Source: Pseudomonadota bacterium (GTDB lineage Bacteria > Pseudomonadota > Gammaproteobacteria > Burkholderiales > Thiobacillaceae). Taken from it: 62,154 nucleotides of DNA. Under the pieces are notes generated by a model. It had not been told where the DNA came from. It saw nothing but the letters and a program-made list of their open reading frames with translations, and did no database searches. The stretch lies in contig JAUYFG010000075.1 in assembly GCA_030690985.1 (NCBI GenBank), positions 1 through 62,154 of the forward strand, given 5' to 3'. Numbering within the stretch: position 1 is the first letter of the stretch; the number at the start of each line of letters is the position of its first letter. The position numbers were made by a program, and so were the translations under genes. Below are positions 1 through 62,154 of this stretch, piece after piece.

Positions 1-204
1 CAGGCAGGCTTGGCGCGGCTGCGCATTCGAGGCGGCATTGCGCCTCGGCGCACGAAATCCGAACGCCGTTTGTTCATCAACCTGTCCCAGGCCCGTACCA
101 ACCATCCCAACAAGACGAACAGCAGCATGTCGCACCCTCCCAATATTTCTCGGGAGGGTGGCTGACGGGGATGACAGGCCATACATGACATTGCTGTCGC
201 GGAC
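1..204. other. Left window edge, unresolved
   Basis: No gene is recognised. The plus frame beginning at base 1 is open to a TGA at 163-165 and could be the C-terminal end of an upstream gene, but the 54-codon translation resembles nothing I know. A 9 bp perfect hairpin lies at 133-141 and 152-160 (CACCCTCCC / GGGAGGGTG, 10-base loop). No T-run follows it on either strand, so it is not a convincing intrinsic terminator. Confidence 0.3.
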
Positions 205-221
205 ATGAGGCCGATTAGAAT
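191..221 (+). promoter_or_regulatory. Candidate dnaE promoter
   Basis: TTGCTG at 191-196 and TAGAAT at 216-221 resemble a sigma-70 -35/-10 pair with a long 19-base spacer. The -10 ends seven bases before the ATG at 229, and no Shine-Dalgarno precedes that ATG, so the transcript may be leaderless. This is inference from sequence only; the spacer is at the edge of what works. Confidence 0.35.
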
Positions 222-228
222 TCGCCCC

Positions 229-3200
229 ATGTCCGAGCCGCTCCCAAGTTCTCCCTCCCCCCGTTTCGTCCACCTGCGTCTGCACAGCGAATATTCGATC
301 CAGGACAGCATCCTGCGTGTGGACGATGCGATCAGGCTGGCCCGCGCCGATGCCATGCCGGCGCTGGCGTTGACCGATCTGGGCAACGTATTCGGACTGG
401 TGAAGTTCTATTCCGCCGCGCGCAAGAAGGGGCTCAAGCCGATTGCCGGCTGCGATGTCTGGGTGGCGCCGCCGGAGTCTTCCGACAAGCCTTCTCGTTT
501 GCTGCTGCTGGTGCAGGACACGCGCGGCTGGCGCAATTTGTGCGAGCTGCTAACGCGCGCGTATCGCAGCAACATGCATCGCGGCCGCGCGATCTTGCAG
601 CCGGCCTGGTTTGATGTGGATAGCACAGCCGGCTTGATCGCGCTTTCCGGCGGCTATCAGGGCGATGTCGGCGTGGCGTTGATGAATGAGGCGCTGGATA
701 CCGCGCGTCGTCTGGCGAAAGACTGGGCGGCGCGCTTCCCGGATCGCTATTACCTGGAATTGCAACGCGATGGCCGGCCGGAATGTGAAACGCACATCGC
801 GCATGCGGTGGCTTTGGCCGAGGAACTCGGGCTGCCGGTGGTGGCGACGCATCCGGTGGAGTTCATGCAGCGCGATGATTTCATGGCGCACGAGGCGCGG
901 GTCTGTATTTCGGAAGGCTATGTGCTGACCGATCAACGCCGGCCGAAGACCTTTACCGAAGACGATTACTTCAAGACGCAGGCCGAGATGGCCGAGTTGT
1001 TCGCCGACTTGCCGGAAGCGCTGGAAAACAGCGTCGAAATCGCCCGGCGCTGCAATCTGGTGTTGGAACTGGGCAAGAGCAAGCTGCCCGACTTCCCGAC
1101 GCCGGACGGTTTGCCGTTGGACGAATACCTGCGCCAGTTCGCGCGCGATGGCCTCGCCAAACGCATGCTGGTGCTGTTCCCGGATGAGAAAGTGCGTGCT
1201 TCACGCTTGCAGGAATACGAAGACCGGCTGGAACTGGAGCTGAACACCATCATCCAGATGGGCTTTCCCGGCTACTTCCTGATCGTGGCCGACTTCATCA
1301 ACTGGGGTAAGCACAACGGCGTGCCGGTGGGGCCGGGGCGGGGTTCCGGCGCGGGTTCGCTGGTGGCGTTCTCGATGGGCATTACCGATCTCGACCCGTT
1401 GGCGTATGCGCTGTTGTTCGAGCGATTTCTCAACCCGGAACGCGTGTCGATGCCCGACTTCGACGTCGATTTCTGCCAGGACGGGCGCGGTCGGGTGATC
1501 GAATACGTGCGCGACAAATACGGCGCCGACGCGGTGTCGCAGATCGCCACCTTCGGCACCATGGCGGCGCGCGCGGTGCTGCGCGACGTCGGCCGCGTGC
1601 TGGACTTGAGCTACACCTTCTGCGACCAGATTTCCAAGATGATCCCGTCCGCGCCGGGCAAGAACGTGTCGCTCGACGAGGCGCTGGAACAGGTGCCGGA
1701 GCTGAAGGCGCGTTACGAGCAGGAGGAGGAGGTCAAGGAGCTGTTCGACCTGGCGCGCAAGCTGGAAGGCCTGTCGCGCAACGTCGGCACCCATGCCGGC
1801 GGCGTGCTCATCGCGCCGGGCAAGCTGACCGATTTCTGCCCGCTGTACAACGTCGAAGGCTCGGATTCGGTGGTGTCGCAGTTCGACAAGGACGACGTGG
1901 AGAAAGTCGGCCTGGTCAAGTTCGACTTCCTCGGCTTGCGCAACCTGACCATCATCGACTGGGCGGTGCGCTACATCAAACTGCTCGACCCGAACTGGGA
2001 CGTGAATCTCGAAACCCTGCCGCTGGACGACAAGGCGGCCTACGACATCCTCAAAAAAGCGAATACCACGGCGATCTTCCAGCTCGAATCGGACGGCATG
2101 AAGAAGCTGCTGACCAAGCTGGAGCCGGATCGCTTCGAGGACATCATCGCCGTGCTGGCGTTGTACCGGCCTGGCCCGCTCGGCTCCGGCATGGTGGACG
2201 ATTTCATCCTGCGCAAGAAGGGCAAGCAGAGCATCGATTACTTCCACCCCGACCTGAAGGAATGTCTGGAGCCGACCTACGGCGTCATCGTCTATCAGGA
2301 ACAGGTGATGCAGATTTCGCAGATCATCGGCGGCTATACGCTGGGTGGCGCCGACCTGCTGCGCCGGGCGATGGGCAAGAAGAATGCGGAGGAAATGGCC
2401 AAACACCGCAGCATCTTCAGCGAGGGCGCCAAGCAGAAAGGCTACGGCGAAAAGCTGGCCATGCAGTTGTTCGACCTGATGGAGAAGTTCGCCGAATACG
2501 GCTTCAACAAGTCGCACACCGCCGCTTATGCCGTGGTTTCGTACCAGACCGCCTGGCTGAAGGCGCACCACACCGCCGCGTACATGGCCGGCACGCTGTC
2601 GGCCGATATGGACGACACCGACAGCGTCAAGATATTCGTCGATGACGCCATCAAGAACGGCATCACCATCCTGCCGCCGGACGTGAACCAGTCCGGTTTC
2701 CGCTTCGTGCCGGTGGACCGCAAACAGGTGCGCTACGGTCTGGGCGCGGTGAAGGGCACCGGCGAGGGCGCGATCAATTGCATCCTGGCTGCGAGAGAGC
2801 AGGGCGGTTCATTCAATGACTTGTTCGATTTCTGCCGCCGGGTGGACAAGCGCATCGTCAACCGGCGCGTGGTCGAAGCGCTGGTGCGGTCCGGCGGCTT
2901 CGATACGCTGCATCCCGGGGGGGCGTCAAATCGCAACGCCGCGCTGATGAGCGTCGGCCTGGCGATGGAATGGGCGGAAACCCAGCACGCCAACGCGGCG
3001 CAGAACTCGCTGTTCGGCGACATCGACGCGCAAACCCCGCCGGACCTGGTCAAGGCGGCGGAATGGTCGTTGAAAGAGCGCTTGATTCAGGAAAAAGCCG
3101 CACTCGGGCTGTATCTGTCCGGCCATCCGTTCGATGCCGACCGCGCCGCGTTGAAGGGCCTGGTGGACCGCACGCTGAAAGACGTCAAGCCGCAGCCCGG

Positions 3201-3729
3201 CCTGCAACTGATGGCCGGCACCATCGCCAGCGTGCGCATCCAGATGACCCGACGCGGCAAGATGGCCAGCATCATGCTGGACGACCGCAGTACCCAGATC
3301 GAAATCGCCGTATTTGGCGAACTGTTCGACGCCAACAAGCCGCTGCTCAAAGAAGACGCGTTGCTGATCGTCGCCGGCAATGCGCGCGAAGACAGCTATT
3401 CCGGCGGCATGCGCGTCACCGCCGAAGAAGTCATGGACATCGACACCGCGCGCACCCGTTTCGCCACCGGCCTGAAACTGGATTTGAAGGAGGGCGTCGA
3501 TGCAAGGCGTTTGATCGACCTGTTGACCGGCTACAAGGACGCCAACGGCTGCGCGGTGAGCTTGCATTACCGCAACCCGCAGGCCGAATGCGACCTGCAA
3601 CTCGGCCCGGCCTGGCGATTGCGCCTGAGCGAGGAACTGTTCAGCGCGCTGGCGGAATTCGGCACCTTCAATGTGGGTTACGCGGTGGTGCTGAAGAGCA
3701 GTCGGGAGCGGGAGCGGGCGGCGGCGTGA
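229..3729 (+). CDS. dnaE: DNA polymerase III alpha subunit
   Basis: Replicative polymerase subunit of the Pol III core. An N-terminal PHP domain begins near residue 15 (FVHLRLHSEYSIQD), followed by the C-family polymerase domain, whose catalytic aspartates lie in PDFDVDF near residue 410. The C-terminal part contains the helix-hairpin-helix and OB-fold regions. From the ATG at 229 the protein is 1166 residues, the usual DnaE1 length. The reading frame opens at 205, but MSEPL at 229 is the better start. A toxin-antitoxin pair and scpAB follow on the same strand. Confidence 0.98.
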   Translation: MSEPLPSSPSPRFVHLRLHSEYSIQDSILRVDDAIRLARADAMPALALTDLGNVFGLVKFYSAARKKGLKPIAGCDVWVAPPESSDKPSRLLLLVQDTRGWRNLCELLTRAYRSNMHRGRAILQPAWFDVDSTAGLIALSGGYQGDVGVALMNEALDTARRLAKDWAARFPDRYYLELQRDGRPECETHIAHAVALAEELGLPVVATHPVEFMQRDDFMAHEARVCISEGYVLTDQRRPKTFTEDDYFKTQAEMAELFADLPEALENSVEIARRCNLVLELGKSKLPDFPTPDGLPLDEYLRQFARDGLAKRMLVLFPDEKVRASRLQEYEDRLELELNTIIQMGFPGYFLIVADFINWGKHNGVPVGPGRGSGAGSLVAFSMGITDLDPLAYALLFERFLNPERVSMPDFDVDFCQDGRGRVIEYVRDKYGADAVSQIATFGTMAARAVLRDVGRVLDLSYTFCDQISKMIPSAPGKNVSLDEALEQVPELKARYEQEEEVKELFDLARKLEGLSRNVGTHAGGVLIAPGKLTDFCPLYNVEGSDSVVSQFDKDDVEKVGLVKFDFLGLRNLTIIDWAVRYIKLLDPNWDVNLETLPLDDKAAYDILKKANTTAIFQLESDGMKKLLTKLEPDRFEDIIAVLALYRPGPLGSGMVDDFILRKKGKQSIDYFHPDLKECLEPTYGVIVYQEQVMQISQIIGGYTLGGADLLRRAMGKKNAEEMAKHRSIFSEGAKQKGYGEKLAMQLFDLMEKFAEYGFNKSHTAAYAVVSYQTAWLKAHHTAAYMAGTLSADMDDTDSVKIFVDDAIKNGITILPPDVNQSGFRFVPVDRKQVRYGLGAVKGTGEGAINCILAAREQGGSFNDLFDFCRRVDKRIVNRRVVEALVRSGGFDTLHPGGASNRNAALMSVGLAMEWAETQHANAAQNSLFGDIDAQTPPDLVKAAEWSLKERLIQEKAALGLYLSGHPFDADRAALKGLVDRTLKDVKPQPGLQLMAGTIASVRIQMTRRGKMASIMLDDRSTQIEIAVFGELFDANKPLLKEDALLIVAGNAREDSYSGGMRVTAEEVMDIDTARTRFATGLKLDLKEGVDARRLIDLLTGYKDANGCAVSLHYRNPQAECDLQLGPAWRLRLSEELFSALAEFGTFNVGYAVVLKSSRERERAAA

Positions 3730-3765
3730 TACAAATTGATAATCAGGATTTGAGGAAGAAATGAC

Positions 3766-4035
3766 ATGGCGCATATAGAGACAAAAGTGCTTACCGCCCA
3801 CGTTCCGCTGCCTTTGGCCGAGAAAGTCGATCAGATGGCAGCCCGCCTTGAGCGTTCGCGTGGCTGGATCATGAAGCAGGCGCTGTCGGCCTGGATAGAC
3901 CAGGAAGAAGAGCGCAGTCGCTTGACCCATGAGGCCTTGGCAGATGTGGACGCCGGCCGGGTTATCGACCACCAGGCCGTGCAAGCGTGGGCGGATAGCC
4001 TGGGTACTGATGCGCCTCTGGCAGCACCGAGCTAA
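3766..4035 (+). CDS. ParD/CopG-like ribbon-helix-helix antitoxin
   Basis: An 89-residue protein whose first half matches the ribbon-helix-helix pattern of CopG/ParD antitoxins: a short beta strand (KVLTAHVPLPLAEKVDQMA) followed by two helices (RSRGWIMKQALSAWIDQEE). Such proteins bind their own promoter and neutralise the toxin encoded next. A GAGGAAGA Shine-Dalgarno lies 9 bases before the ATG. Its TAA stop shares one base with the start of the downstream toxin gene, typical of coupled toxin-antitoxin modules. It lies 36 bases after dnaE, so the pair may be cotranscribed with dnaE. Confidence 0.8.
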   Translation: MAHIETKVLTAHVPLPLAEKVDQMAARLERSRGWIMKQALSAWIDQEEERSRLTHEALADVDAGRVIDHQAVQAWADSLGTDAPLAAPS

Positions 4036-4310
4036 TGCAGCTGAAGTGGACGGGTAAGGCGTTATCCGATCTGGTGCGTCTTTATGAGTTTCTGGCGCTG
4101 GTGAATCGCGGCACGGCCGCGCGTACCGTGCAGTCGCTTACCGCTGCGCCAACCTGCCTGCTGGCTAACCCGCGTATCGGTGAATCTCTTGAAGAATTCG
4201 CGCCGCGTGAAGTGCGCCGAATTCTTGTCGGGCATTACGAGATGCGCTACGAGATTCTCGAGTCTGTCATCTACGTGCTGCGGCTTTGGCATACACGTGA
4301 GGATCGCTGA
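4035..4310 (+). CDS. RelE/ParE-superfamily toxin
   Basis: A 91-residue basic protein with the RelE/ParE fold signature: an N-terminal KWTGKALSDLVRLYEFL helix pair, a central arginine-rich strand (REVRRILVGHYEMRYEI) and a C-terminal YVLRLWHTRED strand. ParE members act on DNA gyrase and RelE members cleave mRNA on the ribosome; the sequence alone does not say which applies here. It is preceded by its antitoxin with a one-base overlap. Its TGA stop shares a base with the scpA ATG, so scpA translation is probably coupled to the toxin. Confidence 0.78.
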   Translation: MQLKWTGKALSDLVRLYEFLALVNRGTAARTVQSLTAAPTCLLANPRIGESLEEFAPREVRRILVGHYEMRYEILESVIYVLRLWHTREDR

Positions 4311-5200
4311 TGACTGAAGTTCTCGAAAACGCCGAAGCCGCCGAGGCGGAAATTCGCCACCTGGTCAAGGTGCAGGGCGAGTTGTGGACCGATCTGCCGA
4401 CCGATCTGTACATCCCGCCGGATGCGCTGGAAGTGATCCTGGAAGCCTTCGAAGGCCCGCTCGATCTGCTGCTCTGGCTGATCCGGCGCAACAACCTGAA
4501 TGTGCTCGACATCAACATGGCGGCGCTGACCAAGCAGTACATGGTGTATGTCGAAGTCATGCGCCGCAAAAGGTTGGAACTGGCGGCGGAATACCTGGTC
4601 ATGGCGGCGATGCTGATCGAGATCAAATCGCGCATGCTGTTGCCGCGCAAGGAACGGGTGGAAGAAGGGATAGAGCACGACCCGCGCGCCGAACTGGTGC
4701 GCCGCCTGCTCGAATACGAGCAGATGAAACTGGCCGCGCGCAATCTCGACGCGGCGCCGCAACTGGGCCGCGATTTTCAGGCGGTCGACGTCTATGTCTC
4801 GCAGTTGGCGGCCAAACGTTTGCCGCTGGTCGGCAGCGAGGATTTGATGGAAGCCTGGCGCGCGATCCTGAAACGCGCTTCGATGCACAAACACCACCGC
4901 ATCGGCCGCCAGGAACTCTCCGTGCGCGAACACATGAGCCGCATCCTCAAGCACCTGCAAACCAGCGGCCGCACGCTGTTTACCGAATTGTTCGACCCGG
5001 CGGATGGGCGTTCGGCACTTGTCGTCACCTTCCTCGCCCTGCTCGAACTGGTGCGCGAGCGGCTGGTCGATATCGTGCAGAACGAACCAGCGGAGTCGTT
5101 GCCGCCTCTGGCGGCTTACGAATCCGGCGTGCCAAGAACTGGTGCGTTTGCGCCGATTCACGCGCAAGTCACGAGCTTTGCGCCGATTCAAGAAATGTAG
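4310..5200 (+). CDS. scpA: Segregation and condensation protein A
   Basis: Kleisin subunit of the SMC-ScpAB condensin, linking the SMC heads and binding ScpB. The family motif FEGPLDLLLWLIRRN is at about residues 49-63, and the C-terminal winged helix covers about residues 185-255. The start overlaps the toxin stop by one base. The last 36 or so residues (after about residue 260) do not look like a ScpA tail. They are encoded by repeat DNA at 5090-5146 that recurs elsewhere in the window, and the TAG stop is formed by the GTAG foot of a second repeat. Confidence 0.93.
   Translation: MTEVLENAEAAEAEIRHLVKVQGELWTDLPTDLYIPPDALEVILEAFEGPLDLLLWLIRRNNLNVLDINMAALTKQYMVYVEVMRRKRLELAAEYLVMAAMLIEIKSRMLLPRKERVEEGIEHDPRAELVRRLLEYEQMKLAARNLDAAPQLGRDFQAVDVYVSQLAAKRLPLVGSEDLMEAWRAILKRASMHKHHRIGRQELSVREHMSRILKHLQTSGRTLFTELFDPADGRSALVVTFLALLELVRERLVDIVQNEPAESLPPLAAYESGVPRTGAFAPIHAQVTSFAPIQEM
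5090..5146 (+). repeat. REP-like element inside the scpA 3' end
   Basis: The sequence beginning GCGGAGTCGTTGCCGC, followed by GCGGCTTACGAATCCGGCGTGCC, matches copies at 10429-10483 and (less well) 7135-7202, and in inverse orientation 53658-53717. It contains a short inverted repeat around CGTTGCCGC/GCGGC. Here it is translated as the C-terminal tail of ScpA. Confidence 0.7.
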
Positions 5201-5252
5201 GGTGCGCCATGCGCACCGTTTACGCTAGATCGGTGCGCACGGCGCACCCTAC
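5197..5252. repeat. Paired inverted REP (GTAGGGTGCGC family)
   Basis: A 22 bp arm at 5197-5218 and its inverse at 5231-5252 differ at one position and enclose a 12-base loop. Each arm begins with GTAG and itself folds into a hairpin (GGTGCGC / GCGCACC). A single arm recurs at 58989-59010. The left GTAG supplies the scpA TAG stop codon at 5198-5200. The form fits a bacterial interspersed mosaic (two facing REPs). Confidence 0.85.
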
Positions 5253-5278
5253 ACGGATTCCATTCGTTGACCCCGCCC

Positions 5279-5857
5279 ATGCCGACTGAAAACGCCTCCC
5301 TCCCCGAAATAAAACGCATCCTGGAAACCCTCTTGCTGGCCAGCGCCGGGCCGATGACGCTGGTCGAACTCAAGCGCGTGTTCGAGGTGGAACTGTCCAA
5401 CGATTTTCTGCGTCGGGCGCTGGAGGAATTGCGCGCCGATTGGCAGGGTAGAGGCGTCGAACTGGTGCAACTGGCGGAAGGTTGGCGCTTTCAGACCAAG
5501 CCTGATTACCAGCGCTATCTCGACCGATTGAATCCGGAAAAACCGCCGCGTTATTCCCGCGCCACGCTGGAAACCCTGGCCGTCATCGCCTATCGGCAGC
5601 CGGTCACGCGCGGCGATGTGGAAGAAATTCGCGGTGTCGCGGTCAACACGCAGATCGTCAAAACGCTGGAAGAACGCGGCTGGATCGAGGTGGTCGGCCA
5701 CAAGGAAGTGCCCGGCCGGCCGGCCTTGTTCAGCACCACCAAACAGTTTCTGTCCGACCTGGGGCTGAGGGCGCTGTCCGAATTGCCGCCGTTGCCGGAG
5801 TTGGCCAAGGATATCCAGGCGGGGATTTTGCTCGACGGTCCGCCGCCCACGGAGTAA
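5279..5857 (+). CDS. scpB: Segregation and condensation protein B
   Basis: Partner of ScpA in the SMC-ScpAB chromosome condensation complex. Two winged-helix domains are visible: an N-terminal one ([18 protein letters not shown]) and a second containing [20 protein letters not shown], the most conserved ScpB stretch. The ATG at 5279 gives 192 residues, normal for the family. An in-frame TTG at 5267 is a less likely start. It is separated from scpA by the paired REP, an unusual gap in a normally tight operon. Confidence 0.94.
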
Positions 5858-5911
5858 TCCGGGATAATCCCGCCCCGGTATTGCAAACCCGATAACCATA
5901 GAGAGAACAAC

Positions 5912-6904
5912 ATGCCCCGCTATTCCTATATGGGTCGCCCGTTGAAGGCGCATCCCGAAGAACTCGAAGACCACAGCGAGAAACTGCATAAAGCCCTGGC
6001 CAGCGCCGGCATGGGTTCGCGCCGCGACATGGAACAACTGATCGCCGATGGCCGCGTCACCATCAACAGCCAGGTCGCCAAGGTGGGCGATCGCGTCAAA
6101 GCCGGCGATCTGGTCAAGGTCAACGGCAAGGTGATCCGCATGGGCTGGAAGAAACAGACCCCGCGCGTGCTGATCTATCACAAGCTGGACGGCGAAATCG
6201 TCTCGCGCGACGATCCCGAGGGGCGTCCTTCCGTGTTCGACAGCCTGCCGCAAGTGCGCAGCGGCCGCTGGATCAGCATCGGCCGGCTCGATTTCAATAC
6301 CGAAGGCCTGCTCATCTTCACCACCGACGGCGAACTCGCCAACCATCTGACGCATCCGCGCTACGAAGTCGAACGCGAATACGCCGTGCGCCTGATCGGT
6401 GCGCTCGATGCCGTCCAGATGAATTCGTTACTGACCGGGGTGGAGCTGGATGACGGCATCGCCAAGGTCGATGCCATCGTGCCCGCCGGCGGCGAAGGCG
6501 TGAATCAGTGGTATCACCTGATCATCAAGGAAGGCCGCAACCGCGAGGTGCGTCGCCTGATGGAACACCTGGGCTTGACCGTCAGCCGGCTGATCCGGGT
6601 CCGTTTCGGCCCCATCGCGATGCCGTCGAGACTCAAGCGCGGCATGAAGGAAGAATTGCCGGAAGAAGAAGTCGAAGCCCTGCTGCGCTGGTGCGGCATG
6701 GCCAAAGGCGCTGCGGAACAAAGGAAATCCGAGGAATCGGGCGAAGCGAAACACACCGAGGCAAAACGCCCTGAAGCAAAACACACCGAGGCAAAACGTC
6801 CCGAAGCAAAACGCCTGGAAGCGAAACATCCCGAAGCCGCCCCGGCCAAGGTCGGCCATCCGTTTCGGCGCAGATTGAATAGCAAAGGCGAACGGCAGCA
6901 GTGA
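5912..6904 (+). CDS. rluB: 23S rRNA pseudouridine synthase RluB
   Basis: Modifies U2605 (E. coli numbering) of 23S rRNA. An S4 RNA-binding domain occupies about residues 20-75 (KLHKALASAGMGSRRDMEQL), followed by the RsuA/RluB catalytic domain with GRLDFNTEGLLIFTTDGELA, which holds the catalytic aspartate. From about residue 278 the tail is six tandem five-residue units of the form EAKxx, encoded by 15 bp DNA repeats at 6743-6832, which makes it a lysine/glutamate-rich extension likely to vary in length. scpB-rluB is a conserved pairing. A GAGAGAAC Shine-Dalgarno precedes the ATG. Confidence 0.95.
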   Translation: MPRYSYMGRPLKAHPEELEDHSEKLHKALASAGMGSRRDMEQLIADGRVTINSQVAKVGDRVKAGDLVKVNGKVIRMGWKKQTPRVLIYHKLDGEIVSRDDPEGRPSVFDSLPQVRSGRWISIGRLDFNTEGLLIFTTDGELANHLTHPRYEVEREYAVRLIGALDAVQMNSLLTGVELDDGIAKVDAIVPAGGEGVNQWYHLIIKEGRNREVRRLMEHLGLTVSRLIRVRFGPIAMPSRLKRGMKEELPEEEVEALLRWCGMAKGAAEQRKSEESGEAKHTEAKRPEAKHTEAKRPEAKRLEAKHPEAAPAKVGHPFRRRLNSKGERQQ

Positions 6905-6935
6905 GCCTGGTCGATTCGCTGTATCTGGCGAACGG

Positions 6936-7134
6936 GTGTGGATTCAGATCAGTAACCAGCCCAGCACCAGACCGCCGGCAACCGCCGCCATACCCGGCAG
7001 CACGTGACGGGCCAGCGCCTTGCCGCCGATGACGGCAGCAAGGCCGCTCTTGAAGGCGATGTTGGCGAGTACCGCGAGCAGGATGGTGTTGGCGGTCTGG
7101 TCGATTTGCCCGATCCGCAGATTGCTGAGCTTGA
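6936..7134 (-). pseudogene. 3' fragment of the MgtC-family gene (partial duplicate)
   Basis: About 190 bases closely match the last ~62 codons of the intact MgtC-family gene (9047-9245), same orientation, with a handful of substitutions and one 9-base in-frame insertion. The frame stays open and ends with the same GWLLI-stop. There is no start or N-terminal part, so it is a remnant. Together with the intact gene it forms direct repeats flanking the PEP-CTERM and VapBC-like genes. Confidence 0.88.
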
Positions 7135-7202
7135 GCGGAGTCGTAGCGCCTTGGCGCGTACGAATCCGGCCTCCTCCTCGCGGGGCTTCCGCCCTACGCG
7201 GG
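7135..7202. repeat. Diverged REP-like element
   Basis: It begins GCGGAGTCGTAGCGCC, like the repeat at 5090 and 10429, and ends GGCTTCCGCCCTAC, so read from the other strand it starts with GTAGGGCGGAAG. It directly abuts the end of the MgtC-family gene fragment, which suggests the repeat marks the recombination breakpoint. Confidence 0.55.
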
Positions 7203-7235
7203 CTTGTGTATTAGTCAGATTTTTTTACACTTTTG

Positions 7236-7270
7236 CTTGCCTTGCCTTGCCTTGCCTTGCCTTGCCTTGC
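7236..7270. repeat. Pentanucleotide repeat (CTTGC)7
   Basis: Seven uninterrupted CTTGC units. It lies 55 bases upstream of the sigma-54 promoter for the PEP-CTERM gene, where an enhancer-binding activator would normally bind. Tracts like this are prone to slippage. Confidence 0.95.
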
Positions 7271-7325
7271 TTGGTGAGACGTCAAGTGACTGAATAAAAA
7301 CAGAAAAATAAATTATCCCTGTCGG

Positions 7326-7341
7326 TGGCAAGGTAATTGCT
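7326..7341 (+). promoter_or_regulatory. Sigma-54 (-24/-12) promoter
   Basis: TGGCAAGGTAATTGCT matches the RpoN consensus TGGCACG-N4-TTGCW with one mismatch. GG (7327-7328) and GC (7339-7340) are exactly ten bases apart. It faces the PEP-CTERM gene starting 56 bases downstream. PEP-CTERM genes are known to be controlled by the PrsK/PrsR two-component system through sigma-54 promoters. Confidence 0.82.
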
Positions 7342-7356
7342 TTACTCCTTCCCGAG

Positions 7357-7377
7357 TGTGCGGGATAGGCCCGCACA
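7357..7377 (+). other. Hairpin in the PEP-CTERM leader
   Basis: TGTGCGGG at 7357-7364 pairs with CCCGCACA at 7370-7377 across a five-base loop (8 bp perfect stem). It lies just downstream of the sigma-54 promoter and 19 bases before the ATG. No T-run follows, so it is not a terminator; a role in mRNA stability or translation is possible. Confidence 0.6.
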
Positions 7378-7396
7378 AGAACCCTGGGAGCGAACC

Positions 7397-8140
7397 ATGC
7401 AAAAGAAACCTCTGATCCTGGCCCTGCTGGCCGGCCTTGCGTTGAGCGGCGCCGCACAAGCCGCGCTGAACGACCGCGGCGGCGGGTTGATCTACGACGA
7501 CGTGCTCGACCTCACCTGGCTGCAGGATGCCAACTACGCCAAGACCAGCGGCTACGATGCCGATGGCAAGATGACCTGGAGCCAAGCCACCACCTGGGCC
7601 GCCAATCTGAGCTACTACGACAGCGTGCGCGGTGTCACCTATACGGACTGGCGCCTGCCCACCACTGGCCCGGTGAACGGCAGCACATTCAACGACGGCT
7701 TTAGCTACATCGGCAGCACCGATTATGGCTACAACGTCAGCGAGCAAGGCACGGCCTATGCGGGCAGCACAGGTAGTGAGATGGCGCACTTGTACTACAA
7801 TTCGCTGGATAACAAAGCGGCTTGCAATCCTGTGACATCCACGGCTGGTACTTGTGTATCGCAATCAGGCTCTGGCTTGATCAATGGTGGCCTGTTCACC
7901 AATTTCCATACCGGCACCGGCGCTTATTGGTCTGGCACGGAGAATGCGCTGAGTACCAGCAAGGCGTGGAACTTCACCTTTTACAACGGTTCCCAGTCCT
8001 ACAACATTAAGCCCAACGTTTTTTTTGCCATGGCTGTTCGCCCCGGCGATGTCGCTGCCGTCCCCGAGGCGGACACGTGGGCGATGCTGTTGGCGGGGCT
8101 GGGTCTGGTGGGCGTGGCCGCGAGACGGCGGCGTGGGTGA
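7397..8140 (+). CDS. Secreted DUF1566-type protein with PEP-CTERM sorting signal
   Basis: 247 residues. A signal peptide (about 1-23, ending SGAAQA), a DUF1566/Lcl-like region (GLIYDDVLDLTWLQDANYA, later YTDWRLPT), and a C-terminal PEP-CTERM tail: VPEADTWAMLLAGLG, a hydrophobic helix, then RRRR. Such tails are recognised by exosortase EpsH/XrtA, and the proteins are exported in exopolysaccharide-producing bacteria. The ATG at 7397 follows GGGAG and starts the signal peptide; the open frame reaches back to 7337 but overlaps the promoter. The exosortase genes are not in this window. Confidence 0.88.
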   Translation: MQKKPLILALLAGLALSGAAQAALNDRGGGLIYDDVLDLTWLQDANYAKTSGYDADGKMTWSQATTWAANLSYYDSVRGVTYTDWRLPTTGPVNGSTFNDGFSYIGSTDYGYNVSEQGTAYAGSTGSEMAHLYYNSLDNKAACNPVTSTAGTCVSQSGSGLINGGLFTNFHTGTGAYWSGTENALSTSKAWNFTFYNGSQSYNIKPNVFFAMAVRPGDVAAVPEADTWAMLLAGLGLVGVAARRRRG

Positions 8141-8185
8141 TTGGGCGCGGGGTTGAAACACCTCACGCTTCGACCCTTTTGGGGT

Positions 8186-8207
8186 GCAGGGGGCGGCAGT
8201 CCCCTGC
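8186..8207. other. Hairpin downstream of the PEP-CTERM gene
   Basis: GCAGGGG at 8186-8192 pairs with CCCCTGC at 8201-8207. There is no T-run, so it is not a clear terminator; it may be the end of a repeat or an mRNA 3' stabiliser. Confidence 0.45.
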
Positions 8208-8264
8208 GGTTTGTCGAACTTTCTTACACCTGATTTCCAGCCAATTCGATTCGATACGAACGCG

Positions 8265-8337
8265 GTAGGAGGCCCGCTTGCGGGCCGAACACCTTCCGCG
8301 AATGTGGGCTGTTCGGCCCGCAAGCGGACCTCCTACC
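8265..8337. repeat. Paired inverted REP (GTAGGAGGCCCGC family)
   Basis: The left arm GTAGGAGGCCCGCTTGCGGG and an inverted right arm ending CCGCAAGCGGACCTCCTAC form a long imperfect palindrome. Each arm has the GTAG foot plus a GGCCCGC/GCGGGCC hairpin typical of REPs. It sits between the PEP-CTERM gene and the convergent VapC-like gene. Confidence 0.85.
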
Positions 8338-8389
8338 GAAGATCGCCACTCCGGACAAGGGCCGCCACCGGAGACGAGGGCGACTCCAG

Positions 8390-8776
8390 TTACCAGAGTC
8401 GCCTGACGCCGTAATGGTCGAAAAGCGTATCGCTACTGATTAGCAGAATGCCTTCAGCCTGAGATTGGGCGATGATCAGCCGGTCAAACGGATCTCGGTG
8501 GTGAAAAGGCAATTTGCTCAGGGCCGCCGTGTGTCGAATTTCTATGGGGAGAACAAGAAAGCCGTTGTTACGTATTTCACGGGAGAAGAAGGCTTCGAAG
8601 TCCTCCGTCAATTTGTATTTGCCGATACTGATCTTGATGGCAATTTCCCAGTGACTGGCAGGGCTGATCAGGATGTCGTTGTCCGGGTCAGCAATGCAAT
8701 CAAGCGCTTTACGGCTCAGCCTGGGATCGTCCAGAAGAAACCAGAGTAGCGCCTGCGTATCCAGTAACACCTTCAT
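8390..8776 (-). CDS. PIN-domain toxin, VapC-like
   Basis: 128 residues with a PIN nuclease fold. The first acidic residue is D6 in MKVLLDTQALLWFL, a conserved SPASHWEIAIK block follows, and the C-terminal DPFDRLIIAQ block supplies further metal-binding aspartates. VapC toxins cut tRNA or rRNA. The start overlaps the antitoxin stop as ATGA. This sequence belongs to the PIN subgroup often annotated as type II toxin-antitoxin VapC. Confidence 0.88.
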   Translation of the reverse strand: MKVLLDTQALLWFLLDDPRLSRKALDCIADPDNDILISPASHWEIAIKISIGKYKLTEDFEAFFSREIRNNGFLVLPIEIRHTAALSKLPFHHRDPFDRLIIAQSQAEGILLISSDTLFDHYGVRRLW

Positions 8777-8985
8777 GGCATGTAGTCCGCGAAGTCGGCC
8801 AGATGCGTTTCGTCTTCGGACAGCAGGGTCAAACGCTCTTTGGCGCTGCCTGGTTTTCTGGGTTGTCTTTGGGGCGGGTCGATCATGACGATGAACCGGT
8901 GTTTGCCGGGTTCTACACTTTCGGGGAGGCGCACTTTCAAGATGCGATCTGGGGTGACCTCATATTCCACAGGTAGGCTCAGCAT
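8773..8985 (-). CDS. Small antitoxin paired with the PIN toxin
   Basis: 70 residues, directly upstream of and overlapping the PIN toxin by four bases. The N-terminus (LPVEYEVTPDRILKVRLPE) could form DNA-binding beta strands and the acidic C-terminus (SEDETHLADFADY) could bind the toxin, but it is not a classical AbrB-type VapB that I can assign. The role is inferred mainly from gene order. Confidence 0.68.
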   Translation of the reverse strand: MLSLPVEYEVTPDRILKVRLPESVEPGKHRFIVMIDPPQRQPRKPGSAKERLTLLSEDETHLADFADYMP

Positions 8986-9058
8986 GGTTACTCCGGATTA
9001 GTTCGTCCGTGATCGGCGCAGGCGAGTCTAACAGTCACCTGGATACGTGTGGATCGCC

Positions 9059-10303
9059 TCAGATCAACAGCCAGCCCAGCACCAGACCGCCGGCAACCGC
9101 CGCCATGCCAGGCAGCACGTGACGGGCCAGCGCCTTGCCGCCGATGACGGCAGCAAGGCCGCTCTTGAAGGCGATGTTGGCGAGTACCGCAAGCAGGATG
9201 GCGTTGGCGGTCTGGTCGATTCGCAGATTGCCGAGGTTGAACAGGCGCAGGCTGGACAGCGTGATGGCGTCCACGTCGGTCAGGCCGGAGACCAGTGCCA
9301 CGGCGTAAACCCCTTGGCTGCCGACCAGGTCGGACAGCCAGGCGGCAGCGAACAGGACCACGGCGTAGAGCAGGCCGAAGCTGAGCGCAGCGCGAATTTC
9401 CGTCGGATTGTTCATCTCCAGCGTGGGCGCGTTGCTTTGCTTGTCGAGCCGACGCCAGGCCAGATAAAGCACGATCAGACCGGCCAGCGCGCCGCCGCCG
9501 AACAGTGTCAGCATCGGCCGCAACAGCCCCGGCGCCAGCAACGCGACCAGTACGGACAGGCGGATCAACACGACCCAGTTGGCGAGCAGGATGACCAGCG
9601 CGGCCATGCCGGCGAGTTGCGGCGAGTTGCGGCCGTGCCGCGAGAAGGCCAGCGTCGTCGCGGTGCTCGACGCGATGCCGCCGAACAGGCCGGTGAGCAG
9701 GGTGCCGTGGCGTTGCCCGGCGATGCGCAAGGCGGCATAGCCGGCCAGCGACAAGCCCGAGATCAGCACCACCATCCACCAGATTTGATACGGGTTGAGC
9801 GCCTTGTAGGGGCCGTAATCCTGGTTCGGCAGGATGGGCAGAATCACGAACGACAGCACTGCAAATTGCAGAATCGAGACCAGATCGAGGCGGGTCAGAT
9901 TGCGCGAGACGCCGCGTAATTCAGGTTTGAAGTAGAGCAGGGCGGTGGTCAGGATGGCGAGGGTGACGGCCAGTTGCTCCATGTCGTACCAGACCATCGC
10001 GCCGAGGGTGTAGCAGACCACGACGGCGGCGACCGTGGTGGTGCCGGGGTCTTCCGATTCGGTGGCTTTGAAGTAGGTCGCCACCATCATGCCGCCCATG
10101 ATGATCAAGCCGGCCCCCAGCATCCAGGGCGCGCCGGTTTTCTCCGACAGCAACGCGCCCAGCGTGCCGGCCAGCGCCACCAGCGAGAAGGTGCGCAGGC
10201 CGGCGCGGGCGGCCGGCGAGCGCTCACGTTCCAGGCCGATCAGCAGGCCGATCGCGAGGCTGGTGAGGAAGGGGTAGAGGGTGGCGAGTTGATCCGTCGG
10301 CAT
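9059..10303 (-). CDS. MgtC/SapB-family membrane protein (DUF4010)
   Basis: 414 residues, about a dozen hydrophobic segments. The N-terminus has the MgtC/SapB signature (SLAIGLLIGLERERS) and the C-terminal half is a DUF4010 domain (GLTDVDAITLSS). Proteins of this architecture are inner-membrane and of unsettled function; MgtC itself affects magnesium limitation and ATP synthase. Its 3' end is duplicated at 6936-7134. It is probably monocistronic on this strand. Confidence 0.87.
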   Translation of the reverse strand: MPTDQLATLYPFLTSLAIGLLIGLERERSPAARAGLRTFSLVALAGTLGALLSEKTGAPWMLGAGLIIMGGMMVATYFKATESEDPGTTTVAAVVVCYTLGAMVWYDMEQLAVTLAILTTALLYFKPELRGVSRNLTRLDLVSILQFAVLSFVILPILPNQDYGPYKALNPYQIWWMVVLISGLSLAGYAALRIAGQRHGTLLTGLFGGIASSTATTLAFSRHGRNSPQLAGMAALVILLANWVVLIRLSVLVALLAPGLLRPMLTLFGGGALAGLIVLYLAWRRLDKQSNAPTLEMNNPTEIRAALSFGLLYAVVLFAAAWLSDLVGSQGVYAVALVSGLTDVDAITLSSLRLFNLGNLRIDQTANAILLAVLANIAFKSGLAAVIGGKALARHVLPGMAAVAGGLVLGWLLI

Positions 10304-10416
10304 GGTCTGATTATGGACAATTTGATGGTGCGGAAACAGGCTAAATCAAGCCTGCTTATCCGGTTGTCACACCCACCCACTAGATGTAGTGGCTCGTGAT
10401 TTCACGGCATGGCGCT

Positions 10417-10545
10417 GTAGGTTGGGCAGCGGAGTCGTTGCCGCTTTAGCGGCTTACGAATCAGGCGTGCCCCTTGCGGGTGCAAAGCGAAGCGTGCCCA
10501 ACAGCGCGCAGGTTCGTTGGGCACGCTTCGCTTTGCCCAACCTAC
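10417..10545. repeat. Composite REP region (GTAGGTTGGGC family with nested element)
   Basis: Outer arms GTAGGTTGGGC at 10417 and GCCCAACCTAC ending at 10545 face each other; AAGCGAAGCGTGCCCAAC is mirrored before the right arm. Between them, at 10429-10483, lies a copy of the element also found at 5090, which looks inserted into the first arm. The same outer family occurs at 41575-41647 and 50399-50431. It separates the MgtC-family gene from thrC, and no gene lies in 10304-10582. Confidence 0.85.
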
Positions 10546-10582
10546 GTCACTGGCAAGCTATTTAGCCTGAGCCTGAACAGGT

Positions 10583-12016
10583 TCAGTCGTTGGCATGACC
10601 GGCGATGTAGGCCTGTATTGCCGTCATATCGGCGTTCATGGTTTCCACCCGGTGCGGCAGCGTTTCCAGGTTTTCCAGGCCGGCCGGGCGCTCGGGTTGC
10701 ACCCCCAGCGCTTCGCGGATGCTGTCCTCGAATTTGGCCGGCAGCGCGGTTTCCAGACAAACCAGGGGAATGCCGGCTTCGCGATGTTCCAGGCCCACCT
10801 TCAACCCATCGGCGGTGTGGGTGTCGATCATGACGCCGTATTTTTCCCAGGCCATACGAATGGTCCGCATGCGGTCTGCGTGGCTGCTGGAACCGGATTC
10901 AATGGCGTAGGCCTGGATTTGCGCGAATAGCCCGCTGGGTTTCAGATCGAAGCTGCCGCCCGCATCCACGGCCTGCCACAACTCGCCGACCTGGGCGGCG
11001 TCGCGTCCGGTCAAATCGGCGATAAAGCGTTCGAAATTGGACGCTTTCGAGATGTCCATCGACGGGCTGGAGGTATGCAGCGTCTGTGCCGCGGTGCGCG
11101 GCCGGTAGACGCCGCTACGGAAAAACTCGTCGAGGACATCGTTCTCGTTGGTCGCGACAATCAGTTTGTGCACCGGCAGCCCCATCATGCGGGCGATATG
11201 GCCGGCGCAGACGTTGCCGAAATTACCGGAAGGCACCGAGAAACTGACCTTCTGCTCGTTGCCGGTGGTCGCTGCGAAATAGGCTTTGAAGTAGTAGATG
11301 ACCTGAGCGGCAACCCGCGCCCAGTTGATCGAATTGACTGCGCCGATGCGGTATTTCGCTTTGAAATCGAGATCGTTCGACACGCTTTTGACGATGTCCT
11401 GGCAGTCGTCGAACACCCCGCGCACCGCGATATTGAAAATGTTGGCATCTTGCAGGCTGTACATCTGAGCCTGCTGGAAGCGGGTCATGCCGTGCTCTGG
11501 CGACAACATGAACACGCGCACATTGTGCTTGCCGCGCATGGCGTATTCGGCGGCCGAGCCGGTATCGCCCGAGGTGGCGCCGAGAATGTTGATGTCTTGC
11601 CCGGCCTGGTCGAGGGCGTACTCGAACAGGTTGCCGAGCAACTGCATGGCCATGTCCTTGAACGCCAACGTCGGACCGTTGGACAGTTCCAGGATGAACA
11701 GACCTTCTTCCAGCTCGCGCACTGGCGTGATCTGGCTGAAATCCGAATCCTTGCGGCCGTGGCAATAGGTTTCCGTGGTGTAGGTCTGGTCGATCAGCGC
11801 CTTGAGGTCGTCCGGCTCGATGTCATCGGCCAGGCGCGACAACACGGCGAAGGCCAGTTGCCGGTAATCCATGTCGCGCATGAACGCCAGTTCCATCGCG
11901 GAGAACTGCGGATAGGTTTCCGGCAGATACAAGCCGCCATCCGGCGCCAGGCCGCCCAGGAGGATTTGCAGAAAAGATTGCTTGGGCGCTTGGCCGCGGG
12001 TGCTGATGTAGCGCAT
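10583..12016 (-). CDS. thrC: Threonine synthase
   Basis: Converts O-phosphohomoserine to threonine, the last step of threonine synthesis, using pyridoxal phosphate. 477 residues, the long form. The cofactor lysine is K120 in GPTLAFKDMAMQLLG; the phosphate-binding GATSGDTGSAA follows. It lies one base after hom on the same strand, so it is the third gene of an aminotransferase-hom-thrC operon. Confidence 0.96.
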   Translation of the reverse strand: MRYISTRGQAPKQSFLQILLGGLAPDGGLYLPETYPQFSAMELAFMRDMDYRQLAFAVLSRLADDIEPDDLKALIDQTYTTETYCHGRKDSDFSQITPVRELEEGLFILELSNGPTLAFKDMAMQLLGNLFEYALDQAGQDINILGATSGDTGSAAEYAMRGKHNVRVFMLSPEHGMTRFQQAQMYSLQDANIFNIAVRGVFDDCQDIVKSVSNDLDFKAKYRIGAVNSINWARVAAQVIYYFKAYFAATTGNEQKVSFSVPSGNFGNVCAGHIARMMGLPVHKLIVATNENDVLDEFFRSGVYRPRTAAQTLHTSSPSMDISKASNFERFIADLTGRDAAQVGELWQAVDAGGSFDLKPSGLFAQIQAYAIESGSSSHADRMRTIRMAWEKYGVMIDTHTADGLKVGLEHREAGIPLVCLETALPAKFEDSIREALGVQPERPAGLENLETLPHRVETMNADMTAIQAYIAGHAND

Positions 12017-12017
12017 G

Positions 12018-13343
12018 TCAGCCGTTCAATTCTTCGAGGCGGATGCGGGTGACATGGCCGGCAATAGTGGGTAATGCTTCAATTTTCTTCATCGCCGCAT
12101 TGACCGCTTTTTCCTTCGCGACATGGGTCAGCAGCACGATATCGGTCTGATCCTCGCCTTCGGCCGGTTCTTTTTGCAGCATCGCATCGATGGAAATTCC
12201 GAGATCGGCCAGGATGCGGGTGATATCGGCCAGCACGCCAGGCTTGTCGGCGGCGCGCATGCGCAGGTAATAAGCCGTTTCGACTTCTTCGATCGGCAGT
12301 ATCGGCAAATCGGTGAGCTGATCCGGCTGGAACGCCAGATGCGGTACGCGATGATGTTTGTCGGCGGTATGCAGGCGAGTGACATCGATCAGATCGGCGA
12401 TCACCGACGAGGCGGTAGGCTCGGCGCCGGCCCCCTTGCCGTAATACAGCGTCGCGCCGACGGCGTCGCCTTGCACCAGCACCGCATTCATGGCGCCTTC
12501 GACATTCGCAATCAGCCGCTTGCTCGGAATCAGCGTCGGATGCACGCGCAATTCGACGCCGCGCGTTTGGCCACACTCGCGGCGTTTGGCGATGCCCAGT
12601 AGCTTGATGCGATAGCCCAGTTGCTCGGCATAACGGATGTCCTTGGCTTGCAACTTGGTAATGCCTTCGACGTAAGCCTTGTCGAACTGCACCGGAATTC
12701 CGAAGGCGATGGAGGCCATCAAGGTGGCCTTGTGCGCGGCGTCGATACCCTCGATATCGAAGGTGGGATCGGCTTCGGCATAACCCAGTTTCTGCGCATC
12801 CTTCAGCGCCGCGTCGAAGGAGATGCCCTTGTCGCGCATCTCGGACAGGATGAAGTTGGTGGTGCCGTTGATGATGCCGGCGATCCACTGGATGCGGTTG
12901 GCGGACAAGCCTTCGCGCAGCGCCTTGATGATCGGGATGCCGCCAGCCACGGCGGCTTCGAAAGCCACCATGACGCCCTTCTTCTGGGCTGCGGCGAAGA
13001 TTTCGTTGCCATACACCGCCAGCAGCGCCTTGTTGGCGGTGACGACGTGCTTGCCGTTCTCGATGGCCGCCATGACCAGGTCCAGCGCGGTGGTATAGCC
13101 GCCGATCAACTCGACGATGATGTCGATGTTCGGGTCTTTCACCAGGCTGAATGCATCGTCGGTGACTTTGACGGCGGCGCCGACCAATTCACGGGCGCGC
13201 TCCACGTTGCGGTCGGCCACGGCGACGATGCGAATGGGGCGACCGGCGCGACGCGTAATTTCTTCCTGATTTCGGGTCAGCACGGTCCAGGTACCGCCAC
13301 CGACAGTGCCGATGCCGAGCAAACCTACGTTGATAGCTTTCAT
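12018..13343 (-). CDS. hom: Homoserine dehydrogenase
   Basis: Reduces aspartate semialdehyde to homoserine with NAD(P)H. 441 residues. The N-terminal Rossmann motif is [13 protein letters not shown] (about 7-19), the catalytic domain is centred near 200 ([19 protein letters not shown]), and a C-terminal ACT domain (about 355-430, [20 protein letters not shown]) allows threonine feedback. Its ATG overlaps the upstream aminotransferase stop by four bases. The substrate is made by asd, 45 kb away in this window. Confidence 0.97.
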
Positions 13344-14527
13344 TTCAGCAATCCATCTTTCTTGAACATGTCGCGCAGGCCGCGAATGGCCTGGCGGGTA
13401 CGCATTTCGTTTTCGATCAACGCGAAACGCACGTGGTCATCGCCATAGTCGCCGAAACCGACGCCGGGGCTGACCGCCACCTTGGCATCGGCCAGCACTT
13501 TCTTGGAGAACTCCAGCGACTTCATGTGCGCGTAGGGTTCGGGAATCGGCGTCCACAGAAACATGGTCGCCTTTGGCGCCTGCACATGCCAACCCACTTC
13601 GTTGAGGCCTTTGACCAGGGCATCGCGCCGCTTCTGATACATCAAACGGATGTCTTCCACGCAGTCCTGCGGCCCTTCCAGAGCGGCGATAGCCGCGACC
13701 TGTATCGGCGTGAAGGTGCCGTAATCGTGATAACTCTTGATCCGCGCCAGCGCCGCGACCAGCTTGGCGTTGCCGACCATGAAACCAACACGCCAGCCGG
13801 GCATGTTGTAGCTCTTGGACAACGTGAAGAACTCCACCGCCACATCCTTGGCGCCGGGCACCTGCATGATCGAGGGCGCTTTGTAGCCGTCGAACACGAT
13901 GTCGGCATAAGCGATGTCATGCACCACAAAGATGCCGTACTCCTTCGCCATCGCCACCACCCTCTCGAAAAACTCGAGTTCCACGCACTGCGTGGTGGGG
14001 TTGCTGGGGAAGTTGAGGATGAGCATCTTCGGGCGCGGCCAGAAGTCCTTGATCGCCTTCTCCATTTCTTCGAAGAAGTTCACCCCCGGCGTCATCGGCA
14101 GATGGCGGATATCGGCGCCGGCGATCACCGGACCGTAAATATGGATCGGGTAGCTGGGATTCGGCACCAGCACGATATCGCCCCGATCCAGTGTCGCCAA
14201 GGCCAGGTGGGCGATGCCCTCCTTCGAGCCGATGGTGGCGATGGCCTCTTTCTCCGGGTCGAAGTCCACGTCATAACGGGCCTTGTACCAGTTGCAAATG
14301 GCTTTGCGCAGACGCGGGATACCCTTGGACACCGAATAACGGTGGGTATCGCCGCGGCGGGCGGTCTCGATCATCTTCTCGACGATATGCGACGGCGTAG
14401 GCTGATCCGGATTGCCCATGCCGAAGTCGATAATGTCTTCGCCTCGCCGCCGGGCAGCCATTTTCAGATCGCCGGTAATATTGAAAACGTAAGGCGGCAG
14501 TCGTGAGATTCTAGGGAACTCGTCCAT
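13340..14527 (-). CDS. alaC: Alanine transaminase-type aminotransferase
   Basis: 395-residue class I/II PLP aminotransferase. The Schiff-base lysine is K238 in [16 protein letters not shown], and the C-terminal arginine block is [16 protein letters not shown]. Enzymes of this AlaC/AspC-like type upstream of hom are common in betaproteobacteria and are annotated as alanine or valine-pyruvate transaminases. The substrate cannot be proved from sequence. It heads the hom-thrC operon and is divergent from the Mth938-like gene. Confidence 0.87.
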
Positions 14528-14651
14528 CGATCAGGGGCTTTGTAGAAAGAGACTTTGTAAAAGCGCAGAATCTTACCCGAGTGCCCAATCCACGGGCAAT
14601 CTGATGCACCCTCCCCTGTTACCCGTACGCCCGTAGCTACAACACGCCGCC

Positions 14652-15020
14652 ATGAAATTGCACTTATCCAGAAGCTCGAATACCTATCTGATTTCCGGCT
14701 ATGGACGCGATCACTTCTTGATCAACGGGGTGCGCCACGAAACCAGCCTGATCGTACTGCCCGACGAAGTCGTCACCGGTTGGGCCAGGCATTTCGACCA
14801 ACTTGCGCCGGAACATTTCGACGCCTTGGCCATGCGTGCGCCAGAAATCATCCTGTTGGGCAGCGGCGTTTCCCTGCGCTTCCCCGCGCCCGCCCTCTAT
14901 GCCGGGCTGATCAAGGCGCGCATAGGCGTGGAAGTCATGGATACGCCGGCCGCCTGCCGTACCTACAACATCCTGGCGGCCGAAGGTCGGCGCGTGGCGG
15001 CAGCTCTGATCCTCGGCTGA
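14652..15020 (+). CDS. Mth938-like domain protein (NDUFAF3/DUF498 family)
   Basis: 122 residues matching the small Mth938/NDUFAF3 fold: YGRDHFLINGVRHETSLIV at the start, PEIILLGSGVSLRFP in the middle and a C-terminal ACRTYNILAAEGRRVAAALI. The eukaryotic relative is a complex I assembly factor; the bacterial function is unknown. The second half of this gene and its downstream region are duplicated at 15722-16027. Confidence 0.85.
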   Translation: MKLHLSRSSNTYLISGYGRDHFLINGVRHETSLIVLPDEVVTGWARHFDQLAPEHFDALAMRAPEIILLGSGVSLRFPAPALYAGLIKARIGVEVMDTPAACRTYNILAAEGRRVAAALILG

Positions 15021-15030
15021 TATATCTTTC

Positions 15031-15105
15031 CGCATAGTCCAAATGGACTGACCAGCTCGGCCGTCCTGCCGATTCGTTCCAAACCGTAACCTCCTAAAGT
15101 TCGAT
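15031..15105 (+). promoter_or_regulatory. Duplicated leader with palindrome, upstream of the first secreted repeat protein
   Basis: AGTCCAAATGGACT at 15036-15049 is a perfect palindrome with four central bases. The ~75 bases here align with 15953-16027 ahead of the second secreted protein, sharing CTCGGCCGTCC, GCCGATTC and TAAAGT. An inverted GGACT/AGTCC pair also occurs upstream of the TonB receptor (22853-22875). It may be an operator, but is equally explained as a relic of duplication. Confidence 0.45.
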
Positions 15106-15152
15106 CAAGGCGATGGGGTATCCCGCCTGACAACCCTTCCTGGAGGCATGCA

Positions 15153-15515
15153 ATGAAATATGCGCTTATCACCACGATCTTTGCGTTGACTACGCTCCCC
15201 GCCATGAGCGCGGATCAACCCTACCAGCACGAGTATCTGAACGGTGGCTATTTCGAAGCGGCCGAGGCACAGGCGATCAAACTGGCTGCCAACAATGACA
15301 CCAGCTACGACAAGACCCTGTATCGCAACGGAGGACACTTCGGTAATGCCAATAGTGATGTGATGATTGAACAGGGTGAACGGACTATCGCCGCAGCACC
15401 CGCGGATCCGCGCATACCGGAATCCAGTGTGGCTTACGGCAACACTCTGTACCGCAACGGTGGCCACTTTGGTGAGGCCAACAGCGACGTGAAGATCGAG
15501 CAAGACAGAAAATAA
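15153..15515 (+). CDS. Small secreted protein with internal repeats
   Basis: 120 residues, no recognised family. A signal peptide (about 1-20, ending PAMSA) is followed by two near-identical repeats, TLYRNGGHFGNANSDVMIEQ and its copy with E for N and K for M, plus a weaker first copy (EYLNGGYFEAAEAQ). The mature protein is about 100 residues, without cysteines, so likely periplasmic or extracellular. A CTGGAGG Shine-Dalgarno precedes the ATG. Function unknown; gene position suggests membership of the adjacent envelope and redox cluster. Confidence 0.72.
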   Translation: MKYALITTIFALTTLPAMSADQPYQHEYLNGGYFEAAEAQAIKLAANNDTSYDKTLYRNGGHFGNANSDVMIEQGERTIAAAPADPRIPESSVAYGNTLYRNGGHFGEANSDVKIEQDRK

Positions 15516-15654
15516 CGTGAGTCCAGCGGAGATAAGCATGTGCGCATCGCCAATCAGCGGATCGGATGCCACTGCTCACGGGGGCTTGTCGGACATGGAG
15601 TATCGAAGCGAAAAGGTGCCGAACGAGGACAGCTTTTAACGGTTTTGTAGCCGG

Positions 15655-15725
15655 CTTCGGGACATATCCAGAATGGCATTGAACAGACTCTCCAAGGTCG
15701 GCACCGATAGCTCGACCATTTGCAG
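15655..15725 (-). pseudogene. Histidine-kinase gene fragment
   Basis: About 65 bases match 18822-18890 inside the hybrid kinase gene, in the same minus orientation. The translation VELSVPTLESLFNAILDMS corresponds to IELSVATMESLFNAILDIS of the kinase dimerisation domain. No kinase frame extends on either side, so it is an isolated relic. Confidence 0.72.
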
Positions 15726-15950
15726 TATCTATCGTCTTGGCACTTCAGCGCCCTGGTCATGTGCACGCCGGAAATTGTCCTGCTGGATAGCGGCTCCAGA
15801 TTACGTTTTCCCTCGCCGGCCCTTATTGCCGGGCTGATCAAAGCTCATATCGGTGTGGCGGGATGGGCGCTGCCGCCGCCAGACCTGCCAACCGTATCCC
15901 GGCCGTCGAGGGATGGCGCGCGTCGGCGTCGCCGGTTGAATCTATTACCA
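15722..15950 (+). pseudogene. Fragment of the Mth938-like gene (duplicate)
   Basis: It aligns with about codons 53-122 of the gene at 14652: CTPEIVLLDSGSRLRFPSP here against RAPEIILLGSGVSLRFPAP there, then AGLIKAHIGV against AGLIKARIGV. The first half is missing, and the frame is lost after about 15870 although nucleotide similarity continues. It has no start codon of its own. The duplication carries on into the downstream leader. Confidence 0.82.
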
Positions 15951-16067
15951 ATTGCATAGGCCAAATGGACTGGCCGGCTCGGCCGTCCAGCCGATTCATT
16001 CCAGGCCACACTCTCATAAAGTCAAGACGAGGACTGTTCCTCGGTTACCTCAATAAAGGAGGACATC

Positions 16068-16400
16068 ATAAAACTCACTACCTTGGCGCTAACCCTTATC
16101 GGGCTCGTAACTGTTCTGCCCGCCCAAGCCGATCTCGACGCCGCCCAATGGAGCAGCGCCGAACTGCTGTGGAATGAGGAATACGATGCTTACGTGGTCG
16201 TGCCCACCCTGGGCGACGACATCTTCCAGGAACGTCTGGTCTGGAGCGACCACTACACCGATTTCGTACCCGTGGTCATGGCCCACATGGCCGAGATGCG
16301 GAATTACCACGAACAGGTTGTCTGGAGTGAATACCACGGCGACTTCGTGCCACTCGCGATGATCGAGTCATGCCCGAAGCTGAGGGGCAAGCCGTCGTAA
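16068..16400 (+). CDS. Small secreted protein with WS-Y-DFVP repeats
   Basis: About 110 residues, no known family. The frame encodes a clear signal peptide (KLTTLALTLIGLVTVLPAQA), then two related repeats, LVWSDHYTDFVPVVM and VVWSEYHGDFVPLAM. A strong AAGGAGG (16056-16062) lies five bases before an ATA codon at 16068 rather than an ATG. A TTG at 16083 is too far from that Shine-Dalgarno and would shorten the signal peptide. Either ATA initiates or the start codon is mutated. Function unknown. Confidence 0.6.
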   Translation: MKLTTLALTLIGLVTVLPAQADLDAAQWSSAELLWNEEYDAYVVVPTLGDDIFQERLVWSDHYTDFVPVVMAHMAEMRNYHEQVVWSEYHGDFVPLAMIESCPKLRGKPS

Positions 16401-16449
16401 TGCGTGTTGCCGGGCTCTACTGATTTTCGAAGCAGTTCGTAAGCAGTTT

Positions 16450-16481
16450 CCGTGTCGTCTCCATCCATTCGGCCGACACGG
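16450..16481. promoter_or_regulatory. Inverted repeat upstream of the DsrE-like gene
   Basis: CCGTGTCG at 16450-16457 and CGACACGG at 16474-16481 are perfect inverse copies separated by 16 bases, 44 bases before the DsrE-like ATG. It could be an operator or the terminator stem of the previous gene, although no T-run follows. Confidence 0.4.
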
Positions 16482-16525
16482 GTTAATCAGCCAACCGACA
16501 CATTCGCATTAGAAGGGGAGACAAA

Positions 16526-17020
16526 ATGTCCCTAACCCTGACACCTGCAAAGACCGACGTCCTCGATAGGGGATGGCCCGTCCTTTCGCCCACTGCCGAT
16601 TCCGAATTCGGGTCCGGCGAGGTATTGCGCGTCGAATATCCCGGAAATCTCTATACGGTGATTCTGGCCAGTGGCACGGAAGACGGCGGCAAGCGTGCAA
16701 CGCTGGCGCTTTCCATGGCCTGCACGGCGTTATCCATGGACCTGAGCACCCATCTCTTCCTGGTCGGGGACGGCAGCTACTGGGCTTACCAGGGCCACGC
16801 AGACGGTATCCAGGTAGCGGGCTTTCCATCATTGGATGAATTGTTGGAAAGCTTCGTGGACTTGGGTGGGGACTTGGCCGTGTGCTCCACCTGTAATCAG
16901 GCCTTGTGTCACGCCTCCGGTAGCCTCGACAAGGCGTTGACGCGCCGTCCGGGAGTGCAGATCCAGGGCATGGCCACGGTGATGGAACATCTGCTGAAAG
17001 GCCGCGCGGTTTCGTTCTGA
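16526..17020 (+). CDS. DsrE/DsrF-family protein
   Basis: 164 residues. The DsrE-like fold shows as YTVILASGTEDGGKRATLAL (a strand-loop-helix) and THLFLVGDGSYWAYQ. Cysteines C120, C123 and C128 in VCSTCNQALC occupy the place of the active cysteine region of DsrE/TusD sulfur carriers. DsrE proteins move persulfide sulfur in sulfur oxidation or tRNA thiolation. An AGAAGGGGAG Shine-Dalgarno precedes the ATG. It lies before a cytochrome c gene, so a role in sulfur redox chemistry is plausible but unproven. Confidence 0.8.
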   Translation: MSLTLTPAKTDVLDRGWPVLSPTADSEFGSGEVLRVEYPGNLYTVILASGTEDGGKRATLALSMACTALSMDLSTHLFLVGDGSYWAYQGHADGIQVAGFPSLDELLESFVDLGGDLAVCSTCNQALCHASGSLDKALTRRPGVQIQGMATVMEHLLKGRAVSF

Positions 17021-17040
17021 GTTGCCGCCGCAACGGCAAC
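17021..17040 (+). terminator. Hairpin directly after the DsrE-like stop
   Basis: GTTGCCG and CGGCAAC form a perfect 7 bp stem with a six-base loop, starting on the base after the stop. It is followed by TTGATGTTGTTG, a T-rich but not continuous tract, so it may be a weak terminator or mRNA stabiliser. Confidence 0.45.
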
Positions 17041-17078
17041 TTGATGTTGTTGCAATCACACCACTCTGGAGACTAATC

Positions 17079-17399
17079 ATGACCACACTACTGAAGCTGA
17101 CCGTCGTCGCCACCCTGTGCTGCGCGCCATCCCTCACCGTTCACGCCGCCAACATCAGCGAAGGCGAGTATCTATACAAACAATTCCGCTGCGCGGAATG
17201 CCACGGCACGGATGGCAAAACTAGCCCCGCGAAAAATGCGCTGCCGCTGGCAGGTATGGACCCTGATCATATATTCATGAAGACCAAGCGCTTCATCGAG
17301 AGCAGGGCGCACGAGCAAGTGTTGCAGGGCTGCGGCGAGCCGCCCAGCCATGTTCAGATCAAGAAGGTATCGGATTACCTGGCAACCTTGCCCAAGTAA
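17079..17399 (+). CDS. Small class I c-type cytochrome
   Basis: 106 residues. A signal peptide (about 1-23, ending TVHA) and one haem-binding motif, C38-A-E-C41-H42. A likely distal methionine is in PLAGMDP or IFMKTK. The C-terminal helix IKKVSDYLATLPK is typical of periplasmic cytochrome c. It would carry electrons in the periplasm. The start ATG at 17079 begins the signal peptide. It lies between the DsrE-like gene and a small ferredoxin-fold gene on the same strand. Confidence 0.9.
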   Translation: MTTLLKLTVVATLCCAPSLTVHAANISEGEYLYKQFRCAECHGTDGKTSPAKNALPLAGMDPDHIFMKTKRFIESRAHEQVLQGCGEPPSHVQIKKVSDYLATLPK

Positions 17400-17511
17400 G
17401 AAAATGCAAATCCTCAGGGCTCGTATGCAGCTTGATGACCCTCCAGTCTGGAAGGGCGGTGAGTCCCTTATTGATTCAATCAAAGCTACAAGGACATACA
17501 AGGAGATTGAA

Positions 17512-17742
17512 ATGACACTCTGCGACGCAGTAATTCACGTGAATGAAACCCTCGACGAACAGGCCATGAACTTTCTGACAGAAATCGAATGCTCGAGCCA
17601 TGGTGTGTTCTCGGCGAAATTCGGGGCGCGCACACCCCACCTGATGATGGTTAGCTATGCACCACAAATGACCAACGCCAAATCGGTGCTCGGCGTGGTG
17701 CGAGGCCAGGGCTATCACGCCCAGTTGGCGGGCGGCTCGTAG
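17512..17742 (+). CDS. Small HMA-like ferredoxin-fold protein
   Basis: 76 residues. The pattern DAVIHVNETLDEQAMNFLT, ending with VLGVVRGQGYHAQLAG, resembles the beta-alpha-beta-beta-alpha-beta fold of heavy-metal-associated domains, but the metal-binding CxxC is absent, so copper binding is doubtful. AAGGAG lies nine bases before the ATG. It is the last gene of this plus-strand group and converges on the histidine kinase gene. Confidence 0.6.
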   Translation: MTLCDAVIHVNETLDEQAMNFLTEIECSSHGVFSAKFGARTPHLMMVSYAPQMTNAKSVLGVVRGQGYHAQLAGGS

Positions 17743-17924
17743 CCGGATCAACGGCAAAACTGCAATTCCAGCCGTACTTGGCAGGGCATCCAGCCATGGC
17801 TGTGTGGCGCCGTAAAACGGATCGATAAGGAGTGAGGATCTGGTCCACCGACGAACACCACATCAGTGAGGTGTATCGCATCCCTGGGAGGGCGTTGCTC
17901 GCCATGACCGTTAACGCAACCTGA

Positions 17925-19805
17925 TCAACGCCGGAGTCTGCGCATCAGCGCACGCAGCTTGGCTGGCGCTACCGGTTTGTGCAGCAGATACGCATCTGAC
18001 TCGGCGATCTCCCGCAGCGCTTCCTGACCGGTATCGCCAGTGATGATGATGGCTGGCAGCGCATCCAGCCGGAAGGTATTTTTCACTCGTGCCCAGGCTT
18101 CTAATCCCGTCTCGCCAGCCAAACGGTAATCGCTGATAAGCAGGTCCGGCGGCGCGGCGGGGGAGACATCGAGCAAGGCCAGGGCCGCATCGCTCGATGC
18201 GGCGGCCACCACCTGCAAGCCCCAAACCGACAGCAGGGTTACCAGGGCATCCAGCGCTGCCGGCTCGTCATCCAGGACCAGAACGCGCCCGCCCAATTGA
18301 TCCAGCGCCGGGCGCTCCTCCAGGGCGGGTGGCAGACTGGCCGGGTCGGCCAGGGGGGCTTCCAGGCTAAAGACGGTGCCACGACCCAATACTGATCGCA
18401 CGCTGAGCGGGTAGCCGAGCAAGCGCGCCAGACGATCGACGATGGCCAGTCCCAGACCCAGTCCATGGGCACGGTCGCGCTGCGGATTGTCGATCTGGAA
18501 AAACTCCTGGAACACATGGGCCAGATGTTCCACCGCGATGCCGGCACCACTGTCCCAGACCTGAATGCACGCCTTCCCGCGCCGTTCGCGCACGCTCACC
18601 AGCACGCCGCCCCGCTCGGTATAACGCAGGGCGTTGGCAACCAGATTGCGCAGAATGCGGCCCAACAGAACAGGGTCGCTGGCCAGATAAACGGGGCTGG
18701 CTCGAAACCGCAGTTTCAAGCCCTTGGCCGCCGCCTCCATACGGAAATCACCCGCCAGCCCGTCGAGCAGGGCAACGGCGGATACCGGCTGCATGTGTGG
18801 CATGACCACACCGGCATCGAGCTTAGAAATATCCAGAATGGCGTTGAACAGACTCTCCATGGTCGCCACCGACAGCTCGATCTTGCCCAGGGTCTGTTCC
18901 ACCTCGCGCCCCGCCAATTGAGGTTTCATGGCCGCCACATACAGAGCGATGGCCTGCATGGGCTGGCGCAAATCGTGGCTGGCGGCCGCCAGAAACTTGG
19001 ATTTGGCGGCATTGGCCGTCTCCGCCGCTTCCTTCTGGCGCGCCAGTTGGAGTGTGGCTTCACGCACGCGGCCCTGCATGTCTTCGTGCAGGGATTGCAG
19101 CGACGCGCCCATCTGGTTGATTCCTTCCTGCAAATCGCGCAGCTCGCTCCGGGCAGTCTCCGCCACCCGTACCGACAAATCCCCGGCGGCAATGCGCCGC
19201 ACCGCGGCGATCATGTCCATGATCGGCTGCATGCCGGTCAGGGCCAGTCGAAAAACAAGCAAGGTCGCGAACGCCAGCCCGAGCGCCACGATGATCAGGG
19301 ATGTCAGCAGCATGCCATCGCGCGTGGCTCGATAACCTTCCCTGCTCAGCACCACATCGACCCAGGCGATACGATGCGGCTGGGTCTCGACTGGGTTGGG
19401 CAAGAAGGGGTCCTGAGTGATCGGCTGCGGCCGCAAATCGACGGGGGCGGAAAACCGCCAATGGTCGTGCAGGCCTTGGGTCGAACCTTCCGGCACGGCG
19501 GGCAAATCCCGTGGTGCGCGTCCGCTCTGGGCGAGTACAGCGCCGTGCATACCACGCACCCGGATGAACGCCACGTCCGGCTCGGCCAGACCGGCCTTGA
19601 GCAAGCCATTCAGATATCCGGTATTGCCACTTATCACGCCATATTCCACCGACAGTCCAAGATGGCGGGACAGCGCGCTGCCGCGCGCCCGCATGCTCGC
19701 GTCCAGGTCGGCGAGACGGGCATAACTCAGATAGCTGCCCAGCAGCATGGCCAGCAGCGTGGTCGGCAGCAGCCCCAGCAGCATGGCGCGCTTGCGTATT
19801 CTCAT
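17925..19805 (-). CDS. Hybrid sensor histidine kinase/response regulator
   Basis: 626 residues. Two membrane helices (about 8-28 and 167-190) enclose a ~140-residue periplasmic sensor. Then come HAMP (about 190-245), a coiled segment, the dimerisation domain with phospho-acceptor H277 in AAASHDLRQPMQ, the ATPase domain (N-box NLVANALRYTE, G-box GLGLGLAIVDRLA) and a C-terminal receiver (about 505-626) with LISDYRL holding the phospho-aspartate. The start overlaps the upstream binding-protein stop by four bases, which points to a joint sensing role. There is no DNA-binding domain; output probably goes to the LuxR-type regulator nearby. Confidence 0.93.
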   Translation of the reverse strand: MRIRKRAMLLGLLPTTLLAMLLGSYLSYARLADLDASMRARGSALSRHLGLSVEYGVISGNTGYLNGLLKAGLAEPDVAFIRVRGMHGAVLAQSGRAPRDLPAVPEGSTQGLHDHWRFSAPVDLRPQPITQDPFLPNPVETQPHRIAWVDVVLSREGYRATRDGMLLTSLIIVALGLAFATLLVFRLALTGMQPIMDMIAAVRRIAAGDLSVRVAETARSELRDLQEGINQMGASLQSLHEDMQGRVREATLQLARQKEAAETANAAKSKFLAAASHDLRQPMQAIALYVAAMKPQLAGREVEQTLGKIELSVATMESLFNAILDISKLDAGVVMPHMQPVSAVALLDGLAGDFRMEAAAKGLKLRFRASPVYLASDPVLLGRILRNLVANALRYTERGGVLVSVRERRGKACIQVWDSGAGIAVEHLAHVFQEFFQIDNPQRDRAHGLGLGLAIVDRLARLLGYPLSVRSVLGRGTVFSLEAPLADPASLPPALEERPALDQLGGRVLVLDDEPAALDALVTLLSVWGLQVVAAASSDAALALLDVSPAAPPDLLISDYRLAGETGLEAWARVKNTFRLDALPAIIITGDTGQEALREIAESDAYLLHKPVAPAKLRALMRRLRR

Positions 19806-20764
19806 GGGGTGGCCTCCAGACGGGCTTCCAGTTCTTTCTCTGCCGGCAATTCGATGGCCAGGGCACGCGCCACGCTCCGGTTCACCTTCATGGTGAACGC
19901 GCGTGGGTATGTCGGCGGCGACAAACGAAGATCGCCGCGCCGGAACAGGGCACGGATGGTGGATGCCCCTTCCTGGCCGATCTGCTCGGGGGTGGCGAAC
20001 AAAGCCAGTAGCGCACCACTGCGCGATAACGATTCGGAATAGGCCAGCACCGGCAAACGCTGGCGGTAGGTATTCAGCATCAGAGTTTGCAAGGTGGCCC
20101 GATTCACCACCACCGGATCGGGGAGCAGCAACAGCGCATCCACCTGGTTGGCGAAGTCGGCCATGGCCGCGAACACTTCTTCGCTGTCACCGACGCTGCG
20201 CGGCACCACATGCATTGAAAGGGTCTCGGCGGCGCGCGCAAGTTCAGCACCCGCCCCTTGGTTGGCCGGCCCGGCAAGCACTCCGACGCGTCGAGCTCGC
20301 GGCAAGGCCGCGCGCAACAACGCCAACTGGCGGGCATAAGGCTGCTCCAGCCAGATCGCCGTGACCACGCGGCGCTTGCCAACGAAAGCATGATCGCCCA
20401 CCAGCGCCTCGAACGACTGGCGTGGCGTCATCAAGACCAGCACCGGCGCATCGCCTCGGGTGGCAAGCGCGGTTTGCAACGCCTTAACCCCCAGGGCCAC
20501 CAGCAAGGTTTCTCCGCCTGGTCCGGTCCGCTCCGACAGGGCCTGCGTCTTGATCTGAACGGTCGGTTCTCCAATTTCCAGCAAGTTGACGCGGATTTGC
20601 TCGGCGGCGGCCTGATAGATGCCGCCCGGTTCCGACAACAACAGGGTGACCAGAGGCGCTGGTGTGGCTGCCCAGGCGAAGGTCGTCATGAGCAGCAAAC
20701 AGCAGCCCAATACCCGACGCGCCCGACACTTCAGGCTGACGCGATTGCCGGCGGTCATGGGCAT
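19802..20764 (-). CDS. Periplasmic ABC-type substrate-binding protein
   Basis: 320 residues, with a signal peptide (hydrophobic stretch about 14-32, ending TFAWA) and the ABC_sub_bind (PF04392-like) fold: VALGVKALQTALATRGDAPVL and later RRVGVLAGPANQGAG. No ABC permease or ATPase is nearby. Instead it overlaps the hybrid kinase gene and follows a TonB receptor gene. A role as periplasmic ligand sensor for the kinase is therefore likelier than transport. The ligand is unknown. Orthologues with this arrangement are known to me only as uncharacterised. Confidence 0.85.
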   Translation of the reverse strand: MPMTAGNRVSLKCRARRVLGCCLLLMTTFAWAATPAPLVTLLLSEPGGIYQAAAEQIRVNLLEIGEPTVQIKTQALSERTGPGGETLLVALGVKALQTALATRGDAPVLVLMTPRQSFEALVGDHAFVGKRRVVTAIWLEQPYARQLALLRAALPRARRVGVLAGPANQGAGAELARAAETLSMHVVPRSVGDSEEVFAAMADFANQVDALLLLPDPVVVNRATLQTLMLNTYRQRLPVLAYSESLSRSGALLALFATPEQIGQEGASTIRALFRRGDLRLSPPTYPRAFTMKVNRSVARALAIELPAEKELEARLEATP

Positions 20765-20807
20765 GGGGTTATGGGGTTCGCTTTGCAGTCGGACGTCTTT
20801 TCGGTCG

Positions 20808-22775
20808 TCAGAAGCGCGCCTTCAAGGTGACAAACGCGCGTGGGTCGAAATAGCGCGTCGGCCCGTACTCGCTGTACTTGCCCAATACGCTCTGCAGGTC
20901 GCAGGCCACTTCCCAGCGCATGTCAGCCGCTTTCCAGCGGCGCGCAAGACGAACATCCAGGCGGTCGTGGGCCGGGGTCGGCATGCCTGAACCGACCCAG
21001 GTCATTTCGCCAACCCGGTAATAGCCCAGGCTGGCGTTCCAGCCTTGCCCCAGTTCCCGACCGGTGAGCAGGCCCAAGCTGTGGCGTGGCGCGGAGTCGG
21101 CATACTCCAGGCTGTCCGAATGGGTCGATACCCAGGACTGCCAAAGCATCGCCCAGCCGTTCGCGTCGTACTTCCAGCGCAACTGATACTCCCCCCCGCG
21201 CTGGCTGGCCCGAACAAGGTTGGCATAGGTATGATTGGCGCCGTCGCCGACTATTTCGCCCGGCACGGGATAAGGGGTCGCGAAATCGATGATGTCGTCC
21301 ACCTGGTTGTGGAACAGGCGGACATCGAGGCCCCAATCGCTGTGCGGTGACTGGAACACATAGCCGAATTCTCGCGTGGTGATGCGCTCGGGCTTCAACT
21401 TGTAAGGTGAGAGCAGTAACTGGTTGTAATTCAGCGCGCCCAGCATGAGCTTGAAGTCGGCGTTCTGCTCCAGGAAAGTGGGCGTGCGAAACGCGCGCGA
21501 GCCGGCCAGACGAAAGCCATGTCCGGGAGCCGGCTGCCAGTTGAGCGCCAGCCGCGGAGAAAGCATGGCGCCGCCGTAATAATTCCGCTCCCCCATCGCG
21601 CCGACATGCAATAGCCAGTCCGGCGACAGGGACCATTCCCCGGCGGCGGAGAGGCGATACATCCAGCCGTCCAGCACTTGATTGACGCCCGTCAGGTTGG
21701 CAGACCATGCCGCGTCGTAGCGCACTTCCGCACCCCAGGTCGCGCGCAGGACGGGTGACAGGCGATGCACCGCATCGAATTCCAGGGCGTCACGCTGGAA
21801 CCAGAAATTCAGGTTGTCCGGCGCTGTAAGCGGCGCAGGCAGCGTGAATTCCTCGATGCCCCGCGTCCAGGTGTGATGCAACTGGGCGGACCATTCGTTG
21901 TCCGCGTCGATCACCCGGCGCCAGCGGCCCTGGACATACCAGGAATCGAAATCCGTGGTCTGGCCGGGGCTGAAGGTGTAGCCCACGGTGCTGTTCTGCC
22001 AGTTGCCCAAGCTGTACCCGCTCTCCAAGGTCGCCACATCGCGCGCGCTGGCTTGCCAGTCCAGACGCAGATTGATGAATCGCTCGTGGGCGCCGTCAGT
22101 GGGCGAGTAATAGCGGCTATCCAGCCAATCGTCCTGACGGTCCAAATAAGTGATGCGCCAGGACAGGTCTTCGTGACTGCCGGAATGGCGCAGCACACCA
22201 TCGAGCACGCTGTTTTCTCCCACCGAAACGGCCGCCTCCGTGCCGTGATCCTGGGCGGCATGGCGCGTATAGATGTGGATGGTGGCCTGGAAGGCATTGG
22301 CGCCATCGTTGGCGGCGTTGGGACCGCGTACCACCTCGATGCGGTCGATGTCGTCCAGCGCCACCGGTAACGCGCGCCAATGCACCTGGCCATAAGCCGG
22401 GTTGTAAACCGAGCGCCCATCGACCAGCACTTGCATGCGGCGCGCATAAAGGCTGGTCAATCCCTGATAGGTGACTACCGGCAGATTGCCGCGTACCCAT
22501 GCGACCTGAAATCCCGGTACCAGGCGGAATACGTCGGCCAATTGGCGGAAACCGGAAGCCTCGAGCATCGACCGGTCGATCACCGTCACAGCGGCGGGCG
22601 ATTGGGAAGCCGACCGCCCCAGACGAGATACGGAAAGCACGATCGGCTGCTCGGCAAAATAATCCAGCTCGCTCGGCAACTCGGGGGTGATTCCCGACTG
22701 CAAGTCCTGGACGGCCTCGCAGAACGAGGGCACCAACGACAACCCGATGAGGGATAAGAACATACGCGGCAACAC
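20808..22775 (-). CDS. TonB-dependent outer-membrane receptor
   Basis: 655 residues. A signal peptide (about 1-21), a plug domain (about 50-165: SPAAVTVIDRSMLEASGF, then DDIDRIEVVRGPNAAN) and a 22-strand barrel ending in a C-terminal phenylalanine (FVTLKARF). The length suits siderophore, cobalamin or metallophore receptors, but the substrate cannot be read from sequence. It is transcribed ahead of the binding protein and kinase with a 43-base gap, so it probably belongs to that operon. Confidence 0.93.
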   Translation of the reverse strand: MLPRMFLSLIGLSLVPSFCEAVQDLQSGITPELPSELDYFAEQPIVLSVSRLGRSASQSPAAVTVIDRSMLEASGFRQLADVFRLVPGFQVAWVRGNLPVVTYQGLTSLYARRMQVLVDGRSVYNPAYGQVHWRALPVALDDIDRIEVVRGPNAANDGANAFQATIHIYTRHAAQDHGTEAAVSVGENSVLDGVLRHSGSHEDLSWRITYLDRQDDWLDSRYYSPTDGAHERFINLRLDWQASARDVATLESGYSLGNWQNSTVGYTFSPGQTTDFDSWYVQGRWRRVIDADNEWSAQLHHTWTRGIEEFTLPAPLTAPDNLNFWFQRDALEFDAVHRLSPVLRATWGAEVRYDAAWSANLTGVNQVLDGWMYRLSAAGEWSLSPDWLLHVGAMGERNYYGGAMLSPRLALNWQPAPGHGFRLAGSRAFRTPTFLEQNADFKLMLGALNYNQLLLSPYKLKPERITTREFGYVFQSPHSDWGLDVRLFHNQVDDIIDFATPYPVPGEIVGDGANHTYANLVRASQRGGEYQLRWKYDANGWAMLWQSWVSTHSDSLEYADSAPRHSLGLLTGRELGQGWNASLGYYRVGEMTWVGSGMPTPAHDRLDVRLARRWKAADMRWEVACDLQSVLGKYSEYGPTRYFDPRAFVTLKARF

Positions 22776-23051
22776 GGCGATCTCCTGAATTGGAACCTGA
22801 CCGAAGTTTGAACGAGGCCTGCCAGAACAGGTGCATCCAATCCCTTCCGAATGGACTAGGTAAAATGGTCAGTCCCGGGCGCCAGCCGTTTTCCGGATGA
22901 GCCGATACTTCCACCAACCAGCCTGTGGAAATCTTGATGTGCGAATCGCTCGGCCGCGTCCGTATTTCATCGAGCACCTGTTTTGCACCATTTGCCACAC
23001 CGGTTTCATCGTGATGCGAATAAGCACCCCGCCAGAGCTTGTCGGATACAG
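22776..23051 (-). promoter_or_regulatory. Intergenic region upstream of the TonB receptor
   Basis: 276 bases without a gene, probably holding the receptor promoter. GGACT at 22853-22857 and AGTCC at 22871-22875 are an inverted pair resembling the palindrome at 15036-15049. I see no cobalamin or TPP riboswitch core and no clear -35/-10 pair. Confidence 0.4.
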
Positions 23052-23675
23052 TCAGGCAATCACGCCCAGCCGCCTGGCCGCCGCCGCCGCCTCGGTACGA
23101 TTGTTGGCGTTCAGGGCACGCAGGATGGCAGCGATGTGGGACTTGACCGTACCCTCGCTCATGCCCAATTCCCGGCAAATCGACTTGTTTGGTTTACCCT
23201 CCACCAGAAGTTTCAGCACCTCCCTCTGCCGATCAGTGAGGTGCGCGGCCTGATCGTTGGCCGGCGCATCGCGCTTGACCGGCAGCAGCATCTGGGGCGG
23301 TACGTAGATTCCGCCCGACAGGACAAGCTTGACGGCGGAGAGCATGACCTGGGAGGTGGACATCTTGGGGATGAAACCCGAGGCGCCAGACGCCAGCACC
23401 CGTTCCATATCGTCTCGATTGTCTGAACCAGACATGATCACCACGGGCAGGCAAGAAAACTCGGCGAACACCCGCGCCAGGCCTGATTCACCGGCCATGC
23501 CGGGCATGTACAGATCAAGCATCAGCAAGTCCAGATCCGGGTGGCATCTGGCCTGCTCGAGCGCTTCGTCGAGCGAGCACGACTGGATGACAACCACGCC
23601 TGCTTCCATCTGACTGATCAATAGGGAAAAACCGTCCCTGAATAAGGGGTGGTCGTCGGCCAGGATGATTTTCAT
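23052..23675 (-). CDS. LuxR/FixJ-type response regulator
   Basis: 207 residues. A receiver domain (about 1-120) with acidic pocket ADDH and phospho-acceptor D54 in LLMLDLYMPGM, and a C-terminal LuxR helix-turn-helix (LTDRQREVLKLLVEGKPNKS, then MSEGTVKSHIAAIL). The frame opens further upstream, but MKIILADDH at 23675 is the proper start. It lies between a Crp/Fnr gene and the TonB receptor on the same strand, and is the natural partner of the hybrid kinase. Confidence 0.92.
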   Translation of the reverse strand: MKIILADDHPLFRDGFSLLISQMEAGVVVIQSCSLDEALEQARCHPDLDLLMLDLYMPGMAGESGLARVFAEFSCLPVVIMSGSDNRDDMERVLASGASGFIPKMSTSQVMLSAVKLVLSGGIYVPPQMLLPVKRDAPANDQAAHLTDRQREVLKLLVEGKPNKSICRELGMSEGTVKSHIAAILRALNANNRTEAAAAARRLGVIA

Positions 23676-23706
23676 GAGCGTTTTATTCTCACCATGGCAT
23701 CGGCCG

Positions 23707-24399
23707 CTACTCGATGCGGGTTTGCCGCATCGCTTCCGGGTCACGGATGTACAGCGTAGTGCCGTCCATCTCGACACAGCCAATATCGGTGAGTTTGTGC
23801 AGCAAACGCGAGAACGTCTCTGGTTTGACGCCAATACGCGATGCAATCACCTGCTTGGGCGCTTCCAGCTCGACCTTGTGACGTCCAGTTTCATCCGGAT
23901 CTGAGTGATCGAGCAGATATTGCAACAGGCGATCGGCGCCTTTCATCAGCGTCAGCCGATCGATCTCGTTGACCAGCTTGTGCATGCGGGCGCTCATCGC
24001 GGCGAGCAGGCGAAAACAGCGATTCGCATCCTGTGCCAGCCATTCCCGGAAGCTGTTGCCATCGAAGGCAATCAGTCTGGCGTGACTCTGGGCTGAAGCA
24101 TTGATTGGATAACGACTGCCCATGAACAGCACCGCTTCGGCGAAAAACCGATTCTGGCCGACCAGATCAATCACTTTTTCATCGCCTTGCGGGGAAGCGC
24201 GGAACAAACGGATAACCCCCTCAGCCACCCAATAGAACGCCTCCGCCGGATCACCCTGACTAAACAGGTGCTGGCCCGGCGCCAAGGTCAAGGTTGTGGC
24301 GTGGGAGACGGCTTGCAGATATTCATCGTCGTCCAGACCGGAAAACAGATACACGCGGCGCAACGCTTCGAGGTCGGCTCTATGCAGGGGCGTATTCAC
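23707..24399 (-). CDS. Crp/Fnr-family transcriptional regulator
   Basis: 230 residues: a cyclic-nucleotide-binding-type beta-barrel (about 18-130, LAPGQHLFSQGDPAEAFYWV), a dimer helix, and a Crp-type helix-turn-helix (VIASRIGVKPETFSRLLHKL). There are no N-terminal cysteine clusters, so it is not an oxygen-sensing Fnr; a Dnr-like nitric-oxide/haem regulator is possible. Its ATG overlaps the yrfG stop by four bases. It precedes the response regulator by 31 bases. Confidence 0.88.
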   Translation of the reverse strand: MNTPLHRADLEALRRVYLFSGLDDDEYLQAVSHATTLTLAPGQHLFSQGDPAEAFYWVAEGVIRLFRASPQGDEKVIDLVGQNRFFAEAVLFMGSRYPINASAQSHARLIAFDGNSFREWLAQDANRCFRLLAAMSARMHKLVNEIDRLTLMKGADRLLQYLLDHSDPDETGRHKVELEAPKQVIASRIGVKPETFSRLLHKLTDIGCVEMDGTTLYIRDPEAMRQTRIE

Positions 24400-25079
24400 A
24401 ATGGGCTTGCCGATGAGGCACGCGGCATGATTTCGCCAAATCGACGAATTGCGGCGAAATCCGCCACATCCTTGTCAGGTTGCCGGGTGTCGGGTTGCAG
24501 GATGGCAAGTAAATACGCAATGCCGAATTGGCGGGCGGAACGTAGCACCGGCAGGCTGTCATCGACCAACAAAGTGCGGCCGGGATCGAACGGCTCGCTG
24601 CACTGCAAAGCGGCCCAGAACGCGGGGTCTTCCTTGGCGATGCCATATTCGTGCGAAACATGCATGGCATCGAAATGCACCGCCAGACCGGTGCGATCCA
24701 TCTTCAGATTAAGACTCTTGCGGTGGGCGTTGGTCACCAGAACAACCCGTTTCCCAGCCGTTTTCAAGGCCGCAAGAAAGTCGCTCACATCGGGATGCAC
24801 CGCGATCAGGTGCGACAACTCCTGTTTCAGTTGCGCGATATCGAGTTCGAGTTGTTGCGTCCAATAATCCACGCAGTACCAATCCAGCGTACCGGCCTTG
24901 GCGTTGTAACGCCGAAAACATTCGGCATGCGCCTCGGCATGCGGCAGACCATGTCGTTCGGCAAATTTTTCCGGCACATAGACTTGCCAGAAATGGTTGT
25001 CGAAATGCAGGTCCAGCAGCGTCCCGTCCATGTCGAGCAGGACGCTATCGATGGCGTCCCAATCCAGGACTGGTTTCAT
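24396..25079 (-). CDS. yrfG: HAD-family GMP/IMP nucleotidase
   Basis: 227 residues of the haloacid dehalogenase superfamily. Motif I is LLDMDGTLLDL, motif II is VVLVTNAHRKSL, motif III is the lysine in YGIAKEDPAFW, and motif IV is LLVDDSLPVL. Closest described relative is E. coli YrfG, a purine nucleotidase. Start and stop codons overlap both neighbours by four bases, giving rpoS-yrfG-crp coupling. Confidence 0.88.
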   Translation of the reverse strand: MKPVLDWDAIDSVLLDMDGTLLDLHFDNHFWQVYVPEKFAERHGLPHAEAHAECFRRYNAKAGTLDWYCVDYWTQQLELDIAQLKQELSHLIAVHPDVSDFLAALKTAGKRVVLVTNAHRKSLNLKMDRTGLAVHFDAMHVSHEYGIAKEDPAFWAALQCSEPFDPGRTLLVDDSLPVLRSARQFGIAYLLAILQPDTRQPDKDVADFAAIRRFGEIMPRASSASPL

Positions 25080-26032
25080 ATCAAGCCCTCTTTGGCGATG
25101 CCTGTTCTACGCAAGATGCGACGCAAGGCCTGGAGCGCTTCGAGCTGAATCTGGCGGACGCGCTCGCGAGTCACGCCCAGATGGGTAGCCAATTCTTCGA
25201 GCGTTGCAACGTCCTCGTCATTGAAGCCGAAACGACGTTCGATCACCCAACGGTGTTTATCGCTGAGTTCCGCCAGCCAGGCCTGAACAAGGTGTTCGAG
25301 TTCCGCCATCTGCAGCATGTCCTCAGGGCGCTCGGAACGTTCATCGGCGATCGCCTCGCCGATCGACAAGGTCGGGTCGATATCGAGCGGCGCATCCAAC
25401 GAGGCGACGCGATCATTCAAGGACAACAAGCGCCGCACATCTTCCACCGGCTTGCCGGTCAAATGGGCGATCTCTTCCGGGCCGGCATCCGGCACGCCGT
25501 GTGTTTCCAGATGGCGCTGTGCGCGCAGGAAAATATTCAGTTCCTTGATGACATGGACCGGCAAACGGATGGTGCGGGACTGATTCATGATCGCCCGCTC
25601 GATGTTCTGGCGGATCCACCAGGTAGCGTAAGTGGAAAACCTGAAACCGCGTTCCGGCTCGAATTTGTCGAGCGCATGCATCAGACCAAGATTGCCTTCT
25701 TCGATCAGATCGAGCAGGGAAAGGCCGCGATTGAGGTAATGCTTGGCGATGTTCACCACCAAGCGCAAGTTGCGCTCGATCATTTTCTGGCGCGCTTCGA
25801 AATCGCCTTGACGCACGCGGAAGGCAAGCGCCCTTTCTTCCGGCTGGGTTAACAGCCCGCCACGACCAATCTCGTTGAGATAGAGCTGAGTGACGTCGGG
25901 AATCTCATCAAAGTCCTGTTCGACATCCGCGCGCGGCGCTTCCTGGACGATTTCCAGTTCGATATCTACAGGTGATTCCGATTCCGGGTCCACAGACTCA
26001 AGATAAATATCTTCCTGCATCTTCGTCCTCAA
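25076..26032 (-). CDS. rpoS: RNA polymerase sigma factor RpoS
   Basis: Stationary-phase and general stress sigma factor, 318 residues. Region 1.2 is DVTQLYLNEIGRGGLLT, region 2 includes GNLGLMHALDKFEPERGFRF and STYATWWIRQ, and region 4.2 is LGVTRERVRQIQLEAL. Its place directly after nlpD, with a four-base overlap, is the classic context. An alternative start four codons later (MQED) is possible. Confidence 0.96.
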   Translation of the reverse strand: MRTKMQEDIYLESVDPESESPVDIELEIVQEAPRADVEQDFDEIPDVTQLYLNEIGRGGLLTQPEERALAFRVRQGDFEARQKMIERNLRLVVNIAKHYLNRGLSLLDLIEEGNLGLMHALDKFEPERGFRFSTYATWWIRQNIERAIMNQSRTIRLPVHVIKELNIFLRAQRHLETHGVPDAGPEEIAHLTGKPVEDVRRLLSLNDRVASLDAPLDIDPTLSIGEAIADERSERPEDMLQMAELEHLVQAWLAELSDKHRWVIERRFGFNDEDVATLEELATHLGVTRERVRQIQLEALQALRRILRRTGIAKEGLI

Positions 26033-26775
26033 CTCTGTTTCGGCAGGTAGTTGAGCGGGTCCACGGGTTTGCCATACTCGCGAATCTCGAAATGCAACTT
26101 GACCCTGTCCGTGTCCGTATCTCCCATCTCGGCGATGGGTTGCCCGCGCGCCACATTCTGACCTTCAGTCACCAGAATGCGGGCATTGTGAGCGTAGGCG
26201 GAAAGTAGCGTCTTGCCGTGGCGGATGATGATGAGTTTTCCATAGCCCCGCAAGCCGGAGCCGGCATAGACCACCCTGCCGGGCGCAGCGGCCTGTACCG
26301 CGTGCCCGTGCACGCCGCCGATATCGATTCCCTTGCTGAGGTCATCGCCGAAGCGCGCCAGCAACGCCCCCCTGCTGGGCCAGATCCAGGACTCCGGCGC
26401 CGCCTCGTCGAGCGGTTCGGCAAGCAAGGCGGCATCGGCCTTGATGACGCGCGACGCCACAGCGGGCTTATCTGGCATTGCGGCGGTCGTAACTAGCGGT
26501 TTTGGTGGATGCAAGCGCAACAGATCGCCGCTACGAATATGCGACGGATCTGGCAGTTCATTCCATACCGCCAGATCGCGACTATCAAGGCCGTATTCAA
26601 ACGCTATTTTGAATAACGTATCGCCGCTCTGAATCCGGTAGTGGCCCGCCGGTGCGGGTGGAAGCGGCTTTTTTGCGTGGCTCGACTCTCGCACCGGAGC
26701 GGGACTCCGCGTGCCGGCGCACCCCGAAACCAGGAGCGGCGCCAGCAAAAGAAACAGAACCAGAAGAGGATTCAA
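26029..26775 (-). CDS. nlpD: NlpD/LppB-type LysM-M23 lipoprotein
   Basis: Outer-membrane lipoprotein that activates cell-separation amidases. A lipoprotein signal peptide starts at a TTG (26775) and ends in the lipobox LLVSGC. One LysM domain lies at about 45-90 (YRIQSGDTLFKIAFEYGLD), and a C-terminal M23 domain (about 140-245) lacks the full zinc site (SKGIDIGG lacks the first histidine), as in non-catalytic NlpD. The frame extends upstream to 26961, but only through a repeat element. GAGGAA seven bases before the TTG, within that element, supports the TTG start. Confidence 0.88.
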   Translation of the reverse strand: MNPLLVLFLLLAPLLVSGCAGTRSPAPVRESSHAKKPLPPAPAGHYRIQSGDTLFKIAFEYGLDSRDLAVWNELPDPSHIRSGDLLRLHPPKPLVTTAAMPDKPAVASRVIKADAALLAEPLDEAAPESWIWPSRGALLARFGDDLSKGIDIGGVHGHAVQAAAPGRVVYAGSGLRGYGKLIIIRHGKTLLSAYAHNARILVTEGQNVARGQPIAEMGDTDTDRVKLHFEIREYGKPVDPLNYLPKQS

Positions 26776-27014
26776 CCTATTTTCCTCAGTTGAACGCGCC
26801 CGAGTGTGCGGCTGGCGAGTCGGCTGGCAAGGCGCGACGACGCGCGGGGTCGTTTCCCGCAAGGAGAAGCAACGCAGCCAGACGGCCCGAAAACCGCGCA
26901 ATCGGGCGCGTAGCGGCGCAACCCAAATGGTGAACGCCATCGGAGGCGCAAACGCCAGCATCCATGCGGCATCACAAGGGCTAAGAAGCGGTCAACTGAG
27001 GAATATAGGTTCAA
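26771..27014. mobile_element. 244 bp MITE-like element, copy 1
   Basis: Terminal inverted repeats of 23 bases with two mismatches (TTCAACCTATTTTCCTCAGT... and its inverse ending TATAGGTTCAA). The body matches the element at 38490-38731 over its whole length, with about 15 percent differences, and includes the ends CGCGCCCGAG and TCGGGCGCGTAG that pair with each other. It encodes no credible protein. Copy 1 lies exactly between pcm and nlpD, overlapping the stop of one and the start of the other. It could be a miniature transposable element or a structured RNA. Confidence 0.82.
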
Positions 27015-27667
27015 CTCACCCCGGAGAGCAAAGGCACGAATTTCACCGCCTCCAACTCGCGTTCTTTGAACCCGCCATCGAGTTCGGCTTCCACCACAAT
27101 CAAGCGTTGCGATTCGCCCGCTCCGACCGGCGCGACCAAGCGGCCGCCAGGCTTGAGTTGCAGCTTCAACTCCTCGGGGATATACGGCATGGCTGCGGCT
27201 ACGACAATTGCATCGAAAGGCGCCGCGGCCCTGTATCCCAAACTGCCATCGACGTTCTTGATCAACACATTGTTGATGCGCAATTCCCGCAAAGCCAAGC
27301 GCGCCCGCCCAACCAGTTTGGCAATGCGCTCCAGACTCAGCACTTCCTTCGCCAACTTGGACAAAACTGCGGCCTGATAACCGCATCCGCCGCCGATTTC
27401 AAGCACCCGATCCAACATCTGACCACGACAAGCCAGCTCACAACTGCGGGCGACAATATAAGGGCTTGAAATGGTCTGGCCTTGGCCTATGGGTAGCGGC
27501 GTATCGTCGTAAGCGCGTTGCTGGATACTCTCTTCCAGAAACGGGTGCCGAGGCACCGCATTCATCGCTGCCAGCACGATAGGGTCTTTAATGCCCTGCT
27601 CTTTCAATCGCTCCAGCATGCGTGCCCGCGCACGCTGCGAGGTCATCCCGATGCCATTCACGGTCAT
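27011..27667 (-). CDS. pcm: Protein-L-isoaspartate O-methyltransferase
   Basis: Repairs isoaspartyl residues in aged proteins with S-adenosylmethionine. 218 residues from the ATG at 27667. [19 protein letters not shown] is the SAM-binding motif I (GTGSGY in most homologues) and [17 protein letters not shown] is motif post-I/II. The family signature [11 protein letters not shown] is present. The start overlaps the surE stop by four bases. The TGA stop lies within the terminal repeat of the adjacent MITE-like element. Confidence 0.94.
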
Positions 27668-28410
27668 CGAGACAACCAATCTTCGACCAGACCCATTTGC
27701 ACGTATCGGGTCAAGTCCAATTGCAAGGGTGTCAGGGAGATTTTGCCTTGCGCCACCGCGTGAAAATCCGTGCCCGGGCCGGCGTCTTGTGCGGCACCTG
27801 CCGCCCCTACCCAATACATGGTTTGATTACGCGGATTGACTGTCTTCACGGTATCTTGCGCCTTGTGACGGCGACCCAACCTGGTCACCTCGACACCCTT
27901 GATCTCTTCAGCCGCGATGTCGGGCACGTTCACATTAAGCAGAACATGCTCCGGAAAAGGTTGGGTAGAAAAGCGCCGAACCAGGCCAGCAACAAAATCG
28001 GCGGCGGTATCAAAATGCTCGGACTGAATATTTGCCAGGGATACGGCGATGGATGGAATGCCAAGAAGGAAACCTTCTGTCGCAGCCGCGACAGTTCCCG
28101 AATACACCGTGTCGTCGCCCATGTTGGCACCATGATTAATGCCAGAGATCACCATATCGGGCAACTGCGGGAGCAATCCCGTCACGGCAAGGTGGACGCA
28201 ATCCGTGGGAGTGCCATTGACGTAATGAAAACCAGCCGTCGACTGGCGCACCATCAACGGGCGGTCAAGCGTAAGAGAATTGCTGGCCCCGCTACGGTCG
28301 CGCTCAGGCGCGACCACGGTGACATCATGGCCCTGACTTTTGAGTGTCGCGGAAAGAACGGCTAAACCTGGTGCAAAGTAGCCGTCGTCGTTGCTGATCA
28401 GAATCCGCAT
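27664..28410 (-). CDS. surE: 5'/3'-nucleotidase SurE
   Basis: Survival-protein nucleotidase of the surE-pcm-nlpD-rpoS stress cluster. 248 residues from [16 protein letters not shown] (metal-binding aspartates in NDDG). The SGAS motif appears as [12 protein letters not shown], and [19 protein letters not shown] holds the other active-site residues. The frame is open further upstream through the tRNA-Pro sequence, but this ATG matches the family. The distance from tRNA-Pro is 26 bases, so cotranscription is possible. Confidence 0.95.
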
Positions 28411-28436
28411 TCGCCGCGATGGTGAGAGATAAATAA

Positions 28437-28513
28437 TGGTCGGGGCGAGAAGACTCGAACTTCCGACCCCCTGCACCCCATGCAGGTGCGCTACCAGGCT
28501 GCGCTACGCCCCG
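28437..28513 (-). tRNA. tRNA-Pro (GGG)
   Basis: A 77-base cloverleaf. The acceptor stem CGGGGCG pairs with CGCCCCG, the D-arm is GCGCAGCCTGGTAGCGC, the anticodon arm is CCTGCATGGGGTGCAGG with anticodon GGG, the T-arm contains GTTCGAGTC, and the 3' CCA is encoded. Oriented with surE and merR. Confidence 0.97.
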
Positions 28514-28710
28514 AACTCATGAGATTGTAAAGGACAGTCATCCGCACCGCAAATACTGTTGAGAGAAAACACCACATTAATGACAGCCAAGGCAATCTGG
28601 TTCAGCGAACCCCGCCGCATCGCACACGGGAATTCATGCCAAGCCTTTGTTTAAACGAGACTTTAGTAGTTAAAAACGGGGGGATGTCAAAGGCATCAAC
28701 AGGCACAGCA

Positions 28711-28731
28711 GAAAGCGCCAATTCATGGCGC
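28711..28731 (-). terminator. Weak hairpin after the MerR-family gene
   Basis: GCGCCA and TGGCGC form a 6 bp stem with five-base loop on the minus strand, followed by TTTC, 12 bases beyond the merR stop. It is short for an intrinsic terminator. The rest of 28514-28742 shows no gene; the tRNA-Pro promoter may be there. Confidence 0.4.
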
Positions 28732-28742
28732 CAGCGAAGAAG

Positions 28743-29126
28743 TCAGACTTTTAACAGCGCGAGGATTGCAGCCAACTCATGCTTGATGTCTGCTGGTGTC
28801 ATGGCTTGCTCGTGGGCCTCTTCGAAAACAGGAACAGGGGAAGCCTCATCACCATTGCCTTCTGACAGCAATCGGTTACGGGCGCCGCTGATCGTAAACC
28901 CCTGTTCATACAGAAGCTCACGAATACGCCTGATCAACATAACCTCATGATGCTGGTAGTAACGGCGGTTACCACGCCGCTTGACCGGCCTCAGCTGGGT
29001 AAATTCTTGCTCCCAATAGCGCAGCACGTGAGGCTTTACACCGCACAACTCGCCTACCTCGCCGATGGTGAAATATCTTTTCGACGGAATAAGCGGGAGT
29101 TCAGAGCTCGGCAGATGTTCCGACAT
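28743..29126 (-). CDS. MerR-family transcriptional regulator
   Basis: 127 residues. The N-terminal MerR winged helix is [20 protein letters not shown], with [20 protein letters not shown] following. There is no metal-binding cysteine set at the C-terminus. This short MerR protein after ihfA is conserved in beta- and gammaproteobacteria, function unclear. The start overlaps the ihfA end by 26 bases, so they are cotranscribed. Confidence 0.9.
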
Positions 29127-29409
29127 GAGCCTCTTCCACCATGGCCTTCAATTTTTGGCTCGCATGAAATGTCACCACACGACGTGCTGTGATGGGCATT
29201 TCTTCACCTGTTTTTGGATTACGGCCAGGACGCTGGGGTTTTTCGCGCAGCTGAAAATTGCCAAAACCGGAAAGTTTGACGCTGTCTCCATTTTCCAAGG
29301 CAGTTCTCACTTCTTCGAAGAAGGTTTCCACCATGTCCTTGGCTTCACGCTTGTTGAGCCCAACCTTCTCGAACAACAGGTTGGCCAATTCGGCTTTGGT
29401 AAGGGTCAT
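29101..29409 (-). CDS. ihfA: Integration host factor alpha subunit
   Basis: 102-residue HU/IHF-family DNA-bending protein; pairs with Ihf[21 protein letters not shown] at the start and the DNA-binding arm [20 protein letters not shown] with the intercalating proline are diagnostic. Placed 15 bases after pheT, as in many Proteobacteria. IHF often assists sigma-54 promoters such as the one at 7326. Confidence 0.97.
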
Positions 29410-29424
29410 GCGGGTAAAACTCCG

Positions 29425-31800
29425 TCAGCTACGCAATAAGGCGTTGTGGTTCTTGACCAGGATATTGACCACTTCCGCCACAGTAGAATCGATTTCTGAA
29501 TCTGTAAGCGTTTTCTCAGTATGTTGTAACAACATATTGAAAGCAAGGCTTTTTTTGTCAGCTTCCACGCCTTGGCCCTGGTACACATCAAAGCAGCTAA
29601 TGCCAGCCAGCAGGGGGGGTGAAACAGCTCTCACCGAAGCCAGCAAATCATCCAACTGGGTTTTCGCATCCACAATTACGGCAATGTCGCGCCGAACCGC
29701 CGGGAAACGCGGCATGCCCTGATAGCGCGGCACGCCTCGCTGTAAAAGAGGGGCTACATCCATTTCGAGCAGCACAGGGGATTTTGCAAAACCATATTTC
29801 TGCGTCAATCGCGGATGTAGAACGCCTAACCAGCCGATAGGCTGTCCAGCGACGAAAATCTCAGCGCTTTGCCCAGGGTGCAGCGCACCATGATTCGCCT
29901 GCTGCAGTTCCACCGGCAAGGGATGCAGCAACGCTTCCAGATCGGCGCGCAGATCATAAAAATCTGCCTGACGCGACTTTTCTCCCCACTGCTCGTTGTG
30001 GACAGCGCCGTAGGCAAGCGCACCTAGACGCATGGGCTGCTGGTCTGCTGTGCTGGCAAGAAAAGCTCGCCCGACTTCAAAAATCTGCAAACGTTCCTGG
30101 CCATGATTGAGGTTGTGACGCAACGTTTGAATCAAGCCGCCGACCAAAGAACCACGCATGGCCCCCATTTGGCTGGCAATCGGGTTGAGCAAGGGCAGCG
30201 TTACACCAATCACACGAAAATCACGATCCAGATCTTCAGAGATAAAGCTGTAGGTAATGACTTCTTGGTAACCCCTTGCTGTCATTAACTTCTTAACATC
30301 CTGAGTAGTGCGCGTTCCCTCGCCAACCGGCAACATGACATGCTCACCCCGCAGGCGCACGGCTGGAATGGCGTCGTATCCGTGCACACGCGCCACTTCC
30401 TCGATGAGGTCAACTTCACGCGTGATGTCGAAACGGTGACTGGGAGGCGTAACCCGCATCGGCTCAAACACAGTATCGAGGTGCATTCCCAGACGCTTGA
30501 GAATGCCCAGCATCGCTGCATCACCCAACTCGAAGCCCAGGATGCGCCTGGCCCGAGCAGGCCGAAACTCGACTGCAGCAAACTTTTCCACGCCTTTCCC
30601 GGCTTCAACTAATGGCCCGCATTGGCCACCGCAAATCTCCAGAATGAGGCGGGTGGCGCGCTCCATCGCACGCCGCGGCAATGTGGCATCGACACCACGC
30701 TCAAAGCGATGGGAAGAATCTGTGGACAAACCGAAACGACGCGCGCGCCCAACGATTGCATTCGGCGCGAAATGCGCGGACTCAAGAAAGATGTCACACG
30801 TTGTGTCAGACACGGCGCTCGACGAGCCGCCCATAATGCCGGCCAGGGCGAGAGGACCGCTGTCATCGGCGATCACCAGGACGTCTGCATCTCCGTCCTT
30901 CCCGGAAAACTCGATGGTTTGATCATTGAGTAACACCAGTTTTTCGCCGGCACGCGCCATACGAACCTGGATACCGCCGCGCAAACGGGCGAGATCAAAT
31001 CCATGCATGGGTTGCCCAAGTTCCAGCAAGACATAGTTGGTGATGTCCACGACTGGATGAATCGCGCGCAGCCCTGAACGCTCCAGACGTTGCACCATCC
31101 AGCGCGGGCTGCTTGCCTTCGGATCGATGCCGCGAATCACCCGGCCGCAGTAGCGCGGGCATGCCACATCGGCAGCAATGGCAATCGGGTGGACATCGGC
31201 CAGATTTGCAGCAACCGGAACGCAATCCACTTCCACGCACGGCGCATCCACTAGCGCCGCGACCTCCCGGGCAATACCGACGATAGACAGACAATCACCC
31301 CGGTTGGGCGTGAGCTTGAGCGTAATCAGCCGATCATCAAGATCGAGGAATTCACGCAAATCAAGACCAACCGCAGCTTCGGCGGGCAATTCAACAATGC
31401 CGTCAACGCCACTAGCAGTTGGCAGCCCCAGCTCTTTGGCGGAACACAACATGCCAAAAGAAGCGACACCACGCACCTTGGCTTGCTTGATATTGAATTC
31501 CGGTAGTTGTGCACCGACGCGAGCGCATGCCGTCTTCAGTCCCACGCGAGCATTGGCGGCGCCGCAGACGATGGTGAGCGGCTCGCCGTCACCCACATCG
31601 ACCTGACAGACCTGAAGGCGGTCTGCATCGGGATGCCTTTCCGCACGGATGATTTCCGCCACAACGACTTCGGTAAAGGGGGATGCCGCAGGCTCGATAG
31701 CCTCGACTTCCAAGCCGGCCATGGTCAGAAAATGGCCGAGTTGTTGCGAATTCAGTTCGGGATTGACGAGGCTGCGAAGCCAGGATTCAGAGAATTGCAT
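29425..31800 (-). CDS. pheT: Phenylalanyl-tRNA synthetase beta subunit
   Basis: 791 residues from MQFSESWLRSLV (31800). It has the N-terminal tRNA-binding EMAP-like domain (about 40-150), the B3/B4 editing region (about 205-390), the B5 domain (about 400-475) and the C-terminal anticodon-binding domain (about 698-790, FPAVRRDIAVIVDAKTQLDD). The frame opens upstream of 31800, but this start fits the family. Functions as an alpha2beta2 enzyme with PheS. Confidence 0.97.
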   Translation of the reverse strand: MQFSESWLRSLVNPELNSQQLGHFLTMAGLEVEAIEPAASPFTEVVVAEIIRAERHPDADRLQVCQVDVGDGEPLTIVCGAANARVGLKTACARVGAQLPEFNIKQAKVRGVASFGMLCSAKELGLPTASGVDGIVELPAEAAVGLDLREFLDLDDRLITLKLTPNRGDCLSIVGIAREVAALVDAPCVEVDCVPVAANLADVHPIAIAADVACPRYCGRVIRGIDPKASSPRWMVQRLERSGLRAIHPVVDITNYVLLELGQPMHGFDLARLRGGIQVRMARAGEKLVLLNDQTIEFSGKDGDADVLVIADDSGPLALAGIMGGSSSAVSDTTCDIFLESAHFAPNAIVGRARRFGLSTDSSHRFERGVDATLPRRAMERATRLILEICGGQCGPLVEAGKGVEKFAAVEFRPARARRILGFELGDAAMLGILKRLGMHLDTVFEPMRVTPPSHRFDITREVDLIEEVARVHGYDAIPAVRLRGEHVMLPVGEGTRTTQDVKKLMTARGYQEVITYSFISEDLDRDFRVIGVTLPLLNPIASQMGAMRGSLVGGLIQTLRHNLNHGQERLQIFEVGRAFLASTADQQPMRLGALAYGAVHNEQWGEKSRQADFYDLRADLEALLHPLPVELQQANHGALHPGQSAEIFVAGQPIGWLGVLHPRLTQKYGFAKSPVLLEMDVAPLLQRGVPRYQGMPRFPAVRRDIAVIVDAKTQLDDLLASVRAVSPPLLAGISCFDVYQGQGVEADKKSLAFNMLLQHTEKTLTDSEIDSTVAEVVNILVKNHNALLRS

Positions 31801-31843
31801 GGCGTCAGATGTAGTTGCGAGTAGTTGCGATTTGCCTGACGAA

Positions 31844-32863
<1,020 letters not shown>

Positions 32864-32892
32864 CTAACCCATAGTGCCGTTACAACATAGCC

Positions 32893-32926
32893 AGAAAAGA
32901 AAAAGGGAGGCCTAAGCAGGCCTCCC
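32893..32926 (-). terminator. Intrinsic terminator between rplT and pheS
   Basis: On the minus strand GGGAGGCC and GGCCTCCC form a perfect 8 bp GC-rich stem with a six-base loop, followed by TTTTTCTTTTC. It ends the infC-rpmI-rplT unit or acts as a pheST attenuator; I see no phenylalanine-rich leader peptide. Confidence 0.9.
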
Positions 32927-32948
32927 CTCAGCTTGAGCGCAGACTTAC

Positions 32949-33314
32949 TTACGCCCCCAGGCTGGCCTTGGCCTGCTCAGCAATCTTGGCAAAAGCAGGC
33001 TGGTCAAAAATCGCCATATCGGAAAGCACCTTGCGGTCGATCTCGATGGCGGCCTTTTTCAGGCCGCACATGAACTGGCTGTAATTCATTTCCATTTCCA
33101 ACCCACGCACTGCCGCATTGATACGGGCAATCCAGAGCCGACGGAACTGACGTTTTTTCTGGCGACGGTCACGGTATGCATATTGACCGGCCTTCATGAC
33201 CGCTTCGTTAGCTACCCGGAATACGTTCTTGCGACGACCACGGAAACCCTTGGCTGCGTTCAATACCTTTTTGTGGCTGGCGCGAGCGGTTACACCACGT
33301 TTAACGCGAGGCAT
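32949..33314 (-). CDS. rplT: 50S ribosomal protein L20
   Basis: 121 residues, [19 protein letters not shown] at the start, strongly basic, canonical length. L20 binds 23S rRNA early in assembly and, in E. coli, represses its own operon. Follows rpmI by 15 bases. Confidence 0.99.
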
Positions 33315-33329
33315 GTCTGATCTCCTTTG

Positions 33330-33527
33330 TTAAGCGTAGGGCATCATGTCACGAACGTGACCGATGTCAGCAGGATGAACTTCGGACATTCCACGCAGAT
33401 GGCGTTTCCGCTTGGTGGTTTTCTTGGTGAGGATGTGGCGCATGTAGGCGGATGAACGCTTGATGCTACCGTTCCCTCGAACGCGGAAGCGCTTGGCGGC
33501 TCCGCTCTTGGTCTTCATTTTGGGCAT
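33330..33527 (-). CDS. rpmI: 50S ribosomal protein L35
   Basis: 65 residues, [20 protein letters not shown] with KRHLRG near the middle, the typical L35 pattern. It sits between infC and rplT in the universal infC-rpmI-rplT order, 122 bases after infC. That interval shows no other gene and may hold operon-control RNA structure. Confidence 0.99.
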
Positions 33528-33649
33528 GGTTAGCTCCTATTTCTTCTATGCCTGTGGCGGCCCCCAACGGGAACACTTGAACAGCCACACTGCACTTGTT
33601 TACAACGTCCCAACCGGACGGCTTAAAGGCCCGCGCCCGCCTTACAAAA

Positions 33650-34171
33650 TCAAGCCTTTTTCTTCGGGGCCAACACCATGATCATCTGGCGCCCTTCCAG
33701 CTTGGGGAATTGCTCGACGATGCCATGTTCAGCCAGATCGGCCTCGACACGCCGGAGCAACTGCATACCAAACTCCTGGTGAGCCATTTCACGGCCTCTG
33801 AAGCGCAATGTGATCTTGGCTTTGTCGCCCTCATCCAGAAAACGGATCAGATTGCGCAGCTTGACCTGATAGTCATTGTCATCAGTCGCCGGCCGGAATT
33901 TGACTTCCTTGATCTGTATCTGCTTCTGTTTGAGCTTGGCCTCGTGCTGCTTCTTGCTCTCCTGGTACTTGTATTTGCCGTAATCCATGATTCGGCAAAC
34001 CGGGGGTTGCGCCTGCGGCGCGATCTCCACCAAGTCCAATTCAGCTTCTTCGGCTTTGGCCAAAGCCTCACGCAGGCTAACGATACCCAGCTGCTCGCTT
34101 TCCACACCCACCAGTCGGATCGGCGATACATCTATTTCGCCATTGATCCGGGGTTCCTTGTCCTGTGCTAT
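33650..34171 (-). CDS. infC: Translation initiation factor IF-3
   Basis: IF-3 checks start-codon/initiator tRNA pairing on the 30S subunit. The N-domain block [20 protein letters not shown] extends upstream of the first ATG, so the true start is a rare codon. ATA at 34171 follows AAGGGG by six bases and gives 173 residues, the normal length; infC genes typically use AUU, AUC or AUA for self-regulation. The C-domain (about 85-173) contains [17 protein letters not shown]. An intrinsic terminator ends just upstream of the Shine-Dalgarno. Confidence 0.93.
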
Positions 34172-34184
34172 CTCAAGCCCCTTG

Positions 34185-34220
34185 AAAAAACGAGGAGCCG
34201 ATCAGTTGCATCGGCTCCTC
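34185..34220 (-). terminator. Terminator/attenuator between thrS and infC
   Basis: GAGGAGCCGAT (34220-34210) and ATCGGCTCCTC (34202-34192) form a perfect 11 bp stem with a seven-base loop, then GTTTTTTC. The T-run ends four bases or so before the infC Shine-Dalgarno (AAGGGG), so any infC transcript from a promoter inside or before thrS must read through it. Confidence 0.92.
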
Positions 34221-34227
34221 AGGTTAT

Positions 34228-36123
34228 TTACCCACTTTCATGCAGCTTGCCGAGGAAGGTTTCCAGGTCCATCTGACCGAGATCCTCGCCTCCGCGTTTG
34301 CGAACCGCCACCTTGTTTTCCTGACGTTCTTTCTCGCCAACGATGATCTGGTAGGGGACGCGCTGCATGGAATGCTCGCGGATTTTATAGGTGATCTTCT
34401 CGTTTCTCAAGTCGGAAACCGCGCGTATGCCTTGTTTTTTAAGGTTTTGCACGATTTCGGCAGCATATTCCGCCTGACTGTCGGTGATATTCATCACCAC
34501 CACCTGCACCGGGGAGAGCCACACCGGGAAATTGCCGGCGTAATGCTCGATCAGGATGCCGATGAAACGTTCCATCGAACCCAGAATCGCGCGATGCAGC
34601 ATCACCGGCGGTTTGCGCGTGTTGTCTTCGTCGACGAACTCGGCGCCCAGGCGCACCGGCAGATTGAAATCAAGCTGAATGGTGCCGACCTGCCAGAGGC
34701 GTCCGATCGAATCCTTCAGAGTGAATTCGATCTTCGGCCCGTAGAAAGCGCCTTCGCCCGGTTGCAAGTCGAAGTCCAGGTTGTTCTGCTCCAGCGCCGC
34801 CGCCAGGCCGGCTTCCGCCTTATCCCAGGATTCGTCGGAACCGACGCGCTTTTCCGGGCGGGTGGACAGCTTCACCAGCACGTCGACAAAGCCGAAGTCG
34901 GCATATACGGCTTGCAGCATCTTGATGAAGTCCGACACCTCGGCCTGAATCTGGCCTTCGGTGCAGAAAATATGGGCATCGTCCTGGGTAAACGCACGCA
35001 CCCGCATCAGGCCATGCAACGCGCCGGAGGGCTCGTTACGGTGGCAGGAACCGAATTCGGCCAGGCGCAACGGCAGGTCGCGGTAGGAATGCAGGCCGTG
35101 GTTGAAAATCAGCACATGGCCGGGGCAGTTCATCGGCTTCACCGCGTAATCACGGTTTTCCGAAGCGGTGGTGAACATGTTTTCCCGGTAGTTGTCCCAG
35201 TGGCCGGATTTCTCCCACAGCGACTTGTCCATCACCGTCGGCGTCTTCACCTCTTGGTAGCCATACTCGATGAACTTGCGCCGCATGTACTGCTCGATTT
35301 CCTGCCACATCACCCAACCATGCGGGTGCCAGAACACCATGCCTGGCGATTCTTCCTGCATGTGGAACAGATCGAGCTGCTTGCCGAGACGGCGGTGATC
35401 GCGCTTCTCCGCCTCTTCCAGGCGATGCAGGTAGGCGGCCAGGTCGTCCTTGTTGCCCCAGGCGGTGCCATACACGCGCTGCAACATCTCGTTCTTCGAG
35501 TCGCCGCGCCAGTAGGCGCCAGCCAGCTTCATCAGCTTGAACGCCTTGATCTTGCCGGTGGACGGCACGTGGGGGCCGCGGCAGAGGTCGATGAAATCGC
35601 CCTCGCGGTACAGCGAGATGGTCTGGCCGGCGGGAATCGAAGCAATGATCTCAGCCTTGTAGCGCTCGCCGATGGATTCGAAAAACGCCACCGCCTGATC
35701 GCGATCCCACTCCTCGCGCGTCAGCGGAATGTCTTTCTTGGCCAGCTCACCCATGCGCTTCTCGATCGCCGCCAGGTCTTCCAGCGTAAAGGGGCGCTTG
35801 TAGGAGAAGTCGTAATAGAAGCCGTCTTCGATCACCGGGCCGATGGTCACCTGGGCATCCGGGAACAGCTCCTTCACCGCGAAGGCCAGCAGGTGAGCGG
35901 TGGAGTGACGGATCAGATCGACGCCGTCGGCGTCCTTGTCGGTGACAATGGCGAGATTGGCATCTTTCTCGATACGGAACGAGGTATCGACCAGTTCGCC
36001 ATCCACCTTGCCGGCCAGCGCCGCGCGAGCCAGGCCGGCGCCGATGCTGGCGGCCACCTCGGCTACCGTTACCGGCGCATCGAAAACACGTTCGGAACCA
36101 TCGGGAAGACGAATTACTGGCAT
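34228..36123 (-). CDS. thrS: Threonyl-tRNA synthetase
   Basis: 631 residues from [15 protein letters not shown] (36123). An N-terminal TGS domain (about 1-62), the editing domain with [16 protein letters not shown] (about 70-220), the class II catalytic core with motif 2 [20 protein letters not shown], and a C-terminal anticodon-binding domain (about 535-631). The open frame before the ATG runs through tRNA-Val and is not coding. First gene of the translation cluster after tRNA-Val. Confidence 0.98.
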
Positions 36124-36143
36124 GTCAAACACCTTCGGAAATG

Positions 36144-36170
36144 AAAAAGCCGGAACGGCTGTTCCGGCTT
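36144..36170 (-). terminator. Intrinsic terminator between tRNA-Val and thrS
   Basis: AAGCCGGAAC and GTTCCGGCTT pair perfectly (10 bp, four-base loop) and run into TTTTC on the minus strand. It ends the tRNA-Val transcript, or lies in the thrS leader as an attenuator, 21 bases before the thrS ATG. Confidence 0.88.
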
Positions 36171-36179
36171 CTGCTTTGT

Positions 36180-36256
36180 TGGTAGGCGCGATTGGACTCG
36201 AACCAACGACCCCCACCATGTCAAGGTGGTGCTCTAACCAGCTGAGCTACGCGCCT
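36180..36256 (-). tRNA. tRNA-Val (GAC)
   Basis: A 77-base cloverleaf: acceptor AGGCGCG/CGCGCCT, D-arm AGCTCAGCTGGTTAGAGC-type, anticodon arm CCACCTTGACATGGTGG with anticodon GAC, T-arm containing GTTCGAGTC, encoded CCA. Confidence 0.97.
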
Positions 36257-36401
36257 AAGGTCGGGGCGCATTCTAGCGAGGTTCGCCCGGGGTTACAAAT
36301 ACAGATTCCAACTTATTGGCAAAACTAGACAGATGCTTTCCATGTGCAGTCGCCACCTCGGCGGCTAAAATTGCGCGACCATTTCAACCCGCGCAGATGC
36401 C

Positions 36402-38492
36402 ATGTCCCGCAAGATACTCGTCACTTCCGCCCTGCCCTATGCGAACGGCAGCATCCACCTGGGCCATCTGGTCGAATACATCCAGACCGACATCTGGGCG
36501 CGCTTCCAGAAAATGCGCGGCCACGACTGCCGTTATGTCTGCGCCGATGACACGCACGGCACGCCGATCATGTTGCGGGCGGAGAAAGAAGGCATCACGC
36601 CGGAACAACTCATCGACCGCACCTGGCACGAGCACAAGCGTGATTTCGACGGCTTCCATGTCGAATTCGACAACTACTACTCCACCAACACGCCGGAAAC
36701 CCGGCATTACGCCGACACCATCTATAACCGCCTGAAAGAAGCCGGGCTGATCGAGGTGCGCACGATCGAACAGTTCTACGACCCGGTGAAAGAAATGTTC
36801 CTGCCGGATCGTTTCATCAAGGGCGAATGCCCCAAATGCCACGCCAAAGACCAGTACGGCGACAACTGCGAAGCCTGCGGCGCGGCCTATCAACCCACCG
36901 ATCTGATCGAGCCCTATTCCGCCGTCTCCGGCGCCAAGCCGGTGCGCAAGCAATCCGATCACCACTTCTTCAAGCTGTCCGACCCGCGCTGCGCCGACTT
37001 CCTCAAACACTGGACCGCCGACCCCGCGCACGTCCAGGCCGAAGCCGCCAACAAGCTGGACGAATGGCTGCAAGCCGGCCTCTCCGATTGGGACATCTCG
37101 CGCGACGCACCCTACTTCGGCTTTGAAATTCCGGGCGATGATGGCAAACCCACGGGCAAGTATTACTACGTCTGGCTGGATGCGCCGATCGGCTACATGG
37201 GCAGTTTCCAGAACTACTGCGACAAGCACGGACTGGATTTCGACGAATACTGGAAGCCGGATTCCACTGCTGAGGTCTACCACTTCATCGGCAAAGACAT
37301 CCTCTATTTCCACGCCCTGTTCTGGCCCGCCGAACTGCACCACGCCGGCTTCCGCACGCCGACCGGCGTGTTCTGCCACGGCTTCCTCACCGTCAACGGC
37401 CTGAAGATGTCGAAATCGCGCGGCACCTTCATCACCGCCGAAAGCTACCTCAACCACCTCAACCCGGAATGGCTGCGCTACTACTACGCCGCCAAACTGA
37501 ACGGTTCGATGGAAGACATCGACCTCAACCTGGAAGACTTCACCGCGCGCGTAAACAGCGACCTGGTCGGCAAGTACGTCAACATCGCCAGCCGTTGCGC
37601 AGGGTTTATCAGCAAGCGTTTCGGCGGCAAGCTGGGCGAAATCGACCGCGCGGCGACGGCCGAATACGAAACGGCATTCCAGGCGGGTGCTATCGCCAAC
37701 GCCTACGAAGAACGAGACTTCGGCCGCGCCTTGCGTGAAATCATGCGACTGGCCGATGTCGCCAACCAGTACATCGCCGAGAAAAAGCCCTGGGAGATGG
37801 CCAAGCAGGAAGGCCGCGAAACCGAACTGCACGAAGTCTGCTCCACCGCGATGACCCTGTTCCGCGACCTGACCCTGTACCTGAAACCCGTGCTACCCAA
37901 GCTGGCCGAACAGGTCGAAGCCTTTCTCAATATTCCGCCCCTGGCCTGGAGCGACAACTGGGCCGCCCTGCCCACCGGCCACGTCATCAACGACTACCAG
38001 CACCTGATGACCCGCATCGACCCGAAGAAAATCGAGACCATGGTTGAAGAAAACAAACAGAGCCTGGCGCCCGCGCCGGAAGCCGCGCCGGTCAGACATG
38101 CCGAGCACCAGCAGAACGAGGCCAAGGCCGAAGTCGCCGCCAGTGAAGAAAAATCAGCCTGGGAGTCGTTCATCGGCATCGACGATTTCACAAAAATCGA
38201 TCTGCGCATCGCCCGCATCGCCAACGCCGAACATGTCGAAGGCGCCGACAAGCTGCTCAAGCTCACGCTCGACCTGGGCCAGGAAACCCGCACCGTATTC
38301 GCCGGCATCAAGGCCGCTTACGCCCCGGAAACGCTGGTTGGCCGGCTCACCGTCATGGTCGCCAACCTGACCCCGCGCAAGATGAAATTCGGCCTCAGCG
38401 AAGGCATGGTGCTGGCCGCCAGCGACGAACGCGGCGGCCCCTTTCTGCTCGCTCCGGATAGCGGCGCACAACCGGGCATGCGCATCAAATAA
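36402..38492 (+). CDS. metG: Methionyl-tRNA synthetase
   Basis: 696 residues. The class I HIGH motif is in [15 protein letters not shown] near the N-terminus, the zinc knuckle is [18 protein letters not shown] (about 145-162), and KMSKS is KMSKSRGTF (about residue 334). A C-terminal tRNA-binding domain (about 595-696, [20 protein letters not shown]) follows a charged linker. Its TAA stop lies at the first base of the adjacent MITE-like element. Confidence 0.98.
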
Positions 38493-38731
38493 TCCTAGAA
38501 ACCTCAGTTGAACGCGCCCGAGGGTGCGGTTTTCGGGTCGGCTGGCAAGGCGCGCCGACGCGCGGGGCCGTTTCCCGCAAGGAGGAGCAACGCGGCCAGA
38601 CGACCCGAAAACCGTGCAATCGGGCGCGTAGCGGCGTCACCCAATGGGTGAGCGCCATCGGAGGCGCTAACGCCAGCATCCTTGCGCCCTCACGAGGGCC
38701 AAGGAGCGGTCAACTGGGGTTCCTAGGATTA
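38490..38731. mobile_element. 242 bp MITE-like element, copy 2
   Basis: Ends TAATCCTAGAAACCTCAGTTGA (split as TAATCCTAGAA and ACCTCAGTTGA) and its inverse at 38710-38731, with three mismatches. Internally CGCGCCCGA at about 38512 pairs with TCGGGCGCG at about 38618, and GCGGTTTTCGGGTCG with CGACCCGAAAACCG, forming a long two-part hairpin; TCACCCAATGGGTGA is a further perfect palindrome. It matches copy 1 at 26771-27014. No protein-coding frame is credible. Confidence 0.83.
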
Positions 38732-38809
38732 TGCCCGCGCGGCGAGGTAGGCCGGGCGCCCCGCACTGGCTACAATCTCCCCACTTCAGCAACCTGAACG
38801 GAAACCCCC

Positions 38810-39346
38810 ATGAGCAACATCGACTATCTGGCCATCACCGCTTCCGGCGAAGACAAGGTCGGCCTGGTGCAGCGTTTCACCAATCGCATCGCCGAAGCCG
38901 GCGGCAATATCGAGGAATCCCGCATGGCGGTCCTGGGCGGCCAGTTCGCCATCCTGATGCTGATTTCCGGGCCCTGGAACGCGCTGACCAAGCTGGAAGA
39001 CCGGCTCGACCAGGTCGGCGACGAACTCGGCCTGTCGATCATCCACAAGCGCACCCGCCGGGCCGAACGCACGACACCGCTGGTGCCTTACCGCGTCAAT
39101 GTGGTGGCGATGGACCATCCCGGTATCGTCCACAGCCTGGCCGATTTCTTCGCGCGCCAGGGCATCAACATCGAAGAACTCACCACCGACACCTACCCCG
39201 CGCCGCACACCGGCACCCCCATGTTCTCGGTCAACATGACCGTCGGCGTGCCCGGTGACATGCACCTGCCGACCCTGCGCGGCGATTTCTTCGAGTACTG
39301 CGACAACCTCAACCTCGACGCGGTGATGGAACCGGCACGGGATTGA
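38810..39346 (+). CDS. GcvR-like tandem ACT-domain protein
   Basis: 178 residues with two ACT domains: about 4-75 (YLAITASGEDKVGLVQRFTN) and about 92-165 (VNVVAMDHPGIVHSLADFFA). E. coli GcvR has this architecture and antagonises GcvA in control of glycine cleavage. No gcv genes are nearby, so the partner is unknown. The start ATG follows GAACGGAAA. Confidence 0.85.
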   Translation: MSNIDYLAITASGEDKVGLVQRFTNRIAEAGGNIEESRMAVLGGQFAILMLISGPWNALTKLEDRLDQVGDELGLSIIHKRTRRAERTTPLVPYRVNVVAMDHPGIVHSLADFFARQGINIEELTTDTYPAPHTGTPMFSVNMTVGVPGDMHLPTLRGDFFEYCDNLNLDAVMEPARD

Positions 39347-39414
39347 ACACCCGCCAACCCGCATCCGCCCGCCCTGATGCGGGGCATGGCGGCCACGATC
39401 TCATCGCTCAAGGC

Positions 39415-39434
39415 ATAAATAATACGTAATTTAT
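39415..39434. promoter_or_regulatory. AT-rich dyad upstream of the NiCoT gene
   Basis: ATAAAT at 39415-39420 and ATTTAT at 39429-39434 are inverse, in a short AT-rich stretch amid GC-rich DNA, 53 bases before the transporter ATG. It could be a metal-regulator operator or part of the promoter. TCATAC at 39440 recalls half a NikR site, but the other half is not evident. Confidence 0.3.
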
Positions 39435-39487
39435 TTTCTTCATACCTCGGCGTACCATTCGGCGGGTACGCAGCCTGAGGAACCGCG

Positions 39488-40324
39488 ATGGAATATCTGC
39501 CGAATAACTTGCTCGCGCTCAGCATGTTGGTCTTCGTACTGGGCTTGAAGCACGGCTTTGATGCCGACCATCTCGCAACCATCGATGGACTGACCCGCTT
39601 CAACTCCCGCAAGAGACCGCAGATGGCGCGTTATTGCGGCGTCCTGTTTTCCCTGGGCCATGGCGTTGTGGTGGTGGCGATTGCCCTCGTCGTCAGCTTG
39701 CTGGCCCTTGGCTGGCAAACCCCGGAATGGCTGGAGTCGTTCGGCGCCTGGACCTCGATCTGTTTCCTCACCACCCTGGGTGTGCTCAACATCCATGCGG
39801 TGATCCAGTCTCACCCGACAGAATTGGTTCGGCCCATCGGTCTGAAAGGCCGTTTTCTGGGAAGACTGGCCCAAACCGCCAGCCCAGGACTGGTGGCACT
39901 TGTGGGTGCCCTGTTCGCCCTCTCCTTCGACACGATCAGCCAGACTGCCCTGTTCGCCCTGACCGCCAGTCAGTTCGGCGGCTGGCAGCCTGCGCTGCTA
40001 CTCGGCCTGTTGTTCGTGCTTGGCATGTTGGTGACCGATGGCATCAATGGCTTGTGGATTTCCCGTTTGATCCTGCGCGCCGACCAGATCGCGCTGATCG
40101 CTTCGCGCGTCATGAGCCTGGTGGTGGCGAGCCTCAGTCTCTTGGTGGCGGGATTCGGACTCGCCAGGCTCGCATGGCCAGCCCTGGGTACCTGGAGCGA
40201 AGGAAAGGAATTACTGTTCGGCCTGACCGTCGTGGGGGTGATCGCCGGCAGTTTCACCCTTGCGGTCTGGCTCACCCGCAGGACAGTCGACAACGCCGCC
40301 GTGACTGTGACTGTGACCGAGTGA
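39488..40324 (+). CDS. Nickel/cobalt permease, NiCoT (HoxN/NixA) family
   Basis: 278 residues with about eight hydrophobic segments. The family signature is LGLKHGFDADHLATIDGLTR in helix II, and LFSLGHGVVVV and LFALSFDTISQTALFALTA are the other conserved blocks. It imports Ni2+ or Co2+ across the inner membrane, for hydrogenase, urease or cobalamin. No such metalloenzyme genes are in this window. It is monocistronic. Confidence 0.92.
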   Translation: MEYLPNNLLALSMLVFVLGLKHGFDADHLATIDGLTRFNSRKRPQMARYCGVLFSLGHGVVVVAIALVVSLLALGWQTPEWLESFGAWTSICFLTTLGVLNIHAVIQSHPTELVRPIGLKGRFLGRLAQTASPGLVALVGALFALSFDTISQTALFALTASQFGGWQPALLLGLLFVLGMLVTDGINGLWISRLILRADQIALIASRVMSLVVASLSLLVAGFGLARLAWPALGTWSEGKELLFGLTVVGVIAGSFTLAVWLTRRTVDNAAVTVTVTE

Positions 40325-40380
40325 CGGCAACCGTTGCCACGCGCTTTCGGAGCATGGCAACCTGCGGTGGAACCGCTGCC

Positions 40381-41556
40381 TTACAGCGCGTCCAGCCCGC
40401 GCGCCAGGTCATTCCGCAAATCCACGACTGCTTCCAGACCTGCCGCGATGCGGATGAGGCCGTCGCCGATGCCGGCGGTGGCGCGTTGTTCCGGGGTCAT
40501 CCGGCTGTGGGTGGTGCTGGAGGGGTGGGTGATGGTGGTGCGGGTATCGCCCAGGTTGGCGGTGATGGACATGAGCCGAGTGGCGTCGATCACTTTCCAG
40601 GCGGCTTCCCTGCCACCCGCGACCTCGAAGGCGACGATGCCGCCACCGGTTTTCTGCTGGTTCATGGCGAGTTCATGTTGCGGGTGCGAGGGCAGGCCGG
40701 GGTAGAACACGCGCGCGACCTTGGGGTGCGCCTCCAGCCAGGTCGCCAGCTCCAGCGCATTCTCGGAATGCGCCCGCATTCTCAGGCCCAGCGTTTCCAG
40801 CCCCTTGTGCAGCACCCAGGCGTTGAACGCGGATAGCGTCGGGCCGGCGGTGCGCAGGAAGGTGTAGACGCCTTCCATCAGGTCTTTTTTTCCCAGCACG
40901 GCACCGCCCAGCACCCTGCCCTGCCCATCCAGATATTTGGTGGCGGAGTGGATGACGATGTCGGCCCCCAGTTCCAGCGGGCGTTGCAGGATCGGGGTGC
41001 AGAAGCAGTTGTCCACCGCCAGCCAAGCGCCGGCCGCGTGGGCGATGTCCGCCAGGGCGCGAATATCGCTGACTTCGGTGAGCGGGTTGGAGGGCGATTC
41101 GAGGAAGAACAAACGGGTGTTGGGCTTGATGGCCGCGCGCCATTCTTCCGGGTCGGTGGGCGAGACGAAGGTGGTCTCGACGCCAAAGCGGCTGAGGATG
41201 TTGCTGAACAGTTGCACCGTGGAACCGAAGATGGAGCGCGAGGCGACCACATGCTCGCCGGCTTTCATCAGGCCCATCACGGTGGCGAGGATGGCGGCCA
41301 TGCCGGAGGCGAAAGCGACGCAGCGCTCGGCGCCTTCGAGGGCGGCGAGGCGATCCTCGAACATGGTGACGCTGGGATTGGTGAAGCGCGCATAGATCGG
41401 CCCGGGCTCGGCGCCGGAAAAACGCGCGGCGGCCTCGGCGGCGCTGGCGAAGACGAAGCTGGAGGTGAGGTACATCGCCTCGGAATGCTCGTTGAACTGG
41501 CTGCGCTGGGTGCCGGCGCGAACCGCCAGGGTTTCGGGCTGGAAAGGCTCATTCAT
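40381..41556 (-). CDS. metZ: O-succinylhomoserine sulfhydrylase
   Basis: Makes homocysteine from O-succinylhomoserine and sulfide. 391 residues from MNEPFQPETLAVRAG (41556). The PLP lysine is K207 in IHSATKYLDGQGR; YARFTNPSVTMFEDRLAALEG is a Cys/Met-metabolism family block. It follows purF in the conserved purF-metZ order, here separated by a paired REP. Confidence 0.95.
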   Translation of the reverse strand: MNEPFQPETLAVRAGTQRSQFNEHSEAMYLTSSFVFASAAEAAARFSGAEPGPIYARFTNPSVTMFEDRLAALEGAERCVAFASGMAAILATVMGLMKAGEHVVASRSIFGSTVQLFSNILSRFGVETTFVSPTDPEEWRAAIKPNTRLFFLESPSNPLTEVSDIRALADIAHAAGAWLAVDNCFCTPILQRPLELGADIVIHSATKYLDGQGRVLGGAVLGKKDLMEGVYTFLRTAGPTLSAFNAWVLHKGLETLGLRMRAHSENALELATWLEAHPKVARVFYPGLPSHPQHELAMNQQKTGGGIVAFEVAGGREAAWKVIDATRLMSITANLGDTRTTITHPSSTTHSRMTPEQRATAGIGDGLIRIAAGLEAVVDLRNDLARGLDAL

Positions 41557-41574
41557 GATGTGTATCCGTATGAG

Positions 41575-41647
41575 GTAGGTTGGGCAAAGCGCAGCGTGCC
41601 CAACACACCACAGCAATGTTGGGCACGCTGCGCTTTGCCCAACCTAC
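41575..41647. repeat. Paired inverted REP (GTAGGTTGGGC family)
   Basis: GTAGGTTGGGCAAAGCGCAG at the left is mirrored by CTGCGCTTTGCCCAACCTAC at the right, with CGTGCCCAACA / TGTTGGGCACG inside, a nearly perfect 73-base palindrome. Related copies are at 10417-10545 and 50399-50431. Confidence 0.92.
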
Positions 41648-41657
41648 ATGCTACGAG

Positions 41658-43178
<1,521 letters not shown>

Positions 43179-43188
43179 GGAGAAAACC

Positions 43189-43677
43189 TCAATGGTATTG
43201 AATCAGGGCTGCCAACTCCGCCGGCAACCAGGGTTTGAGCTTGACGGCCGCCTGTTCCAGGTGCCCGTGGATCAGGGAAGCCTGCCAGGCATGTGTTTTG
43301 GGCAAGGCGGTCAACCCGGCCAACAGGGTCAGCATGAGCAGAAAGAAGATGCCGCGCGCCGCCCCGAACAGGCCGCCCAGCAGGCTGTCGTAGGGCCCCA
43401 TGCCAGCCACCTTGACCAGGCCCCCGAGCGCAGCGGCAAGCAGGCTGGCCGCAATCAGCACCGCCACGAAGATCACCACCAGCGCCGCCGCGTGGCTGAG
43501 CGCAGGGGCATCCAGGCCGGGTATCCAGGGAGCGAGCATGGGCGCGAACGATTTGGCGGCATAGAAGGCCGCGAACCAGGACAGCAGCGAAAGCACCTCG
43601 CGGGTCAGGCCGCGCATCAGGCCGAGGACGGCGGAAAACGTGAAGATTCCGAACGCGATCAGGTCCAGCGAACTCAT
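43189..43677 (-). CDS. cvpA: CvpA-family membrane protein
   Basis: 162 residues with four hydrophobic helices. LDLIAFGIFTFSAVLGLMRG begins helix I, and SWFAAFYAAKSFAP and GARGIFFLLMLTLLAG follow. CvpA is needed for colicin V production in E. coli and for envelope stress resistance elsewhere; its exact role is unknown. In the cluster SPOR-cvpA-purF. Confidence 0.93.
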   Translation of the reverse strand: MSSLDLIAFGIFTFSAVLGLMRGLTREVLSLLSWFAAFYAAKSFAPMLAPWIPGLDAPALSHAAALVVIFVAVLIAASLLAAALGGLVKVAGMGPYDSLLGGLFGAARGIFFLLMLTLLAGLTALPKTHAWQASLIHGHLEQAAVKLKPWLPAELAALIQYH

Positions 43678-43698
43678 GGTGGCAAACTCATGGCAACC

Positions 43699-44391
43699 TC
43701 ATGGCCCCAGCATGACCGAGGCAAAACCCTTGGCCTTGAGTTTGGCCTGCACTTCCAGCGCGCGATCTTTTTCTGGAATCGGCCCCACTCTCACCCGGTA
43801 TTGCCCATTGGAATCGGCCATGCCCACCTTGAAGCCGGCGGCGGCGACCTTCTCCTGCAATTGCCGGGCGTTGCTTTCGCTGGTGAACGCGCCCAGTTGC
43901 AGATAGAAACCGTGGCTGGCGAATGCGCCGGTTGGCTTGGGCAGGGGAGGCGGCGGCTTCACGGCGGCCTTGTCGAGTGCCTTCTCGGCCACCTTCTCGG
44001 CCACCTTATCGGCCACCTTCTCCACCGCTTTATCGGCATTGGCCTCGGCCTTGCCCGCAGTGGCTTCGACCGGCGCCGTGGCGGGAGCCGGCTTTGCAGC
44101 GGGAGCCGGCAAAGTAGGTTCGGCCGCTTGTGCCGGCGGTCCGTCCACCTCCACGGCGGCGGGCAGAGCGGGCGCTGTCTCGGGTGCGGCTTCGAATGCC
44201 GAGCTCGGTGCAGGAATGCGAATATCCACATCCGGCCCCAGCGGCCTCGGCTCGGGATCGAACAGCATGGGCAGGATCAGTACGGCGCTAAGCGCAATCG
44301 CGATGGCGCCCACCAGACGGCGCCGAGCACGACGACGCAATGCCATCTGGTCCTGCGTCAAAGTATTCTGGGTCGCTGCAATATCAGCCAT
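43699..44391 (-). CDS. SPOR-domain cell-division protein (DedD-like)
   Basis: 230 residues: a short cytoplasmic segment, one transmembrane helix (about 28-46, LVGAIAIALSAVLILPMLF), a proline/alanine-rich periplasmic linker with a run of AEKVADK-type repeats, and a C-terminal SPOR domain (about 155-228, GFYLQLGAFTSESNARQLQE) that binds denuded septal peptidoglycan. It overlaps folC by eight bases. Confidence 0.92.
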   Translation of the reverse strand: MADIAATQNTLTQDQMALRRRARRRLVGAIAIALSAVLILPMLFDPEPRPLGPDVDIRIPAPSSAFEAAPETAPALPAAVEVDGPPAQAAEPTLPAPAAKPAPATAPVEATAGKAEANADKAVEKVADKVAEKVAEKALDKAAVKPPPPLPKPTGAFASHGFYLQLGAFTSESNARQLQEKVAAAGFKVGMADSNGQYRVRVGPIPEKDRALEVQAKLKAKGFASVMLGP

Positions 44392-45685
44392 GCGGGTTCG
44401 TGGAGGGTGAAATAGCGGCCATCACCTCGGCCACGGTATGGAAGGAACCGAAGGCGGCGATTGTATCAGCCGGCCCCGCCAGCCGACACGCGGCTTGCCA
44501 TGCACTCGCGACATCGGCATGCACCTGATACTTGAGAGAACGTGCCGCCAGACGCTCGCCCAGCGCCGCGCCAGGCAGCCCGCGCGGACCGGTCAACCCG
44601 GCCACATGCCAGTAGGCGATGCGGGGTGCGAGCAGATCGATCACCCCGTCCACATCCTTGTCCGCCAGCATGGCGAATACGGCGTGGATGTTGCCTGTCG
44701 GTGCTGAGTTGGCAACTGAGTTGGCAACTGAGTCGGCAAGACTCGCGGCCAGCGCGCGCGCCGCATGCGGGTTGTGCGCCACATCGAGGATGCGCAGGGG
44801 TGCCTGCCCGACCACCTGGAAACGTCCGGGCTGACGCGCCGCCGCGATACCGGCGCGGATCGCCTGCATGGGCACGGGCAGGCGCTCGCGCAAGGCGTAC
44901 AGGGCGGCGATGGCGCAGGCCGCGTTGCCAAGCTGATGCAGGCCGGGCATGGCCGGACGCGGCAAGGCGGGAAATGCCGTCTCACGCACCCGGCAAGCCC
45001 AGCCGCTCTCCCCCACTTCGACCTGGATGTCCGGCCCCAGGCGCAGAAGATCGGCGCCGATGGCAGTGGCATGGTCGAGCAGGCTGGCCGGCGGATTCGC
45101 GTCGCCGCAGATGGCCGGACGGCCGCCCCGGTAGATGCCGGCCTTCTCGAAGCCGATCAGCTCGCGGGTGTCGCCGAGAAAAACCTGGTGGTCGAGGTCC
45201 ACACTGCTGACCACGGCGCAATCGGCATCCCACAGATTCACCGCATCGAGCCGGCCGCCCAGCCCCACTTCCAGTACGGCGACATCAATGCCGGCTTCCT
45301 GGAACAACCACAGCGCAGCCAGCGTGCCTTGCTCGAAATAGGTCAGGGGCGTAGCGCTGCGTGCGGCTTCGACCGCCGCCAGGGCGCGGCACAAGTCGGC
45401 ATCACTGGCCTCATTGCCCGCGATCCGAACCCGCTCGTTGTAGCGCAGCAGATGCGGCGAGGTATAACAGCCGACGCGATAGCCGGCCGCCTCCAGCATG
45501 GTTTCCAGATAGGCGCAGACGGAACCCTTGCCGTTGGTGCCCCCCACCGTGATGAGGGGAAAAACCGGATGCAACGCAAGTCGGTCGGCCACCTCACGGA
45601 CACGCTCCAGTCCGAGGACGATGGCGGTGACATTGCGCGCTTCGAGGTGAGCCAGCCAGCCGGCGAGGGTGGTTGGCTGGCCCAC
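44384..45685 (-). CDS. folC: Dihydrofolate/folylpolyglutamate synthase
   Basis: 433 residues. The ATP-binding P-loop is ITVGGTNGKGSVCAYLE (about 46-62), and VDLDHQVFLGDTRELIGFEK is the conserved Mur-ligase-type middle block. It adds glutamate to folates. A 12 bp direct repeat at about 44702-44740 (GAGTTGGCAACT units) inserts DSVANSVANS into a surface region. It starts one base after accD ends. Confidence 0.95.
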   Translation of the reverse strand: MGQPTTLAGWLAHLEARNVTAIVLGLERVREVADRLALHPVFPLITVGGTNGKGSVCAYLETMLEAAGYRVGCYTSPHLLRYNERVRIAGNEASDADLCRALAAVEAARSATPLTYFEQGTLAALWLFQEAGIDVAVLEVGLGGRLDAVNLWDADCAVVSSVDLDHQVFLGDTRELIGFEKAGIYRGGRPAICGDANPPASLLDHATAIGADLLRLGPDIQVEVGESGWACRVRETAFPALPRPAMPGLHQLGNAACAIAALYALRERLPVPMQAIRAGIAAARQPGRFQVVGQAPLRILDVAHNPHAARALAASLADSVANSVANSAPTGNIHAVFAMLADKDVDGVIDLLAPRIAYWHVAGLTGPRGLPGAALGERLAARSLKYQVHADVASAWQAACRLAGPADTIAAFGSFHTVAEVMAAISPSTNPHG

Positions 45686-45686
45686 G

Positions 45687-46553
45687 TCAGTTCGGCGTCG
45701 GCTTGCGCATGAGCTGCGCGCACATCCGTGCCAGCGCGCGCTTCATCTCGCGGCGGTCGATGATGCGATCGACAGCGCCGTGTTCCACCAGGAATTCGGC
45801 GCGCTGGAAGCCTTCCGGCAAGGTCTCGCGCACGGTCTGTTCGATCACGCGTGGGCCGGCGAAGCCGATCAGGGCCTTCGGCTCCGCCACGATCACATCG
45901 CCCAACATGGCGAAGCTGGCAGAAACACCGCCCATGGTCGGGTCGGTCAACACCGAGATGAACGGCAGGCGATTGGCGGAAAGCTGGGTCAACGCGGCCG
46001 AGGTCTTGGCCATCTGCATGAGCGAGGTCAAGCCTTCCTGCATGCGCGCGCCACCGCTGGCGGAAATACAGATGAACGGCTTCTTGTCGCGGATCGATGC
46101 CTCTACGCCACGCACGAAACGCTCGCCCACCACCGACCCCATCGAACCGCCCATGAAGCGGAACTCGAACGCCGCCATGGTCACCGGCACGCCCAGCATG
46201 GAACCTTCCATGACCACCAGAGCATCCTTTTCATCGGTCTCCCGGGTGGCATCGATGATCCGGTCGCTGTAACGCTTGCTGTCCTTGAATTTGAGCGAGT
46301 CCAGGGGCAGGACATTGGCGCCGATCTCGTTGCGGCCTTCCTCATCCAGCAGCAGGTCCAGCCGCTTGCGCGCGCCGATGCGCAGATGGTGGTTGCACTG
46401 CGGGCAGACATGCTGGCTTTGCCCCAGATCCGCCGCATAGAGCACGGCTTCACAGGAAGGGCACTTGTTCCAGATGCCCTCGGGCACCACTTTCTTGCTG
46501 GCTTCGACACGCCGCTTGATCTTCGGGGGAATAAGTTTCTGGAACCAGCTCAT
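45687..46553 (-). CDS. accD: Acetyl-CoA carboxylase carboxyltransferase beta subunit
   Basis: 288 residues. A four-cysteine zinc finger (C31, C34, C50, C53), then the crotonase-like carboxyltransferase domain with [20 protein letters not shown]. It forms the carboxyltransferase with AccA in fatty-acid synthesis. It follows trpA by 10 bases in the conserved trpA-accD-folC order. Confidence 0.98.
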
Positions 46554-46563
46554 GGCATTTCCT

Positions 46564-47361
46564 TTAGTTATCCAGGGCGGCGCGCACGCCGGCCACGAAA
46601 TTCTTCACGTTATCGAGCATCGCCTCGGGCGCGGATTGCTCGATCTCCTGCACGATGCGCGAACCGATCACCACCGCATCCGCCACCTCGGCCACCTGCC
46701 GCGCCGTTTCCGCGTCGCGAATGCCGAAGCCGACGCCCACCGGCAGGCCGGTCGCCGCATGGATGGCGGGCAGGCGCGCGGCAACTTCGCTCATGTCGAT
46801 GGTCGCAGCCCCGGTCACCCCTTTCAGCGAGACGTAATAGATGAAGCCGCGCGCCAGTTTCGCCACCGCCGCAACCCGCGCGACCGGCGTGGTCGGCGCC
46901 AACAGATAGATGTTGTCCAGCCCGGCGGCGGCACATTTCGCGGCGAACTCGGCGGATTCCTCGGGTGGGTAATCCACGGTCAGCACCCCATCCACCCCGG
47001 CGGCGGCGGCGGCGGCGCAAAAATTATCCCAACCCATCGCCTCGATCGGATTGGCATAGCCCATCAACACCACCGGCGTGGCGGCATTGGCCTTGCGGAA
47101 CTCCGCCACCATGCCCAGCACGTCGCGCAGTCCGACGCCGTGTTTCAACGCCCGCTCACTGGCCCGCTGGATGGTCGGCCCATCCGCCATCGGATCGGAA
47201 AACGGCACCCCCAGCTCCAGGATGTCGGCGCCGCCTTCGACCAGGGCATGCATCAAAGGCACCGTATTGGCCGGCGCCGGATCGCCGGCGGTAATGAAGG
47301 GAATCAGCGCCTTGCGGCCCTGGGCTTTGAGTTGAGTGAAGGTTAGGCCGATGCGACTCAT
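46564..47361 (-). CDS. trpA: Tryptophan synthase alpha chain
   Basis: 265-residue TIM barrel that releases indole from indole-3-glycerol phosphate. Catalytic E49 and D60 are in [17 protein letters not shown]. Normally it directly follows trpB; here 3.07 kb of accessory DNA separates them. A diverged copy of its first 14 codons and leader lies upstream at 47998-48044. Confidence 0.98.
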
Positions 47362-47416
47362 GGGTTTTTTCCAGACAAAGAGGGTGTGTAACCGTCAGCT
47401 ACCCGATGTCACGCGG

Positions 47417-47743
47417 CTACCCGACGTCAATTATCTTGGCCGTTGCGCGGCGAGGTTGCCTGGTAGCGGATGTCTCGGCCAAACGGCCGGTAACGTATTT
47501 GTGGAGAACGCTTGCGATGAGCGTCTGGTAGGGCACCCCCTCTTCGAGCGCCTTGACTTGAATGTCGCTCAGATCGCCGGAGGACAGGCGTATGTTGATT
47601 CGGCGATCCTTGATGGCGGTAGCACGCGCGGCCGCCTTGAACTTCGCGATCTCGGCTTTGCCGGCAACGGACTTGAGTTGGCCTTTCTCGTAAGCGTCGA
47701 GGATTTCGAGTTCGTAATCGTCAATTACCGGCATCGGCTTCAC
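47417..47743 (-). CDS. Ribbon-helix-helix antitoxin of a type II pair
   Basis: About 108 residues (GTG at 47743, or 105 from the ATG at 47734). The C-terminal half, RINIRLSSGDLSDIQVKALEEG followed by VPYQTLIASVLHKYVTGRL, is a CopG-like ribbon-helix-helix of a widespread antitoxin family. Its start overlaps the end of the toxin-like fragment. The partner toxin is truncated, so the antitoxin seems orphaned. Confidence 0.82.
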   Translation of the reverse strand: MKPMPVIDDYELEILDAYEKGQLKSVAGKAEIAKFKAAARATAIKDRRINIRLSSGDLSDIQVKALEEGVPYQTLIASVLHKYVTGRLAETSATRQPRRATAKIIDVG

Positions 47744-47907
47744 CTTGATTCAGATAGTCCCTTGTTGCCTTGCGGCTCGGGATGATGGTCTTGAGGAAGA
47801 AATAGTCATCCTCTTCGACAAATGGCACCAGGTAGGCGTAGTTGTCACAAACGACCACGAGAACGCGCTGCCTAGGGTATTTCACCGGGTTCGGGTGAGC
47901 CAGCGCC
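47721..47907 (-). pseudogene. Toxin remnant, N-terminus lost at a REP
   Basis: The frame YPRQRVLVVVCDNYAYLVPF followed by LKTIIPSRKATRDYL is the C-terminal part of a small toxin that accompanies the adjacent antitoxin family; full members are about 90 residues. Only about 60 codons remain. The open frame continues upstream only through REP DNA and a copy of the trpA start, so the apparent 105-residue protein is a chance fusion. Function is probably lost. Confidence 0.75.
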
Positions 47908-47992
47908 GTAGGGCGGAAAAGCGGCTTTATCGCGCCTTCCGCCGGGATTGTCGGAAGGCGCCAGCATGAAGCCGCCGGCTTTTCCGACCTAC
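47908..47992. repeat. Paired inverted REP (GTAGGGCGGAAAAGCG family)
   Basis: The left arm GTAGGGCGGAAAAGCGGCTT and the right arm AAGCCGCCGGCTTTTCCGACCTAC (ending 47992) are inverted; the inner GCGCCTTCCGCC and GGAAGGCGCC also pair. It lies exactly at the truncation point of the toxin remnant. Confidence 0.82.
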
Positions 47993-47997
47993 CGTAC

Positions 47998-48044
47998 TGG
48001 GCTTTGAGTTGAGTAAAGGTTTGGCCGATTCGGCTCATGGGTTT
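47998..48044 (-). repeat. Duplicate of the trpA 5' end
   Basis: 47 bases match 47321-47367 (trpA leader and codons 1-14) with four substitutions. The copy still reads [14 protein letters not shown], one residue different from TrpA. It is in the same orientation, 0.68 kb upstream of the real trpA start. Confidence 0.92.
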
Positions 48045-48069
48045 GGCTTCTTTACTCAGCTTTCTGGGT

Positions 48070-49143
48070 TTAATTTTGTTGAATATACGGAAGTACAGTT
48101 GCTTTTAGTTTTTCTGCATGAATGTAAATATCATCAATACCCGACAACAAAATCTTTTCTTCATCTTTGCCATTGAATAGACCGAGAACCAGCTTTTCGG
48201 TATTATTAAAACGTAACCTGCAAATTGGCTTGCGATTGTTGTCGTCGAGAAGAATCGCGCAGTAGCTCTGAGCATCTCTCATTGTAATTCTACGAGGAGT
48301 TACAACATCGTGTAAAACCGCGCGGATTATGTGAAAGCCTTCAATTTCCTCAGGGCTTGTAGAAATTTGCGGCGCATCTGTTTCTTGTGGTTTTTGAATA
48401 GCCTGCTCTTCTGTCGCTACATTTGCCTCCGGAGTCATTGCAACCTTTAGTCGCTCGTTAATGCGATCACCAATTAGCTGACGGAAGGCACGTTTCGTTA
48501 TTTGCGTGAATTGATCCTTAATGGCAGGCGTAAAACGCTTTCCTACAAGAAACTCCGCAGACACAAGACGAACAAAATCTTCTGATGGATTAGCCATCCA
48601 ATCAGAAAGAATATTCTGGATTGCGCGGGTATATTTAAGTTCGTTTGCCGTGGTGAGTATTGTTTCTACATCAAACGCAGACTTTGCAAACTTTTTTAAT
48701 TCCTCAACATCTTGTTCTTTGAAGTCAAGAATATTGAATTCCAAGAACGGCTTTTCATCCATTTTGTTTGGCTGCTCCAGATCCGTGAAGAATCTGTACA
48801 CAATTCCGTTGGTAAGAATTCCAAATCTTGCCTCTGTAACGTGGAAGTAACGGAACAACTGGGACGCATGGTTTATGTTAAGGTCGCCACCACATTTCTT
48901 GCACTCAAAAAGAATAATTGGCTTGCCATCTCTCAGGATGGCGTAATCAACTTTTTCGCCTTTTTTTGTCCCAACGTCTGCTATTAGCTCTGGCGTTACT
49001 TCAAGTGGATCAAAGACGTTATATCCAAGGGCTTGCATAAACGGCATCACCATCGCATTTTTGGTTGCCTCTTCTGTTTGAATCATGTCTTTTGTATTCA
49101 TGATGCGCGCAGCCAGTGACCTTAGTTGATCGATGAAATCCAT
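48070..49143 (-). CDS. Stand-alone HSDR_N-type restriction-endonuclease-like protein
   Basis: 357 residues from the ATG at 49143, which follows AAGGAGAG at the right distance (the frame opens seven codons earlier). The N-terminal ~170 residues match the type I restriction R-subunit N-terminal nuclease: PD-(D/E)XK-like D in KVDYAILRDGKPIILFECKK, with E and K in ECKK. No helicase, HsdM or HsdS follows. The C-terminal ~100 residues (after about 255) form a separate domain. DNA here is clearly more AT-rich than the flanks, suggesting transfer. Role may be defence; unproven. Confidence 0.8.
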   Translation of the reverse strand: MDFIDQLRSLAARIMNTKDMIQTEEATKNAMVMPFMQALGYNVFDPLEVTPELIADVGTKKGEKVDYAILRDGKPIILFECKKCGGDLNINHASQLFRYFHVTEARFGILTNGIVYRFFTDLEQPNKMDEKPFLEFNILDFKEQDVEELKKFAKSAFDVETILTTANELKYTRAIQNILSDWMANPSEDFVRLVSAEFLVGKRFTPAIKDQFTQITKRAFRQLIGDRINERLKVAMTPEANVATEEQAIQKPQETDAPQISTSPEEIEGFHIIRAVLHDVVTPRRITMRDAQSYCAILLDDNNRKPICRLRFNNTEKLVLGLFNGKDEEKILLSGIDDIYIHAEKLKATVLPYIQQN

Positions 49144-49213
49144 GAAGCTCTCCTTGGAATGCATTTAATTAATCGGGACTGCTAAGACAGCCTGCAAGTT
49201 CTACGTGAAGAAG

Positions 49214-49426
49214 TTAAGCGAACATCAAACGCCCACGCGACTCTGGAATCGGCTCTCCCAACTCCTGAGCCACCTCAATCCAGCCGGACATGGCTTCCTG
49301 GACATTACGCAGCGCATCTTCATAGGTATCACCATGTGCCATGCAACCCGGCAACTCCGGCACATCTGCCACGAAGGCGTTGTCTTCCTTGCTCCAGAAC
49401 AGAATGATTTCGTAGCGGTGCATCAA
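49214..49426 (-). CDS. HicB-family antitoxin-like protein
   Basis: 70 residues with the HicB core: FWSKEDNAFVADVPELPGCM, then AHGDTYEDALRNVQEAMSGWIE. It has no separate DNA-binding domain. No HicA toxin (double-stranded-RNA-binding fold) is adjacent, so it is orphaned or paired with something unrecognised. It overlaps the upstream HicB-like gene by four bases. Confidence 0.82.
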   Translation of the reverse strand: MMHRYEIILFWSKEDNAFVADVPELPGCMAHGDTYEDALRNVQEAMSGWIEVAQELGEPIPESRGRLMFA

Positions 49427-49653
49427 CCCACCAACCTAGCATTGCCATAACGGTTGCTGCTTACCCCTTCTTCCGCCACACAAGCAACAGGATCGGCCAC
49501 CACATAGCCAACCAGTGCAGATATACCTTCGAGCGCCTCATCGCGAGTCGGCGCCAAGTGGGAAAGGCTCGGATATTCGGCACACAGACCGACATATTCG
49601 TGATCTTCATCGGACCAGGTAACACGGTAGCTGTAGTGGGCAGGATCGATCAT
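49423..49653 (-). CDS. HicB-like protein with internal deletion
   Basis: 76 residues. The start (YSYRVTWSDEDHEYVGLCAE, then PSLSHLAPTRDEALEGI) is a HicB core, and the end AEEGVSSNRYGNARL is the last helix of the ribbon-helix-helix that normally closes full-length (~110 residue) members. About 35 residues between them appear missing, joined in frame. DNA binding is therefore likely lost. Confidence 0.68.
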   Translation of the reverse strand: MIDPAHYSYRVTWSDEDHEYVGLCAEYPSLSHLAPTRDEALEGISALVGYVVADPVACVAEEGVSSNRYGNARLVG

Positions 49654-49671
49654 TCAGATAATTTTCTCATT

Positions 49672-49983
49672 TCAACTCTGCCGAGTTGCCAGCCACTGCC
49701 GCAAAGATTCCTGGCCCTCATTCGAGGGCTTGCCTTCAATCAACCCCAGGGTACTGATGTCCTCATCCAATTCCTCCCAGTGAATACCCACGCCAGGGCC
49801 AATCAGGCTCCAATTATTTCGTTCCTTGGTGGAGCCATTAGCCAAACGTGGGTACCAGTCCACCGGCACCGAAATACTCCGGCCATCACGCAGGTCGACA
49901 CTCAAGGTGTCTTCGCTGACCGAAACATTCACGGCCATCGGCATCTCGACTTCAATCGTTATGACAGCAGGCATCTCTGGCAT
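49672..49983 (-). CDS. DUF2442 protein
   Basis: 103 residues (or 90 from an internal ATG at 49944, closer to the family start). VSEDTLSVDLRDGRSISVPV, then WYPRLANGS and IHWEELDEDISTLGL are diagnostic of DUF2442. Members often accompany DUF4160 proteins in toxin-antitoxin-like pairs; that partner is absent here. Confidence 0.85.
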   Translation of the reverse strand: MPEMPAVITIEVEMPMAVNVSVSEDTLSVDLRDGRSISVPVDWYPRLANGSTKERNNWSLIGPGVGIHWEELDEDISTLGLIEGKPSNEGQESLRQWLATRQS

Positions 49984-49995
49984 CCATGCACTCGA

Positions 49996-50205
49996 TCATG
50001 CGGCTTTCAGCACCTTGTCCGCATCCCCTTCCAGGATCAGGGGAAACAAACCGGCCTGCCTTGCGTCGAGTATCGTGATTTCACCCACCCCGGAGTCGGT
50101 GTATCCAATATTTACATTCCAGTTCATGGATACATCCCGGACAATTTTTCCCGCCTGCAATTCGATATGCAGGATGTCGTCCGATTCGTGATAACTGATT
50201 TTCAC
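49996..50205 (-). CDS. DUF2283 protein
   Basis: 69 residues. KISYHESDDILHIELQAGKI is the DUF2283 start; ITILDARQAG closes the domain. Family members usually sit beside a small DUF4258 protein as a presumed antitoxin-toxin pair, but here it is followed by DUF2442. First gene of the accessory run on this strand. Confidence 0.85.
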   Translation of the reverse strand: MKISYHESDDILHIELQAGKIVRDVSMNWNVNIGYTDSGVGEITILDARQAGLFPLILEGDADKVLKAA

Positions 50206-50253
50206 GCTGTGATTACCACAGAAGTTGCGAAGAAATGGCCGTCGTTCATCAAG

Positions 50254-50353
50254 CCGTCATTCCCGCGAAAGCGGGAATCCAGTTCGTAGGGCTGATTGCC
50301 TCTAAAAACAATCAGATGGACAACCTGGATTCCCGCCTGCGCGGGAATGACGG
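50254..50353. repeat. Paired ATTCCC-N8-GGGAAT palindromes (dRS3-like)
   Basis: ATTCCCGCGAAAGCGGGAAT at 50259-50278 and ATTCCCGCCTGCGCGGGAAT at 50329-50348 both fit ATTCCC-N8-GGGAAT, and the flanks (CGTC...CCAG / CTGG...GACG) make the two inverted to each other. This is the consensus of the Neisseria dRS3 repeat, known there as a filamentous-phage integration target. Confidence 0.85.
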
Positions 50354-50398
50354 ATTTGGATGAGTGATTCATCGAATTACTCATGGGCTGGCGGTTGA

Positions 50399-50431
50399 TG
50401 TTGGGCACGCCTTCGGCTTTGCCCAACCTAC
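50399..50431. repeat. Single REP (GTAGGTTGGGC family) at the trpB 3' end
   Basis: Read on the minus strand, GTAGGTTGGGCAAAGCC followed by a hairpin partner GTGCCCAAC. The GTAG foot provides trpB's TAG stop at 50430-50428. Confidence 0.88.
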
Positions 50432-51627
50432 AACTCGATCCCACTCAGCTTCGCCACCGTATTGATGTCCTTGTCGCCGCGCCCGGACAGGTTCACCAGC
50501 AGGATATTGTCCTTGTCCATGGTCGGCGCGATCTTGGCGGCGTGGGCGAGGGCGTGGCTGGATTCCAGGGCGGGGATGATGCCTTCGAAGCGGCACAGGT
50601 TGTGGAAAGCGGCCAGGGCTTCGTCGTCGTTGATGCTCACGTATTCGGCGCGGCCGATGTCTTTCAGGTAGCTGTGCTCCGGGCCGACGCCGGGGTAGTC
50701 GAGGCCGGCGGAGATGGAGTGGGTTTCGATGATCTGGCCATTGGCGTCCTGCATCAGATAACTGCGGAAGCCATGCAGCACACCGGGCGTGCCGGCGTTC
50801 AAGGGGGCCGCGTGCTGGCCGCTACCGATACCGTGGCCACCGGCTTCGACGCCGATCAGGCGCACGCTGTCGATTGGGATGTAGGGGTAGAAGATGCCGA
50901 TGGCGTTGGAGCCGCCGCCGACGCAGGCGATGACGGCATCGGGTTGGCGCCCCAGCATCTCAGCCATCTGCACCTTGCTTTCCTCGCCGATCACGCACTG
51001 GAAGTCGCGCACCAGCATCGGGTAGGGATGCGGGCCGGCGGCGGTGCCGAGAATGTAGAAGGTGGATTCGACGTTGGTGACCCAGTCGCGCATGGCTTCG
51101 TTGAGCGCGTCTTTCAGGGTCTTGGAGCCGGATTCGACGGCGACCACTTTGGCGCCGAGCAGCTTCATGCGGAACACGTTGGGCGACTGGCGGATGACAT
51201 CTTCGGCGCCCATGTAGACCACGCATTCCATGCCATAGCGGGCGGCGACGGTGGCGGAGGCGACGCCGTGCTGGCCGGCGCCGGTTTCGGCGATCACCCG
51301 CTTCTTGCCCATGCGCCGGGCCAACAAAGCCTGGCCGATGGTGTTGTTGATCTTGTGCGCGCCGGTGTGGTTGAGGTCTTCGCGCTTGAGGTAGATCTGT
51401 GCGCCGCCGAGGATTTCCGACCAGCGTTTGGCATGGTAGATGGGGCTGGGACGGCCGACGTAATGACGGAGTTCGTGGTGGAATTCAGCATGGAAATCGG
51501 GATCGTGGCGGGCGGCTTCGTATTCTTGTTTGAGCTCGTCGAGCGCGGCCATCAGGGTCTCGGCGACGAACACGCCCCCGTAGGGGCCGAAGTGCCCTTT
51601 GCTATCAGGCAGGTCATACATATGCAT
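50428..51627 (-). CDS. trpB: Tryptophan synthase beta chain
   Basis: 399 residues from [14 protein letters not shown] (51627); a start two codons later is possible. The PLP lysine is K92 in [11 protein letters not shown], and the phosphate loop is [10 protein letters not shown]. Condenses indole with serine. Start overlaps the trpF stop by 14 bases. The TAG stop belongs to a REP. The island downstream separates it from trpA. Confidence 0.98.
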
Positions 51628-52234
51628 TTCTGATTTCCTTGATGAAGGCGGCGATTTTCGCCGCGTCCTTGATGCCTTTACTCGATTCAACGCCGCTACT
51701 GACATCCACGGCCCAGGGGCGAACCTTGAACACGGCTTCGGCCACGTTGGCGGGCGTCAGCCCCCCCGCCAGCACGGTCGGCCTGGGCAAATCGAGGGGA
51801 ATCAAATCCCAGTCAAAACGTTCTCCGGTGCCGCCGTGCGCCGCTTCGCTCCAGGCATCCAGCAACCAGCCTTGAGCGTCGCCATACGAAGCGGCGGATT
51901 GTAGCAAATCGACTCCCGGCCTCACCCGAAAGGTCTTGAGATAGGGCACGCCGAAGGAACGACAGAACTCCGGGGGCTCTTCGCCGTGGAATTGCAGAAC
52001 ATCCGGGCGCACGATTTTCAGGATGGCTGCCACCTCGGTGGCGGACGGGTTGACGAACAGGGCGACCGTGGAAACGAAGGGCGGCAGCGCGCGGGCGATC
52101 TCACGCGCCTGGTCCGGCGTGACATGGCGCGGGCTCTTGCCGACGAACACCAGGCCGATGGCATCCGCCCCGGCCTGGGCGGCGGCGAGACCATCTTCGA
52201 TGCGGGTGATGCCGCAGATTTTTACTCGGGTCAT
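51614..52234 (-). CDS. trpF: Phosphoribosylanthranilate isomerase
   Basis: 206-residue TIM barrel. Catalytic cysteine in [15 protein letters not shown] (C7) and aspartate in SSGVES-preceding VDVSSG. Third pathway step after TrpD. In the conserved truA-trpF-trpB order. Confidence 0.97.
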
Positions 52235-52307
52235 GGGGATTTCGGATTGCGGATTGCGGATTTCGGAGGGACTACCCGGCTGATTTCATGGGCGGGGGAG
52301 CAGGGAC
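52235..52307. other. trpF-truA spacer with duplicated truA end
   Basis: 52235-52266 is a small tandem run of CGGATT/GCGGATT units. 52272-52300 is a 29-base copy (one mismatch) of 52386-52414, the truA 3' end including its PPMKSAG codons. The two copies flank the REP at 52308-52389. Confidence 0.8.
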
Positions 52308-52389
52308 GTAGGATGTGGTGAGCGATAGCGAACCGCATCGACTTGGCGCGTGCCGCATGATGCGGTTCGCTGCGCTCACCACATCCTAC
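52308..52389. repeat. Paired inverted REP (GTAGGATGTGG family)
   Basis: GTAGGATGTGGTGAGCG at the left and CGCTCACCACATCCTAC at the right are exact inverses, with GCGAACCGCATC / GATGCGGTTCGC nested inside. The right-hand foot supplies truA's TAG stop (52388-52386). Confidence 0.92.
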
Positions 52390-53171
52390 CCGGCTGATTT
52401 CATTGGCGGGGGAGTGGGTAGACCGAAGCGAGAATCGTAGCGCACGCCCGCCAGGTACAAGCCATCCGGTGCAAAGGTGGCGGCGGCGCGGGTGCGGTCG
52501 CGGCCTTCGAGAACCTCTGCCAGCCATTCCGGCGGGCGCCGCCCCAGGCCGACGCGGAGCAGACCACCGACCATGTTGCGCACCTGGTGGTGCAGGAAGG
52601 CATTGGCGCGGAACTGAAAAGTCAACATCTCGCCGTCCCGCGTGACGCTGGCCTCGCGCAGTTCGCGGATGGGGCTGTTCGCCTGGCACTCGGCGGCGCG
52701 GAAAGCGGAGAAATCGTGGCTGCCCAGCAGGGTGGCCGCAGCGACATTCATTGCGGCTTCGTCGATGTGGCCGTGCATCCAACCCACTCTCCCGGCCAGC
52801 AAGGCGGGACGCACCGGGCGGTTGAGCAGGAAATAACGATAGAGCCGCTCTTGCGCGGAAAAGCGGGCGCTGAAATCCTCCGCCACCCCGCGCGCCCACA
52901 ACACCGAGATGCTGTCCGGCAGGTGCGCGTTGACACCCCGTACCCAGGCCTGCAGCGGACGCGAATGGTGGGCATCGAAATGCACGACCTGGGCGCTGGC
53001 ATGGACGCCGGCATCGGTACGCCCCGCCGTCACGGTGCGCGCCGGGGCGCCATGAATCACGGCGAGCGCGCGTTCCAGATGATCCTGCACGGTGTTGCCG
53101 TCAGGCTGGGTCTGCCAGCCGTGGAAGGCGCGGCCGTCGTATTCCAGGCCCAGGGCTATGCGCTCAACCAT
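52386..53171 (-). CDS. truA: tRNA pseudouridine synthase A
   Basis: Modifies U38-U40 in tRNA anticodon arms. 261 residues from MVERIALGLEYDGRAFHGW (53171). The catalytic aspartate is D53 in TAGRTDAGVHA. FQFRANAFLHHQVRNMVG is a second conserved block. The start overlaps the preceding membrane-protein gene by 16 bases. The frame open upstream to 53543 is the shadow of that gene. Confidence 0.96.
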   Translation of the reverse strand: MVERIALGLEYDGRAFHGWQTQPDGNTVQDHLERALAVIHGAPARTVTAGRTDAGVHASAQVVHFDAHHSRPLQAWVRGVNAHLPDSISVLWARGVAEDFSARFSAQERLYRYFLLNRPVRPALLAGRVGWMHGHIDEAAMNVAAATLLGSHDFSAFRAAECQANSPIRELREASVTRDGEMLTFQFRANAFLHHQVRNMVGGLLRVGLGRRPPEWLAEVLEGRDRTRAAATFAPDGLYLAGVRYDSRFGLPTPPPMKSAG

Positions 53172-53890
53172 AACAACAGGATTCCTATGAGTGCTGGGAG
53201 GGCCATATCTCGCAGTTGCATGGCTTGTATTTCCAGGTGAATCGTCGTCGGCAAATCGGCGCCCAGTTCTTCGCCGAACAGGCGGCGCAGGTTGCCGCGC
53301 CCACGTTCCAGGCCTTCGATGGCGCGTAGGGTCAGGCCAAGGCGCAGGGCGGCGCGTTCCACGTTGAGTCCAAGCCGGGTGAAAGGCCGCAACAGGGTGT
53401 AAACGCCGGCCATCAACGACGCAGTGGGTAGACGCAGCACCAGCAGATCCAGCCAGAGCAGGAGTACCAGCAAGCGCAAGGCCTGCTGGCCACCGCGCGC
53501 GAGCCCCTCCTGAGTCGGCGAAAACGCGCCCAGCCAAGACCAAGCAGGTTCGCCCGGCAGGCTGTAGGCATAGCCCAGGAACAACACCAGCAACAGCCAG
53601 CGTGTGCGCCAGAGAAGTTGAACCCCCGGCGCGGAAAAAACGCCCACGCCGCCCCCCGAGTACCCGCGAGGGGCAGGCCGTATCCGTAATGCCGCTGAAG
53701 CGGCAACGGCTACGCTCGGGGCCAAGTCGATCTTGGGGCGGCCCGGCGATCGACTTGAGAGACGCCAGGGTTGACGCAGGGAATCGACGGCCAGGGCAAA
53801 AATCAGCAACAACGGCAGCCAGAAAAAAGGCAGCCCCGGAATTGCCAGGGCTGCCAGGAGGTAGATCAGGATGCGGCTTGCCGGGTGCAC
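53156..53890 (-). CDS. CbiQ/EcfT-like membrane protein with in-frame REP
   Basis: About 245 residues from a GTG at 53890. Hydrophobic helices at about 6-22 and 24-42, a hydrophilic stretch at about 45-95, then further helices and charged segments (ALRLGLTLRAIEGLERGRGN) that recall the T component of energy-coupling-factor transporters. The hydrophilic stretch is encoded by repeat DNA (53658-53717 and flanks) and interrupts what should be continuous membrane protein. Whether it still functions is open. No ECF ATPase is nearby. Confidence 0.62.
   Translation of the reverse strand: MHPASRILIYLLAALAIPGLPFFWLPLLLIFALAVDSLRQPWRLSSRSPGRPKIDLAPSVAVAASAALRIRPAPRGYSGGGVGVFSAPGVQLLWRTRWLLLVLFLGYAYSLPGEPAWSWLGAFSPTQEGLARGGQQALRLLVLLLWLDLLVLRLPTASLMAGVYTLLRPFTRLGLNVERAALRLGLTLRAIEGLERGRGNLRRLFGEELGADLPTTIHLEIQAMQLRDMALPALIGILLLWLSA
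53658..53717 (-). repeat. REP-like element within a coding sequence
   Basis: On the minus strand it reads GCGTAGCCGTTGCCGCTTCAGCGGC, then ATTACGGATACGGCCTGCCCCTCGCGGGTACTC (matched piecewise), parallel to the copy at 10429-10483. It keeps the frame of the CbiQ-like gene. Confidence 0.72.
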
Positions 53891-53912
53891 GGGTTTGCCA
53901 ATGAGGCCCCCT

Positions 53913-56777
53913 TCAGCCAGCCTCGGCCAACAACTTGTCGGCGTCGGATTTCTGTAGCGCATCGCCCTCGCCCAGCACTTCCTGGAGGATTTCGCGAGCC
54001 CCTTCCTTGTCGCCCATTTCCAGATAGGCGCGGGCCAGGTCAAGTTTGGTGTTCACTTCTTCCCACAACTCGGGATCGGCAACTTCTTCGCTGGGCGGCG
54101 TGGCAGCCACGGCGGACGCCTCGGGTTCCGGCTCGACCACGGCTGGCGTTGGTTCAGCGATGGGGGTGGGGGTGGGGGTGGGGGTGGGGGTGGGGACGAA
54201 CTCCTCGACCATGTCGGGCGCAAAGTCGTCTGCCGGCACGAACGCTTCGGCCACTGTTTCAACCTCGACAGGGGCAGGCATCTCGAACATGGGCTCCACT
54301 TCCATGTGCACGGGAGGAACCGTTACCGGTGCCGCTTCAGGCTCAGATTCAGACTCGAATTCAGGGGAAAATTCCATCTCAAGATCGATCCCGGAAAGAT
54401 CGAGCACTGGCATGGCCTCTACTTCCTCTGGGACCTCGTCAAACGCGAGAGCATCCGCGAACTCCAAGCCCGCCTCCGGCTCTTTCCAGTCCAGTGGCTC
54501 GGATGCCACATGGGTTTCAAGCGTGTATTCAACATCCCCCACGGGCGCGGCTTCCAGTTCTTCTGCCTGGACGGGGGACTCATCCCAGCTCAACCCATGC
54601 TCGGCAATCGGATCGGACGCCTTCTCCACCGCCATGATCGAGCCAGATACGGCAGGCTCGAACTCCAGGGCGAAGTCATGATCCGGAGAGGGTGCGGTGA
54701 ATTCCTCCTGTTGCGGAGGTTGCGACATCGGCGCGAAATCGTCGGGGGCAGCATCCACCGTACGTGCAAGGGGCGCTACCGGGATATCGAAATCCTCGTC
54801 ACTCCCCTTGGAAAGAGCCGGAGCATCCCAATCGTCCATCTGTTGCATATCGTGCGGGAAATCGCTGCGGGGTGCCGCTTCGGGCGCGACGGAACGGCCA
54901 TTCGACTTCGGGGAAAACGAGGGTGCCGCAGGAATGTCGGAAGCGGTAGCGCGATACAGCGGGTTGGACGGATCGATGCTGCGCCCCATCTCGGCGGCAC
55001 GTTGCCAGACTGGCGTGCCCTGCCCGCCAAGGCCGGCGTACAGCTCGCTGGCAACGGTCTCAAAGGCCAGCGAATCCTTGCGCGCGGCATAGATTTCCAG
55101 CAGCTTGAGCGCGATTTCGTGACGGTTGGGATCCTTGTTCAGCGCTTCCTTGAGGATCTCCTCGGCCTGGGCATCGCGACCATAGGCCATGTAGACCTCG
55201 GCCTCGGCGATGGGGTCGACCTCATGGGTATCGATCGCTCCCAGCCCGAGGCGGCTGAAATCGGTCAACAACATGCTGCCTTCGGTATTGGCGCCGGCAC
55301 CGGCATTCGACGAAGAGGAGGAGCCGGCGTTGAACACCGCGTTGTTCTTGAATTCCCCGCCGGTCATGATGCTGTCTTCGAACTTGTTGAGGCCCTGGCG
55401 GCGGCGACTGCCCACCATCATCATCCACAACAGCACGGACAGCAGCACGGCGGCGACGATGCCGCCAATGTAGAGCGGATTGCTGATGAACGTTGAAATC
55501 CAGCTGGCACTTGGCTGCTGCACAGGCGCGGGCAGCACCACGGGAGCGGGAGATTTCTGCGGCGCCACCACCGGCGGCGGCGGCGCGACGGGCTCCGCTG
55601 GGACTTCCGGCGCCACCGCCGCACCAGGTTGAACCGGCGCGGCAGGCGCTTTGGCGCCTTCCTGCGCCTTGAGTTCGAGCAACTTCTGCATGTCATGCAC
55701 GGTGCGCTCAAGTTGCCCGACCCGGTCTTGCGCTTCTTGCAAGGCGCGCCCCCTGGACGCCAACTCTTCTTCCAGCGCGTGCAATTTTTCCTGAACCTTG
55801 CCATCCGGCCGCCCGGCGCTACCGGGTTCGCCCTTGGAGAGTTTGAGCATATCTCTGGGGGCGGCTGCCGCAGGCGCGGTTTTCTCCTCGGCCTTGGGCG
55901 CAAGCTTGCCGGCTGCGGCTTCCGGCGCCTTGGCTACCGGTGCCTCTCCCGCCATTTCAGCCACTTTCCTGCGATAAGCGTGCCAGTCCGCTGCATGGGA
56001 TTGCAGGGTACGCGCCGCCAGCGCGGGCGAAACCTGGAGATGAACCGTTTCGGCATCCGGCACATTAAGTACCTGGCCGCGCTTGAGCCGGTTCACGTTG
56101 TCCGCGAAAAACGCATCCCGGTTGGCCTGGTATAGGCCGACCATCATCTGTTCGAGGGTAACGCCGTCCTGCTTCACCTTGCCCGCGATGCCGCGTAGCG
56201 TCTCGCCGCCCTGGACCGGGCCATAGCGCTTGGGCTGCCGGGCGGGTGCCGCTTCCGGCGCCCTGGGGCCGGCGGGTTCCGCGACGACCCTGCGTTCCGG
56301 CGCGGGCGCGGCGGCAGGCGGTGCCGGGCGCGCCGCCTCGGGAGCGGTTATGGGCTGAACCGGAGCAGCGGCTCTGGCCTCGGCCGGTGGGTCCAGCAAG
56401 ACAGTGTATTCACGCAGGAGGCGGCCGGAATTCCAGTTGACCTCAATCAGCATGTCCAGGAACGGGTCGGCGATCGGCACGCTGGAACTGACGCGAATGA
56501 CCGGCTGCCCGTTTGCGCGCTGATCCACGCTGAAGCGCAAGGTGGCGAGCACCTCGGTTCGGTTGATGCGCGCCTGTCGGAAGGCATCCGCTCCCGCGAG
56601 GCGAGCGGTAATTCCCGGAAGTTCGTCTTTGTTGACGGACAGCAATTCGATCTCGGCCTTGAGCGGTTGGCCCAACGCGGACTGGACGCTGAGCTTGCCC
56701 AGCCCGGCGGCTTCCACCCCTCCCACCGCAAACAGCAACGCCCACAACAACCCGCTGATTTTCATGGATTTACGCAT
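53913..56777 (-). CDS. fimV: FimV-type motility/polarity hub protein
   Basis: 954 residues from MRKSMKISGLLW (56777). A signal peptide (about 1-23), the N-terminal FimV domain (about 24-130, GLGKLSVQSALGQPLKAEIE), a LysM-like region (about 185-250), a coiled coil (about 330-380), one transmembrane helix (about 435-458), a long acidic cytoplasmic part with a TPR-like block (about 525-600), and the C-terminal FimV domain (KLDLARAYLEMGDKEGAREI). It organises type IV pili and cell-pole proteins in relatives. A PT repeat near residue 862 is length-variable. Confidence 0.93.
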   Translation of the reverse strand: MRKSMKISGLLWALLFAVGGVEAAGLGKLSVQSALGQPLKAEIELLSVNKDELPGITARLAGADAFRQARINRTEVLATLRFSVDQRANGQPVIRVSSSVPIADPFLDMLIEVNWNSGRLLREYTVLLDPPAEARAAAPVQPITAPEAARPAPPAAAPAPERRVVAEPAGPRAPEAAPARQPKRYGPVQGGETLRGIAGKVKQDGVTLEQMMVGLYQANRDAFFADNVNRLKRGQVLNVPDAETVHLQVSPALAARTLQSHAADWHAYRRKVAEMAGEAPVAKAPEAAAGKLAPKAEEKTAPAAAAPRDMLKLSKGEPGSAGRPDGKVQEKLHALEEELASRGRALQEAQDRVGQLERTVHDMQKLLELKAQEGAKAPAAPVQPGAAVAPEVPAEPVAPPPPVVAPQKSPAPVVLPAPVQQPSASWISTFISNPLYIGGIVAAVLLSVLLWMMMVGSRRRQGLNKFEDSIMTGGEFKNNAVFNAGSSSSSNAGAGANTEGSMLLTDFSRLGLGAIDTHEVDPIAEAEVYMAYGRDAQAEEILKEALNKDPNRHEIALKLLEIYAARKDSLAFETVASELYAGLGGQGTPVWQRAAEMGRSIDPSNPLYRATASDIPAAPSFSPKSNGRSVAPEAAPRSDFPHDMQQMDDWDAPALSKGSDEDFDIPVAPLARTVDAAPDDFAPMSQPPQQEEFTAPSPDHDFALEFEPAVSGSIMAVEKASDPIAEHGLSWDESPVQAEELEAAPVGDVEYTLETHVASEPLDWKEPEAGLEFADALAFDEVPEEVEAMPVLDLSGIDLEMEFSPEFESESEPEAAPVTVPPVHMEVEPMFEMPAPVEVETVAEAFVPADDFAPDMVEEFVPTPTPTPTPTPIAEPTPAVVEPEPEASAVAATPPSEEVADPELWEEVNTKLDLARAYLEMGDKEGAREILQEVLGEGDALQKSDADKLLAEAG
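54162..54195 (+). repeat. Hexanucleotide tract (GGGGGT)5GGGG in fimV
   Basis: Five GGGGGT units plus GGGG on the plus strand, encoding (PT)n in FimV. The G-rich strand, which is the fimV template strand, could form a G-quadruplex. Length changes of six bases would keep the frame. Confidence 0.95.
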
Positions 56778-56910
56778 CTCTCCGCCCTTATGTCCTCTAA
56801 CCCTGATGCCGCAATGGCATGCGCCAACAACATGAGTAGTCCGCACAATTTATTGAAGTGTTCCAAATGGAATAGTCTCAAGGGGTTAGGCGCGCTATTT
56901 GAAGGAATGC

Positions 56911-57840
56911 TCACGTTAGCATCGAATTTGATGGCTTATCAATCCAATTTTCCACGACCCTCACGATCTGCGCGGCTTCCAGGCGCAGTGGATCGAACAC
57001 CAGCCAGAGTTTGAGATGGTGTTCCGTGGCCTGGATGCGGCCGATGAATACGTCGTCGCTGTCCGCCGCGTCGGTGGCCGGAGTCGGTATGCCGGCGGGC
57101 AAATCGCTCTCCATCAGCGTGATGCCATCGCTACGGGTCAACGCCAGACGCAGCTTTTCCAGATCCACCGCCTGCTCGACGCGAACATGCAGCAAGACGG
57201 CGGCGCCGAAGAACATCGGTGCCTGAATGCTGCTGTAGCCGATCTCGATCGAGTTGCCCAGCAGGCGCCGTGTAGCCTCGGCCAAGCTTGCGTCATACGC
57301 CTGATCCGGCAGCGGCATCAGATTGAAGGCGATCTGCAGCGGAAACACTTCGGGGTCCGGACTGGCCAGATTGAACAAGCCGCGTGTCTGGTTGGACAGT
57401 TCATCGACGCCGACCTTGCCGGCCATCGCCACGGACAGGGCAACGAAGGCTTCCGCACTTTGCACGCCGGCCACGGCATCGATCACCCTGAGCACGCGCG
57501 CCGCAACGATGGCAGGGGCGGGATCGATTCCCGCCACATCGATCACCGGCATGGCCGGCCGCACGGTGAGCGCCTCGGCGGCCAACTGCCGGGCGGCGGT
57601 CGCGCGGGTCGCGACGACCAAGGCCTGGGTCTGATTGAAGTCGAATTCCGCCTCGGTCATGCAAGGCCAATCTTTGCCGGCGAAAGCGACGGTGGTCTCC
57701 ACCTCATTCAGCGTCAGTGGATACAACTTGCCGATGGCGACTTCGCGCTCTTCAAGCAAACGCAGGACGGCTTCGCCCAAGGGGTCGTCCGCCCCCAAAA
57801 CAGCCAGATCGAAATGGGAGGTGGCGTCGCTCACCCTCAT
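56911..57840 (-). CDS. usg: Usg-1-type paralogue of aspartate-semialdehyde dehydrogenase
   Basis: 309 residues from [20 protein letters not shown] (57840). Overall similar in fold to Asd (Rossmann start, [20 protein letters not shown] dimerisation block) but it has no counterpart of the catalytic cysteine, so it is unlikely to be a dehydrogenase. Such genes next to asd are named usg. Its ATG overlaps the asd stop by four bases. A 133-base gap separates it from fimV. Confidence 0.82.
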
Positions 57841-58961
57841 GCCTCCAGCAGGATGCGCAGCATGCGCCGCAGCGGCTCGGCCGCGCCCCAGAGGAGCTGG
57901 TCGCCGACGGTGAAGGCGGTCAGATATTCCGGCCCCATGTTGAGTTTGCGCATGCGGCCTACCGGCACGGTGAGGGTGCCGGTGACGGCGGCGGGGGTCA
58001 GTTCGCGCAGGGTGATGTCGCGGTCGTTGGGCACCACTTTCACCCACTGGTTATGGGCGGCGATGATCGCGTGGATTTCGTCCAGCGGCACATCTTTGGT
58101 CATCTTGATGGTGAGTGCCTGGGAATGGCAGCGCATCGCGCCGACCCGCACACAGAGGCCGTCGATGGGGATTTGGTTGTCCTGATTTTGCCCACCTCGC
58201 CCGAGAATCTTGTTGGCTTCCACCTGTGCCTTCCACTCCTCCTTGGACTGGCCGGAAGCCAGGGCCACGTCGATCCAGGGGATCAGGTTGCCGGCCAGGG
58301 GCACCGGCCAGGCTTCCAGCGGATAGCGGTCGGAACGGATGTAATCGGCCACCTTCCGGTCGATTTCCAGGATCGCGGAAGCCGGATCGGCCACCAGATC
58401 AGCCACTTCACTGTGGACCGCGCCCATCTGCTTGATCAGCTCGCGCATGTTGCGCGCGCCGGCACCGGAGGCCGCCTGGTAAGTCATGGGCGAAATCCAC
58501 TCGATCAGGCCAGCGTCGAACAGGCCGGCGATGGCCATGAGCATCAGCGACACCGTGCAGTTGCCGCCGACATAGGTCTTCACGCCACCGGAGATGCCGT
58601 TCTTGATCACGTCCTTGTTGACCGGGTCGAGGATGATGATGGCATCGTCCTTCATGCGCAGCGCGGAAGCGGCGTCGATCCAATAGCCGTTCCAACCGGC
58701 TGCGCGCAGCTTCGGGTACACCTCTTTCGTGTAATCGCCGCCCTGGGCGGTGATGATGATGTCCATCGCCTTCAGTTCGTCGATGGACATCGCATCCTTC
58801 AGGGGCGGGACGTCGCGGCCAACATCCGGCCCCTTGCCGCCGACATTGGAGGTGGTGAAGAACACCGGATCGACCAGATCGAAATCCCGCTCTTCCTTCA
58901 TGCGGCCCATGAGCACCGAGCCCACCATGCCGCGCCAACCGATCAGACCTACGCTTTTCAT
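57837..58961 (-). CDS. asd: Aspartate-semialdehyde dehydrogenase
   Basis: 374 residues. Reduces aspartyl phosphate, feeding lysine, methionine and threonine synthesis, including hom/thrC/metZ in this window. NADP-binding [17 protein letters not shown] at the start, catalytic C135 in [11 protein letters not shown], and the histidine block [15 protein letters not shown]. Follows a Uma2 gene that interrupts the usual leuB-asd pair. Confidence 0.97.
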
Positions 58962-58988
58962 CTTTGCAGTCCTTCCATTTCAAAAAAT

Positions 58989-59010
58989 GTAGGGTGCGCC
59001 ACGCGCACCG
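58989..59010 (+). repeat. Single REP (GTAGGGTGCGC family)
   Basis: GTAGGGTGCGCCACGCGCAC with CG following, the same arm as at 5197-5218, one difference. It lies between the Uma2 gene and asd. Confidence 0.88.
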
Positions 59011-59014
59011 TTTT

Positions 59015-59605
59015 TCAATCTTCCAGAAACCAGTCCGTCAGCGCAATGCGCACACCCGGCAGCGCTTTCAACTCGATCTCGTCCTCCACCCCCAGCGTCT
59101 CCGGCGGCAACACATACTGGCCGCCTTCCAGCAGGTAACGCTCCACGGTCTTGCCGTAGGGGTCGAGGATCAGATACTCCGGCACCCCCGCCGCTTGGTA
59201 GACGCGCAATTTCACGCGGCGATCCTTCTTGGCCGTGCTGGCGGAAAGCACTTCCATCACCATGTCCGGCGCGCCAGTGACGTATTTTCCATTCGCCAGC
59301 TTGGCCGGATCGCAAACGATCAGCACATCCGGCTGCACCACCGTGATGTCACCCAGGCGCACATCCACCGGAGCCCGCAACAACACGCAGGGATAGGGTG
59401 GATCGCCATCATCCATGCGGCGTTTCCGGCGTTCTTCCATGCGGTTGCTCAGGGTCACCTCCACCCGGCTGGAAACCAGTTGATGCAGGATCACCGGCGC
59501 GGCGGCCATGTCCCAGAACTCGCCGTCGATCAGCTCCCAACGGGTCTCATCGGTAGAGGTGAAGTAGTCTTCGGCGGTAAGCAGTTTGTGCTGTGGCTGG
59601 CCCAT
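59015..59605 (-). CDS. Uma2-family putative endonuclease (DUF820)
   Basis: 196 residues from MGQPQHKLLTAEDYFT (59605). PD-(D/E)XK-like core: ITVVQPDVLIV and PDMVMEVLSASTAKKDRRVK hold the aspartate, glutamate and lysine, then LRVYQAAGVPEYLILDP. Uma2 genes are abundant, mobile and of unknown role, thought nuclease-related. Inserted 11 bases after leuB and before asd. Confidence 0.86.
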   Translation of the reverse strand: MGQPQHKLLTAEDYFTSTDETRWELIDGEFWDMAAAPVILHQLVSSRVEVTLSNRMEERRKRRMDDGDPPYPCVLLRAPVDVRLGDITVVQPDVLIVCDPAKLANGKYVTGAPDMVMEVLSASTAKKDRRVKLRVYQAAGVPEYLILDPYGKTVERYLLEGGQYVLPPETLGVEDEIELKALPGVRIALTDWFLED

Positions 59606-59615
59606 GAACTTCTCC

Positions 59616-60692
59616 TTACAGCGCCGCCACCACCGCATCGCCCATCGCCGAACACGACACCCGGGTGCCACCTTCGGTCCAGATGTCGCCGGTGCGGTAG
59701 CCCTGGGCGATCACCTGCTTCACCGCGTTCTCGATCCGGTCCGCCGTGGTGGCGTCGGCGAAGGTGTAGCGATACATCATCGCCACCGAGAGGATGGTCG
59801 CCAGCGGGTTGGCGATGTCGCGGCCGGCGATGTCCGGAGCGGAGCCGTGGATGGGCTCATACATGCCCTTGTTGTTCGCGTCCAGCGAAGCAGAGGGCAA
59901 CATGCCGATGGAACCGGAGAGCATGGAAGCCTCGTCGGAAAGGATGTCGCCGAAGATATTGCCGGTGACGATCACGTCGAACTGCTTCGGGTTGCGCACC
60001 AGTTGCATGGCGGCGTTATCCACGTACATGGTGGAAAGCGCCACCTCGGGGTATTCCTTCGCCACCTCGGCCACCACATCGCGCCACAGTTCCGAGCACT
60101 CCAGCACGTTGGCCTTTTCCACCGAACACAGTTTTTTGCCGCGCTTCATGGCGATGCCGAAAGCAACCTGAGCGACGCGGCGCACTTCGGATTCCGAATA
60201 GATCATGGTGTTGAAACCGACCCGCTCGCCCTGGCCGTTGGGTCCAACTCTGATTTCGATGCCGCGCGGCTGGCCGAAGTACACGTCGCCGGTGAGTTCG
60301 CGCACGATCATGATGTCCAGCCCCGCCACCACTTCCGGCTTCAGCGAAGACGCCTCAGCCAGTTCCGGATACAGCAGCGCCGGGCGCAGGTTGGCGAACA
60401 GGTTGAGTTCCTTGCGGATGCGCAACAAGCCGCGCTCCGGGCGCAACGGGCGATCCAGGGTGTCGTACTGCGGGCCACCGACGGCGCCCAGCAACACGGC
60501 ATCGGCCGCTTTCGACAACTTCAAAGTCGACTCCGGCAGCGGATCGCCCTCGGCGTCATAACCGGCGCCGCCGATGTTGCCGTACTCCATCTCGATCTTG
60601 GCGCCGTCGCGCTTGAGCACGTCGAGAACCTTGACCGCCTGCGCGACGATTTCTTTACCGATGCCGTCACCCGGCAGAACTGCGAGTTTCAT
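59616..60692 (-). CDS. leuB: 3-Isopropylmalate dehydrogenase
   Basis: 358 residues. [20 protein letters not shown] at the start, substrate-binding [20 protein letters not shown], and metal-binding [17 protein letters not shown]. Third step of leucine synthesis. leuC and leuD are not directly upstream, where a HepT/MntA module sits instead. Confidence 0.98.
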
Positions 60693-60730
60693 GAGTTCAT
60701 TTCCTTAACGTGAAAATGTTCACCCACCCC

Positions 60731-60752
60731 GTAGGAGCGGGCTTGCCCGCGA
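60731..60752 (+). repeat. Single REP (GTAGGAGCGGGC family)
   Basis: GTAGGAGCGGGCTTGCCCGC with GA: GTAG foot and GCGGGC/GCCCGC hairpin, identical in form to the common Pseudomonas REP. It lies between the HepT-like gene and leuB. Confidence 0.88.
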
Positions 60753-60764
60753 TAACAACGGTTG

Positions 60765-61244
60765 CTATCGCTTTCCATTGTTGATCGGATAAGCCGTTGC
60801 AACAAAACGTTTCAGGCTATCCAGGGTTTTAAATAGATAATCGGAATACTGGAGAAGACTATGGAAATGGATTGCCTTGTCCACCTCCGTGGCCGAATAG
60901 TCATGCGCGGCCGCATTGCGCAAATCTCGTATCGACAGCCACTCATCCATATCATCAATGATGCCCAACTGAACCATGTAGTTGAGCACGTAGGTAAAAC
61001 GGGTTGTGTCCTCCTGCTCAATCATGGCGATCAACTTCATCGCGAAAGCCAGATGATCCTGCAACTCAGCGAACCGCCCCTTTAGCGCCGCCAAAGACTC
61101 CAACTGTTCATCCGACCAGCCATCGAATGGCGCATCCACCCGCCACCAATAGCTCACTTTGGTGTGAGAAAACGCCAGATGTCTTTTCATCTTGTCCAGG
61201 AGTCCAAGCTTCTCGCGCAAATCCGCAATCAATTCGAGGCTCAT
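60765..61244 (-). CDS. hepT: HepT-like ribonuclease toxin
   Basis: 159-residue all-helical HEPN protein. The RNase motif Rx4-6H is RNAAAH in SIRDLRNAAAHDY (about residue 107-112). It overlaps the MntA-type nucleotidyltransferase by four bases, the HepT/MntA arrangement, in which MntA AMPylates HepT to silence it. Confidence 0.88.
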   Translation of the reverse strand: MSLELIADLREKLGLLDKMKRHLAFSHTKVSYWWRVDAPFDGWSDEQLESLAALKGRFAELQDHLAFAMKLIAMIEQEDTTRFTYVLNYMVQLGIIDDMDEWLSIRDLRNAAAHDYSATEVDKAIHFHSLLQYSDYLFKTLDSLKRFVATAYPINNGKR

Positions 61245-61531
61245 AGCCGTACTCCCTCAAGTTGTGCGATCCGATAGATGGGCAACTCCCTGGTGCCATC
61301 GTCAACTACAAGATCTACGGGATAAGGCAGGCCCTCAACCAAAGCGCCGAGACAGCGAATACGCCGATGAAAACAATCCGCCGCGTCTTCAGGCTGCACA
61401 TAAAGATCGACATCACCGCCACGCTTGGCTTCATTCACCCTGGACCCAAACAGCCACACCCGCGCCCCCTCGCCGAAATGCCGGGCGATGGTGGACTTGA
61501 TGAACTGGGTCTGCTCGGGTTTCAGGCGCAT
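61241..61531 (-). CDS. mntA: MntA-type minimal nucleotidyltransferase antitoxin
   Basis: 96 residues from MRLKPEQTQFIKSTI (61531). The nucleotidyltransferase motif GSRVNEAKRGGDVDLYV has the GSR and DxD active residues, with VDLVVDD as the third acidic position. It would transfer AMP to the adjacent HepT toxin. The frame opens earlier (61600) but lies inside the next gene there. Confidence 0.87.
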   Translation of the reverse strand: MRLKPEQTQFIKSTIARHFGEGARVWLFGSRVNEAKRGGDVDLYVQPEDAADCFHRRIRCLGALVEGLPYPVDLVVDDGTRELPIYRIAQLEGVRL

Positions 61532-61535
61532 GGGG

Positions 61536-62015
61536 TCAATTGCACATCGAATACTTGGAGCGGCAGGATGAAGCACAACTGTTGCTATAGGAACCGCCAT
61601 AGCTGCAAGAGTTTAAACAATCGTTTTTCCCTCGGCAAAACTCGCGCTTGTCCTGGTCGCCACGAGCCTCCGCATCCCGGTTGGCCTGGCGAATGGAACG
61701 CTGGGTTTCCGCTTCCGACTGCTCCACCGCCCGGCGGATGGCGGAATTGGATCGTTCCACTGCGATCACTTCATTCATACTGGCCAGACGATCTGCCGCC
61801 TTCAGTGCGATGGCTTGATCCTCGAAGCGCTCCATGATCTCCAGATAGATGCGCTTGGCCCGCCCGCGCTCACCATTGTTGTCGTATTTCACGCCACTGA
61901 GATACATCTTCTGCGGGTCTCGGCTGGTGAGGACGTTATTGAATTTCCGGTTATCCACACAGGAATCAAAATTGAAGATGCCGGACATGCCTGCCGCTTC
62001 GAAATGCTGATCCAA
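61536..62015 (-). CDS. Unrecognised cysteine-rich protein
   Basis: 159 residues, or 150 from a second ATG (MSGIFNFDS). A middle helical region with YDNNGERGRAKRIYLEIMER resembles a single TPR-like repeat. Then comes a charged coiled region, and a C-terminal cysteine cluster (CRGKNDCLNSC and CASSCRSKYSMC). No signal peptide is evident. Function unknown; its stop lies four bases before the MntA start. Confidence 0.6.
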   Translation of the reverse strand: MDQHFEAAGMSGIFNFDSCVDNRKFNNVLTSRDPQKMYLSGVKYDNNGERGRAKRIYLEIMERFEDQAIALKAADRLASMNEVIAVERSNSAIRRAVEQSEAETQRSIRQANRDAEARGDQDKREFCRGKNDCLNSCSYGGSYSNSCASSCRSKYSMCN

Positions 62016-62036
62016 CGTAATCGTTTAGACCCCACC

Positions 62037-62154
62037 TCAAGTCCCCACCAAAGTAAGCTGTTGCCCAGGCGATTCAGCCGGGATGGGTGGCAAGGCTGGA
62101 GCGCTCAGTCCCTGACGGGCGGCATGAATGGCTTGGGCTAGCGTATGGGTGACG
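62037..62154 (-). CDS. C-terminal end of a gene cut by the window edge
   Basis: The minus frame is open from the edge to a TGA at 62039-62037, reading THTLAQAIHAARQGLSAPAL near the start and ending QLTLVGT. The family cannot be named from 38 residues. The frame could be chance. Confidence 0.35.
   Translation of the reverse strand, partial: VTHTLAQAIHAARQGLSAPALPPIPAESPGQQLTLVGT

Follow-up and report, generated by a model that had tools for sequence, protein, structure and literature searches.

The window, that is the whole stretch of 62,154 nucleotides analysed here, harbours two copies of a short element (Table 1). Copy 1 is placed between two co-directional genes, pcm and a gene for a LysM/M23 peptidase, the latter probably starting with a TTG codon within the left target duplication, and copy 2 lies between metG and a gene for an ACT-domain protein. 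The copies share 89% identity over 218 aligned bases. Whereas the flanks of copy 1 form an exact 5-bp duplication, those of copy 2 (ATAAT/ATTAT) differ by one mismatch. A preceding sequence-only reading had located both copies and described them as aligning over their full length, which is borne out by our alignment. It had given their extent as 242-244 bp; the two elements stand as such, but the 5 bp by which copy 1 had been extended at either end are target duplication, and the terminal inverted repeats, put at ~22 bp, are present but measure 18 bp. The internal pairings that had been pointed out exist, the GCGGTTTTCGGGTCG/CGACCCGAAAACCG stem being complete in copy 2 and mismatched in copy 1, and in agreement with the view that no credible protein is encoded, the ORF list contains no frame of at least 90 amino acids wholly within either copy.

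Table 1. Positions of the two element copies, their parts and the adjacent genes in the window.
Feature	Positions	Strand	Basis
Copy 1 of element, 234 bp	26776..27009	+	alignment and family searches
Copy 1 left target duplication, TTCAA	26771..26775	.	sequence
Copy 1 right target duplication, TTCAA; contains TGA stop of minus-strand pcm	27010..27014	.	sequence, ORF list
Copy 1 left terminal inverted repeat, 18 bp	26776..26793	+	
Copy 1 right terminal inverted repeat, 18 bp	26992..27009	-	
Copy 1 structured core	26794..26911	+	model R1, 114.4 bits
Copy 1 right arm, pairing less conserved	26912..26991	+	
Copy 2 of element, 234 bp	38494..38727	+	alignment and family searches
Copy 2 left flank, ATAAT; contains metG TAA stop (38490-38492)	38489..38493	.	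sequence, ORF list
Copy 2 right flank, ATTAT; element-free in relative G022 (locus L465)	38728..38732	.	
Copy 2 left terminal inverted repeat, 18 bp	38494..38511	+	
Copy 2 right terminal inverted repeat, 18 bp	38710..38727	-	
Copy 2 structured core	38512..38629	+	model R1, 124.7 bits
Copy 2 right arm	38630..38709	+	
LysM/M23 peptidase gene, ActS/NlpD-like	26032..26775	-	under curated cut-offs of those models
pcm, protein-L-isoaspartate methyltransferase; stop inside copy 1 target duplication	27011..27814	-	233.7 bits, cut-off 188
metG, methionine--tRNA ligase; end falls in copy 2 left flank	36402..38492	+	
ACT-domain protein, glycine-cleavage-repressor-like	38810..39346	+	under curated cut-off of that model

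Copy number and insertion sites

BLAST returned 67 matches in the element's own genome, some of which are fragments of a single copy or a copy matching itself in inverted orientation, and 35 of the 61 genomes searched, this one included, contain matches. Phages yielded no match to copy 2 (blastn). As to the earlier suggestion that shadow frames through the element probably account for spurious hypothetical proteins in related genomes, two plasmid records matched, and the annotation under the match reads 'hypothetical protein' in one and 'phospholipase D family protein' in the other. The full-length set comprises 99 copies, for which the ends served as selection criterion and the target duplications did not; both flanks are present in 97. 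The target duplication is an exact 5-bp repeat in 56 of these, agrees at four of five positions in 29 and at fewer in 12, and the pattern NTNAN is found on both sides in 85 of the 97. A duplication of 3 bp (TNA) rather than 5 was rejected, because the outer positions on the two sides are repeated as well, in 69 and 64 of the 77 copies whose inner triplets are equal, and because nine exact repeats are not palindromic.

According to ORF calls the duplicated TNA coincides with a predicted stop codon in 34 of 96 copies, versus 22 of 1378 WTNAW control sites in the same loci, and in the ORF list it does so for both copies of the window. Since any TNA triplet spells a stop codon in one of its two orientations, insertion into a stop codon restores the stop and the gene is left intact. 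Landing in stop codons would offer a simple explanation of how mobile elements can become abundant in densely coding genomes and yet do genes little harm.

Behind metG, the element is lacking in all 13 relatives inspected (from 23 genomes of the genus; about 28 bases after the stop were displayed), and in relative G022 the right flank of copy 2 is present and the element absent; this empty site pertains to copy 2 and is seen flank by flank rather than as one joined site. Short, devoid of a transposase gene, bounded by terminal inverted repeats and a target duplication, dispersed in many copies and missing from empty sites, the element has the characteristics of a MITE. No description of it or of its core was found in the openly accessible literature searched, which included PMC2718517, PMC10969869, PMC2229807 and PMC4133298; a 12-base word occurred there in seven papers, whose titles are unrelated.

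Relation to IS1380 transposases

Thirteen loci of one IS1380 subgroup, whose ends start with CC, were scanned. Seven of them, five from a single genome, possess clear ends (CCCAAATTTCCCATTAG or close to it) together with exact 5-bp repeats, and these repeats (TTCAT, CTCAT, TTGAA, ATGAA, TTCAA, ATTAA and ATAAA) all conform to NTNAN. Clear ends with an exact repeat were not found at the remaining six loci (L486 has ATTAT/ATTAA). Other IS1380 subgroups have 5-bp targets outside NTNAN (the G542 subgroup; TGAAA in L194) or flanks of a 4-bp type, and the rule is therefore not general to the family.

Furthermore, two broken IS1380-like relics were encountered. In L489, CCTAAAAACCTCAGTTAT is flanked by TTGAT and adjoins a frame in which a similarity to the C-terminal portion of the L096 transposase is visible by eye, and in L096, CCTAAATCCGGCAGTTGC is flanked by TTCAT and lies past a broken IS1380 frame. 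The relics score 83.9 and 54 bits, under the curated IS1380 cut-off of 180; taken alone, the C-terminal piece in L489 matched no family. A segment of 137 aa from the transposase in L096 has matches in 2 of 117 family genomes, that of L096 itself included, and these ends were not found on any intact IS1380 element. From the identical target rule in one subgroup and the broken relics with like ends we infer that the element is probably served by an IS1380 transposase. Two candidates for an autonomous partner were discarded: the ends of L092 (IS1380, G016), CCTGAATCCGCAAGTTCA, are alike but do not match and no target duplication is present, and L104 is better read as a decayed element beside an IS1380 remnant.

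Interior fold and shared core

On the plus strand, the z-scores of the minimum free energy are -11.4 for copy 2 and -6.7 for copy 1 (200 dinucleotide shuffles each), and none of the 200 shuffles was as stable as either copy. The model alignment A2 started from 42 diverse copies, 27 of which were located in untrimmed sequence, with L268 dropped and L003 added. Seven of 80 pairs covary more strongly than the maximum reached in 20 alignments simulated under a tree-based null (own script), and no covarying pair lies outside the structure. Counted on the predicted plus-strand structure, G-T pairs outnumber A-C pairs by 257 to 15 in the central helix, where G-T is the commonest state at pair 32-123 (75 of 98) and the neighbouring pair 33-122 (57 of 98); the right arm has 250 versus 105, and in the short helix 49-53 both occur six times. 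The plus strand is the more stable one in all 41 non-redundant cores and is not so in 11 of 44 cross-phylum cores, a bias by which RNA and single-stranded DNA cannot be told apart. On these models, the interior is kept by selection for its fold. Searches of the window and of nine loci against the families of Rfam 15 gave only tRNAs above threshold, and no convincing weak match was seen in six loci; the core is a candidate RNA family that matched nothing in this collection.

The core also resides between other ends, in records carrying seven phylum-level labels, and is consequently not tied to one transposase. A covariance model detects it in 48 of 369 genomes of the class. In the cross-phylum search for ends, 4 of 82 matches had no end pair and several of the reported arms were only inner stems; as this search rewarded direct repeats, its flank matches are descriptive.

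Interpretation and comparison with known systems

The element is probably a non-autonomous IS1380-type MITE of about 234 bp, which inserts at NTNAN with a 5-bp duplication and whose interior is kept as a plus-strand fold. The 18-bp ends (CCTnnnnnCCnCAGTTGA) would be recognised by an IS1380-family transposase provided in trans, which would insert the element at NTNAN, whereby 5 bp would be duplicated and a stop codon hit by the insertion would be re-formed, sparing the gene. The plus strand would adopt a long stem with a conserved internal loop and an apical hairpin. The core motif is housed in elements with other ends and in other phyla as well. The sequence-only reading had proposed an undescribed MITE or a mobile structured RNA, and both halves are supported, mobility by the many copies, terminal inverted repeats, 5-bp duplications and element-free metG ends, and structure by covariation and strand-specific wobble pairing. 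It had suggested BLAST searches of related genomes, which revealed copies far beyond two and element-free flanks in relatives, and a search for covariation, which was found in an RNA-type alignment with our own script instead of R-scape.

On account of the wobble pairing in the modelled plus strand, we favour a role at the RNA level over one as single-stranded DNA. Selection of the fold as DNA, either as a hairpin or cruciform or in the single-stranded state at replication or transposition, and read by a transposase or a host DNA protein, is well conceivable, though on balance we doubt it. It would agree with the long palindromes that many of the shorter elements form, with the start of the shared part ~46-57 bp from the end in the 18 elements compared, and with the unbiased orientation of the element relative to neighbouring genes (15 vs 14); G-T is also better tolerated than A-C in DNA. 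However, RNA tolerates G-T pairs better, G-T is the commonest state at the two central-helix pairs named above, and different end types share the core. A function at 3' ends in the manner of REP or ERIC, where the element would terminate transcription in both directions or stabilise mRNA, is improbable. The very stable fold and the position of 41 of 77 copies between convergent genes, with only 7 between divergent ones, would fit, but this placement may just reflect stop-codon landing and purging elsewhere, no promoter- or terminator-like site was found around copy 2, and the genes on either side of copy 1 point in the same direction. Arm-to-arm template switching, that is the quasi-palindrome correction known as a source of mutation in palindromes, could maintain complementary arms and produce covariation in stems and ends without selection; we regard it as quite improbable, since it should remove G-T and A-C equally, contrary to their ratio in the central helix, and would be expected to eliminate the internal loop with its mismatches, the part that distant model matches retain. 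That the shared core is an artefact of chance or contamination is very improbable. The 80 records listed for an IUPAC core pattern are all MAGs, and the exact pattern is absent from viral contigs and from 398 Pseudomonadota genomes, this one among them. However, a shift of one base in its design makes the pattern miss the copies in the window, so that these zeros are not informative about the window's family, and the covariance model does find the core in the class. Moreover, at least 119 stretches were found where fewer than 0.1 random matches are expected (hand estimate), several named genomes carry the core on many contigs, and pairing of the flanking arms is better with the native partner (9.43 of 12) than after swapping (mean 7.53; the best of 200 shuffles reached 7.95).

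In bacteria, MITEs are commonly regarded as what deletions have left of insertion sequences. If confirmed, an interior that is selected strand-specifically and a core that recurs between different ends would mean that short elements own a functional nucleic-acid part, and the question of what MITE interiors do would become directly testable. Only tentatively do we consider that the core might be a transferable structured RNA module, adopted in several phyla by miniature elements from a number of unrelated classes of transposon, some IS1380-like with 5-bp NTNAN targets and others flanked by TA-, TNA- or CTAG-type sequence. The reason would be that its transcript binds to or acts on a universal host factor, thereby aiding spread of the element or making insertions harmless.

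With the IS1380 family the element has in common ends starting with CC, the 5-bp duplication, the NTNAN targets of one subgroup and the like ends of broken relics; unlike members of that family it has no transposase, and no match of its interior to their protein-coding part was seen. REP and BIME sequences are likewise palindromic, intergenic and present in many copies, but REP is not known to have a target duplication or terminal repeats of any length comparable to those of the element. As a separate observation, REP-like GTAGGAGCGGGCTTGCCCGCGA sequence is located behind some ends of this element's type. TIMEs, as described in PMC4133298, are non-autonomous miniature elements derived from Tn3, from 262 bp in size and with AT-rich duplications of 5 or 6 bp; they are thus alike in being non-autonomous and in their short AT-rich duplications, whereas a Tn3/TIME origin was rejected because the ends described there are of the 38-bp Tn3 type and those of the element start with CCT and comprise 18 bp. 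As described in PMC2229807, the MITEs Correia/NEMIS, ERIC, RUP and CIR resemble the element in being short and mostly intergenic with terminal repeats and a stable fold, and the element differs from them in its 5-bp NTNAN target and in a core that is common to different ends and phyla.

Copies, ends and target duplication

Each window element is bounded by 18-bp inverted repeats with the pattern CCTnnnnnCCnCAGTTGA, and the ORF list shows no frame of at least 90 amino acids entirely within copy 1 or copy 2. The sequence-only reading, which had described two copies alike over their whole length, with inverted-repeat ends and no credible protein, is borne out (Table). Copy 1 is bordered on either side by the exact duplication TTCAA, copy 2 by ATAAT on the left versus ATTAT on the right.

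Table. Locations of the element copies and associated features; coordinates refer to the window unless a contig (C) of the own genome (G000) is named, and L numbers denote collected loci
Feature	Location	Strand	Length
Copy 1	26776-27009	plus	234 bp
Copy 2	38494-38727	plus	234 bp
Left target duplication of copy 1	26771-26775		
Second metG-like stretch	G000:C15:25086-25887		
60-bp hairpin carrier, own genome	G000:C242:2761-3114 (L018)		
Further 60-bp hairpin carriers, own genome	L008, L009, L010, L015, L016, L017		

The search of the genome and its relatives that the earlier reading had proposed returned many copies: BLAST with copy 1 gave 67 matches in the own genome, many at contig ends and some being fragments of a single copy or inverted self-matches, and copy 2 matched 35 of 61 genomes (own included) in 13 of 36 genera. 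The collected loci yielded 99 distinct full-length copies (lengths of 222-262 bp permitted), recognised by their ends together with a core word and without regard to target duplications. Among the 97 with both flanks, the 5-bp flank repeat is exact in 56, agrees in four of five bases in 29 and in fewer in 12, and T and A occupy positions 2 and 4 of both flanks in 85 (NTNAN). A 3-bp duplication is ruled out: among the 77 copies whose inner triplets agree, 69 repeat one outer base and 64 the other, so the duplication is 5 bp long. Relatives with such ends and flanks, shorter or longer, mostly span 108 to 354 bp.

Many own-genome copies contain a 60-bp hairpin (TAAGCAGGGACTT..CATCAG) after GGA, which recurs nearly identically in relatives (L120, L130 and L158 in genome G022; L232 in G006) and, since it occupies two different places in one copy, may be a separate mobile unit. 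In L149, L169, L171, L172 and L177, window-type ends are followed by a REP-like palindrome that reads GTAGGAGCGGGCTTGCCCGCGA or nearly so.

Insertion at stop codons

On one strand or the other, the inner triplet of the target, TNA, always spells a stop: TAA and TGA directly, TTA and TCA in reverse. A predicted ORF stops at the duplicated TNA in 34 of 96 copies, compared with 22 of 1378 control WTNAW sites at other places in these loci; the ORF caller is crude, some control sites lie within genes, and the purging of harmful insertions adds to the contrast. Neighbouring genes within 600 bases are convergent for 41 of 77 copies, divergent for 7 and co-directional for 15 and 14.

Copy 1 lies in the TGA stop of pcm (protein-L-isoaspartate methyltransferase). 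Its left target duplication apparently provides the LysM/M23 peptidase gene with its TTG start codon, upstream of which the copy 1 end contains GAGGA; judged from these motifs, the insertion may preserve a working stop-start overlap at both sides.

Copy 2 lies in the TAA stop of metG (methionine--tRNA ligase), and here empty sites, which the earlier reading had named alongside many copies as a sign of mobility, were found for each flank separately: metG ends free of the element at the corresponding codon in 13 inspected genus relatives (23 genomes searched), about 28 bases beyond it being shown, and the sequence right of copy 2 occurs without the element in G022. The own assembly is a draft of 314 contigs with a listed contamination of 5.28%, and a second metG-like stretch with 86% identity to the window metG suggests either a paralogue or a mixed bin, so that the assembly may combine two related genomes. 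Because of this possible mixture, the mismatched flanks and the separation of the flanking genes onto different contigs in 17 relatives with both sides listed, copy 2 is best read either as the outcome of crossing-over between two copies or as a join made in assembling the draft.

The folded interior

The 99-copy alignment yields one consensus. Its parts are the stem formed by the ends, the long central stem, an internal loop that carries an apical hairpin, and the right arm, which varies more. Covariation, proposed earlier as the sign of RNA structure, was detected with our own script: seven pairs exceed the top value of a null in which the substitutions inferred per column were placed randomly on the tree (20 simulations), and all fall within the 80-pair structure. 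In 27 diverse cores (the core being the structured 118-nt left part of the interior), both sides change in 27 of 43 pairs, and the covariation score is 0.361, compared with 0.156 after shuffling and no more than 0.078 after sliding. G-T exceeds A-C in the contiguous central helix (257 vs 15), the helix next to it (67 vs 22), the end stems (46 vs 11) and the right arm (250 vs 105); the short helix 49-53 has 6 of each. The plus strand gives the more stable fold in all 41 non-redundant cores and in 37 of 38 whole elements and is therefore the folded strand, a bias that by itself fits RNA and single-stranded DNA alike.

With the covariance model of the core, R1, matches at E ≤0.001 (E-values being rough) were obtained in 48 of the 369 genomes of the class. 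Window-type ends surround the matches in L284, L288 and L289, among others; different ends occur in L305 (ATACCCAAAGCGTTTGAG; L298 is similar), L302 (TATACCCGTCACGGACAGG), L306 and L308 (AGTGCCCTTTAACGCAAG-like), L307 (GAGCCTGTTTCAGTAG) and L309 (AGGGCCTGTTAACAC). L307, L309, L311 and L312 are elements of about 270 bp with two cores in opposite orientation.

Over named genomes, the internal-loop pattern returned at least 119 stretches. The 80 loci listed are all MAGs, and labels among the listed matches comprise Acidobacteria, Myxococcales and other Deltaproteobacteria, Eisenbacteria, Planctomycetota, Gemmatimonadetes (a single record, with no clear ends), Verrucomicrobia, and Gammaproteobacteria or Methyloversatilis; under current taxonomy these seven labels belong to different phyla. 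Window-type ends recur in L366 (Methyloversatilis), L377 and L378; many of the 82 hits fall within palindromic elements, some 157-168 bp long, whose ends differ and whose flanks are of TA, TNA or CTAG type. BLAST between end types (18 hand-picked elements) aligns mostly the middle, positions ~46-118, some end types being related across most of their length. In 44 non-redundant cores of this cross-phylum set, arms pair better with their own partner than with swapped ones, G-T outnumbers A-C (39 vs 10) and the plus strand is more stable in 33; both sides change in 39 of 43 pairs of the model-fitted alignment, fitting to structure biasing toward such a result. The loop motif, approximately GGCAAGGCGCGACGA(C/G)G ... 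GAGGAGCAACGCNGCC, may in our reading form two adjacent tandem G-A pairs; the outer one is exchanged for Watson-Crick pairs in some copies.

Comparison with IS1380 and other known repeats

IS1380-family transposases (NF033539) were matched in 11 of 23 genus genomes, above the curated cut-off in four; at the level of the order, 62 of 300 genomes have a match. Seven of 13 scanned IS1380 loci have clear ends, CCCAAATTTCCCATTAG or close, and exact 5-bp repeats, the other six giving no clear result; NTNAN fits all seven repeats, five of them from one genome. A different IS1380 subgroup has 5-bp duplications that do not follow this rule, and further subgroups have CTAG- or TTAG-type flanks. The closed genome G542 holds 18 equal-score IS1380 transposase matches and three core matches.

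Window-type ends were found on two broken IS1380-like relatives. In L489 the end CCTAAAAACCTCAGTTAT, with flank TTGAT, adjoins a frame that looks, on visual inspection, like the C-terminal portion of the L096 transposase, and a 306-aa piece on the contig matches IS1380 at 83.9 bits (cut-off 180). In L096 the end CCTAAATCCGGCAGTTGC, with flank TTCAT, is found past a disrupted IS1380 frame, a piece of which matches at 54 bits (same cut-off); searching with this piece gave no intact element, with matches in two of 117 family genomes, itself included.

Rfam 15 gave no convincing match, the phage collection none, and the plasmid collection two distant relatives (Caballeronia, 70% identity; Polaromonas, 73%). 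No published description was found in a literature search covering journals outside subscription, and the earlier reading had not recognised the element as a named family; passages of PMC10969869, PMC2229807, PMC4133298 and PMC2718517 describe other MITEs or repeats. The sequence-only reading had left the choice between an undescribed MITE and a mobile structured RNA. Many copies, target duplications and a covarying fold were all seen, and the element is most likely an IS1380-type MITE, its family being new as far as our search reached. Two of its properties are unusual: under its target rule it can land in stop codons, and the fold of its interior is under selection and is shared by elements with other ends across phyla.
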